In this document: in pieces, positions 1-44,160 of the stretch | Layout: every line of letters starts with the position of its first letter | Position numbering within the stretch: position 1 is the stretch's first letter | From: Candidatus Zixiibacteriota bacterium | GTDB lineage: Bacteria; Zixibacteria; MSB-5A5; GN15; PGXB01 | DNA length: 44,160 nucleotides | Direction of reading: 5' to 3' | NCBI GenBank assembly: GCA_026397505.1 | Contig: JAPLUR010000108.1 | Location: 1 to 44,160, forward strand | Made by a program: the position numbers and the translations under genes | The notes under the pieces: model-generated | Told to the model about the DNA's origin: nothing | Seen by the model: only the letters and a program-made list of their open reading frames with translations | Database searches by the model: none

Positions 1-3000
1 ATGGTTGACATTGCCGGCCAAGACACAGCAGGTGCTACTGATATTAACCTGAATCACCCGCGAACCGGTCGCCTTGCCATCATCGGCCGTCACGGTAATT
101 GTGTAATTTCCCTGCACCGTAGGCGTCCAGTTAAAGGTACCGGTGCCATTACCATTATCGGCAAAGACCGCCACACCCGGAGGCAGGGCATCAAGACCGC
201 TTGCATCCATGCTAATGGCATCACCGTCAAGGTCAAAACCGGTGACGATAAAAATCATCTTCACGTTCGGAACGCCGGTCTTCACACCCGGATCAAACAC
301 GATTGGAGCATTGTTGAACCGATTCTTCCACCACTGCTTGGCTTTGTCGATGGTGGCTTTCAGACCAATTGACCCATTGTTATTCTCGGTGGCGAGAATC
401 TTTATCCAGATCAATGTATCATTCACGCCCAGGTTCTTCTTGCCGTAGTAAGCCACCATGTTCAGATCCTGGTATAGTGAATCTTCCATGCTCGGCACAG
501 TCGACTGCCAGAGCTGATAACCGCTGAAAGTATTCAGCTTGTTATACAGCTTCGGCGGCACGAAGTTGCCGGTCGGATGCACCCAGTCGGGATTCAAACC
601 GGTGAACATACCGGTGATGTTGGCAAACCTATCAGACGGGTTGGTCGTAGGCACCTTATAACCGTTGATATAGGCGAAACCGCCGGCGCGATTGTTGGCC
701 AGCACACAGTCATTGTTAGGCAAACTATCCGGGCCATATTCGCCGCCATAGCACCACATCAGCTGACGACTGGCGTCATAATCCGAACCGTTTTCGACAC
801 CCGAGTCGGAGGGAATGTCCCAGTCCATAAGCTCGCCGATCATCAGGTTGTTGATAGCCGCGGCGGTCTTATTGACGATCCTGACCTTCTGGATGATGAA
901 GCTGCAGGTATCCGGATGCAAAGGCGTCCAGTACTCGCATTCAACACCAATCATGGAGTCGCTGGTAAGAAACTGGTTGGTATAGGCATACTGATAGTCC
1001 GAATGGGTCGTGGAATCGACCACGAGACTCTTCTGTGGACGGAAACCATTGTTGTGCAACCAGTTGGCATCAAAGATGTAGGAGTTCAGAATGGTGTCGC
1101 CGAGAAGAGCGCCCTTAGCGCGCAGAATGAACGGGCTGGCATCATAGAGGTATACAAGGGCATTGTCATCAGCACCATTTCGGTTGTCGGTCGTGTCGCA
1201 GTCATTGAAGAAGTTCATGCTGAAGCCATAAACATTGTTCAGACCCTCGCCGCCATTACCGAGGTTACCGGCATTGTTAAGCACAATCCGCTTGCAGGAG
1301 GTTCTGATACTGGCCCACTCGGGGAACTGAACCGTGTCGGCAACAATCAGACGAATAGGCAGAGTATACGGAGAGTTCGGAGCGTCGGTGAAGAATTGAA
1401 TATTACCTTCGCAGACTGTCGGACCGGCTGTTATCGCACCACCCTTGTTCAGATTGACTGTCGCATTGACAAAGTTCGGAACCAGATGCGAAATCGTCCC
1501 CGGAACACCGGTGATACCGAGCCAATCCTGGCCGGCATGTGTGATTCTGTTAATGACGACGTTGTTGATATGCAGAACAGCATTACCAATGTTTTCCATC
1601 CTGATGATCGTGTCAAGTTGCACACTCGACTTCGTCCAGGCCGGATCAGCAATCTTATTGGGGGTACAAACCAGCAGCGGGTTCGGAACCGGCGCGGCGC
1701 ATGACAGGCGGAACCATTTCACTTGGTTATAAGTCCAGACGCCCGGAATACCGGTAAAGTCGCCCGAGGGGTTAACTCCCTGATCCTGTATGCAACCGCC
1801 GGGATATTTGTCCTGAACGTAGAAGACGTCAAGGAACATATTCCCGGTATAACTGCCGGAGGGGTCAACAATCGGAATACCGGTCCAGTCGCCGCCCGAA
1901 CGATCCATACCAAAACGGGACATCGAGGGCCACATCTCGGAGCCGCAGATAACCGGGTTGCCAGATCCGGCAGTGTCGCAATGAGGTGTCCGCGTATTGG
2001 TCAGGTTGCGGGCGATATCCCAGTTCAAGCCGCCGTTGTCGGAAACGGAAATAAAGAGTTCGCCGTTGGCCGAGCCGGACGGATTATTGGCCGTCCAGTT
2101 TGACTGATGGCAGTCGTTGGTAATACCGTTGGCAATGTCGTTATACTGCACAAAGAGGGCGTAAAAATTGCCGTCGCACTCCGAAATCTGCATCTTCACG
2201 ATACTCATTTCGTTCCAGGCGCCGCCGGTGCAACCATCATCCGCAAGATCCCAGTTGGCATCCTTAATGGTACGAACAAGGTTGTTGCCTTCGTCCCAGT
2301 GAAACAGACGGCTGCCGAAAAAGGCTCTCCAGACACCGCCCCCCTCGGGACCGTATTCGCGGGCATCCCAGATAATGTGCAGTTTGTCCTGCGTGTCAAT
2401 CAAAGCCGACATATCGGTATGAGCCAGCCAACCGGCTTTGGAAGAGTCAAACTTGGTGACGTTGACCTTGGGACCCCAAGTGGCGCCCATATCGGTCGAC
2501 ATCATATAAAAGACATCATTGACTCTCTGGTTGCCGCCGCGCTGAATCGACTCGCCATCGCCGATTATGCCGGGATAGCACATTAACCAGCAGAGCGCCA
2601 CCTTGCCGCTGACGCGGGAGGCAGTGACGGTCTGGGCGAAGTCGTTGACCGTGTCAACCATCATCGGCGGATAATCCCAGGCACCGAGGGTATCACTACC
2701 TTGTCTGCGGAAATAAACGATATATGCTGGTACATAAGAATTTTTGTTCTGCCGAGCAAAAACATGCGTCACCGTATCGCCATTCCAGGCCTGATATTCC
2801 ATCGAGGGCCAGATATAACGATTCTCGTTCAGCGGATCGGCAAAGTAGTCCATCGTGCTGTCCGGAACCTTACTTTTGTAAGGCGCAAAATAGCAGGCGC
2901 CCGGCGAATAGTCATACCAAATAGTCGTGGCATAATCGGCGGCCGAACCGGTCTCGGTGTGGTGGTTGGCAATGACCACTTTACCTTCGGTATCAACATC

Positions 3001-3504
3001 CAAAGTCACATAACCGGAAGTATTATTTAGAATGGCATGAATATCGCAACCGCCGCTATCGGAAACACCCACCTGGGTAAAATCCCCGATGCCGGCGTCA
3101 TAGGCCTGATAGCCGGTCCGACGCAACCCACCCGGAGGATAATAAGTCGAGGTTTGCTTCGTCCAGACAAAATGAACCACCTGGGACCCGCGCCAGTCAA
3201 CCTGGCGGCCCATACGACCATTATGCTGATTATCATAAGTAGTGACACCGATCCTCTTACCAGGAGCGTATCCCAGCGCCTGATCAAAACCAAGGCTCGC
3301 CGCCGCGGGGGCTTTACCGGAAATAACTTCAACCGGGACCTCAGCGCCGGCCATTTTGGAAAGGGGAGCCTGATTGATCGGAACCACATTAAGCGCCTTA
3401 TTCTTATTGGAAGCCCCCATTCCGTAGATTGATACGGCAAGAGTCATAAGCGAAATCAAGGCAATGGAAATCAGTGCCGCTTTGGCAATTACTCCTTTGC
3501 ACAT
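1..3504 (-). CDS. Secreted BNR-repeat / Ig-like / dockerin protein (C-terminus cut by window edge)
   Basis: The minus-strand frame is open from an ATG at 3504 to the window edge, about 1168 codons, so the stop lies outside. The start is set by GGAGG six bases upstream. Residues 1-25 form a signal peptide (MCKGVIAKAALISIALISLM). The middle holds sialidase-like BNR/Asp-box patterns, for example STDMGATWG near residue 335 and SVSDNGGLNWD near residue 485, suggesting a beta-propeller. About residues 1080-1150 look like a putative Ig/cadherin-like domain (ending YTITVTADDG). The visible end, CCVLAGNVNH, is the usual beginning of a dockerin-like calcium-binding module, probably completed beyond the edge. 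No catalytic residues can be assigned, so a secreted or surface-bound role is inferred. It is divergent from murA and has its own promoter at 3650-3678. Confidence 0.8.
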   Translation of the reverse strand, partial: MCKGVIAKAALISIALISLMTLAVSIYGMGASNKNKALNVVPINQAPLSKMAGAEVPVEVISGKAPAAASLGFDQALGYAPGKRIGVTTYDNQHNGRMGRQVDWRGSQVVHFVWTKQTSTYYPPGGLRRTGYQAYDAGIGDFTQVGVSDSGGCDIHAILNNTSGYVTLDVDTEGKVVIANHHTETGSAADYATTIWYDYSPGACYFAPYKSKVPDSTMDYFADPLNENRYIWPSMEYQAWNGDTVTHVFARQNKNSYVPAYIVYFRRQGSDTLGAWDYPPMMVDTVNDFAQTVTASRVSGKVALCWLMCYPGIIGDGESIQRGGNQRVNDVFYMMSTDMGATWGPKVNVTKFDSSKAGWLAHTDMSALIDTQDKLHIIWDAREYGPEGGGVWRAFFGSRLFHWDEGNNLVRTIKDANWDLADDGCTGGAWNEMSIVKMQISECDGNFYALFVQYNDIANGITNDCHQSNWTANNPSGSANGELFISVSDNGGLNWDIARNLTNTRTPHCDTAGSGNPVICGSEMWPSMSRFGMDRSGGDWTGIPIVDPSGSYTGNMFLDVFYVQDKYPGGCIQDQGVNPSGDFTGIPGVWTYNQVKWFRLSCAAPVPNPLLVCTPNKIADPAWTKSSVQLDTIIRMENIGNAVLHINNVVINRITHAGQDWLGITGVPGTISHLVPNFVNATVNLNKGGAITAGPTVCEGNIQFFTDAPNSPYTLPIRLIVADTVQFPEWASIRTSCKRIVLNNAGNLGNGGEGLNNVYGFSMNFFNDCDTTDNRNGADDNALVYLYDASPFILRAKGALLGDTILNSYIFDANWLHNNGFRPQKSLVVDSTTHSDYQYAYTNQFLTSDSMIGVECEYWTPLHPDTCSFIIQKVRIVNKTAAAINNLMIGELMDWDIPSDSGVENGSDYDASRQLMWCYGGEYGPDSLPNNDCVLANNRAGGFAYINGYKVPTTNPSDRFANITGMFTGLNPDWVHPTGNFVPPKLYNKLNTFSGYQLWQSTVPSMEDSLYQDLNMVAYYGKKNLGVNDTLIWIKILATENNNGSIGLKATIDKAKQWWKNRFNNAPIVFDPGVKTGVPNVKMIFIVTGFDLDGDAISMDASGLDALPPGVAVFADNGNGTGTFNWTPTVQGNYTITVTADDGKATGSRVIQVNISSTCCVLAGNVNH

Positions 3505-3649
3505 GTTACCTCCTTACAATATGTTACAGTTACCAGGACACTCCCCCTATTTCCTTATCCATAGCGATAGGTCTGGCTGGCAAGTGAGGTTTTCCCCAGG
3601 ACGAGGAAATAACTGCTGCAAAACATCAAGATTGACTAAACCCACATTA

Positions 3650-3678
3650 AATTTATGCTCGTTGCTCATTTCTGTCAA
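3650..3678 (-). promoter_or_regulatory. Sigma70-like promoter of the BNR/dockerin gene
   Basis: On the minus strand TTGACA (3678-3673) is separated by 17 nt from TAAATT (3655-3650). It gives a leader of about 140 nt before the ATG at 3504. The -35 is perfect and the -10 matches 4 of 6. Confidence 0.6.
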
Positions 3679-3800
3679 GCGAAATAATGAAGTAAAACGC
3701 TTATCGTTTTTACACACTTATACAGATATTACCCGCTTATCAAGATATCCGGATCTCAATGCTCCCCGCACATAAGACATTTTTGATACAATATTTCTTG

Positions 3801-3829
3801 TTGCAGAGATTTGCGCAAATGCCTATTCT
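3801..3829 (+). promoter_or_regulatory. Possible murA promoter
   Basis: TTGCAG, 17 nt, TATTCT; each box matches the consensus at 4 of 6 positions. It lies about 85 nt before the murA start. The rest of the 408-nt gap 3505-3912 holds only this and the divergent promoter at 3650-3678. A second weak candidate (TTGACT at 3632) also exists, so the assignment is tentative. Confidence 0.35.
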
Positions 3830-3912
3830 TACCTTGAAGTAGTCCTGAAAGACTGCGCGTTTGTCTTATGAACAGGAACGAAATTGACCCGTTTTAGTTA
3901 AAAGGATTAGAA

Positions 3913-5175
3913 ATGGATAGATTCTTAATAGCAGGCGGGAAAAAGCTCTCCGGAACGGTTAAAACCGATGGCTCCAAAAATGCCGGTTTGCCGATAATTG
4001 CCGGAACAATTCTGATCGGCAAAGGGGAAACCACTCTGGAAAATATCCCCCCGCTTAGGGACATTTTCACCATTAAGAAAGTCCTGGAGCATCTCGGGGC
4101 GATTGTCAATTATGACCCCAAAGTGATGCGGATGAAAATCGACAGTTCCCATATTAACGAAAACACCGCTCCATACGAACTTATGCGCCAGATGCGGGCG
4201 TCATTTCTGGTCTTGGGGCCGCTTCTGGGGCGACTCGGCGAGGCGCGCGTTTCGCTTCCGGGAGGCTGTTCGCTGGGGGCCCGCCCGGTCGACTATCATA
4301 TCAATGGCTTCCGCAATCTTGGTGCGGAGATTCTGGAAGAAGCAGGTTATGTGATAGCTAAGGCCAAGCCGCTGAAAGGGGCCACGATTCATTTCGACCG
4401 TCCATCCCACACCGGCACGGAGAATATAATGTTCGGCGCGACGCTGGCCAAAGGAACCACCCGAATTGTCAATGCCGCCTGCGACCCCGAGGTGGCCGAT
4501 GTGGCTGAATTTCTCAACGCCGCCGGGGCAAAAATACATGGCGCCGGAACTTCAACCATTACTATCGAAGGGGTAAAGAACCTCAATCCGGTCAAATATA
4601 AGGTCTCCGGCGACAGGCTGGTGGCCGGCACCTACATGTGTGCCGCAGCCATCACCGGCGGATCGGTCGAAATTGCCGGGATTAACCCCTCACATCTGAC
4701 GATGGTTTCTCGTAAATTATATGAAATGGGATGTAATATTACGGAAGGTAAGAGTAATGTCAAAATATCGGCACCCAAAAGGCTCAAGCCGATTAAAGTG
4801 GTCACTTTTCCATTCCCCGGTTTCCCGACCGACCTTCAGGCCTGTATCATGGCACTGGCCACTGTTGCCGATGGCACCAGCAGCATCAAGGAGACGGTTT
4901 TTGAGGATCGCTTCGGCCATACCATGGAGCTTCGCCGTCTGGGCGCCGATGTTACGGTTACATCCGATGAGGCGATTGTGAGGGGTGTCGAGAAATTGCA
5001 GGGTGCGGCGGTAATGGCCTCGGATATCCGCGCCGGGGCCGGTCTGGTTCTGGCCTGCCTTGCCGCCCAGGGACAGAGCGAGGTGCTCCGAGTTTATCAT
5101 ATTGATCGGGGATATTACCAACTCGAGGAGAAACTTTCTTCGCTGGGAGCCGATATAAAGAGAGCAATCGGATAG
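3913..5175 (+). CDS. murA: UDP-N-acetylglucosamine 1-carboxyvinyltransferase (MurA)
   Basis: Catalyses the first committed step of peptidoglycan synthesis, transferring enolpyruvate from PEP to UDP-GlcNAc in the cytoplasm. The 420-residue product has the usual family length. The N-terminus carries the substrate-binding K22-N23 pair in DGSKNAGLPI. The loop SLPGGCSLGARPVD contains the PEP-reactive cysteine C119 (Cys115 in E. coli), so a fosfomycin-sensitive form is expected. The C-terminal half contains FPTDLQ with the catalytic aspartate and an RFGHTMELRRLGA segment typical of the inside-out alpha/beta barrel. AAAGGA upstream supports the start. The next gene starts 38 nt downstream on the same strand, probably co-transcribed. 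Confidence 0.97.
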   Translation: MDRFLIAGGKKLSGTVKTDGSKNAGLPIIAGTILIGKGETTLENIPPLRDIFTIKKVLEHLGAIVNYDPKVMRMKIDSSHINENTAPYELMRQMRASFLVLGPLLGRLGEARVSLPGGCSLGARPVDYHINGFRNLGAEILEEAGYVIAKAKPLKGATIHFDRPSHTGTENIMFGATLAKGTTRIVNAACDPEVADVAEFLNAAGAKIHGAGTSTITIEGVKNLNPVKYKVSGDRLVAGTYMCAAAITGGSVEIAGINPSHLTMVSRKLYEMGCNITEGKSNVKISAPKRLKPIKVVTFPFPGFPTDLQACIMALATVADGTSSIKETVFEDRFGHTMELRRLGADVTVTSDEAIVRGVEKLQGAAVMASDIRAGAGLVLACLAAQGQSEVLRVYHIDRGYYQLEEKLSSLGADIKRAIG

Positions 5176-5213
5176 TACCAAAGATTCATAATATATCCGG
5201 GATAAGGTGAACG

Positions 5214-8200
5214 ATGATAAAGAAAATCCATATAACACTGGTTGTACTGATGCTTTTGGCCGCTATGGTTTCGGCACAGGAAACCTATTTTGGCAAGAAT
5301 AAGGTTCAGTACCACGGTTTCAGCTGGCAATATATACAGACGCGGGATTTTGACATTTACTTTTACGGTCAAAAATATGAGACGGCCAAATTTGCCTCTG
5401 ATGTGCTGGAATCAGCCTATGTCACCGTTTCCGATCAGTTGAATTACCGCATCCATCGTCGTGTACCGGTCTTCATTTATAATTCACCGAATGACTTTCA
5501 ACAGACAAATATTATCCCGGATTTGATTGACGAAGGTATCGGCGGTTTCACCGAGGCGTTCAAGAACAGAATTGTCATACCATTTGATGGTTCCACCGAG
5601 GATTTCCGCCATGTTCTGCATCATGAATTGACTCATGCCGTGGTTTATGACATGATTTACGGCAATGTGTTCAGTTCGCTTCTGTCGCGCCAGCGCCTTT
5701 TTGAACTTCCGACCTGGTACGCCGAGGGGTATGCCGAGTACAGCTCGCGCTACGGATGGGACTATTTCGCCGATATGGTTGTCCGTGATGCCACAATTAA
5801 CAATTATCTTCAGCCACCGGATTACCTGGGCGGCTATCTGGCCTATAAAGAGGGGCAGGCGCTGGTGGGCTATATTGCCGAAAACTATGGCGAACAGAAA
5901 TTGGGCGAAATCCTAGCGCGGGGTAAAGTCTATCTCACCATGAACAAATCTCTCAAAGCCTCTATCGGACTTACCGCCGAGGAACTCTGGAAGGGCTTTT
6001 CGAAAGAGATGAAAAAACGGTACTGGCCGGAGATAGCCCGAAGAAAGGAACCGGGAGAGATCGCCAAGGCTCTTACCAATCATGAAAAAGATGGCTCGCA
6101 ATTCAATGAGAAACCAATTTTCTCTCCCAAAGGGGATCGCCTGGCGATATTTTCGGACCGTTCCGACTACATTGAAATATATCTGATCTCGGCCATTAAC
6201 GGACATGTCATCGAACGGCTGGTCAAAGGGGAGCGTACCGGTGATATGGAATCGCTGCATTCATACCTTTCCGGAATAACATTCTCGCCCGATGGCGAGA
6301 AACTGGCCTTTGTAGCTAAATCCAAGGGAAAGGATGCCATTTATTTTCTCGATATCGGAAAAAAGGAAATTTACCTTCGCCGCTTTTTCAATTTCGGCAG
6401 TATCCTCTCCCCGGTCTGGTCGCCGGACGGCAAGAGAATCGCCTTCTCCGCCCTTGAGGGTCGTCAGAGAGACATCATGATTTACGATATTGACGCCGAC
6501 AGCACTTATCATCTGGTGCGGGATGATTATGATGATATCGATCCATACTGGTTCCCCGACTCCAAGACCATTGCATTTTCATCCGATCGCGCGCATCCCG
6601 ACAATGATTTTATTCTGAAGAATCTGCAGTATACACCGACCGACTCGGTGGATTACCGGACCATCTATAATAAATTCGGCTATGGAAATTATAGCCTGTT
6701 TACCATTGATGTCGCGTCAAGTGCGATCAATCCCATAGATTGCGGCCCGGGACAGAACCGCGAACCGGTTGTCTCGCCCGACGGCAAGAAGATCTGCTTT
6801 GTGAGCAATCGGAACGGTATTGACAATCTGTACCTCACCTATATCGATTCTACGGCCGCCCCGATTGCCATTACCGATCTCCTGACCGGCGCCGGTTCCC
6901 CCTCCTGGTCGCCTGATGGACGGCAGATTGCATTCTCGTCTTTCAATAAAGCCGGGTTCGACATTTATCTTATGAAAGATATCCAGCCGGCCGGGGATAA
7001 TGGAATCCTGGCGCCGACCGATTATGTGATGGGCAAATATAAAAAGGAATCCAGGGAAGCGCCTGTGGCGGCAAAGGATTCTTCAACTGCCATGACCGAT
7101 TCTTTATCATTGGTGCACAAAGCCGCCCATTCCGCTTCTATCGACAGCCTGGCACAGAAAATAAAGGGCGACAGTACCCGTATCGAAAATGGCGATTATG
7201 TCTATGTTTCCGATGAGAAAAGAAAGAAGGATGATCCGCTGTCTCATATTTTCGAAGATGTCTCCGACAGTAACAATGCCAAAAATTACCTCAAGCCTGC
7301 GGAAATAGCGATATTCGATTCCATCTCGAACACGAGCAAACTTCCCAGCGGTGAGTACAAAGTGCGTGACTACCGGGTTAGATTCACCCCCGATTATGTC
7401 AGCGGCGGATTCTCCTACGATACATTTTTTGGTCTGCAGGGGCAGTCGGCTTTCGTATTTTCGGACTATCTGGGGGATCACCAGATATTCCTTCTGACCG
7501 ATCTGGTCAATACCATCGACCAATCCAACTTCCAGTTGTACTATTTCTACAACCGGATGCGGACCAACCTGGGAATAGGCATCTTTCACACCAAAAATTA
7601 TTACATTGATGCCGACAACTATCTTTTCTCCGACCGCTTCTATGGTTTTCAGGGTTATCTATCACGGCCTTTCTCTAAATATTTCCGATTTGAGGCGGCC
7701 GCCTCGCAGATTTTCATCGATAGAAAATACCATGACAGCAACGATCCCCGTCCCGACCGGTCCACCAAAGTCACCACCGGGGCGGTCTCGTTGGTGCAGG
7801 ACAATATTCTCTGGGGAGTCACCGGCCCGCTCAACGGGCGCCGCTCGCGTCTTGATTTAACCGGCGCCGTCGACCTGTTTGAGAAAAACCGGATGTCTTA
7901 CTCCGCTGTCGATTTCGATTACCGGAAGTACTGGCATATCCGCAATCTCTACTCGGTGGCCTTCCGTCTCTCCGCCGGCGCCTCATGGGGCAAAACGCCC
8001 AAGCGATATTTCCTCGGCGGCACCACTAATTATATAGGCAATGTGGTGGTCAATGCCAAAGTGTACGATGTGGAGAATCTCTATTTTTCCGATGTGGTCA
8101 CGCCCATGCGCGGTTTTCAGTACTATGAGTTTTCGGGAACGCGGTACGTCCTGTCCAATTTTGAGTTCCGCTATCCTTTCATAGATTATCTGAAGATGAA

Positions 8201-8462
8201 TTTCCCGTTGCCGATGGCTATTCGTTATGTCACCGGTGCAATATTTTTGGATATGGGGGCAGCCTGGGATAACGACCAGACATTCAAGGGCGGGTCGACC
8301 GAAGGGAATCCGCATCTTCAGGATATAAAATCGGCATTTGGGTTCGGGGTGCGGGCCAACTTGGGATTTCTTGTATTGCGGTATGATTTGGCCTGGCGGA
8401 CAGATTTCGATTCGGTGGCGGCGCACCCCAAATATTATTTCTCTCTCGGCGCTGATTTCTAG
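5214..8462 (+). CDS. Zinc-peptidase-like / TolB-type propeller / outer-membrane barrel fusion protein
   Basis: The 1082-residue protein has a signal peptide (residues 1-21). A gluzincin-type domain follows, with zinc motif H137-E-L-T-H141 and a downstream glutamate in WYAEGYAEY (E171), as in peptidase-MA-like metallopeptidases. Residues about 290-600 contain five PD40/TolB-like propeller motifs (FSPDGEKLAF, WSPDGKRIAF, WFPDSKTIAF, VSPDGKKICF, WSPDGRQIAF). After a charged linker, about residues 720-1082 are rich in alternating aromatic beta strands and end in a terminal Phe (LGADF), the signature of an outer-membrane barrel. Similar architectures are known from FCB-group genomes, usually annotated as TolB-like or surface-antigen proteins. 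It probably works at the outer membrane with a periplasmic or surface peptidase; the substrate is unknown. It follows murA closely and is ended by the hairpin at 8492. Confidence 0.85.
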   Translation: MIKKIHITLVVLMLLAAMVSAQETYFGKNKVQYHGFSWQYIQTRDFDIYFYGQKYETAKFASDVLESAYVTVSDQLNYRIHRRVPVFIYNSPNDFQQTNIIPDLIDEGIGGFTEAFKNRIVIPFDGSTEDFRHVLHHELTHAVVYDMIYGNVFSSLLSRQRLFELPTWYAEGYAEYSSRYGWDYFADMVVRDATINNYLQPPDYLGGYLAYKEGQALVGYIAENYGEQKLGEILARGKVYLTMNKSLKASIGLTAEELWKGFSKEMKKRYWPEIARRKEPGEIAKALTNHEKDGSQFNEKPIFSPKGDRLAIFSDRSDYIEIYLISAINGHVIERLVKGERTGDMESLHSYLSGITFSPDGEKLAFVAKSKGKDAIYFLDIGKKEIYLRRFFNFGSILSPVWSPDGKRIAFSALEGRQRDIMIYDIDADSTYHLVRDDYDDIDPYWFPDSKTIAFSSDRAHPDNDFILKNLQYTPTDSVDYRTIYNKFGYGNYSLFTIDVASSAINPIDCGPGQNREPVVSPDGKKICFVSNRNGIDNLYLTYIDSTAAPIAITDLLTGAGSPSWSPDGRQIAFSSFNKAGFDIYLMKDIQPAGDNGILAPTDYVMGKYKKESREAPVAAKDSSTAMTDSLSLVHKAAHSASIDSLAQKIKGDSTRIENGDYVYVSDEKRKKDDPLSHIFEDVSDSNNAKNYLKPAEIAIFDSISNTSKLPSGEYKVRDYRVRFTPDYVSGGFSYDTFFGLQGQSAFVFSDYLGDHQIFLLTDLVNTIDQSNFQLYYFYNRMRTNLGIGIFHTKNYYIDADNYLFSDRFYGFQGYLSRPFSKYFRFEAAASQIFIDRKYHDSNDPRPDRSTKVTTGAVSLVQDNILWGVTGPLNGRRSRLDLTGAVDLFEKNRMSYSAVDFDYRKYWHIRNLYSVAFRLSAGASWGKTPKRYFLGGTTNYIGNVVVNAKVYDVENLYFSDVVTPMRGFQYYEFSGTRYVLSNFEFRYPFIDYLKMNFPLPMAIRYVTGAIFLDMGAAWDNDQTFKGGSTEGNPHLQDIKSAFGFGVRANLGFLVLRYDLAWRTDFDSVAAHPKYYFSLGADF

Positions 8463-8491
8463 GTGCCTGCGCAGACAATCTCTATATCACT

Positions 8492-8523
8492 AGGCAAGGA
8501 TATCAATCTGTCCTTGCCTTTTC
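8492..8523 (+). terminator. Rho-independent terminator after the peptidase/TolB fusion gene
   Basis: A perfect 9-bp inverted repeat AGGCAAGGA / TCCTTGCCT with a 10-nt loop, followed by TTTT, lies 29 nt after the stop codon at 8462. Confidence 0.85.
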
Positions 8524-8647
8524 ATGAATTCGGACAGAACATAACCCCTTCCCATTCCGTCAATTCCCCACCGCTCAAGGGCCTCAAAAGCCTTTACCCA
8601 ACATTTTGGAATCAAAGAGAAATATTTAGTTCTTTGCCTAAAATCGC

Positions 8648-8677
8648 TTGACATCGGAAGATATGACACGTTATATA
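8648..8677 (+). promoter_or_regulatory. Sigma70-like promoter of the beta-helix gene
   Basis: TTGACA at 8648-8653, then 17-18 nt, then TTATAT/TATATA. It lies about 255 nt before the ATG at 8933. Apart from this promoter and the terminator at 8492, the 470-nt gap 8463-8932 shows no feature I can support. Confidence 0.5.
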
Positions 8678-8932
8678 TATAGCAGGTAAGTAAATCGATC
8701 ACAACGACAATTCTGACCGTTGCGTCTAATGAGGTGGTGATGCCCTATGGTATGACGAGTTTAGGTCTATCTTGAGCATGTAGCGCATGATATCAACAAT
8801 CGTGTCTGGGCCATTCGGGCAACGGGGGTTATTTGCTGGCTGTACATTTGTTTCTACTTTGTGCTGACAAGTCAAACACTCTGCAGATACCTCCATAAAT
8901 TGAGATCTTGATTAGTTACAATAGGAGAATAT

Positions 8933-10261
8933 ATGTACACGCGAAAACTATTGGTGTTAGTTTTTATGATAAGTATCTTTATTTGGGCAGACGCCACATA
9001 TGGCCGTCTGATCAATGTGCCATCACAGGCAACTACCATACAGGCGGGTATTGATTCGGCGAATGCCGGCGACACGGTGATGGTGGCGTCCGGTACTTAT
9101 ACCGGGACAGGAAATATCAATGTTAATTTCAACGGTAAGGCAATTGTGGTGCGCTCTTATGCGGGATCGCAGTCTACAATCATTGATTGCAGTCCGGCGG
9201 GTAACCGCGCATTCACCTTTGACCAGGGTGAAACCCTGACGTCGAAACTGATAGGTTTTACGATTAGAAATGGCGACGTGCGTCATAGATACTCGGGTGG
9301 GTATCCTGATAAAAACGGCGGAGCCTTAAAAATCAAGGCTTCGCCGTCAATTAGAAGCTGCATATTCGAAAACTGCCAAGCTGTTCTCGGTGGAGCAATT
9401 ACTGTGCAAATAGCGGATGTGGAGCCAGAAATCTATCAATGCACATTTCGACATGATTCGACAGACGCTGAATTGGGCTGCCATGGTGGCGCTATATATT
9501 ATGGCAGTGGCGCGAAACTTACTGTATCGTATTGCACTTTTGATGCCAACTATGCCTATTCATCGGGGGGCGCAATATATGCTGGCGGTGACACTACTGT
9601 AGTTGAAGAAAGCATCTTTTATTCCAATATTTGTCCAGGAAATGGCGCTGCCATTACGGCGCTTAATACAACTATAGTGCGGGCCTCTACATTTGCCAAG
9701 AACCATGCGTTATATGGCGATGCTGTGTTAGCCGCAACCGGCTCTAATTTGCAGCTGAAAAGAAATATTATTGCATTTAATACTGGCCATTACGGTGCTG
9801 TAAGAAGCAATATTAATTCAACGATCACTTTTGAATGCAACGACTTTTGGAATAATCACAACGGTAGCATTACGGGAACTTATGACAGCACTTATGTCGA
9901 TAGTAATAGCATTTTTGGTAATCCTCTTTTCTGTGATTTGCCGAATGATGATTATTCCATTTCTGCCCATTCACCTTGTGATGAAGACAGCAGTCAATGC
10001 GGCCTTCTGATTGGAGCCGTAATGGTTAACTGCGACTATTGTTGTTGGCTTGGCGGCGATGCCAACAATGACAACAATGTGAATATTCAGGACGTAACCT
10101 TTCTGCAAAACTGCCTTTATTATGGCGGCCAATGCCCGCCATGCCAGGACAGCGGCGACCCCAATCATACTTGCGTAATTAACATTCAGGATATGACCTT
10201 CATAATAAATTACCTGTATAAGGGGGGGCCTGCGCCGGTTTGCGGTTGCGTAAGCCATTGA
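8933..10261 (+). CDS. Secreted right-handed beta-helix (DUF1565-like) protein with C-terminal dockerin repeats
   Basis: The 442-residue protein begins with a signal peptide (about residues 1-24). The next part has the typical opening of parallel beta-helix surface proteins: INVPSQATTIQAGIDSANAG, then DTVMVASGTYTG. Short repeated turns with GGAI/GGAIYAGG and C-TF motifs follow. The C-terminal 75 residues hold a duplicated dockerin-like module, GGDANNDNNVNIQDVTFL and a second copy with CVINIQDMTFIINYLYKGG, each with a calcium-loop DxNxDxxVNIxD pattern. AGGAGA upstream supports the start. The product is probably secreted and bound to a surface or to cohesin-bearing partners. No catalytic residues were identified, so polysaccharide lyase activity is not claimed. 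It appears to be monocistronic. Confidence 0.85.
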   Translation: MYTRKLLVLVFMISIFIWADATYGRLINVPSQATTIQAGIDSANAGDTVMVASGTYTGTGNINVNFNGKAIVVRSYAGSQSTIIDCSPAGNRAFTFDQGETLTSKLIGFTIRNGDVRHRYSGGYPDKNGGALKIKASPSIRSCIFENCQAVLGGAITVQIADVEPEIYQCTFRHDSTDAELGCHGGAIYYGSGAKLTVSYCTFDANYAYSSGGAIYAGGDTTVVEESIFYSNICPGNGAAITALNTTIVRASTFAKNHALYGDAVLAATGSNLQLKRNIIAFNTGHYGAVRSNINSTITFECNDFWNNHNGSITGTYDSTYVDSNSIFGNPLFCDLPNDDYSISAHSPCDEDSSQCGLLIGAVMVNCDYCCWLGGDANNDNNVNIQDVTFLQNCLYYGGQCPPCQDSGDPNHTCVINIQDMTFIINYLYKGGPAPVCGCVSH

Positions 10262-10497
10262 AATGACTGTGATTAATCCAGCATGTGGTGGGATATCTTG
10301 GACAATCAATGATAACTCTCGCATTGTGTGAGATGGATATTGCATCCGGCGGTATTGGGCGCAAAGCACGTCTGAATGCCATGTATCGCCGGATGCAGCT
10401 ACTGGTCTATAAGATGTCTATTATGCGCCGATCTCTTGTAGGGGCCGCCTGAATCTCCTTTACACAAGTATTCGCATACCCTATATTAGGGCAACCA

Positions 10498-12567
10498 ATG
10501 CGTCACAATATGAAAGTACCCGATATCATTTTATTAGCAATGCGCGGCCGCAGTAGCCTCATAGCCGGACTAATAACTTCTTGTGTTATCGCGCTAGTGG
10601 CGGCCGCTAATCTATTGCCAGTGGGTTACTTGTGGGGCATTAATCATCTTAAGTATTACCCGGAATTCTGTACCTATTTGATCATTGGCGCGGCACTTCT
10701 CCTGATGATACCTTACATACAATCAAGGATCATATTTGCATTGGATAAAATCTCAAATCCTCTTGCGAGACCTTCACTGGCTCGCGGCTTATTTGCGGCA
10801 GGCGCAATTCTGACATCTCTTTTCCTATTCTGGTCTTTCCGTTCGACGACAACTTTTCTGGGTGATGGGCACCTGCGAACCAATCAAATCCAATTCGGCC
10901 GTTGGTTTCTCCCCACCGAGTTTCTTGATTTCGGATTGCATGCCGCCCTGTACAACTTCATTTTCAAACCATTGGGGGCGGGCGCAGTGCAAACATATCA
11001 GGCAGTGAGCGTCCTATGCGGTGGTATATTTCTGATTGGTATCTGGCGCCTTTCGTCTTTTATGAGACCAACTCGCGCTCTTCTGCCGTTTATTGTCCTC
11101 ATCTCTTCCGGCATGACCGCTCAGTTCTTCGGCTATATTGAAAGCTATTCCCTCCTGGCGGCGCTTTCTCCTTTTGTCTTTCTTGTCGGCCTGAAAGCGG
11201 CTGAAAATTCCGCCGCATTAAAGATATTCGCGGCCTTGATCTTAACGGCCTCTCTTGTACATTCACTGGCTCTCTTCATATTTGGCCCTTCGCTGGCATG
11301 CCTTTATTTTATGCGACGCCGAAAGAATACCATGGAAGCAGGCGATACAACAAAATGGATAATAATATTCTCTCTCATGGCGGTTGCGATATTGATAGCT
11401 GTAAAGACATTGAATATTGACTCATTGGGACGATTTTTCCTCGCCCTATTCCCCTCGTCCGATTCCCCGCAGGCAATATTGACATCACGACATTTCTTCA
11501 ATCTTTTAAATTGGACCCTTTTTTCTGCCCTGCCGATATTTCTTCTTGTACCGCTCATTATGCTCTCTTTTCTGAAACGACCGCCGGTTAATCGGCGAAG
11601 CATTTTCTTGCTCTCGATCATTTTGCCGTCATCCCTCTTTATTCTCTTCTTCACCCCACAACTTGGCGGCCCGCGCGATTGGGATCTGTTTTCTCTTCCG
11701 CTTTTTGCACTGCTGATGGGCGTGATGACCTTTCATCTGTCAATTTCAGAAGGCAATCTTCCCCGGCAGATCATTCCGATTGCATTTCTTTCATTGACGC
11801 TCACCATTTCATTTGCACTCATAAATAACTCTACGATCAGATCTGCCGATCGTTTTGCGGAAGTAATCGAGGTTGGGAAAATCGGCTCCCTTTTCAAGGA
11901 ATACAATCTCCTGAGCGCCTACGCTTCAGATCATCCCGATCTAAAGCAGAAACGCTTCGAGTTTACTCGAAAAGCATGGGAAGCGCCTCCACTCACCAAG
12001 GCCGACTCCACTCTCATCCTCAATAAATTATCGGAGGAATATTATAAGACAGGCGACTGGAACAATGCGCTGCGCTATATCAATCTGTCACTGGAGACCG
12101 ATAGTCTTAATGCACTGACTTACCAATATCTTATCAAATATTACAAGAGAATGGGTGCCTCTGATGATTTGAAGAAGACCGCAGATTTGATGGCCATTCG
12201 ATTTTCCCGGAGCGCCCGCGGCCAAATGGATGCCGGCATGCTTTTTATGGAATTTGGCGATACTGAGCGCGGGTCTGCCTGCCTGGAACGCGCCTACAAC
12301 TTAGACAGCAATGATGTTTTCGTGGTAGTCAACTGCGGGGTCTATGGCCTCCGGCAGGGGGACTATCGGGAGGCAGTGCGGCTACTCAACCGGGCGGTAA
12401 TAATGAGCCCCGATTATTTCAACGCCAATTTTAATTTGGGGTTGGCTTATGGCGCCCTGCGTGACGGGTCCAGCGCAGAGAAATATCTGATTCGGGCGCA
12501 GAAGCTCGCCGCCACTCCCGCCGAAAGCTCGCAGGTGGCCGGTATTCTGAAACGATTGCGCCCCTGA
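10498..12567 (+). CDS. Polytopic membrane protein with C-terminal TPR domain (GT-C-like topology)
   Basis: The 689-residue product has roughly 12 hydrophobic segments between residues 18 and 440, then a soluble C-terminus (about 500-689) containing TPR-like helices (KTGDWNNALRYINLSLETD; GDYREAVRLLNRAVIMSPDY; NLGLAYGALRDGSSAEKYL). A GDG motif at residues 122-124 follows a transmembrane segment, roughly where GT-C glycosyltransferases carry acidic catalytic residues. The layout resembles uncharacterised membrane TPR proteins and O-mannosyltransferase-like enzymes, but no family motif is decisive. The Shine-Dalgarno site is weak, and an in-frame ATG four codons downstream (10510) is an alternative start. 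It is convergent with the Lon-like gene. Confidence 0.7.
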   Translation: MRHNMKVPDIILLAMRGRSSLIAGLITSCVIALVAAANLLPVGYLWGINHLKYYPEFCTYLIIGAALLLMIPYIQSRIIFALDKISNPLARPSLARGLFAAGAILTSLFLFWSFRSTTTFLGDGHLRTNQIQFGRWFLPTEFLDFGLHAALYNFIFKPLGAGAVQTYQAVSVLCGGIFLIGIWRLSSFMRPTRALLPFIVLISSGMTAQFFGYIESYSLLAALSPFVFLVGLKAAENSAALKIFAALILTASLVHSLALFIFGPSLACLYFMRRRKNTMEAGDTTKWIIIFSLMAVAILIAVKTLNIDSLGRFFLALFPSSDSPQAILTSRHFFNLLNWTLFSALPIFLLVPLIMLSFLKRPPVNRRSIFLLSIILPSSLFILFFTPQLGGPRDWDLFSLPLFALLMGVMTFHLSISEGNLPRQIIPIAFLSLTLTISFALINNSTIRSADRFAEVIEVGKIGSLFKEYNLLSAYASDHPDLKQKRFEFTRKAWEAPPLTKADSTLILNKLSEEYYKTGDWNNALRYINLSLETDSLNALTYQYLIKYYKRMGASDDLKKTADLMAIRFSRSARGQMDAGMLFMEFGDTERGSACLERAYNLDSNDVFVVVNCGVYGLRQGDYREAVRLLNRAVIMSPDYFNANFNLGLAYGALRDGSSAEKYLIRAQKLAATPAESSQVAGILKRLRP

Positions 12568-12649
12568 ATAAGGTGCGACCCTGCCATACCTATTAACATC
12601 TATACCTGATGCCGAAACCTTCCGGGGAAGCTCGACCCTGACTTCTCTT

Positions 12650-15148
12650 CTACCGCTTAGGTTTTTTGCGCGGTTTTCTTCTTGCCGGCCCGACCTTCTT
12701 CTTCTTCTTTCCCTCCTGCTCATTCTCACCCTCAGCGGCGGTCTTGTACTCCTTGGCCAGCTTATCCAGTGCTTTATCCACCAGGTCAAAAATCGTGCCT
12801 TTGGTGAAACCGCCTTTGGGAAGCTCGGTTCCGGCCGGCATGCCGGTCAGTATCTCTATCCCCTCGTCAATGGACGCCACCGGATAAACGTGGAATTTTC
12901 CCGCCTCAACGGCATCGACCACCTCCTGTTTCAACTGCAGCTCGGCCACATTCTGAATCGGTATGATCACCCCTTGCCGCCCGGTCAGACCCTTGGCCTT
13001 GCAGACCGTAAAGAAACCCTCAATCTTCTCATTCACTCCGCCGATCGGCTGTATCTCGCCGTACTGGTTGACCGAACCGGTGACCGCGATTCCCTGGTCA
13101 ATAGGGAGATTTCCTAATGCCGAAAAGATGGCGTAAATTTCGGTTGAGGAGGCGGAATCGCCATCCACCCCGGAGTACGACTGCTCAAAACAGATTGATG
13201 CCGACATAACCAGCGGCTTGTTGCGGGCGAATTTTCCGCGCAGGTAGCCGCTCAACACCAGTACACCCTTATTATGAATCGGACCGGAAAGATCCGATTC
13301 GCGTTCGATATTTATCACCCCCTGCCGTCCGACTGAAGTCCGCACTGTCAGTCGTGTCGGGCGCCCGAAACTGTACTCCCCGGTGTCATAAACCGAAAGG
13401 CCGTTGATTTGTCCCACCGCTTTGCCGGTGACATTGATCAAGAGGACCTCGTTCTCATACATCTCCTGAATTTTATCCTCAACCAGATTGACTCTCTCGA
13501 CCCGTTGGCGCCGCGCCTCACGGACATCCTCTCGGGTGACCGCCTTATGTTTTTTGTCGATGGCGCAAAAAGCCGCCTCCCGCACCAGATCGGAAACATT
13601 GGTGAAACGGGTGGAGAGACGATTCTTGCGTCCGGCCAGGCGGCTGCCGTAAGAGACAACCTCTTCCAAACCGCCGATATCGAACGGGGGGAGCTTTTCG
13701 TCGTCGGTGATCTTGCGTACAAAGGCGACATATTCCTTTAGAGACTGGTCGTTCATCTCCATCTCATGGTCGAACTCGGCCTTAACCTTGAAAATCTTCT
13801 TAAAATCCTCTTCCGCTTCAAGCAGGATATTGTAGATTCGCCGCTCTCCGATAAGAACGACTTTGATCTTGATCGGGATCGGTTCCGGCTTGAGTCCTGA
13901 GCCGGCCATCATGTAGAACGGGTCGTATCCGGCTATCTCCAGAAAACCGCTCATCAGCATTCTCTTTAGAGGCAGCCAGACTCCCGGCTCGGTGAAGAGG
14001 TCCAGGGCATGGACGATGAGATATCCGCCCGAGGCCTGCAGAAGCGAGCCGCCGCGGATGCGCGAAAAATCAGTGCGCCAGTACCCGTGCCGGTCAACCA
14101 CGCGCTCGGTCGTGCCGAAAAGATTGCGATAAGATGGCGTGTGTTCGACAACAACCGGGGCCTTTTTGGTCTCGGCATTGTCGAGAATCAGGTTGACGGC
14201 GAACTCTTCAAACGGTTCTTTCTTGCGGAATGGTGGAGCTTCCTCCTCGCCCCGACGCGGGCCGGCCTCACGGAAACGATCGAGATCGCCCAGGAGCGTC
14301 TCCTGCACCGCATCGAGATAAGCAGAGACTTTCGGATCGGGATATTTTTTCTTGAGAACATTGATTTTATCGCTCACGGCCGGTGAAATCAGGGAATAGT
14401 CGAGTTTTTCAAGCGCCTCCTCCAGTTTTATGGCCAGTTTTTTCGATTCAATCTCGACGACGCTCATTTCCCGTTTGAGACGTTCCACTTTTCGCTCGAT
14501 ATCATCGAGTCTATCCTGTGCGAATTTTCCCTCTCTGACCAGTTGCTCCAGGCGTTCAAGGGGGACCGGCTCATTATCGACCAGCGGCTGAAGTTCGTTG
14601 CGGATTCCAAGGGCCACCTGCATCTGCACCATGACAAATCCATCGGCGGTCATTTTCTTTTCAAACGCCTCGATGAATTTCTTCTGCCGTCCTGAAAAAT
14701 CGGAGGCGATCCGGCTGCGGCGGGACTTGTAATCCTCGCTCATGAAAATTTTGGGTATTGATTTCCGCAGAGTGGTAGTCAAATACTCCATATCGCGCTT
14801 GAAATGACGTCCCTGACCGGCGTCGAAAATCAGGGCGATAGGACTGTCGGAGCTCTGGAAATTATTGACATAGCAGATGTCATGCAGTTCCGGCTTTTTC
14901 GTATCGAGGTCCTCAAGAATTGTTTTTATGGTGGTGGAACGGCCCGTTCCGGTCAGACCGGTGACAAAAATATTATAGCCGCGGCTTTCGATCCGCAGAC
15001 CGAGTTTGATAGATTTGATGGCTCTTTCCTGTCCGATAATACCGCAACAGGGGTCAATGTCCCGGGAGGATGTGATTTTCAGCTTACTCAGATTAAAACC
15101 GGGGGTAAGGTCTTTGGCTTTCAGTTCCCGGCGGTTCATTTTCACCAT
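12650..15148 (-). CDS. Lon-type ATP-dependent protease (AAA_32 / LonB-LonH-like, COG1067)
   Basis: An ATP-dependent protease of 832 residues. The P-loop region reads GLTGTGRST (residues 64-72), with Arg in place of the usual Lys, which I believe is common in this non-classical Lon branch. The middle is a charged coiled-coil insertion (about 190-300), followed by GGYLIVHALDLF typical of the AAA_32 domain. The C-terminal Lon protease domain has the Ser-Lys dyad S665 (GDSAS) and K708 (GGVNEKIEG). The spacing of 43 equals that in classical Lon (679/722). The protein ends in a lysine/arginine-rich tail. AGGAGG precedes the ATG. The gene stands alone, divergent from tRNA-Glu. It probably degrades damaged or regulatory cytoplasmic proteins. 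Confidence 0.93.
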   Translation of the reverse strand: MVKMNRRELKAKDLTPGFNLSKLKITSSRDIDPCCGIIGQERAIKSIKLGLRIESRGYNIFVTGLTGTGRSTTIKTILEDLDTKKPELHDICYVNNFQSSDSPIALIFDAGQGRHFKRDMEYLTTTLRKSIPKIFMSEDYKSRRSRIASDFSGRQKKFIEAFEKKMTADGFVMVQMQVALGIRNELQPLVDNEPVPLERLEQLVREGKFAQDRLDDIERKVERLKREMSVVEIESKKLAIKLEEALEKLDYSLISPAVSDKINVLKKKYPDPKVSAYLDAVQETLLGDLDRFREAGPRRGEEEAPPFRKKEPFEEFAVNLILDNAETKKAPVVVEHTPSYRNLFGTTERVVDRHGYWRTDFSRIRGGSLLQASGGYLIVHALDLFTEPGVWLPLKRMLMSGFLEIAGYDPFYMMAGSGLKPEPIPIKIKVVLIGERRIYNILLEAEEDFKKIFKVKAEFDHEMEMNDQSLKEYVAFVRKITDDEKLPPFDIGGLEEVVSYGSRLAGRKNRLSTRFTNVSDLVREAAFCAIDKKHKAVTREDVREARRQRVERVNLVEDKIQEMYENEVLLINVTGKAVGQINGLSVYDTGEYSFGRPTRLTVRTSVGRQGVINIERESDLSGPIHNKGVLVLSGYLRGKFARNKPLVMSASICFEQSYSGVDGDSASSTEIYAIFSALGNLPIDQGIAVTGSVNQYGEIQPIGGVNEKIEGFFTVCKAKGLTGRQGVIIPIQNVAELQLKQEVVDAVEAGKFHVYPVASIDEGIEILTGMPAGTELPKGGFTKGTIFDLVDKALDKLAKEYKTAAEGENEQEGKKKKKVGPARRKPRKKPKR

Positions 15149-15175
15149 CGGTCCTCCTGTATTTGATTTGGGCGT

Positions 15176-15204
15176 AATATAAATTCTTTGGCCGGATAAA
15201 ACAA
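15176..15204 (-). promoter_or_regulatory. Possible promoter of the Lon-like gene
   Basis: Minus strand TTGTTT (15204-15199), 17 nt, TATATT (15181-15176), about 28 nt before the start codon. The -35 is weak, so this is tentative. Confidence 0.35.
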
Positions 15205-15211
15205 GCTGCTC

Positions 15212-15239
15212 TTGACATGTGGAAATGAGCCATTATATT
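15212..15239 (+). promoter_or_regulatory. tRNA-Glu promoter
   Basis: TTGACA at 15212-15217, 16-nt spacer, TATATT at 15234-15239, ending 20 nt before the tRNA. A perfect -35 and a 5-of-6 -10 make it convincing. Confidence 0.75.
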
Positions 15240-15259
15240 AGGCCGACTTTGGGGGAGAC

Positions 15260-15335
15260 GGCGGTATCGTCTAGTGGCCCAGGACGGGTGGTTCTCAGCC
15301 ATCAAACCGGGGTTCGATTCCCCGTACCGCTACCA
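15260..15335 (+). tRNA. tRNA-Glu (anticodon CTC)
   Basis: A full cloverleaf can be folded. The acceptor stem is GGCGGTA/TACCGCT (first pair G-U), the D arm is GTCT...GGAC, and the anticodon stem is GGTGG/CCATC with loop TTCTCAG (anticodon CTC). The T arm is CGGGG/CCCCG with loop TTCGATT, followed by discriminator A and an encoded CCA. The D-arm sequence is close to that of E. coli tRNA-Glu, supporting the assignment. It is a single gene, not part of an rRNA operon. Confidence 0.95.
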
Positions 15336-15346
15336 AGCTTGTCAGG

Positions 15347-15375
15347 GCGCCTGACCGAAAAATTCCGTCAGGCGC
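15347..15375 (+). terminator. Hairpin downstream of tRNA-Glu, probable terminator
   Basis: A perfect 9-bp inverted repeat GCGCCTGAC / GTCAGGCGC with an 11-nt loop starts 12 nt after the tRNA. There is no real T-run after it, so termination or 3'-end processing is inferred from position. Confidence 0.5.
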
Positions 15376-15446
15376 TTGGCATTTAGCGCACTGTCGCATT
15401 TAATTTGTAAAATTGATTATTTTTTATCCATAAGCTGATTTTTTCC

Positions 15447-15475
15447 TTGACAAACAGCATCTGGTATATTATAGA
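15447..15475 (+). promoter_or_regulatory. Sigma70-like promoter of the DUF4097-like / maturase operon
   Basis: TTGACA at 15447-15452, 17 nt, TATAGA at 15470-15475. It gives a leader of about 175 nt before the ATG at 15657. The leader contains a hairpin TGGCC (15554-15558) / GGCCA (15565-15569), with a run of six T at 15578-15583, a possible weak attenuator. Confidence 0.6.
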
Positions 15476-15656
15476 ATCATTGTATTTAGGGTAAGTCGCT
15501 AAAAAAATATTTCTGGGTTCCGGACTAGCGGAGTAGTTCTGGGTGGCTGTGTCTGGCCGAAAGTGGCCATCGCAACCTTTTTTGGCGGGAGCAATGCCAT
15601 GATGATCTTGATATTGGATTATGTCTATAAGAATGCCTACAATCAAAGGAGGTATC

Positions 15657-16526
15657 ATGAGATTGGGATTTGGGAAACTGGTGGGGCTCTTTCTTATAAT
15701 TTCGGTATTCTCGGGTAATGCCATGGCTTCGGCAAAAGAAGAATCTCACTCGTTCAGCAATGTAAGTTCTGTTAATATTGAGCTTCTGACCGGCAGCCTT
15801 GAAATCCTGACAGGAGATCAGGACGGGGTTGTGGTCCGCCTTCGCAACGAACTGCCTCGACCGGAGGTGCTTATTACTAAGATTGAGGTGGTAAATGGAG
15901 CGCTGGTAATTAAGGAGAATACGGGCGACCAAAAACCCAACGGAAAGACCTTTTGGACATTGCTGGTTCCATCGGATGCGAAATTTGCGTCGATCGTCTG
16001 CCATAGCGCTCTTGGTGAAATTGATTGCATCGGTTTGAAGGCAGACACAATCGACTGCAAAGCTGCTTCGGGGTACATCGCCGTTGATTCGCTCCAGGCC
16101 AAAAGCCTGACGCTGTCAACGACAACGGCACCCCTCACCATTAGACATTCAATCGCCCTGGAATCCGCTGAAATGGTTTCGGCCGACGGCGATCTGTTCA
16201 TTGAACTTCTCCATTTGCCCGCCAACGAATTAAAGGGTGCTTCTACCACCGGGAAACTGCAATTGGAGGTGCCTGATTTCGGAGAGAATTTCCAACTATC
16301 CATAAAGAAGAACGCCGGTCAGGGAAAGGTGATTAGTCCGTTCGAATGCACCAATAAGGAAACACGTAGATTAAACGAGAACGACCTTTATTTGACCGAC
16401 GTTTGCACCGTGATTCGCGGGAAGGGCGGTCCGGAAATTGACCTATTGACCGGCTCCGGCCTTATTCAAATAACTACCGATGATAAGCGCCACGCCGGTG
16501 ACCGGACGCCACCGGATAGCAAATAG
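15657..16526 (+). CDS. Secreted DUF4097-like beta-repeat protein
   Basis: I chose the ATG at 15657 because AGGAGG lies six bases upstream; an in-frame ATG at 15621 lacks such a site. The product is 289 residues, with a signal peptide (MRLGFGKLVGLFLIISVFSG, cleavage after about residue 25). The rest is short beta strands with alternating hydrophobics, VNIELLTGSLEILTGD near the start and GPEIDLLTGSGLIQI at the end, the pattern of DUF4097 putative adhesin-like proteins. Its molecular role is unknown. Its stop lies 19 nt before the radical SAM start, so the two are co-transcribed. That suggests a role in the peptide pathway, such as immunity, periplasmic binding or surface anchoring, but this is context inference only. 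Confidence 0.65.
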   Translation: MRLGFGKLVGLFLIISVFSGNAMASAKEESHSFSNVSSVNIELLTGSLEILTGDQDGVVVRLRNELPRPEVLITKIEVVNGALVIKENTGDQKPNGKTFWTLLVPSDAKFASIVCHSALGEIDCIGLKADTIDCKAASGYIAVDSLQAKSLTLSTTTAPLTIRHSIALESAEMVSADGDLFIELLHLPANELKGASTTGKLQLEVPDFGENFQLSIKKNAGQGKVISPFECTNKETRRLNENDLYLTDVCTVIRGKGGPEIDLLTGSGLIQITTDDKRHAGDRTPPDSK

Positions 16527-16545
16527 ATATGAGGAGGAAAAGACC

Positions 16546-17937
16546 ATGCCGGAGAAACTTAAACCATCATTCTATAACTTTCTGTTTGATCTTGATGATG
16601 GTAAGCACCTGGCTTTCAATGCCGTGACCGGGGCCTTTGTCAGAATCCATGAAGAGGACTACGAAAAAACCAAAGCCCTTTTTTCCTCGCCCGAGGACTT
16701 CGTCGTCAACGACGAATCCGACCGCAAACTGCTTGAGGACGCCAAAAGAGCCAAGTTTATAATTGATAGTGACACCGATGAATTTGACCTTTTGCGATTC
16801 CGCCACAATATGGGGAAATACTCCAGTGAACGGTTTTATTTGACCGTCATGCCGACCCTGGAGTGCAATTTCCGATGCCCTTATTGTTACGAGAATCCCC
16901 GCAAGGGGAAAATGAGTCCGGAGATGCAGCAAGCCCTTGTCCGATGGGTCGAGGAAAAGCTTCCCGGATGCCGGGGATTGGGTGTCGGCTGGTTCGGAGG
17001 GGAACCGCTGCTGGCTTTCGATGTCATTCGAAATCTGACCGCCGATTTCATCGCCCTGTGTAAGAAGCGTGATATCCAGTACACCGGATCAATGACTACC
17101 AATGGCTTCTTTCTAATTCCCAAAATCGCCGATCGCCTGGAGGAGTTGTCCATCAAAATGCTGCAGGTGACCCTGGATGGCCCGCCCGAATCCCACAACG
17201 CTCGTCGGGTATTGAGAAATGGACGGGGAAGTTTCCAAAGAATAATCGACAATCTCACCCTTATTTGCGAAAATTATCCCGATATCAATATCATCTTGAG
17301 AGTCAATTTTGATACTCAAAATTATGATTCGATTCCCGAAATCTTTGGATTTATACCGGATTCGCTCCGACTTAGGTCGCGGATCTATTTCCGTCAGGTC
17401 TATCCGCCGCCGCAGTGGTGGGACAAATCGACCCCAACCAAAACCTCCGCGGTACCCAGAGATGTGGGAAGTCTGAGTTTTATACATCTGGAGAAAGAGG
17501 CGCTTGATCGGGAATTCCTCGTTCTCCTGAGCAATTACTCTCCATCGGCCGGATACTGCGAAGCGGACTATGTGAATCATTTTGTGGTCGACCCCGACTG
17601 CAACCTGCACAAGTGCACCGTGGCCTTCGATGAGGAGCACCGCATCGGTCATATTACCCCGGAGGGCAAAGCCGTTATGAACATGCCCTTGCTGGCCAAA
17701 TGGATGCTCCGCGAAACAATGGAAAGAGATAATTGCCGGGTATGTCGAATTCTTCCCCTGTGTATGGGAGGATGCGGTTTCACCACCCTCTGCAACAAGG
17801 GAAGAAATGTCTGCAGCACAGTTAACAGCGAGAATATGGCCGTCGAAAATCTTAAGCTCCTTTATAGAAACAAAATTATCGAGGAGAGTCGCAAGAGACA
17901 ACTGAATCAACCTGAGCCGGCTGAAGCGGCTCTATAA
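16546..17937 (+). CDS. Radical SAM/SPASM peptide maturase
   Basis: I chose the ATG at 16546, preceded by GAGGAGG, over an upstream in-frame ATG inside the previous gene. The 463-residue product has an N-terminal segment (about 1-95) like that of peptide-modifying SPASM enzymes. The radical SAM cluster motif is C107-x3-C111-x2-C114 (CNFRCPYC), followed by GWFGGEPLL and TTNGFFL. The C-terminal SPASM domain has C338, C352 and C357, then C397-x2-C400-x5-C406-x3-C410, then C416 and C423, enough for two auxiliary Fe-S clusters. Enzymes of this class install thioether or C-C crosslinks in ribosomal peptides. The three Cys-rich peptide genes immediately downstream are the obvious substrates. Sactipeptide- or ranthipeptide-like chemistry is likely but cannot be read from sequence. 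Confidence 0.92.
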   Translation: MPEKLKPSFYNFLFDLDDGKHLAFNAVTGAFVRIHEEDYEKTKALFSSPEDFVVNDESDRKLLEDAKRAKFIIDSDTDEFDLLRFRHNMGKYSSERFYLTVMPTLECNFRCPYCYENPRKGKMSPEMQQALVRWVEEKLPGCRGLGVGWFGGEPLLAFDVIRNLTADFIALCKKRDIQYTGSMTTNGFFLIPKIADRLEELSIKMLQVTLDGPPESHNARRVLRNGRGSFQRIIDNLTLICENYPDINIILRVNFDTQNYDSIPEIFGFIPDSLRLRSRIYFRQVYPPPQWWDKSTPTKTSAVPRDVGSLSFIHLEKEALDREFLVLLSNYSPSAGYCEADYVNHFVVDPDCNLHKCTVAFDEEHRIGHITPEGKAVMNMPLLAKWMLRETMERDNCRVCRILPLCMGGCGFTTLCNKGRNVCSTVNSENMAVENLKLLYRNKIIEESRKRQLNQPEPAEAAL

Positions 17938-18019
17938 ATTGGGCAATGGGGAAAAAGCAAATTGTCGCTTAATGGGTGGGGGCGTGTGGGGAAACTAATA
18001 GACCAATGATAGCGATTAA

Positions 18020-18051
18020 CCGGAATGTATCCGGATTGATCCTTTCCTTTT
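18020..18051 (+). terminator. Weak hairpin plus T-rich tract between maturase and first precursor
   Basis: A 5-bp stem CCGGA/TCCGG with a 5-nt loop is followed after several bases by TTTCCTTTTTT. It could attenuate read-through from the maturase or separate transcripts, but the stem is short. Confidence 0.25.
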
Positions 18052-18118
18052 TTGCTGACAGTCTGAACCGGCTCCGAGAGGCAAACCGATTAATCTGTCG
18101 TGTAAGGAGGTGAGAAAT

Positions 18119-18259
18119 ATGGATTTTTTGATTCAGCCCATGGGACCTGAGATGCTTGGCGGTATTATTGATTTCGGTTGCACTACTAACAAGGTTGCGG
18201 GCTGTGGCTGCAATATGGTTCAGGGTTGTGGCTGTCCGCAGCAGATAATGGAAGCATAG
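18119..18259 (+). CDS. Cys-rich RiPP precursor peptide 1 (46 aa)
   Basis: An ORF of 46 codons begins MDFLIQPM and has a strong site, AAGGAGG, eight bases before the ATG. A leader of about 20 residues without cysteine is followed by a glycine-rich core with five cysteines at 21, 29, 31, 37 and 39 (C-x7-C-x-C-x5-C-x-C), including VAGCGCNMVQGCGCPQQ. Leader and core boundaries are inferred. It is the first peptide after the SPASM maturase. An LGG occurs at residues 13-15 but is absent from the sister peptides, so a double-glycine cleavage site is not supported. Metal binding through the CxC pairs is an alternative role. Confidence 0.88.
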   Translation: MDFLIQPMGPEMLGGIIDFGCTTNKVAGCGCNMVQGCGCPQQIMEA

Positions 18260-18450
18260 CCATTGCTGTAATTGCTTGGACTAGAGAATAGGTATTAAAC
18301 CTGATCGAGATGCCTTTTCGGAGCCGACGAAAATTACAGGTTTATTCTGAAGTTGATCGATAATTGAATCAACGGGTAATACTCTGATTTTAGATGAAAA
18401 CCGGCTTCGGGAGGCCGGGCGATCAATTTGTCGACAAGGAGGTGATAAAT

Positions 18451-18585
18451 ATGGATTTCCTCATCCAGCCTGTTGAATCAGCGTTGATGATTTTCGCTGT
18501 CTTTAATTGCATGCCCAATCAGGTGTCCGTGTGTGCCTGCAATCCGATAGCAGGTTGTACATGCCCGGTGCAGATTAAGGAGTGA
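18451..18585 (+). CDS. Cys-rich RiPP precursor peptide 2 (44 aa)
   Basis: Begins MDFLIQPV, with AAGGAGG eight bases upstream. Cysteines at 20, 28, 30, 36 and 38 keep exactly the same spacing as the other two copies, while most other core residues differ (VCACNPIAGCTCPVQ instead of GCGC). Conservation of cysteine spacing despite sequence divergence argues that the cysteines are what the maturase or the final structure needs. It is the most divergent intact copy and may give a different product. Confidence 0.86.
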   Translation: MDFLIQPVESALMIFAVFNCMPNQVSVCACNPIAGCTCPVQIKE

Positions 18586-18704
18586 TTGGGAATATGGTTT
18601 AGTCATCAATCGATTGAAGTTAGCGGCGAGCGTTATTTAAGGCCAAATAAAACCGGCTCCGGGAGACATATTGATCAAGCGATAGAATAAAGGAGGTGAG
18701 ATGG

Positions 18705-18833
18705 ATGGATTTTTTGATTCAGCCGATGGATTCAGCGATTTTCGGAAGCATCATTGATTTTGGTTGCGTTACCAATAAGGTAGCAGGTTGCGGCTGTAAT
18801 ATGGTTGCAGGTTGCGGTTGTCCGCAGACCTAA
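18705..18833 (+). CDS. Cys-rich RiPP precursor peptide 3 (42 aa)
   Basis: Begins MDFLIQPM, with cysteines at 21, 29, 31, 37 and 39. The core (KVAGCGCNMVAGCGCPQ) is almost identical to that of peptide 1, with a shorter tail. The start is the second ATG of an ATGGATGG sequence: the one at 18705 is in frame with the leader and has the same 8-nt spacing from AGGAGG as its sisters, while the ATG at 18701 is out of frame. Confidence 0.87.
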   Translation: MDFLIQPMDSAIFGSIIDFGCVTNKVAGCGCNMVAGCGCPQT

Positions 18834-19027
18834 ACCAGAACATTGTTGATTTACCTGTGAACAAACTCATTATCTGATCAAAGTGCTTTCCCGGAGCCGT
18901 TGGAAATTGTGAGTCTATTAGGCAATTGATATGTAGGTAATCGAGTTGGCAGCCTTATTCCATTGCCGAATGGAAACCGGCTTTGGGAATCAAACTAATC
19001 AATCTGTTAGAAAAGAAAGTGAGGCAT

Positions 19028-19110
19028 TTGGATTCTCTAATTCAGCAACTGTAACCAGCAACCGTATTTGAGGGCACAAACGGCATTGCGGCATCGCTTA
19101 ATATAATGTC
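19028..19110 (+). pseudogene. Decayed fourth precursor copy
   Basis: After a recognisable CCGGCTTTGGG block, a degraded Shine-Dalgarno (AAGAAAGTGAG) precedes TTG instead of ATG, then DSLIQQL matching the DFLIQP leader, then a TAA at 19052. Reading on in frame gives only PATVF-like similarity to the leader of peptide 3, and the cysteine core is lost. The rest of the gap to 19326 shows nothing else I can support apart from the promoter at 19327. Confidence 0.6.
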
Positions 19111-19326
19111 GGTTTTTTGTATAACACAATCGCGGGTTGAAGTGCCAATTAATGGATAGACCGGAACACTGCCGTTTGATTTGCGAAGTTGACGCCATTC
19201 CGGTTGAGATGCCTTCACCGACTCGTTGAGAGAATTTGGCTGGCCATTTTTCGAGCCGGGGATTGTCGAATGAACACCCTGCTATAACTCGAAATTTATT
19301 TTTAAAACGGACGTTCTAAAAAACTG

Positions 19327-19355
19327 TTGACATTGGAAATACTTGTGATTATAAT
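19327..19355 (+). promoter_or_regulatory. Consensus sigma70 promoter of the exporter operon
   Basis: A perfect TTGACA (19327-19332), 17-nt spacer, perfect TATAAT (19350-19355). The predicted transcription start near 19362 leaves a leader of about 50 nt before the ATG at 19412. It gives the exporter and barrel genes their own strong transcription, separate from maturase and precursors. Confidence 0.88.
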
Positions 19356-19411
19356 TATGCATTCGAATATTGACAACCGGTCGCTGTGTCGGCTGGAATC
19401 AAGGTGGGTAT

Positions 19412-21190
19412 ATGGCTAAAATTGACCATTCTGTCATCAAATCCTTAAAGCGTCTTTGGCCTTTTATGGTGAGGTACAAGCGGCGAGCTATTTTGGCCAC
19501 AGCGGCTATGCTCGTGGTCATAATAATGCAGTTACCTTTGCCTCTTTTGACAATGTATATAATCGACAAGCTCATCTCGCCTGATAAAGTCTCTCTGCTG
19601 GGCATCATATGCCTGGGACTTTTACTTATCTTGATAGTCCGCACGCTGGCCTCCCTGATGGAAATTTACCTTTTGACGGCTTTCAGGTTGCGGGTTGTTT
19701 ATGACTTGAAGCGATATCTCTATGAACACCTGCTTAAATTGTCCCTGGATTACTGTCACAAGAAACAGACGGGATATCTAATCTCCCGAGTCAGCGGCGA
19801 CATTGAGGGAGTCCAGGGGCTTTTTGCCGATACTTTTCTGAGCATAGTGCGCAATCTTCTTACCTTTATCGTCGGGCTGGTAATGGTTTACTGGTTGAAT
19901 GTGAAATTGGCGGTTGTGGCCACCTTGCTTCTGCCGCTGTACCTCCTGGCTCTGTTTTCCTTCAATAAGCGACTGCGTCGCTTGGTGGCCGAGAATCGTG
20001 AAGCCTACGCCAATGTATTTAAGTATCTTCAGGAGCATATTTCCGGCATAGCCGTCATCAAAGCTTTTGTCGCCGACCGTCATGATACCATAGGCATGCT
20101 GAAAGTGCTCAAGAACGCCATTCAAAAGGAATTTAAATCCAGCATGTCCGGCACGGTTGCCGCCCTGACCTCGGGATTCATAGGTTCTCTGGGGCCGATT
20201 TTGCTCCTGTGGCTGGGAATAATTGAAATCATCCATGGAAAGCTCACCCTCGGCGGACTTATCGCCTTTAATTCTTTCCTGGTTTACCTTTTCAATCCGC
20301 TCAATAGTATCTCCAATTTGAATATTACCGTTCAAAATTCTCTTGCCTGCGCGGAACGGGCCTTCGAATTTATTGACCTTAAGCCTGAAATCGAGATCCG
20401 GCAAAGCAATCTGGTTGACCGAAAGGCTATTATCACTCAGGGCGAAGTCGAGTTCCAGAATGTATCTTTCGCCTACAGCCCTGGCGCCGGAGACGTATTG
20501 AGCAATGTGAGTTTCCTGGTGCCGGCGGGAAAAATAACGGCCATTGTGGGTCGCAGCGGCATGGGGAAAAGCTCTATTGTCAATCTCCTCTTCCGTTTCT
20601 ACGAAAATCAGTCGGGCAGGATTACCGTTGATGGCCGCGATTTTCGGGAGTATGACTTATCCTATCTGCGCCGCAGTATCGGCCTGGTCACCCAGGAGAC
20701 GTTTCTTTTCGGCTACAGTATCATGGAAAACATCAAACTGGGAAACCTGCGTGCCACCGATGACGAGGTCATTGAAGCCTCCAAGGCCGCTTTCGCTCAC
20801 GACTTCATCATGAATCTCCCTGAGCAGTATCAAACCCGAATCGGCGAACGAGGGGCGTTGATTTCCGGAGGCGAACGGCAGAGGATTGCCCTGGCTCGAG
20901 TCTTCCTCAAAGACCCCAAGATCCTGGTGCTTGATGAGGCCACCTCTTCTCTCGACAGTCAGTCGGAAAGATATGTCAAGCAGGCGATGGAAAAGCTCTT
21001 TATTAATCGTTCCGCCATAGTAATATCCCACCGCCTTTCCACTATTATCAATGCCGACAACATTGTCCTTATCGATTCCGGCCGGGTGGTCGATATCGGC
21101 GTGCATACAACCTTATATTCCAATAATAATCTATATCGACGGCTTTACGACGAGCAGTTCACGGAGGCCGGACAGAAAGTTGGTTCGTAA
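19412..21190 (+). CDS. ABC exporter (type IV fold, TMD-NBD half-transporter), probable peptide exporter
   Basis: I chose the ATG at 19412, preceded by AAGGTGG; an in-frame ATG at 19370 sits almost on the predicted transcription start and lacks a ribosome site. The product is 592 residues, with six membrane segments (about 25-315) and a complete nucleotide-binding domain. Walker A is GRSGMGKSS (from residue 380), the signature is ISGGERQ (484-490), Walker B is ILVLDEATSSLD (D508, catalytic E509), and the H-loop is ISHRLST. All catalytic residues are canonical, so it should work as a homodimer. There is no N-terminal C39 peptidase domain. Its place after the peptide array suggests it exports the modified peptides across the inner membrane. 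The barrel gene follows 13 nt downstream. Confidence 0.92.
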   Translation: MAKIDHSVIKSLKRLWPFMVRYKRRAILATAAMLVVIIMQLPLPLLTMYIIDKLISPDKVSLLGIICLGLLLILIVRTLASLMEIYLLTAFRLRVVYDLKRYLYEHLLKLSLDYCHKKQTGYLISRVSGDIEGVQGLFADTFLSIVRNLLTFIVGLVMVYWLNVKLAVVATLLLPLYLLALFSFNKRLRRLVAENREAYANVFKYLQEHISGIAVIKAFVADRHDTIGMLKVLKNAIQKEFKSSMSGTVAALTSGFIGSLGPILLLWLGIIEIIHGKLTLGGLIAFNSFLVYLFNPLNSISNLNITVQNSLACAERAFEFIDLKPEIEIRQSNLVDRKAIITQGEVEFQNVSFAYSPGAGDVLSNVSFLVPAGKITAIVGRSGMGKSSIVNLLFRFYENQSGRITVDGRDFREYDLSYLRRSIGLVTQETFLFGYSIMENIKLGNLRATDDEVIEASKAAFAHDFIMNLPEQYQTRIGERGALISGGERQRIALARVFLKDPKILVLDEATSSLDSQSERYVKQAMEKLFINRSAIVISHRLSTIINADNIVLIDSGRVVDIGVHTTLYSNNNLYRRLYDEQFTEAGQKVGS

Positions 21191-21203
21191 CCAGGGAGGT
21201 TTC

Positions 21204-23333
21204 ATGAGCAGAAATGGATGTTCTTCTTTGATTTTAGTATCGTTGCTACTGATCGCTTCGAGTCTGTCGGCTTCAGAGACGGATTCCAGCTTTGCAGCCT
21301 TCATTAATCAGCCTCTTGATTCTTTCGCGGTTAATATAATCCGATTCGACTCGCCCCCGACCATCGATGGCGAACTGGGAGATTCTTGCTGGTCGACCTG
21401 CAAACCATATAACCATTTCACTCAGGTGCAACCCAATCAGGAATTTCCTGCCTCTGAGAGCACCTATTGCTATTTCGGCTATGACGCGCGGAATTTCTAT
21501 TTTGCCGTCAAATGCTTCGACTCCGAACCAGATAAGGTCATTGCCAACATGAAAAGGCGAGAAGATACCGGGGGTGAAGATATCGTGCAGTTTAGCCTCG
21601 ACACTTACAATGATCAGCGCTCGGCCTATGTTTTCGCGGTCAACCCGCTGGGAGTGCAATCCGACGGTATCAAGATGATCTACGGTAGCGATGGCAGCTG
21701 GGATGGCATCTGGAGCTCGGTTGGCCGCCGGACCGATTTCGGCTGGCAGGCCGAAATCGCCATCCCCTTCAAAACGCTTCGTTTCTCCCGTAAAAACGAA
21801 CAGGTCTGGCGCGTGAATATCGTCCGCCTGATTCAGAGAAAATCGGAAGTCGATACTTATGTCCCATTCCGGAAAATCGATAACAATGACCTGGAGCGCA
21901 CCGCCGAATTACGAGGAATCAATTCTATAAATATTGGCGGGATATTCGAGGTTGTTCCGTATGCCACCGATCGCTATGAGAAATACTATCAAACGACCGA
22001 CTCTAATAAGGCCGATGCCGGCGTTGATGTCAAGTACGGTATCGGTTCCAATGTCATTCTCGACGCCACCCTCAATCCCGATTTCAGTCAGGTTGAGGCC
22101 GATATCGATTACATAAATCTCTCCCCCTATGAATTGTACCTTCAGGAGAAACGGCCCTTCTTCCTGGAAAAAATGGATATTTTTCAGACTCCCTTCAATC
22201 TGTTCTACAGCCGACGCGTGACTGATCCCGAGGCCGGTCTGCGGCTGACCGGTAAAATCGGAAATTACGGATTTGGCGCATTCTACGCCAGCAATAACAA
22301 CAAATACACCGACTGCAAGGATGACTTCGTTATCGCCCGACTGGAACGGCAGTTCATGAAACAATCGCATCTGGGGGGAATGATTACCTATGTCAAGGGC
22401 AGAAACCGCCATAACGGCAACCTTGCCGCCGACTGGCAGATAATCAAAGGTTCCTTCTCTTTCAGCGGCCAGATAGTCAAGAGCGATACGAAAAATTACG
22501 AAAAGATGGATTGGAAAGGAACCACGTCGCTCTTCTTCACCCGGAGTAATTTCTCTTTCGAACTAAAACATTCTTTCTATGAAAGAAATTTCTTTGCCGA
22601 TGCCGGCTTTGTATTTCCGGTGGTCGTAGATTTGAATTTTACCCCCTTCTCTTATCGCACCAATTCCCTGGATATCTATTATGACCTGTATATCAACAAG
22701 CACCATTTTCAAACTGTCTCCACCATTGTCAAGTCCTACCTGCAACATGATTATGATGGCCGTTTGCTTACCCGCAATATCGCTCCGCAGGTCATAGTGC
22801 AAATGGACAAGAATATCAATTTCAGAATCGGTTCTACTTTAAACAGACAACTCTGGGAGAACAGATATTTCGACATCTATACCGTAAATCTCCAATTCAG
22901 CGCCAACCCCAGCGGCTATTTTGGAGTATCCGGATATTATGAGGAAGGGCAGACTTTCGATTACTGGTCTGTTAAGGTAGTGTGGCAGCGGTACGTCAAC
23001 CTGGCCTTAATCTGGAATGCCGGCAAGAAACTGGAGCTTGTCCCCTCGGTTATATATATGAGTCAGTATGAGGCGCATTATGGGCGAAGAACTTATAACC
23101 AGTGGAACGGCCTGCTGCGGGTGGGGTACCATTTTAACAAGAATATTTTCTTTAAGGCATTTGTGCAGGGAAACGGCATGGACAAGTATTATATGGGGAA
23201 TTTCTTATTTGGATATACATTCCTTCCCGGCTCGACTTTCTACCTGGCCTACAACTCGAATTACTTCGGCGCCGACTTCAAGCCGGATACCCGTATCCTC
23301 TTCGCCAAAATTTCGATGCTGGTGAATATATAG
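21204..23333 (+). CDS. CBM9-like / DUF5916 outer-membrane beta-barrel protein
   Basis: The start at 21204 is preceded by AGGGAGG and gives 709 residues with a signal peptide (MSRNGCSSLILVSLLLIASS). Residues about 40-200 match the carbohydrate-binding-module-9-like fold at the front of DUF5916 proteins (PPTIDGELGDSCW, YCYFGYDARNFYFAVKC, QAEIAIPFKTLRF). The segment LNPDFSQVEADIDYINLS, then EKRPFFLEKMDIF, is typical of DUF5916, and the rest is aromatic-rich beta strands of an outer-membrane barrel. These proteins are widespread in Bacteroidetes-like bacteria, with no settled function. The 13-nt gap from the exporter indicates co-transcription. An outer-membrane exit or surface receptor for the peptides is an inference. 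Confidence 0.85.
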   Translation: MSRNGCSSLILVSLLLIASSLSASETDSSFAAFINQPLDSFAVNIIRFDSPPTIDGELGDSCWSTCKPYNHFTQVQPNQEFPASESTYCYFGYDARNFYFAVKCFDSEPDKVIANMKRREDTGGEDIVQFSLDTYNDQRSAYVFAVNPLGVQSDGIKMIYGSDGSWDGIWSSVGRRTDFGWQAEIAIPFKTLRFSRKNEQVWRVNIVRLIQRKSEVDTYVPFRKIDNNDLERTAELRGINSINIGGIFEVVPYATDRYEKYYQTTDSNKADAGVDVKYGIGSNVILDATLNPDFSQVEADIDYINLSPYELYLQEKRPFFLEKMDIFQTPFNLFYSRRVTDPEAGLRLTGKIGNYGFGAFYASNNNKYTDCKDDFVIARLERQFMKQSHLGGMITYVKGRNRHNGNLAADWQIIKGSFSFSGQIVKSDTKNYEKMDWKGTTSLFFTRSNFSFELKHSFYERNFFADAGFVFPVVVDLNFTPFSYRTNSLDIYYDLYINKHHFQTVSTIVKSYLQHDYDGRLLTRNIAPQVIVQMDKNINFRIGSTLNRQLWENRYFDIYTVNLQFSANPSGYFGVSGYYEEGQTFDYWSVKVVWQRYVNLALIWNAGKKLELVPSVIYMSQYEAHYGRRTYNQWNGLLRVGYHFNKNIFFKAFVQGNGMDKYYMGNFLFGYTFLPGSTFYLAYNSNYFGADFKPDTRILFAKISMLVNI

Positions 23334-23444
23334 CAAGCCATAACTATTTTGGTATTGACTCGCAAGCGAAGAAAATTAAGGGTCACGCCCCTGCGGTCCT
23401 GATAATCTTACAAAGCTCAAAAGAATCACGGATTGGCCCGAGTT

Positions 23445-23474
23445 TTGACATTTGAGCGCACGTCTTTGTATATT
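23445..23474 (+). promoter_or_regulatory. Orphan sigma70-like promoter facing into the convergent gap
   Basis: TTGACA, 18 nt, TATATT on the plus strand. No ORF longer than a few codons follows; the transcript would run antisense into the M1 peptidase gene. Confidence 0.4.
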
Positions 23475-23589
23475 ATTTATCGTAAACTGCATTCGTAACT
23501 GATCAATTCTCTTTTTCAAATCCACAAGAAGAAATGGCACGAACGCAGCGCAAGTAACTTACTCTGCTCAAAGGGGAAGATATTCTCCT

Positions 23590-25941
23590 TCAATTCTTCC
23601 ATTTTTCGGTGTCAATTTTGCAGAGCACCGACTCCAGATCGTTGAATTTGACCTTATCAGGTTTGTACGGGAGCGGGGGCAGCGTTATTTCCATCTCGGG
23701 TTTATCGACAAGAATCCTTATCCGAGCCGTCCCCTGCTTACCAAAATCAAGCAGCACCGGCACATACATCTTAAAATTGTCCGGAACGTCGAGTTGCTTG
23801 ATCCGGCATGTGACCAGGTATTTATCATCGCCTTCCGACTCTGTTTTGTACGAAAACTTGTAGGTCGGAATATCAATGCCGTAAACCCACTGGTCAAAAA
23901 ACCATCCCATATCATCGCCGACATGCCTTTCGACTATCTGTCGAAAATCCTCTGTCGAGGCTTCCTTGCCGCTGTAATTCAAATAGAAATCCCGCATCAT
24001 GTTCAAAAAACGATCTTCATTCATAGTCTGAAAATCAATCAGCAGGTTGCGCAACATATGCAGGACCCACGCCCCTTTTTCGTAGGACATCAGGTCAAAA
24101 CCCTCGGGATGGTCGGCGCTTGACGCACGATAGCCGAGGCTTATCGGCCCGACGAACCTGTCATCATTGACCTTTGTCTTATATCTCTCCAGTATGTCAC
24201 GCCGGTGATCATTCAAGCGGTCAAAAAATTTCTTGTTGTCCTTCAGGGCGATCTGAAGATACCACAGACCCGAATACTCCGCAAAACCTTCGCTGAGCCA
24301 TTTGTCGTGATATGTCTTGTAATCAACGCCATAACCCCACCATTGATGGGCTACCTCGTGCGCCCGCAGCATTTGATCGTAACCTTCCCGCCCGGATATC
24401 TGAAAGGTCATCAACGAAAGATGGATTAAGCCTCGGAACGCCTCGCCGCCCAAATCAGTGACTTCCGTGGCGTAGAATTTATCAACCGGACAGTTGCCGT
24501 AAATATGCTGGAAGAATGAAATGCTGTTGGCGACATCGCCGCCCACCTGCTTTTCCATACTCTTGCCGGAGAGAGTGCCTTCAGCCAAAAGAGCCTCTTC
24601 AATTTCACGATGTCCCATTTTCGACATCAGTACAGTTACCGGAGGAATTCTCGGATCTTGAATCTTATACTCCTTGAAATACCCTATATTAAAAGAAGCA
24701 TTACGAATCGGAATCGGCGTCAGCCAGCGGCTTATTCTTACGCCGCTCATAACAGTGTCGGCCACAAGGTCACCGACACTCACAAAATCACAATCGGACG
24801 GAGTATGAAAGGTCAAGTCAAAAACGGCCCGGTTCCTGTCCTCGACATCGGGATACCAGGCTGTTGATGTTCTGAATATCAGCCAGTTCATTTGACGCTC
24901 GATGATTTCTCCATGATAATAAATGGTAACGGAATCGACCTGGCCTTCACTGATAGCGGCCGGGCATTGTACCCAAAGATAAGGATTCTCATCTCCTTTA
25001 AAGTATTCCATTTTGAGACTCCCGCCCCAGATTACTGAATCGACTTCCATTTTGGGATAAAGAGAAAAATAAAACCATCTCTGCAGCGGCAGGGTCGATC
25101 TCAGCATAACCGTTGCGCGCGCCGAAAAGCCGAAACGATTATTGAATGTGCAATCTATATTATATCTGTCTATACGACAGCCCGCCGGATAATCAGATGG
25201 GAGGATGCCGGGATCCGAATCGTCCGAAAACTGGCAGACAACTTCCCGGGCATCCCGGGACATTTCCGGCCACCTGCGCATCAGACTGACCTGCTCTTCG
25301 GCATACGGATCGATCTTGTAGAACAGCGGCCTTTCATCGACTGTAAAAATATGAGCATAGAAGAGTTTGTTGTATCGCTGATCCAGAAGCGTCTTGATTA
25401 TATCCGGGTCGATTTCTTTGCCTTTCTTTTGCCCCATATAATCGCGTGATTTCCTGACGATTTCTTTTGCCTCTGAAGGTATCTGAGACGTAACAAAGGA
25501 AAGTCTCTGCTTAAATTCATTATTTACGCTGTCTCCGAAAATCAGGTACAGATTTGTAAACTCCCGATTCAGACTGTCGACACCATAGAATCTCTTCAAC
25601 TGCTGTCGCTCAGGTAATATGGGCGGCTGGAAAGCGAAGCGGCCTCTGCCGAAAAAAATCGCCCGGCAGATTCTGCCGCCAATCGACGGCAGAAGGTACA
25701 GCCGACCCTGTTCAAGGACAAACTCAGCCGCACATTTCTTCAAGACAAATCCGGAATCGGGAATCTCGGCAACATCACCAAAACTCGAACCCAAATCTGC
25801 AAGGCTTTCATAAAGTCTGGTATACGTCGGGGAATTGTCGCCGTCATAAATATTATGCTCTCTTCTCTGCGCGAATGTTGATGAGGTTACAAAGAACCAT
25901 AATACTATCAAGACAAAGACTAGCGAAATGCGCAAACACAT
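23590..25941 (-). CDS. Secreted M1-family metallopeptidase
   Basis: The 783-residue protein has a signal peptide (about residues 1-24) and an M1-type beta-sandwich N-terminal region. The catalytic domain has H528-E-V-A-H532 followed by E551 in WLSEGFAEY, the HExxH-x18-E zinc signature of M1 aminopeptidases. A GGEAF segment stands in the position of the GxMEN substrate motif, so exopeptidase specificity may be altered. AGGAGG precedes the ATG. It should act in the periplasm or outside the cell on peptides. It is convergent with the peptide-export operon and has its own promoter, so a role in trimming the exported peptides is possible but not shown by operon structure. Confidence 0.9.
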   Translation of the reverse strand: MCLRISLVFVLIVLWFFVTSSTFAQRREHNIYDGDNSPTYTRLYESLADLGSSFGDVAEIPDSGFVLKKCAAEFVLEQGRLYLLPSIGGRICRAIFFGRGRFAFQPPILPERQQLKRFYGVDSLNREFTNLYLIFGDSVNNEFKQRLSFVTSQIPSEAKEIVRKSRDYMGQKKGKEIDPDIIKTLLDQRYNKLFYAHIFTVDERPLFYKIDPYAEEQVSLMRRWPEMSRDAREVVCQFSDDSDPGILPSDYPAGCRIDRYNIDCTFNNRFGFSARATVMLRSTLPLQRWFYFSLYPKMEVDSVIWGGSLKMEYFKGDENPYLWVQCPAAISEGQVDSVTIYYHGEIIERQMNWLIFRTSTAWYPDVEDRNRAVFDLTFHTPSDCDFVSVGDLVADTVMSGVRISRWLTPIPIRNASFNIGYFKEYKIQDPRIPPVTVLMSKMGHREIEEALLAEGTLSGKSMEKQVGGDVANSISFFQHIYGNCPVDKFYATEVTDLGGEAFRGLIHLSLMTFQISGREGYDQMLRAHEVAHQWWGYGVDYKTYHDKWLSEGFAEYSGLWYLQIALKDNKKFFDRLNDHRRDILERYKTKVNDDRFVGPISLGYRASSADHPEGFDLMSYEKGAWVLHMLRNLLIDFQTMNEDRFLNMMRDFYLNYSGKEASTEDFRQIVERHVGDDMGWFFDQWVYGIDIPTYKFSYKTESEGDDKYLVTCRIKQLDVPDNFKMYVPVLLDFGKQGTARIRILVDKPEMEITLPPLPYKPDKVKFNDLESVLCKIDTEKWKN

Positions 25942-26017
25942 TGTGACCTCCTGTCAGATATCCATATACATGGTCAAATTTCCCAGGGCTACACTTTCCA
26001 AGCCACGATTCTATCGA

Positions 26018-26046
26018 ATATTACGGGATGATTTACTTGCTGTCAA
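26018..26046 (-). promoter_or_regulatory. Sigma70-like promoter of the M1 peptidase gene
   Basis: Minus strand TTGACA (26046-26041), 17 nt, TAATAT (26023-26018), giving a leader of about 70 nt before the start at 25941. Both boxes are strong. Confidence 0.75.
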
Positions 26047-26154
26047 GCCCGGCAGAATAATCTATCCGGAATATGATAGAAATCATTGGGTCGTCGCGAT
26101 TTCGATGGTGCGGCAAGATACGCCCGAGTGCCTGTCCGAAACTAACACTCGTGC

Positions 26155-27372
26155 CTATTCGTACCTCAAAGCTTCAATGGGATTGAGGATGGAAGCTTTG
26201 CGGGCCGGGTAGAATCCGAAAAAGATGCCGACGCTAGCGGCAAAGAAAAAGGCCAGCGCCACCGATTGCGGCGAAATAGCCACCGGCCAGCCGGCAAAAC
26301 GGGCAATCAGGCTGGTAGATAGAAGGCCGATGCCGATCCCGATGAATCCGCCCAGCACACTCAGCATGATCGATTCCATCAGGAATTGCTGTAAAATATC
26401 GCGGCGGCGGGCGCCGATAGCGCGGCGGATGCCGATCTCACGGGTACGCTCGGTAACCGAGACCAGCATGATATTCATGATCCCGATCCCGCCCACCAGA
26501 AGCGATACCGAAGCGATACTTCCGAGCAGTATGGTCAATATGCGCGAGGTGGCATCGGCCGTGGCGGCGATATCAGACTGGCTGCGAATGGTGAAATCAT
26601 CATCCTGCCAGTCCTGAAGGCGGTGCCGAATCCGCAGAATCTCACGCACCTGTCCCTCGGCCTCGGGAATTTTCTGCTTGCTTACGGCCGAAAGAATGAC
26701 CGAATTAATGTGATCCTCGCCCATCACTTTGCGCTGAATAGTGGTGTATGGAGCAATGATGAGATCATCCTGATCCTGCCCCATCGCATTCTGCCCCTTG
26801 GGTTGGAGTGTCCCCAGAACGATAAAGGGCAGCTTATTTATGCGGATCGTCTTCCCCACCGGATTTTCGCCCGGAAAAAGATTATCAACGACGGTCTGAC
26901 CCAGCACACAAACTTTGGTCGCGCCGCGGATGTCCTGATCGGTGTAGAGTTGTCCGGAACCGAGACGGTATTCGCGAATAGTGAAAAAATCAAGATTGCC
27001 GCCCTGGATAGCGGTGTTCCAGTTGAGATTTCCGGTCACCACCTGGCGGTAAGTACGCACCATCGGCGTGATTGCGGCGACCGCCGGGGCCTGTTCGCGG
27101 ATCGCCTCGGCATCGGCATCGCTCAGCGAAATCATGGTTCCAGCGCCGGCGCTGACTCCGCCGTGAAAAGCCGAAGCCGAGAATATCATCAGGACATTCG
27201 TCCCTAAACTCGCGATCTGGTCCTCAATGGCCGCCTGCGCTCCCTGCCCCACCGCCACCATCGCCACCACCGCCCCGACGCCAATAATAATTCCCCGCAT
27301 AGTAAGTACGGCTCGAGTTTTGTGCCGTAACAGCGAATCGACCGCCACGCGAATTGTCTCAAGAAACTGCAT
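26155..27372 (-). CDS. MacB-like ABC transporter permease (FtsX family), without fused ATPase
   Basis: The 405-residue protein has the MacB/FtsX topology: one N-terminal membrane helix (GIIIGVGAVVAMVAVG), a large periplasmic domain (about 45-275) and three C-terminal helices. The family signature GGIGIMNIMLVSVTERTREI, then GIRRAIGARR, is complete and the end PIEALRYE is typical. MacB-type mechanotransmission ABC systems work with a MacA adaptor, encoded 6 nt upstream here. The ATP-binding subunit, fused in true MacB and usually adjacent when separate, is not in this window. It may be supplied in trans. The substrate is unknown; efflux of small molecules, lipoproteins or peptides are all possible. 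Confidence 0.9.
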   Translation of the reverse strand: MQFLETIRVAVDSLLRHKTRAVLTMRGIIIGVGAVVAMVAVGQGAQAAIEDQIASLGTNVLMIFSASAFHGGVSAGAGTMISLSDADAEAIREQAPAVAAITPMVRTYRQVVTGNLNWNTAIQGGNLDFFTIREYRLGSGQLYTDQDIRGATKVCVLGQTVVDNLFPGENPVGKTIRINKLPFIVLGTLQPKGQNAMGQDQDDLIIAPYTTIQRKVMGEDHINSVILSAVSKQKIPEAEGQVREILRIRHRLQDWQDDDFTIRSQSDIAATADATSRILTILLGSIASVSLLVGGIGIMNIMLVSVTERTREIGIRRAIGARRRDILQQFLMESIMLSVLGGFIGIGIGLLSTSLIARFAGWPVAISPQSVALAFFFAASVGIFFGFYPARKASILNPIEALRYE

Positions 27373-27378
27373 TTTTTC

Positions 27379-28632
27379 TCATCTCCGTCCCATCCCGCCC
27401 ATTCGCGGCATAAGCGGGTTCTGCGCCGCCTCTGATGCCGAAGCTTCTGCGCCGCCGCTCATCCCGACAATGACGTCGTCGCCTTCTTTAAGCTCCGTAT
27501 CCATCACCTCGACATGACGGGTATTCTGCAGACCGCGGACCAAGCGCACCGCTTTGGGCTTTCCATCAAACAATATCCAGACTCGCCCCTGGTTGCTGTT
27601 CGCAGACATCTTTCCCCCCGCCCCGGCGTTATCCCTATTCGCAGCCGTTTCCTGTCCCGATCTTCCCTGATCCGAGGGGGCTTCGCCCATTCCTCCTCGA
27701 AGATTGGTCTTAGCCTCGGGGGGCGTGAACCGTACCGCCTGAATCGGAACGCGCAGGACATTGTCCCTATCCGCCACTTCAATGGAAACTGTCGCCGTCA
27801 TGCCCGGCATAAGTTTCTGATCCGGATTGTTGACATCAATAACTACGTTATAAGTTACCACATTCTGATTAATTTCCGGGGATAGTCGAATCTGACTCAC
27901 TATGCCTTCAAACATTTCATCCGGGTAAGCATCAACGCGGAAAGTAACTTTCTGGCCAACTTTGACGTTGCCGATATCGGCTTCATCAACGCTCGCCTGC
28001 ACCTGCATCTTGCGCAGGTCGTTGGCTATGGTGAAGAGGGTGGGAGCCTGGAACGAGGCAGCCACGGTTTGACCGATATCAATATTGCGTGAGATCACCA
28101 CGCCGCTGATGGGTGTTCTGATAGTGGCATATTTGAGATTGACCTCGGCCCGGTCGAGCGAGGCCCTTGCCTGCTTGAGACCGGCCTGAGTGGTTTCCAG
28201 AGCGGTCGTAGCGGCATCCAATTCCGACTGTGCCACCAGAGATTTGTCGAATAGCTGCTGGGCTCGGTTGAGCGTTCTTTGGGCATCGTTCACCTGCGCC
28301 TGCGCCCGGTCGACATTCGCCCGCTGTTCATTGACCGTGGCCTGAAGGAAAGTGGGGTCAAGTTGAGCCAGAAGATCTCCCTCTTTGACCACCGAATTGA
28401 AATCAGTATAGAGCTTGGCGATCGTCCCGGAAACCTGAGAACCGACCTGGACAGTGGTAACCGCGTAGAGATTGCCGGTGGCACTGATACTGACCGTTAT
28501 ATCCCCCCTGTCAACCTTCTCTGTCCGGTAGGTTATCTTATTGTCCCCATTGCCGCTCCATAAATACAACGCCCCCCCACCTATAGCAACAACCAGAACC
28601 AAAATCACCCATTTCTTGCCTATTCTTTTCAT
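27379..28632 (-). CDS. MacA/HlyD-family periplasmic adaptor protein
   Basis: The 417-residue protein has an N-terminal membrane anchor (WVILVLVVAIGGGALYLW). It has a split biotinyl-lipoyl domain (ATGNLYAVTTVQVGSQVSG and the matching ATIRTPISGVVISRNIDIGQ), an intervening alpha-helical hairpin rich in Gln/Ala (about 95-160), and beta-barrel and membrane-proximal domains. The C-terminus is unusual, with a low-complexity Gly/Met/Arg end (MGGMGRR). It pairs with the downstream MacB-like permease and would bridge it to an outer-membrane channel, not encoded here. Confidence 0.92.
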   Translation of the reverse strand: MKRIGKKWVILVLVVAIGGGALYLWSGNGDNKITYRTEKVDRGDITVSISATGNLYAVTTVQVGSQVSGTIAKLYTDFNSVVKEGDLLAQLDPTFLQATVNEQRANVDRAQAQVNDAQRTLNRAQQLFDKSLVAQSELDAATTALETTQAGLKQARASLDRAEVNLKYATIRTPISGVVISRNIDIGQTVAASFQAPTLFTIANDLRKMQVQASVDEADIGNVKVGQKVTFRVDAYPDEMFEGIVSQIRLSPEINQNVVTYNVVIDVNNPDQKLMPGMTATVSIEVADRDNVLRVPIQAVRFTPPEAKTNLRGGMGEAPSDQGRSGQETAANRDNAGAGGKMSANSNQGRVWILFDGKPKAVRLVRGLQNTRHVEVMDTELKEGDDVIVGMSGGAEASASEAAQNPLMPRMGGMGRR

Positions 28633-28681
28633 TGAATTATTTCCCTATTACTAAATTCCGACACATCTTGGGTCACTTGAT

Positions 28682-28712
28682 ATTATACCGCCAAGTTACC
28701 GAAAAATCTCAA
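28682..28712 (-). promoter_or_regulatory. Possible promoter of the MacA-like/MacB-like operon
   Basis: Minus strand TTGAGA (28712-28707), 19 nt, perfect TATAAT (28687-28682), about 50 nt before the start at 28632. The spacer is longer than ideal. Confidence 0.45.
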
Positions 28713-28851
28713 GTTTGTAAACCGTATTCTACATTAATACGCCCCGGTGTCTTCACGATTCCGCAAACCATCAGCCTTTATTCTGAACAAATGAAAAGAG
28801 ACCTCTGATATGTCGGATAAAAGCGCCCCTGAAAAGTCCTTACTTGTCAGG

Positions 28852-29766
28852 CTACCACCGTTTGCGGCGCCAGAGATAAGTAAAACCTAACACCGAAACC
28901 AAGGCCATCCCCATCACAATCCAGAAAGCGAAAGGATGATTCTGCAGGGGCAGACCAACGTTCATGGAAAAAGCGCTGACCACGAAAGTCGGCACCATGA
29001 TAGCAATAGTGATGATGTTCAACGTCTTGATTAGAACGTTGAGATTATTATTGACAATCGACGCCCGGGCATCCATCAAGCTGGCCAGAATGTTGGAATA
29101 GATTTCGGCCTGTTTGTAGCATTGATTATTTTCAATTAGAGTATCCTCAAGAAATTCGAGTTCTTCTGTGCCAAAACCGATTTTAGCGGCGTTCAACCTC
29201 AGCTTATCGATGACAACTCCATTGGAATTGAGCGAATTGAGATAATAAATCAGGCTTTTTTCCAGAGTAAATAGATTGAGCAGACTCTTGTTCTCCATGG
29301 CGGTGTTGATTTTATCCTGCAGGTCATCAGAAATCGAAGCGATTATCTTAAGGTGCTCCAAGAAATGAAAAATGGAGCGGTACATCATGCGAAGGAGAAG
29401 ATAGGCCGGAGTTTGTATCCTGACAATCTGCGATGGGTCATATAAAGTGACATCTTCGGACAGGACAATAATCAATTTGTCTTTGAATAAGAAAGCGCCG
29501 GTGGAGGCGACCCGAAAAAGAAACTGGTCATTGTGCGAGTAACTCTTCGGTCTCTTAAAAATAAGGGCCAAATGTTCCGGCTCGAATTCAAGTCGGGAAA
29601 GTTCATCGGGGTCAAGCGCGGAATTGAGGGTATGCTCATCAAGCTTCAACTTGTCAATCAAATATCGTTTTTCACTCTCGTCGGGGGATATATAAACGGT
29701 TACCAGGCAGGGATCCTCCTTAACCTCAACCAGTCGGCGATCCACAATGTTGTATTTTTTTTGCAT
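28852..29766 (-). CDS. CorA-family divalent-cation transporter-like protein
   Basis: The 304-residue protein has a cytoplasmic alpha/beta N-terminal domain, a long helical stalk (about 120-240), and two C-terminal membrane helices followed by a basic tail (YLWRRKRW). The length and topology fit CorA. The selectivity motif, normally GMN at the end of the first membrane helix, reads SMN here (AFSMNVGLPL). GGAGGT upstream supports the start. It appears to be monocistronic. It probably transports Mg2+ or another divalent cation, with the motif change leaving substrate and direction uncertain. Confidence 0.85.
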   Translation of the reverse strand: MQKKYNIVDRRLVEVKEDPCLVTVYISPDESEKRYLIDKLKLDEHTLNSALDPDELSRLEFEPEHLALIFKRPKSYSHNDQFLFRVASTGAFLFKDKLIIVLSEDVTLYDPSQIVRIQTPAYLLLRMMYRSIFHFLEHLKIIASISDDLQDKINTAMENKSLLNLFTLEKSLIYYLNSLNSNGVVIDKLRLNAAKIGFGTEELEFLEDTLIENNQCYKQAEIYSNILASLMDARASIVNNNLNVLIKTLNIITIAIMVPTFVVSAFSMNVGLPLQNHPFAFWIVMGMALVSVLGFTYLWRRKRW

Positions 29767-30265
29767 CCTATATTACCTCCATGCGCCCTTTATTCAGCGA
29801 CTAAGAATTTGCAGCCGAGCCTTGCTCATAAGGCCATCATTCTCCAATACAGACGGCTCCGGACATCTAAACGGCCTACAATATATTCAGCTTCAAATCA
29901 TTCGGCAATCGCAAAATCGGCGCCCAGCCATATTCTATTGAGTTCTCTTATGCAGGCCGCCTATCAGATCGTATACGCCGAAATAGGCGAGTATCGAGAA
30001 GTCAATAACCCTGCCTGAAAACGGCGGGGGTATCTGCCCGCAGATCAAATGAATTGGCTTGCAGGAGACTCAAATCTGTTGAAAGGTTAGCCGTTGCCTG
30101 ATTCTTGAACGGAATTTGCACCCATTTCCCCTTGTGAAGCTCTTCCTTCTTCTCTGCCAACCTGTTACCAGATGCAGGTTTCCGAAATGGTTGACGGCCC
30201 GGCACGCTATTTGGAATAGGTTTATTTGCTGTAATGTTAGCTGGAAGACCATTTAAGGAGGATTT
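29767..30265 (+). other. 499-nt intergenic region between divergent genes
   Basis: Apart from the Shine-Dalgarno sites of the flanking genes (GGAGGT for the CorA-like gene; AAGGAGG for the Fn3 gene), I see no RNA gene, clear promoter or conserved ORF. A weak TTGACG at 30190 lacks a matching -10. Confidence 0.4.
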
Positions 30266-32932
30266 ATGAAGGGCTCAAGAAAATATGGTGCCGGGATGAA
30301 AGTAAAATGTCTATGGGCACTGGGCCTGATTATGTTTTTTTTATTTCTTTTGAATCCAGCCTTTGGTGCCGGAAAGGCTCTGACGGCCAAGACCGCGGCG
30401 GCCAACTCTGTCACCCTCACCTGGACGGCGCCCGGGGATGACAGCACCGCCGGAACCGCCGCGCAGTATGATCTTCGTTACTCAACCTCAAACATTACCG
30501 AGGCCAACTGGAATGCCGCCACTCAGGTTGCTGGCGAACCGGCCCCGAAGTTGGCGGGGTCGCCCGAATCTTTCGAGGTTACCGGGCTTCAGCCCAGTAC
30601 AACTTATTACTTTGCCCTGAAGGCGGCCGATGAAGTCCTCAATTGGTCGCTTCTGTCCAATGTTGTTACCAAAGCAACGACCGCCGAAATCACCCCTCCG
30701 GCGGCTATCGCCAATCTGGCGACAGGAGCGGTGACTTCCGCTTCAGTGGTGCTCAACTGGACCGCACCCGGTGACGACGGCAATGTCGGCACCGCCTCGC
30801 AGTATGATATCCGCTATTCAACCGCCACTATCACTGAAGCCAACTGGAACGCCGCCAGTCAGGTCACCGGGGAGCCGGCGCCCAGAGTAGCCGGAAGCGC
30901 CGAAACTTTCACGGTTACCGGCCTGCAGCCGAACACGACCTACTACTTTGCGATCAAGACCGCTGATGAAGTTCCTAACTGGTCGGCCATTTCCAATGTC
31001 GTCAATGGAGCCACGGCCAACGAATCTGTTCCGCCTTCCACCATTGCAACTCTGTCGGCAGTAGGTTCCACGATAACCTCGGTAACGCTCAACTGGCTCG
31101 CGCCGGGCGATGATGGCAATGTCGGCACCGCTTCCCAGTATGATATTCGCTATTCGACGGCGACCATCACTCAGGCAAATTGGAACGCGGCGACACAGGT
31201 AACGGGAGAGCCAACCCCGCAGGCGGCTGGCGGCACGGAGACTTTTGCCGTGACAGGTCTGCAGCCGAGTACCACCTATTATTTCGCGATCAAGACAGCG
31301 GATGAGGTACCCAACTGGTCGGCGATTTCGAATATCGCCAGCCGGGCCACCGCCGCCGAGCAAGTGCCGCCGGCCGCGGTCACCAACTTTGCCGCTGGAG
31401 CGGTCACCACCAGCTCGGTTGTCCTCAGCTGGACCGCCCCCGGCGATGACGGCAACACCGGAACCGCCTCTCAATATGATATTCGCTATTCCACTTCAAC
31501 TATCACCGAGGCCAATTGGGGCTCGGTGGCACAGGCCACCAGTGAACCGACGCCGAAAATCGCCGGAAGTGCCGAGACTTTCACTCTCACCGGCCTGCTG
31601 CCGAACACCACCTATTATTACGCCATTAAGACCGCCGATGAAGTGCCCAATTGGTCGGCTCTTTCCAATGTGGTCAGCAAAGCCACAGCCAATGAAACCA
31701 TCCCACCCACCGGTATCGCCAATCTTACCGCGGGAACGGCAACGGCAAACACGGTCGTTCTGAACTGGACCGCTCCCGGTGACGACGGCAGCACTGGGAC
31801 AGCCGCACAGTATGATATCCGGTACTCGACCGCGACTATCACCGATGCCAACTGGGCATCCGCGACACAGGTAACCGGCGAACCGGCGCCGAAGGTTGCG
31901 GGAAGCGCCGAAACCTTCACGGTGACCGGCCTCAATAATGGCACGACTTATTATTTTGCCGTCAAGACTGCGGATGAAGTCCCGAACTGGTCGGTGCTGT
32001 CCAATGTCGTGACCAAGGCCACGCTGGACCAGATTCCACCCTCTCCGATCAATGACCTGACCGCCGCACCCGGCGCTCAGATGGGTGAGATTCTGCTTTC
32101 CTGGACCGCCACCGGCGAGGATAGTACTATCGGCTTCGCCGAATCGTACGACCTGAGATACTCGCTTGACTCCATCACCGAGGCGGTCTGGTATGCCGCC
32201 ACCTCTTATAACGATGTTCCCGCCCCGCTTTCGGGCGGGAACATCGAGAGTTTGACCATGTCCGGGCTGGTACCGGGGCAGCTTTATCATATTGGTCTTA
32301 AAGCGAAAGACCACGAGTCCAATTTCTCGGAAATATCCAATGTTGTATCCTCTGTGGCCCGCTTTGACTTTGCCACCGGCGATACCGACAATGTCGCCCA
32401 GCCGGTAAGTCCCGCTGCCGGAGCGGCGGTTCGCCTTTCCCATCCGACGCTGGTGGTCGCGAATATCGATACTCTGAATCCCAATCTCTATCAGTTCGAG
32501 GTCGCCTTAGATTCGGAGTTTGCCGGTCTGGTAGCCGCCTCGCTTCCTGTCACGCAGGAGGAAGGGCCGACGACATCCTGGAAAGTAACCGAGAAACTCA
32601 GGAGCAATCAAATATATTACTGGCGGGCCAAGGTTAATGATCTTGCTTATGGTGAAGTATCGTTCTTCTCAATCAAACCTGCAGTACATACCTATCCGAA
32701 TCCATTCAAAATCAATGAGACGGAAAATGTTACTTTCACGGAGATTCCCGAGGGTTCCAATTTGACTCTGATGTCGGTTTCCGGCGCCACGGTACGTCAG
32801 TGGAGTAATCTTCCGGCGGCCGATTTGACCTGGGATGGTACCAATGATTCCGGAAGCAAAGTTGCCTCGGGAACCTATTTATGGTATCTGGAAGGTTCCG
32901 ATATCGGGGGCAAACTAGTCCTAATCCACTAA
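30266..32932 (+). CDS. Secreted fibronectin-type-III repeat protein with C-terminal sorting-like domain
   Basis: AAGGAGG precedes the ATG. The 888-residue protein has a signal peptide (about residues 1-32), then five near-identical Fn3-like modules plus a sixth diverged one (about 36-690). Each module contains VVLNWTAPGDDG, QYDIRYSTATIT and TTYYFAIKTADEVPNWS. A further Ig-like region follows (about 710-800), then from about residue 809 a YPNPF-type domain (LTWDGTNDSGSKVASGTYLW) as in FlgD-like or type A C-terminal sorting domains. It probably functions as a secreted or surface adhesive or structural protein. No enzymatic domain is seen, and no secretion apparatus for such domains is in the window. 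Confidence 0.87.
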   Translation: MKGSRKYGAGMKVKCLWALGLIMFFLFLLNPAFGAGKALTAKTAAANSVTLTWTAPGDDSTAGTAAQYDLRYSTSNITEANWNAATQVAGEPAPKLAGSPESFEVTGLQPSTTYYFALKAADEVLNWSLLSNVVTKATTAEITPPAAIANLATGAVTSASVVLNWTAPGDDGNVGTASQYDIRYSTATITEANWNAASQVTGEPAPRVAGSAETFTVTGLQPNTTYYFAIKTADEVPNWSAISNVVNGATANESVPPSTIATLSAVGSTITSVTLNWLAPGDDGNVGTASQYDIRYSTATITQANWNAATQVTGEPTPQAAGGTETFAVTGLQPSTTYYFAIKTADEVPNWSAISNIASRATAAEQVPPAAVTNFAAGAVTTSSVVLSWTAPGDDGNTGTASQYDIRYSTSTITEANWGSVAQATSEPTPKIAGSAETFTLTGLLPNTTYYYAIKTADEVPNWSALSNVVSKATANETIPPTGIANLTAGTATANTVVLNWTAPGDDGSTGTAAQYDIRYSTATITDANWASATQVTGEPAPKVAGSAETFTVTGLNNGTTYYFAVKTADEVPNWSVLSNVVTKATLDQIPPSPINDLTAAPGAQMGEILLSWTATGEDSTIGFAESYDLRYSLDSITEAVWYAATSYNDVPAPLSGGNIESLTMSGLVPGQLYHIGLKAKDHESNFSEISNVVSSVARFDFATGDTDNVAQPVSPAAGAAVRLSHPTLVVANIDTLNPNLYQFEVALDSEFAGLVAASLPVTQEEGPTTSWKVTEKLRSNQIYYWRAKVNDLAYGEVSFFSIKPAVHTYPNPFKINETENVTFTEIPEGSNLTLMSVSGATVRQWSNLPAADLTWDGTNDSGSKVASGTYLWYLEGSDIGGKLVLIH
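30430..32030 (+). repeat. Tandem 336-bp repeat encoding Fn3 modules
   Basis: The codons for ADEV(P/L)NWS recur at GATGAA/GATGAG positions 30629, 30965, 31301, 31637 and 31973, exactly 336 bp apart (112 residues). DNA identity between copies is high but broken by many synonymous changes. Confidence 0.88.
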
Positions 32933-33257
32933 AGCAAAAGCGGCACGAGCACGCTGGGCATTGGCCTGCTTGGCGATAAGCTGTTCATCGCTACATTACA
33001 TATAAATAAACACTCCTTCCATATAAGGGGGCGAGGGGTAAATCACCGTCGGTTTGATGTGAATTTTGGGGAGTGGGGGATGGGATTTGGATGGAGGTAA
33101 GTGCCAAAACCGCAAGGGCTTCGCCCTACCCAGCTGGTTTGGCTAAATATCATTGAATCCACTAATAAATCAATTGACATGGAAGATGATATAACCTAAA
33201 CTTACCAAAGGTGTTATAAATTATGAAATTGATAATGCTCGGCAGCTGAATTCCAAA
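32933..33257 (+). other. 325-nt intergenic region with a short hairpin
   Basis: Holds a small perfect hairpin AGGGC-TTC-GCCCT at 33115-33127 without a T-run, of the kind found as dispersed intergenic palindromes. A TTGACA at 33174 could belong to a promoter of the next gene (weak TAAACT 17 nt on). Nothing else is supported. Confidence 0.4.
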
Positions 33258-34532
33258 ATGAAAAGAAAAGAAAAATCAAATGGGAAAGTCGAGCCAATCG
33301 GTATCGATTTCAGGGAATTGTCTACAGGATTTCAGGGTGAAAGATTAGAGCAATTGATTAGGCTTTTGGCGCTGAATATGGACATGGATGTGGAGTGGGC
33401 GGGGCGTGGTTCTGACGGCGGCCGTGATCTTATTATTATAGAGGAGATTACAGGACCAATCTCAAAGGAAAAAATACGTTGGCTTGTCCAGTGCAAAGAT
33501 AGAGTTCAGTCTGGCAAGTCCGTACATGAAGGTGAAGTTCCTGATATAAGTGATAAAGTAATTCAACATGGGACATCGGGTTTTCTGTTAGTAACAACTA
33601 CAACAGTAAGCTCTGCTTTGAAGGAAAAAATGGATTCCATGGATAAAAGAAGGGGTGGAAAGATAAAAACTCTGATCTGGGACGCATGCATTTTGGAGCA
33701 GATAATTTTGCGTTCTGGAAATCAAGAGATATTTAGACAATTCTTTCCTGACAGTTATAAGCGTTTACATGCAATCAAAGGACCTTTGGAAGCCATGCAT
33801 GTCTTAAGGGCATTTTTGCCGCCGGAAGGGTATGGCAAAGTGCAGAACGTTTTAGAGAATTATATTGCGACACCCACTCCTTATTTGACTTCAGCAGTAA
33901 ATACGCCTGTCGATATTAAAAAAATGAAAATTGATATTGATACAATAAATATGATTTTGAAGGGCGATGATATTGAAGGTGCTGCATTCGCCTCTTTAAT
34001 ATTGCCCGAAGCAGATTTTATGAGCATTGTTCGCGACCTAGATGATACTAATTATCAAAAATGCGAGGAATTTCTAAAAATCGTTATTATTAGGGCAGCA
34101 GATCCAATCCGTATTTTGAATTCATATCAGTACCTTGTGGAAAACCATGAGGTTACTATGGCTCAAAGGGCAGAGTTTGCTACCTATTTAAATAATGATG
34201 GCTTAGAAGTGATGTTTGGGGATCAATTCGAGGAATGGTTCTTTCCAGAAATGATAAACAATGGCTCACAATACGGCGTTTATGATAAGATTCAAGAACT
34301 GTCTAGTAATACCGTCATAGAGAATATAGATATTACGAAATTGATATTTAGAGCAGAGGGCCGTACGAATGTCAAATTTTCGGGCACGTTTACAATGGAT
34401 TTGGAACTCAATTTCGATTCGGAACCAATTGGGAATTACACGTGCAGTGGCTCATTCGAAGGTGAAATATCCGAAGATGGTTTCTTACTTGATGAAGTCA
34501 AAGTTGACACTTCAGATTTTTTCGGTGAATAG
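33258..34532 (+). CDS. Mrr-like restriction endonuclease-fold protein
   Basis: The 424-residue protein has an N-terminal nuclease-like domain (about 15-150). It has GFQGERLEQLIRLLA, then GRGSDGGRDLIII, then WLVQCKD, which together give the D-(Q)xK active-site pattern of Mrr_cat enzymes. The C-terminal half (about 165-424) is unrecognised, ending in a beta-rich segment. Base composition is clearly more AT-rich than the flanking genes and there is no obvious Shine-Dalgarno site, both consistent with recent acquisition. It stands alone, with no methylase or helicase partner. It could be a type IV-like restriction enzyme or another defence nuclease. Confidence 0.75.
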   Translation: MKRKEKSNGKVEPIGIDFRELSTGFQGERLEQLIRLLALNMDMDVEWAGRGSDGGRDLIIIEEITGPISKEKIRWLVQCKDRVQSGKSVHEGEVPDISDKVIQHGTSGFLLVTTTTVSSALKEKMDSMDKRRGGKIKTLIWDACILEQIILRSGNQEIFRQFFPDSYKRLHAIKGPLEAMHVLRAFLPPEGYGKVQNVLENYIATPTPYLTSAVNTPVDIKKMKIDIDTINMILKGDDIEGAAFASLILPEADFMSIVRDLDDTNYQKCEEFLKIVIIRAADPIRILNSYQYLVENHEVTMAQRAEFATYLNNDGLEVMFGDQFEEWFFPEMINNGSQYGVYDKIQELSSNTVIENIDITKLIFRAEGRTNVKFSGTFTMDLELNFDSEPIGNYTCSGSFEGEISEDGFLLDEVKVDTSDFFGE

Positions 34533-34814
34533 ATTAATCAATAAGTCGGTGGCCCGCCCAGTGGGTGGGAATTATTTGAGCCGGCTTCAATGTTATTTTT
34601 ATAGGTCGAATCCCCTGCGCCTGTCCCGTACCCTTGGTCGGGAGATTCGACAATCTTTTCATCACCATTTGTGCATTCCCGTTGGTGATATCAAATATAT
34701 CTTGATTAGATCCTTTGTCAAGATTAAATGTCGAAACCCCCATTCATTCCGCGGTACGAAATTCAGGGGGAATTTCGAGCTGCCTGACTCCCCCATCATC
34801 GCTCGGTCTAGAAA

Positions 34815-35936
34815 TCATCTCCTGTAATCCAGACGCCATTTATCGATGAATTCCGTATCGCACCAGTATATTTCGAATTCGGTTGAGCTGATTACCCTGG
34901 AAAAGAATAGATATTTCCCGTCCGGCGAGACATTGGGACAGAATTCGATGCCTGAAGTATTGATTTGGTTTCCCAGATTGACCGATTCCGTCCATGAACC
35001 ATCAGGATTCTTGAAACTGATATAGAGATCCTCGGCCCCGAATCCGTCGGAACGACCTTCCGAGTCAAATATCATATAGCTTTCATCCGGGGCGATATAA
35101 GAATGAGCGGTGCTATAACCTTTGTTTATGGCGCTACTCAGCCGTACAGGAGGCTCATATGCTCCGCCCACATATTCTGACATATATATGGCTCCCTGTG
35201 TGGCGTATGTAAAATACATGTTTCCATTCAGGCTGACGGTGGGAAACATGGTGGGAATCAAACAGAAAGGTTCCTCTGGCGGCTGAATGTCCGACCAGCC
35301 CGATTCAGTCTTATCAAAGTGCCAGATATTCGTGCGCATCAGATTCTGGCAATAACCGCAAGGTTGCGCAGAACCAAATAGGAGGGTTAAGCCATCGGGA
35401 CTGATAAACGGCTCGAAAGTCATATAATCGCCGGCAAAAGGGGCAATAGCGGGTGTGGACCAGACGCCATCTGTCTTCTTGGTGAAAAATATCCTGTTCT
35501 CCGGCAATTCGCCCCCGCGTCGCGTGAAATAGAATTCATTCAGGGCCGGATCGAAACAGGAGGCAAACTCGATATAGCCGGTTTTGGAAATTATGCCGGG
35601 AGCAAAGACTACGGGGATTGAATCGGGCGGAAGTTGTCCCAAATATTCGGAGCAGTTTGGCCTTTGGCCGCCGCGATAAAGGAAATTGATTAGGTAGGTG
35701 ACGTCGGTGATATTGACGAGGCCTGAATTATTGACATCAGCGGCTTTGACCGGGACAGGTGCCGGTCCTTCTCTATAAATAAAGCTGATTACAAAAGTAA
35801 CGTCGCGGATATTTACTGCCCCATCACCATCGGCGTCACCGCAGGTTTGGGAAACCGCGAGAGTGCCTGCCCCCGAAATATTTCCGGCCGCCATAACAAA
35901 AAGGACTATTCCTATAATTAATAATAACTTATGCAT
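34815..35936 (-). CDS. Secreted protein with N-terminal dockerin repeats and PD40 propeller
   Basis: The 373-residue protein has AAAGGAGA before its ATG and a signal peptide (about residues 1-22). A paired dockerin-like module follows directly (CGDADGDGAVNIRDVTF; DVNNSGLVNITDVTYLINF, ending YRGG). The rest is a beta-propeller-like region with PD40 motifs (FISPDGLTLLFGS, YIAPDESYMIFDS, NVSPDGKYLFFSR). In most dockerin proteins the module is C-terminal, so its N-terminal position is notable. It is probably secreted. The function of the propeller is unknown, and no catalytic residues are visible. Confidence 0.83.
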   Translation of the reverse strand: MHKLLLIIGIVLFVMAAGNISGAGTLAVSQTCGDADGDGAVNIRDVTFVISFIYREGPAPVPVKAADVNNSGLVNITDVTYLINFLYRGGQRPNCSEYLGQLPPDSIPVVFAPGIISKTGYIEFASCFDPALNEFYFTRRGGELPENRIFFTKKTDGVWSTPAIAPFAGDYMTFEPFISPDGLTLLFGSAQPCGYCQNLMRTNIWHFDKTESGWSDIQPPEEPFCLIPTMFPTVSLNGNMYFTYATQGAIYMSEYVGGAYEPPVRLSSAINKGYSTAHSYIAPDESYMIFDSEGRSDGFGAEDLYISFKNPDGSWTESVNLGNQINTSGIEFCPNVSPDGKYLFFSRVISSTEFEIYWCDTEFIDKWRLDYRR

Positions 35937-36351
35937 TCAAGTCTCCTTTGCTATTGTCTGAAGTTCTCTGTCTTTATAGCAATAGTTTCGTCTACTTGCG
36001 GAATCTGGCACGGTGAAGGAACAAATTTCTGAACGGGTAACAGGCAACCCACCCGCCACTGCGGGCTGTGGGGAAGTCTGATCCCAAAATCCTGTAGGAA
36101 ATTGTAGCGCAAAATCCCGAAGCGTTTTGCGATTTGATCCCATTCTCACACCCCTCCTGCAAAATCTGTATCGAATCGATGGTAAATTAGGTTCTCCCCC
36201 CTATTGATAGAAAGCATGGCTATTTATATGCCTAAAGTTAAAAAACAATCTATTCACCGTCCAAATGCCAGGAACTGTCACCCCCGTGGCTTCTTTCCCA
36301 AATTCGCAATAAAAACACTACAAGAGAATATAAACATGAAGAAACGAACTC

Positions 36352-36374
36352 CCCCTCTCCCCCCGGGAGAGGGG
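36352..36374. repeat. GC-rich intergenic palindrome
   Basis: A perfect 10-bp inverted repeat with a 3-nt loop and no T-run. Probably a dispersed palindromic element, not a terminator. Confidence 0.6.
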
Positions 36375-36875
36375 CTGGCGGCGCGAGATCCCAAAATCCC
36401 CGTTCCTGTTTCGCAGGGTCTTAGGCCGCTACCTCAGGTAGCGGGCGTGACCCTGCGGCAAACCGTGCGAGGCCTCGGTACCCCACCCGCCCGGCGGGCT
36501 ATGGGCTGGCCTGACTATAAGTCCAAAACCCGCAGCGACTTAACCGGGCCAAATCAAAATCCCTCACGCCCTAAGAATGTCCGCCAAAATAAGAACAAAC
36601 CCATTTCTGGCCTCCCCTCCCAATCCTCCCAATCCCTTCTCCGCCAGAAAATTATCGGCAAAAATTCGAGATCCGAAATGGCATGAAAAATTTAGTAAAG
36701 CAAAGCCAAAATTGGTCATCTCCATGGTACCCAAGCTCTTACGCTGTTTTTAAATGGCTTCGTTCCCCTTTTGGCCTCATACCCATAACTGTAAGCCGTT
36801 ATCGCAGAAAGGAATGCCGCATATTGCGCCTGCCGCGCAATGTCAAGATCCTAAGTGGTTGTTGCTCCACATTGA

Positions 36876-36904
36876 ATAAACCGGCACACGAGGATGTGTG
36901 CCGG
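36876..36904 (-). terminator. Terminator of the heterodimeric ABC exporter operon
   Basis: On the minus strand a perfect 9-bp stem CCGGCACAC/GTGTGCCGG with a 6-nt loop is followed by TTTATT. It lies 20 nt after the stop of the second exporter gene. Confidence 0.75.
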
Positions 36905-36923
36905 CCACAGCATATCGACTTCG

Positions 36924-38726
36924 TTACCGTCCGTTGCCGACCTGCTCCTGAAGCCGGTAGCGGCGGTATATTTTGGCGTACTGTCCGCCGGCGGCAATCA
37001 ATTCATGGTGAGTACCGGACTCAACCAGTTTCCCATCCTCGAGAACATATATCCTGTCGGCCCGTTCGAGCGTATCGGGGCGATGCGTTATCAGAATGGC
37101 GGTCATGCCGGGCATCACCTCATGCAAACGGTTCCACAGCGCCGCCTCGGTGCGGGAGTCGAGCGCCGAGGTGCAATCATCGAGGATCAATATTTTCGGT
37201 TTGCCGACCAGCGCGCGCGCCAGCGCCAGCCGCTGCTTCTGTCCGCCCGAAATCGACATCCCGCGCGTTCCGATCGGCGTCTCCATCCCCAGCGGGAATC
37301 GGGCGATCTCATCTTTCAACTGCGAGACCTCCACCGCCCATGCAACCACCTCCGCCGGGATATTCTCGCGTCCGAAGAGGATATTGTTCCGAATCGTATC
37401 GCTGAACAACACCGGCTCCTGCGGTACATAACCGATACTCCGGCGCAGGTCATCCAGCCTGAACAGTCGCAGATCATGGCCATCAAGCCGGATAGTTCCG
37501 CCGGTCGGGTCAACCAGCCGCGGTACCATGTTGACCAGCCAGCTTTTTCCGGCGCCGATTTTACCGACGATTGCGATCGTTCGTCCCGGTTCAACCTCGA
37601 GGGAGATGTTATCGATGATTTTCCGCTCCGAGCCGGGGAATGAGAAATCGACCTCATGGAAGGTCAGATGGCCTTTAATATTGCCGTCGGCCGTCAACGT
37701 CCCCTCATCTTTGACAATCGGCGGAACATTCTCCAATTCCACCAGACGGTCGATCGAAACTGCCGACTGCCGCGCTTTCACAAGGAACTGCCCGATATCG
37801 AACATCGGGAAAACCAGGTACACCACATAGTAGATGAAAGCCACCAGTTCACCCAGGGTCAGATTGGCCCGCATAACACCGTATCCGCCGACCAGCAGAA
37901 TGACGATAATGACAAACTGCCAGATATAACCGTAAAGCGAATCGATGACCGCGCCGGTTCTGATAGCGGCGATTTCCGCCTGCCGTCGTTCCTGAAGCGC
38001 GCTCTCGAATTTATTCTTTTGCGATTTTTCCTGCACGTATGCCTTGACCACCCGAATCCCGGACAAGCAGGCCTCCATGACATCATTGAAACCGGAAATC
38101 TTCTTTTGCAAAAGATCGTACCGGCGATCCAGCAGACTCGAGCTTTTGAAGAAGATGAAGACCAGAATCGGCAGCGGCCCGGCCGACCAGAGGGTCAGCA
38201 TCGGATTGATCGAGGCCATCATCGCCAGCGAGAAAATCACCATCAGGACGGCTTCATAGAATCGGAATATTCCCGAACAAGCAAACCAGGAGAGTTTTTC
38301 GGCCACATCATCGGTCATCCTCGTTACCAGGTCGCCGGTGCGAAAACGATTGAAGAAATCAGGTCCCTTCAGAGTCACCTTATTGAAAGCATCCTGACGG
38401 AATAACCACTCCAGTTTCTGGTTCATCCAGGCCCGATAGCACTGGACATAGCTGTAGAGGAGGGCGGCGGTCAGCCCTAGAAGGAAGAGCGCCAGTCCGA
38501 ATGAGGCGGCCATGGAAAGACCGAGATTCCCACCGGTTCGGGCGATCCACGAAGCAAACCAGTTGGCGGAAACCTGACCGCTCTTCATGTAATCGATTGC
38601 GAATTCTATCAACCTCGGTACAAATACCTGGAATACCCTCTGTACCGGGGTCAATACAATCAAGACCAGAAGCACATAGGGGAAGTGCTTGTAATATCGC
38701 CAGAGCCATTTGATCTTATTTAACAT
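36924..38726 (-). CDS. Heterodimeric ABC exporter subunit, degenerate-site subunit
   Basis: The 600-residue protein has six membrane helices and an NBD: Walker A GKIGAGKS, signature SISGGQKQR, Walker B ILILDDCTSALD, H-loop ITHRPDT. The residue after the Walker B aspartate is D517 instead of the catalytic glutamate. This is typical of the subunit with the non-catalytic site in asymmetric exporters such as TM287/288, LmrCD or BmrCD. Its start overlaps the end of the upstream partner gene by 11 nt, indicating translational coupling. It probably exports drugs, lipids or peptides. The upstream leader region suggests antibiotic-responsive control. Confidence 0.93.
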   Translation of the reverse strand: MLNKIKWLWRYYKHFPYVLLVLIVLTPVQRVFQVFVPRLIEFAIDYMKSGQVSANWFASWIARTGGNLGLSMAASFGLALFLLGLTAALLYSYVQCYRAWMNQKLEWLFRQDAFNKVTLKGPDFFNRFRTGDLVTRMTDDVAEKLSWFACSGIFRFYEAVLMVIFSLAMMASINPMLTLWSAGPLPILVFIFFKSSSLLDRRYDLLQKKISGFNDVMEACLSGIRVVKAYVQEKSQKNKFESALQERRQAEIAAIRTGAVIDSLYGYIWQFVIIVILLVGGYGVMRANLTLGELVAFIYYVVYLVFPMFDIGQFLVKARQSAVSIDRLVELENVPPIVKDEGTLTADGNIKGHLTFHEVDFSFPGSERKIIDNISLEVEPGRTIAIVGKIGAGKSWLVNMVPRLVDPTGGTIRLDGHDLRLFRLDDLRRSIGYVPQEPVLFSDTIRNNILFGRENIPAEVVAWAVEVSQLKDEIARFPLGMETPIGTRGMSISGGQKQRLALARALVGKPKILILDDCTSALDSRTEAALWNRLHEVMPGMTAILITHRPDTLERADRIYVLEDGKLVESGTHHELIAAGGQYAKIYRRYRLQEQVGNGR

Positions 38727-40527
38727 TGGTCACAACTCCATTTCTATTTTTGAACTGCAGATGGAACAGCTTGGAGTAATAGCCGTCCTGCAGGATCAAA
38801 TCGGTGTGCGTTCCCCGCTCGATTATTTCGCCGCGCCGTATGACCAGAATCCTGTCGACATCGAGAATGGTTGAGAGGCGGTGGGCAATGATCAGCGAGG
38901 TTCTTCCATTCATCAATTTCCGGAGCGACTCTTGAATCGTCCGTTCCGTCTCCGGGTCGACCGAGCTGGTGGCTTCATCAAGAATCAGGACATCGGGGTT
39001 GACCACCAGCGCCCGTGCGAACGAGAGCAACTGCCGCTCTCCCCGGCTGAAATTTGATCCCTTTTCCGAAACCTCGGTCTTGTACCCCTGAGGCAGGCGA
39101 CGGACAAAGCGATCCGCCTCGACCGTGACGGCGGCATGCATCACCTGTTCCTCGGTGACATGCTCGGATTCGAGAGCTATATTGGCTCGAATACTCCCCG
39201 GGAACAGAAATATATCCTGCAACACCAGCGCAAACCGGCGCCGCAGCTCCTCTTTTGAGATATTGCGGATATCGATCCCGTCAACCGTTATTTTCCCTCG
39301 CTGCGGGTCATAGAAGCGGAGCAGAAGCGAGATAACGGTTGTTTTTCCGCCTCCGGTCACCCCTGCCAGGGCAATCCGTTTACCGTTGGGAATCTCAAAA
39401 GTGGCGTCTTTCAAGGCATAATTGTCATCACCATTATAAGAGAACCAGACATGGTCAAAACAGATTCCCTGTTCCAGTCTTTTCCATTGCACCGGATGGA
39501 CCGGGTCGGGGAGTTTCTCATCATTGGCCAGGAGCGCAAAGATCCGCTTGGCCCCGGCAATTGCCTTCTGGACGTTCGCCATCTGTTCCGAAATGCGGTA
39601 AATCGGTTCGAAAGCGCGCCAGATGAGAATGATGAACATGCTTATCGTTCCCACCGTAATCACTCCCGAACCGGCCCATTTGATGCCGAAAAATAGCACC
39701 AGACTGATCATCACGTACTGCAGAAAAAAGACGATGTTAAAGAAGATCGTCACGCCGATATGGACATAGATATCATCGCGGAATTTCAAGCGGTTGGCCT
39801 CGTTGAGGCGTTCCCGGGCATAGGAACCGCGATTAAAAATCTGGATGATCGACATCCCATGCAGAAATTCAGTCAGAGTAGCCGTGACCTCGGCCATTCG
39901 CTTGCGCAAAGCCAGAAAGTGCGGGGTGGTCAACCGTTCAAAAATAAACAGCAGCAAAAGCATAATCGGTAGCAGGCCGGTCAGAATCAGGGTCAGCCGC
40001 CGGCTGTAATAGAACATCACGGCAAATACGCCGGCCGCCAGAAAGAGATCGCCGATTAACAGTACAATCGTGTTGGTAAACAACTGCCGTAGCGACTCGG
40101 TATCCGACTCCACCCGCGCCAGCAGGCGCCCGACCGGGTTCTTGTCGAAAAACGACACATCGAGAGAGAGAATATGATGGAACAGCCGGCGCTTCAGCTC
40201 CACCATAATGCCCTGGCCGATTATCTCCAGTTTTATCCGCTGGAAATATTGCAGCAGAAGGGTCAGAGCCTGGCTGACACCGATTATCAGGACGGTGATA
40301 ATTAGTCCCCGAAAATCGCTGCTCTTTATATCTACGTCAAGGGCATGTTTCAACAGCACCGGCCAGTAAAGCGAAAGCCCCGTGGCCACGGCCAGAAGCA
40401 GAAAGCAATATACCAGCCCGGCTTTGTAGGGTTTCAGCAGCGGCAGAAGCTTCATGAAGGCCTGCCGGGAGCCTATCGATATTTCTCCGGGACCGATTTG
40501 TTCATTCTCATCTATTTGGTCAGCCAT
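38716..40527 (-). CDS. Heterodimeric ABC exporter subunit, catalytic-Glu subunit
   Basis: The 603-residue protein has six membrane helices and an NBD: Walker A GVTGGGKTT, Walker B VLILDEATSSVD with the catalytic glutamate, and H-loop IAHRLST. Its signature motif is degenerate (NFSRGERQ instead of LSGGQ). Together with the Asp at the catalytic position of the partner, this places one weak ATP site, as expected for a heterodimer. The first gene of a two-gene operon; its ATG has only a weak Shine-Dalgarno site. It lies 57 nt after the terminator-like hairpin at 40584-40619. Confidence 0.93.
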   Translation of the reverse strand: MADQIDENEQIGPGEISIGSRQAFMKLLPLLKPYKAGLVYCFLLLAVATGLSLYWPVLLKHALDVDIKSSDFRGLIITVLIIGVSQALTLLLQYFQRIKLEIIGQGIMVELKRRLFHHILSLDVSFFDKNPVGRLLARVESDTESLRQLFTNTIVLLIGDLFLAAGVFAVMFYYSRRLTLILTGLLPIMLLLLFIFERLTTPHFLALRKRMAEVTATLTEFLHGMSIIQIFNRGSYARERLNEANRLKFRDDIYVHIGVTIFFNIVFFLQYVMISLVLFFGIKWAGSGVITVGTISMFIILIWRAFEPIYRISEQMANVQKAIAGAKRIFALLANDEKLPDPVHPVQWKRLEQGICFDHVWFSYNGDDNYALKDATFEIPNGKRIALAGVTGGGKTTVISLLLRFYDPQRGKITVDGIDIRNISKEELRRRFALVLQDIFLFPGSIRANIALESEHVTEEQVMHAAVTVEADRFVRRLPQGYKTEVSEKGSNFSRGERQLLSFARALVVNPDVLILDEATSSVDPETERTIQESLRKLMNGRTSLIIAHRLSTILDVDRILVIRRGEIIERGTHTDLILQDGYYSKLFHLQFKNRNGVVTNVK

Positions 40528-40583
40528 AATATTTTCTCAAACAATCATCTTAAGGTTTCCGACGATACTTCTCTATCGGTAAC

Positions 40584-40619
40584 AAAAAACCCGCCGAACT
40601 CCATTCGAGAGCGGCGGGT
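40584..40619 (-). terminator. Attenuator terminator upstream of the exporter operon
   Basis: Minus strand stem ACCCGCCG (40619-40612) / CGGCGGGT (40596-40589), 15-nt loop, then an uninterrupted T-run of six. It sits between the leader ORF and the first exporter gene, so it must be bypassed for expression from the promoter at 40786. Its 5' arm is also complementary to 40661-40668 within the leader ORF, an apparent antiterminator. Confidence 0.85.
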
Positions 40620-40642
40620 CGAATCGGCCAAATGGAATTCAT

Positions 40643-40717
40643 CTAAATAGGCACACCTCTCCCGCCGCGAATTTTTCCAGGCTGTGTCATCGTAAATTTG
40701 ACAATGTTATTGGCCAT
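40643..40717 (-). CDS. 24-aa leader peptide of the ABC exporter operon (predicted)
   Basis: An ATG at 40717, preceded nine bases upstream by GGAG, opens a 24-codon frame starting MANNIVKFTM and ending GGRGVPI, stop at 40645-40643. It lies between a promoter (40786-40813) and a terminator (40584-40619), the layout of a ribosome-controlled attenuator. The codons for R-G-G contain the antiterminator arm GCGGCGGG (40668-40661). It has no run of one amino acid, which argues against amino-acid-starvation control. I recognise no homologue. A free functional microprotein is an alternative. Confidence 0.6.
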   Translation of the reverse strand: MANNIVKFTMTQPGKIRGGRGVPI

Positions 40718-40785
40718 TATACTTTTCTCCGTTGCGGGCAATATGCTCTTTTTTACTACGACTTAAGTTGATGCTTGTTTCATTC

Positions 40786-40813
40786 AAAATATTCATTTTT
40801 CTCAATCTGTCAA
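40786..40813 (-). promoter_or_regulatory. Promoter of leader ORF and ABC exporter operon
   Basis: Minus strand TTGACA (40813-40808), 16 nt, TATTTT (40791-40786). The predicted start near 40779 gives an untranslated stretch of about 60 nt before the leader ORF. Confidence 0.6.
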
Positions 40814-40904
40814 TCAAAAAAAATTCTTTTCTCCGAGTCATTTCGAGAAAAATCATAACGAATTTCGTCTTCTTTCAATGTTCCTTGCCCAATGAGTCGA
40901 ATAA

Positions 40905-40934
40905 CAAAAGACCTGCCGGGCGGCAGGCCTTTTG
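40905..40934. terminator. Bidirectional terminator after the giant repeat gene
   Basis: CAAAAG-a-CCTGCCG / CGGCAGG-c-CTTTTG with a 2-nt loop: a long GC stem flanked by A and T runs on both sides. It lies 31 nt after the stop of the gene at 40966-44160, isolating that gene from the exporter operon. Confidence 0.8.
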
Positions 40935-40965
40935 TGCAGTAGATATATAAGGAAACAAGTGAGGG

Positions 40966-43900
40966 CTATTTCAATAGCACCATCTTTCGGGTCGCCGAGA
41001 AGCGTCCGGCTTCGGCCTTATAGAAATATACTCCGGAGGCCTGAGCCGAAGCATCCCAGGTGACAATCACCTTTCCGGCTTCACCGAATCCGGCGAATCC
41101 AGCCACCTGCTGACCGCTGACATTGAAAATTGTCACTGTCCACTCCGAAGCCTGGGGCAGTGTCATTTCAATTGTGGCGGTCGGATTGAACGGATTCGGG
41201 TAGCTGCTGACACTGAACGCCCTGGGCAGGGTGCCGATTCGGCAGACATTGCCGAAATAATCAGCCGCTTCAACCGAAATCAACTTGCCATCGACATTCA
41301 GAATATCGCCGGTGAAGGTCAGGCCTTTTGTGAAGCTGTAAATCAATACGCGGGTATTGAATCCATCAAAGCCGGTCTTGATATCCATCCCAGCGGCGCC
41401 ATCGGCCAGCGATATCCGAACATCGCCCAAGAAGATCAGATAGGCGGCACCGAGTTCGGCATCAACACTGACCACCGAACCATTGGAGCGGAAATCGACC
41501 GTTGTGGAATACGGTGACAGTTTCTCCAGCGGCAGGGCGTCACCGGTGATGACACGCACCAGATAGACCAGGTCGGCCACCGAAAGGGCTACGCCATCGG
41601 CATTCACATCACTGGCGGCAATCTGTCCTTCCACATTGACCGTGAAAGCGGCTAGGCCGGCAATGAAGTAATTGGTCAACACCACGGCATCGCCGATTTC
41701 GTTGGGCAGATTATTGAGGTTGATATCACCGCGGGCATCGATGCTGTCGGCGCAAACAATATCAACACCGCCGTTGAAGAAATCGATACAGCGCACGGCC
41801 GACGGCTTTTCGGGATCGGGATTGAGGCAATCATCCGGAGCACCGACAAAAGGAATGCGGGCGTTTTCCGGATATTGAGCATCATTAGTTTCATCCCAAA
41901 TCAGATTGCCTTCAAAGTCGTAAATGGCCCGGTCGATATAGAGCATTTCACCGTCCGGGGTCGAAAAAGCATTGTCGCCGCAATCGCCCCAGAAGAAGCG
42001 GACAGGGACATACTGGCATTCGAAAGTGCGGTCGTTGGAGACAAAGAATCTCATAGTGGCCAGTTCATGCGGGTCAGTGTCGGAAGGGCCGTAGCAGGAT
42101 GGATGGACATTGCCGTTATTAGTTTCGGCCAGCGCGACGATTCGCAGGAGTCCCGTTGGACACCCCGAACCGCAATTGCCCTGGGCTCCAGTCCGGTATG
42201 TGAAATACTCCCAATCGCAAGTATCGAGCAAATCTCCGGGTGTGACATCGGCCAAGGTCAGGGCCGAGGCGTCATAAGCAATCAGGAAATCAAATCCGCC
42301 GATCGGATAAGTGGCATACTCAATGGAAACGCCCACGTCGATGAAATGTCCCTGAAGCGTGTTATGGGTCTTCTCTATTTTAACCGACGGACAGGTGCGA
42401 ATAATATCCACTCTGACATGGGTGACGCAGGTATCGGCCAGTCCGCAACTGTCGACGGCGATCAGGGTAATTGTGTTAATACCCTCAACCGTGGTAAAGC
42501 AGACCGAATCGCCATGCTTTGTTCCGCCGATTACCGATACCGAGGAAAGATTGCCATCCGGATCGGAAGCTCCGAAGCCGCGCAGGCAGTATTGTCCCAT
42601 CTCAAAGAGATACATCGTCGTATCGCCGTGGCACTGAGCCACCGGCGGCTGATTAAGATTAACCGTCACTACGGTCTGGCAGGTATCGGCTGCATTGCAG
42701 GAATCGGTCACTATCAGTTTCAACGTGTTGGCGCCCGCCACCGGCGTAAATACAATCGAATTGCCGGAGAGGGTACCGCCAACCGCAGTGATAGTTTTGA
42801 TATTGTTATTCGGGTCAGACCAACTGAAGCCTGGTACCGTTATCGGGCTTAGATTGCAGACGAACCGGGCGAAGTCACCGGGACAACCGGCCACAGGCGG
42901 GTCGTTGAGATCGACCGCAATTATTGTCTGACAGGTATCGGCCAAACCACAGGAGTCGGTGACAATCAGCTTAATGACATTGGCACCGTCAATCGGCGTG
43001 AAGGTTACCAAGTTCCCGTTAAGCGTTCCGCCGATTACAGTTTTGGAAGCGATATTATTATTGACAATTAAAGTGATCGTATTCATACCGGCCACCGGTG
43101 TGAAGCAAACGGTATCATGTTTCAGAGTGCCGGGGGTGACTGTTACCGTGGCAATGTTGTTGTTGGGATCGCCCCAACTGAAGCCGGGGATACAGAGCTG
43201 GCTCAGATCGCATACGGACATGTCGTTTACCGGGAGTTTCATCTTGGCCGGACCGTTGGCCACCGGCGGCTCGTTAATCACGATGGTAACCACAGTCTCA
43301 CAGGTATCAGCCATGCCACAACTGTCGGTGGCAATCAATCTGATGGTGTTCGTCCCCTTAGCCGGCGTAAAGCAGACCGAATCGCCGCTCAGAGTTCCTC
43401 CGGTCACCGTTACTGTCGCAAGATTGCCATCAGGGTCGCTCGCCGAGAAACCTTTGATACAGCAGGTGGTTGGAAGATTGCAGAAGAATAGATAAGTGTC
43501 TTGCCGTGTGTTGGGCGGGCAGTTCGCCACCGGCGGAGAATTGAGAGCAACGGTCACCACTGTCTGGCAAGTGTCGGCGACATTGCAGGAATCGGTTACA
43601 ATCAGTTTAAGAGTATTGGCACCGACTACCGGTGTAAATACAATCGAATTGCCGGAAAGTGTTCCGCCTACGGCAGTAATAGTCTTAATATTATTATTTG
43701 GATCAGACCAGGTGAAACCCGGTACTGTAATCGGACTCAGATCGCAAACAAACTTGCTCTGATTACCCGGACAGCTCGCGACAGGCTTGCCATTAAGCGA
43801 TACCGTCACCACTGTCTGGCAGGTATCGGCCACGTTGCAGGAATCGGTTACAATCAGTTTCAATGTATTGGCACCGACCACCGGCGTAAATACAATCGAA

Positions 43901-44160
43901 TTGCCGGAAAGTGTTCCGCCTACGGCAGCAATAGTCTTGATATTATTATTCGGGTCAGACCAACTGAATCCCGGTATTGTAATCGGGCTCAGGTCACAGA
44001 CAAACTTGCTCTGATTGCCCGGACAGCTTGCAACTGGCTTGCTATTGAGTGTCACTGTCACAACGGTCTGGCAAGTGTCGGCCACATTGCAGGAATCGGT
44101 CACAATCAGTTTTAGAGTATTGGCACCAACCACCGGCGTGAAAATAATCGAATTGCCGGA
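40966..44160 (-). CDS. Giant secreted Ig-like repeat protein with cohesin-like, dockerin and sorting domains (N-terminus cut by window edge)
   Basis: The frame is open to the window edge, so the start lies outside; 1064 residues are visible. The first two thirds are tandem Ig-like repeats of about 84 residues, each with GGTLSGNSIVFTPV, ANTLKLIVTDSCNVADTCQ and PGFSWSDPNNN. A cohesin-like or anchoring domain follows (VKIEKTHNTLQGHFIDVGVS, YPIGGFDFLIAYDASALTL), then a dockerin-like pair (GDINLNNLPNEIGDAVVL; ASDVNADGVALSVADLVYLV). The C-terminus is a YPNPFNPTATIEMTLP domain ending TRKMVLLK, like type A (T9SS-style) sorting domains. It is probably a large surface or matrix protein. One repeat is fused in frame to the next after TITLIV (near 43060), missing about 60 residues. 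Confidence 0.88.
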   Translation of the reverse strand, partial: SGNSIIFTPVVGANTLKLIVTDSCNVADTCQTVVTVTLNSKPVASCPGNQSKFVCDLSPITIPGFSWSDPNNNIKTIAAVGGTLSGNSIVFTPVVGANTLKLIVTDSCNVADTCQTVVTVSLNGKPVASCPGNQSKFVCDLSPITVPGFTWSDPNNNIKTITAVGGTLSGNSIVFTPVVGANTLKLIVTDSCNVADTCQTVVTVALNSPPVANCPPNTRQDTYLFFCNLPTTCCIKGFSASDPDGNLATVTVTGGTLSGDSVCFTPAKGTNTIRLIATDSCGMADTCETVVTIVINEPPVANGPAKMKLPVNDMSVCDLSQLCIPGFSWGDPNNNIATVTVTPGTLKHDTVCFTPVAGMNTITLIVNNNIASKTVIGGTLNGNLVTFTPIDGANVIKLIVTDSCGLADTCQTIIAVDLNDPPVAGCPGDFARFVCNLSPITVPGFSWSDPNNNIKTITAVGGTLSGNSIVFTPVAGANTLKLIVTDSCNAADTCQTVVTVNLNQPPVAQCHGDTTMYLFEMGQYCLRGFGASDPDGNLSSVSVIGGTKHGDSVCFTTVEGINTITLIAVDSCGLADTCVTHVRVDIIRTCPSVKIEKTHNTLQGHFIDVGVSIEYATYPIGGFDFLIAYDASALTLADVTPGDLLDTCDWEYFTYRTGAQGNCGSGCPTGLLRIVALAETNNGNVHPSCYGPSDTDPHELATMRFFVSNDRTFECQYVPVRFFWGDCGDNAFSTPDGEMLYIDRAIYDFEGNLIWDETNDAQYPENARIPFVGAPDDCLNPDPEKPSAVRCIDFFNGGVDIVCADSIDARGDINLNNLPNEIGDAVVLTNYFIAGLAAFTVNVEGQIAASDVNADGVALSVADLVYLVRVITGDALPLEKLSPYSTTVDFRSNGSVVSVDAELGAAYLIFLGDVRISLADGAAGMDIKTGFDGFNTRVLIYSFTKGLTFTGDILNVDGKLISVEAADYFGNVCRIGTLPRAFSVSSYPNPFNPTATIEMTLPQASEWTVTIFNVSGQQVAGFAGFGEAGKVIVTWDASAQASGVYFYKAEAGRFSATRKMVLLK
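43500..44160 (-). repeat. Tandem 252-bp repeat encoding Ig-like modules
   Basis: TTGCAGGAATCGGT on the plus strand recurs at about 43583, 43835 and 44087, exactly 252 bp (84 codons) apart. Copies are nearly identical and run past the window edge. More diverged copies continue down to about 42650. Confidence 0.88.

Follow-up and report, generated by a model that had tools for sequence, protein, structure and literature searches.

Does the run of genes between positions 15447 and 23333 of contig C108, from a 3.4-Mb Zixibacteriota genome, encode a RiPP system, and if so, what bonds does its enzyme make and by which route does the product leave the cell? The window considered here is the whole of that contig, 44,160 nucleotides, in which a first-pass annotation had singled out this run of genes. 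The analysis is best explained by a known kind of RiPP system, with a new precursor and maturase family and a co-inherited outer-membrane barrel. Judged from sequence, the gene set very probably serves to make small cysteine-rich peptides, to crosslink them and to export them; the crosslink chemistry, the export route and the biological role we infer. Taking these parts together, we consider it likely that the genes form a RiPP biosynthesis and export operon whose thioether-crosslinked peptides leave through an MsbA-like exporter, with the barrel as candidate exit. The locus would add a precursor and maturase family from a little-known phylum, and our literature search turned up no paper that mentions Zixibacteria together with ranthipeptides.

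The gene set and its precursor peptides

The elements claimed by the first-pass annotation were all recovered at their positions and on a single strand (plus) by open reading frame, domain and repeat evidence: a DUF4097 gene, a maturase gene, three peptide genes, a decayed fourth copy, an exporter gene and a DUF5916 gene, in this order. The first (15657-16526) encodes a secreted DUF4097 ('toastrack') protein of 289 residues with an apparent N-terminal signal peptide (PF13349, E 4.7e-9 with Pfam), and is followed by the gene for a 463-residue radical SAM/SPASM peptide maturase with an RRE-like N-terminal domain (16546-17937), assigned from domain matches, an AF2 model and orthologs. Beyond the peptide array lie the genes for a 592-residue MsbA-like ABC half-transporter (19412-21190) and for a DUF5916 protein with a signal peptide, a CBM9-like domain and a large outer-membrane beta-barrel (21204-23333). 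Of the two promoters that had been proposed, the one 5' of the exporter gene (TTGACA-17-TATAAT, 19327-19355) matches the sigma-70 consensus at 12/12 positions in the promoter scan, whereas the one 5' of the DUF4097 gene (TTGACA-17-TATAGA, 15448-15476) is weaker than had been said: it is missing from the list of the consensus scan, and is a possible sigma-70-like promoter that looks plausible when read by eye. A tRNA-Glu(CTC) gene lies immediately 5' of the cluster (15260-15335). We rejected a genomic island at this tRNA, since its 3' end has no second copy downstream within the 44-kb window, which thus shows no trace of island integration.

The three precursor genes encode peptide 1, MDFLIQPMGPEMLGGIIDFGCTTNKVAGCGCNMVQGCGCPQQIMEA (coding sequence 18119-18259, or 18104-18259 with its Shine-Dalgarno sequence AAGGAGGTGA), peptide 2, MDFLIQPVESALMIFAVFNCMPNQVSVCACNPIAGCTCPVQIKE (18451-18585, or 18436-18585), and peptide 3, MDFLIQPMDSAIFGSIIDFGCVTNKVAGCGCNMVAGCGCPQT (18705-18833, or 18690-18833), all on the plus strand. 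Each opens with the leader MDFLIQP, and the cysteine spacing, 8-2-6-2, is identical in all three. The 44-kb window holds the sequence AAGGAGGTGA three times where 0.12 occurrences are expected, each time 5-6 nt before a peptide start, and the same ten bases precede peptide genes in three of the orthologous clusters described below (G007, first copy; G009; G093). The genes for peptides 1 and 3 differ at 6, 5 and 20 sites in codon positions 1, 2 and 3, respectively (binomial P = 4e-4). From these translation signals, the third-position bias and their recurrence beside orthologous maturases, we judge the peptides to be real genes. The first-pass annotation had counted a lack of translation as evidence against its reading; the Shine-Dalgarno sequences and the codon-position bias point to translation. 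Its statement that the precursor family was unrecognised holds against both Pfam and NCBIfam, neither of which has a family that matches them.

The fourth copy (18973-19130, plus strand, the decayed gene lying near 19029), recognised from repeat families D2/D3 at 18973-19060 and from a four-unit alignment, is no longer intact: its Shine-Dalgarno sequence is partly degraded, to AAGAAAGTGA, the ATG start has become TTG, and the reading frame is lost to a stop after the eight codons of LDSLIQQL. The repeat unit takes in the 5' region, from which we conclude that the array arose by tandem duplication. An element, CCGGCTcCGgGAG, lies about 40 nt 5' of each peptide gene, the decayed one included (18064-18093, 18397-18426, 18649-18678 and 18973-19002), and its reverse complement, CGGAGCCG, follows copies 1 and 3 (near 18319 and 18893). 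An RNA structure in these repeated intergenic units (the CCGGCTcC element and CGGAGCCG) was considered and set aside, as they fold not convincingly better than shuffled sequences (z -1.8 to +0.6), and Rfam has no family in the window except the tRNA.

Conservation of the cluster and its leader

In a search of 146 genomes, orthologs of the maturase were found in G007, G009, G093 and G018 (57, 56, 43 and 36%, respectively); within the phylum, orthologs occur in 5 of 132, the window's own genome included. The five enzymes form one clade in a quick tree (SH-aLRT 97), and the maturase appears from its sequence to represent a distinct clade that comes with new precursors. A profile query of public contigs, unlike a single-sequence one, gave matches: JAGVEJ010000051.1 for the G009 cluster and WJIM01000327.1 for the G093 cluster, both from Candidatus Zixiibacteriota. 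The first-pass annotation had proposed asking whether relatives of the peptides always sit beside this maturase, and counted maturases never adjacent to such peptides as evidence against its reading. Cys-rich peptides adjoin all four orthologous maturases, so that the linkage extends to five genera: MDFMIEP... and MDFIIEA... in G007, MEILIQP... in G009, MDELRGP... in G093, and in G018 six peptides that start M[EQH][FL] and have a GCCC core. The G018 peptides are tandem precursors (L045, G018:C124, 6099-7710) whose cores end in LTGS, LTAT or LTVS, at a locus that also encodes a TraB/PrgY-like protein and an ABC-2 exporter. A VxGCxC-type motif ends the core in three genera.

The order DUF4097, maturase, peptides, exporter, DUF5916 is common to three genera (the window, G007 and G009). 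A fourth, G018, keeps the maturase, the peptides and the barrel, and a fifth, G093, keeps the maturase, a peptide and the exporter. The pairing with DUF4097 and DUF5916, which had been called unusual, is therefore real and conserved, both being present in three genera and DUF5916 in four, but it is not universal, as G093 has neither beside its maturase. Orthologs of the DUF4097 protein (35-37%) were limited to the clusters of G007 and G009, beside the maturase, and the five genomes searched hold no good homolog of it outside the clusters.

We next describe the leader as a strict pattern: a small ORF with an ATG start that begins M-x-[FYWL]-[LIM]-[IVTL]-x-P and has at least three Cys. In 26 Zixibacteriota loci, the stretches up to 3 kb from a maturase, 192 kb of strand in all, hold 32 such ORFs. 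The 616 kb away from maturases that served as control hold one, itself some 3 kb from a maturase. The roughly 68-fold higher density near maturases is a description of this set rather than an independent test, because the motif was first noticed there and then counted in an overlapping set. Thirteen of the 26 loci have a strict-pattern peptide; the precursors of G009 and G093 escape the pattern. Bacillota loci of the same maturase superfamily have similar leaders, such as MEYLIQP and MEYLIKP, and short MxFLIxP-type leaders recur across the superfamily. That one short leader motif accompanies a large superfamily of Cys-rich RiPP maturases offers a handle for mining.

The window's genome encodes four further paralogous maturases, one of them with seven peptides. 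At that locus (L046, G000:C69:5000-20000) the maturase (7105-8307) and the peptides (8477-9843), all on the minus strand, are accompanied by a second radical SAM protein and an ABC exporter; the peptides start M-x-[YF]L[IV]-x-P, and most end in P[LC]YG[VI] and a short tail. Many Zixibacteriota genomes hold peptides of this type, and the tested examples match no NCBIfam model. Adjoining another of the paralogs is an MNWLVEPPDG... peptide with eight Cys (L048, G000:C10, 7988-8176), weakly similar to the CefA precursor model (E 0.055). A Desulfobacterales contig has four tandem maturase homologs behind a single precursor, MEWIVEPEDETQRLEGAPGCCCMCSVTCSNGGGCTYYTPFCPSFG (L060, DTYH01000194.1, 4000-13124).

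The maturase and its proposed crosslink chemistry

The AF2 model of the maturase (pLDDT 91.5) has an N-terminal strand-helix domain, residues 1-91, modelled at pLDDT above 90 and RRE-like by fold. The conserved cysteines comprise the CX3CX2C triad C107/C111/C114 and C338, C357, C397, C400, C406, C410 and C423. A Cys pair equivalent to positions 292/302 is present in most other maturases of the phylum and absent from the window, G007, G009 and G093 enzymes, which on our reading of the SPASM pattern leaves C338, C357 and C410 for auxiliary cluster I. SkfB and CteB are thioether synthases with an auxiliary cluster open to substrate Cys (PMC8326336). The three candidate ligands are compatible with an open site of this type and support thioether formation, short of proving it.

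The alternative is a RiPP radical SAM enzyme of another chemistry, one that makes a carbon-carbon crosslink, a cyclopropane or an epimer, with the cysteines later forming disulfides or binding metal. SPASM folds host many chemistries, and TigE and the sulfatase maturase anSME align to the model almost as well as CteB does. TigE (PDB 8vpo) matches the whole length of the fold (Z 24.2 over residues 1-444), so that the fold does not fix the chemistry; TigE, however, presumably belongs to a poly-cyclopropylglycine peptide pathway, and the precursors here are Cys-rich. Such a peptide pathway is known (PMC9062424). We consider non-thioether chemistry unlikely: cysteine is the main residue class kept with its spacing in the cores, the candidate ligands of Aux I type number only three in this clade, and the closest enzyme by both sequence and fold is a thioether synthase. 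The RiPP reading as such is well supported by the maturase-peptide linkage in five genera, the RRE-like domain, a fold and candidate ligands like those of thioether synthases, and precursors that appear to be translated; within it, thioether formation is the chemistry that we prefer.

Proposed export and mechanism, and known systems

ABC_membrane and ABC_tran are the only domains of its own that Pfam finds in the exporter. C39 bacteriocin exporters have an N-terminal C39 peptidase domain and act with double-Gly leaders; by contrast, the exporter here has no C39 leader-peptidase domain, and no double-Gly motif is common to the three window peptides. Its orthologs in the G009, G007 and G093 clusters (71, 67 and 54%) stand well apart from the next homologs (36-38%), and the G018 cluster has a two-gene ABC-2 exporter instead. 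The cluster encodes no leader peptidase, nor is a linked protease conserved among the clusters. A secreted M1-family peptidase adjoins the cluster (23590-25941, minus strand) and has a 50% homolog in G013 near a different maturase (C239); we rejected it as leader protease because it is widespread (54 of 146 genomes) and lies off the cluster contigs in G007 and G009. The TraB/PrgY-like protein was likewise rejected as leader protease or immunity protein, being found only in the G009 and G018 clusters and absent from G000 (the window's genome), G007 and G093.

Membership of the barrel protein in DUF5916 is clear (PF19313, 94.6 bits against a gathering score of 22.6, E 8e-27), and its model (pLDDT 81.7) shows what looks like a signal peptide, a CBM9-like domain and some 21-24 long strands from about residue 234; by fold it is an outer-membrane barrel. 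Other DUF5916 proteins combine a CBM9-like domain with a barrel as this one does, but the non-cluster paralogs align well to the cluster members mainly over the N-terminal part. DUF5916 genes lie within the cluster in G007, G009 and G018 besides the window, and in a tree that also holds ten further DUF5916 proteins from these genomes the four form a clade of their own (100/100) whose branching, ((window, G009), G007), G018, is that of the maturases. It is mainly because of this co-inheritance that we include the barrel in the system.

What the barrel does is the least secure part of our reading. That it acts as a dedicated channel through which a radical SAM-crosslinked peptide passes the outer membrane, in concert with the periplasmic DUF4097 protein, is a tentative proposal that we regard as rather doubtful; if true, it would give RiPPs a way out of the cell other than TolC-type export, and would be the first function for DUF5916, a family on which our literature search found no paper. 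With DUF5916 tied to a specific pathway, its role becomes directly testable. Somewhat closer to probable, if still short of it, is that the barrel is a receptor, importer or immunity protein, the DUF4097 protein is protective and a bacteriocin-like peptide exits by another channel. Several diverging precursor copies suggest a diversifying activity, and Foldseek with the barrel model returned the FimD usher, OccK porins, PirA, AlgE and LptD with nearly equal scores and query TM below 0.4: TonB-type receptors and substrate-specific porins are among these neighbours, as are secretion barrels, and none of the many is a specific relative. With no close solved relative, the structure makes import or a surface role just as possible. 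A receptor, on the other hand, fits less well with a protein that has no Pfam domain match to the TonB receptor plug, and the barrel's persistence with the maturase in G018, where the inner-membrane exporter is replaced, fits either role. Metal-binding peptides, metallothionein- or metallophore-like, matured by the enzyme, exported and perhaps re-imported through the barrel, could account for the paired CxC motifs in the window, G007 and G009 peptides; we think this very unlikely, as the conserved gene set has no metal-uptake genes and the GCCC cores of G018 and the cores of the paralogs differ widely.

For the RiPP operon with thioether crosslinks we propose a mechanism in which leader binding, thioether chemistry, exporter substrate, the roles of the barrel and the DUF4097 protein and the biological activity are all steps that we infer. 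The RRE-like domain (about residues 1-91) would bind the MDFLIQP leader, probably as an added beta-strand, by analogy with CteB. Hydrogen abstraction by the radical SAM cluster would take place at residues of the core, and a core Cys thiolate would be bound by auxiliary cluster I (C338, C357, C410), giving thioethers along the C-x7-C-x-C-x5-C-x-C core. The peptides made from the three parallel genes may then exit the cytoplasm via the MsbA-like exporter, either with the leader still attached or after a protease encoded outside the cluster has removed it. Once in the periplasm, they would meet the co-inherited secreted DUF4097 and DUF5916 proteins, the latter being the best candidate for outer-membrane passage. 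Against this explanation stand NCBIfam scores below cut-off, a cluster without a peptidase, the lack of DUF4097 and DUF5916 in G093 and the different exporter of G018.

Among named families, the maturase is nearest to Clo7bot (TIGR04334), its best NCBIfam equivalog, at 266 bits against a cut-off of 600, and scores 242 against 525 with TIGR04463, 210 against 600 with CefB (NF038107) and 159 against 400 with the geopeptide maturase (TIGR04280). These four are whole-length radical SAM/SPASM homologs, named peptide maturases by NCBIfam, yet the enzyme reaches less than half of each curated cut-off and its precursors fall in no NCBIfam or Pfam family; searching by family name, we found no literature on them. 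All 52 relatives scanned match these families. Scores are lower still for the PapB ranthipeptide maturase (NF047865, 108 against 340) and the SCIFF maturase (TIGR03974, 72 against 425). PapB is reported to join Cys to Asp/Glu (PMC9413430). The radical SAM domain of the PapB/freyrasin system is related to the one here, but our cores have no regularly repeated Asp/Glu acceptors. The closest known enzyme is the CteB/SCIFF ranthipeptide synthase (PDB 5wgg, 5why), first in the profile search (E 4e-45) and matching in structure with Z 28.3 over residues 8-441 (395-396 residues aligned for CteB and TigE). The two have a nearly whole-length fold in common, RRE-like domain included, at 17-18% identity, and differ in precursor and context: the enzyme described here sits in an operon of Gram-negative type, with secreted proteins and an outer-membrane barrel.
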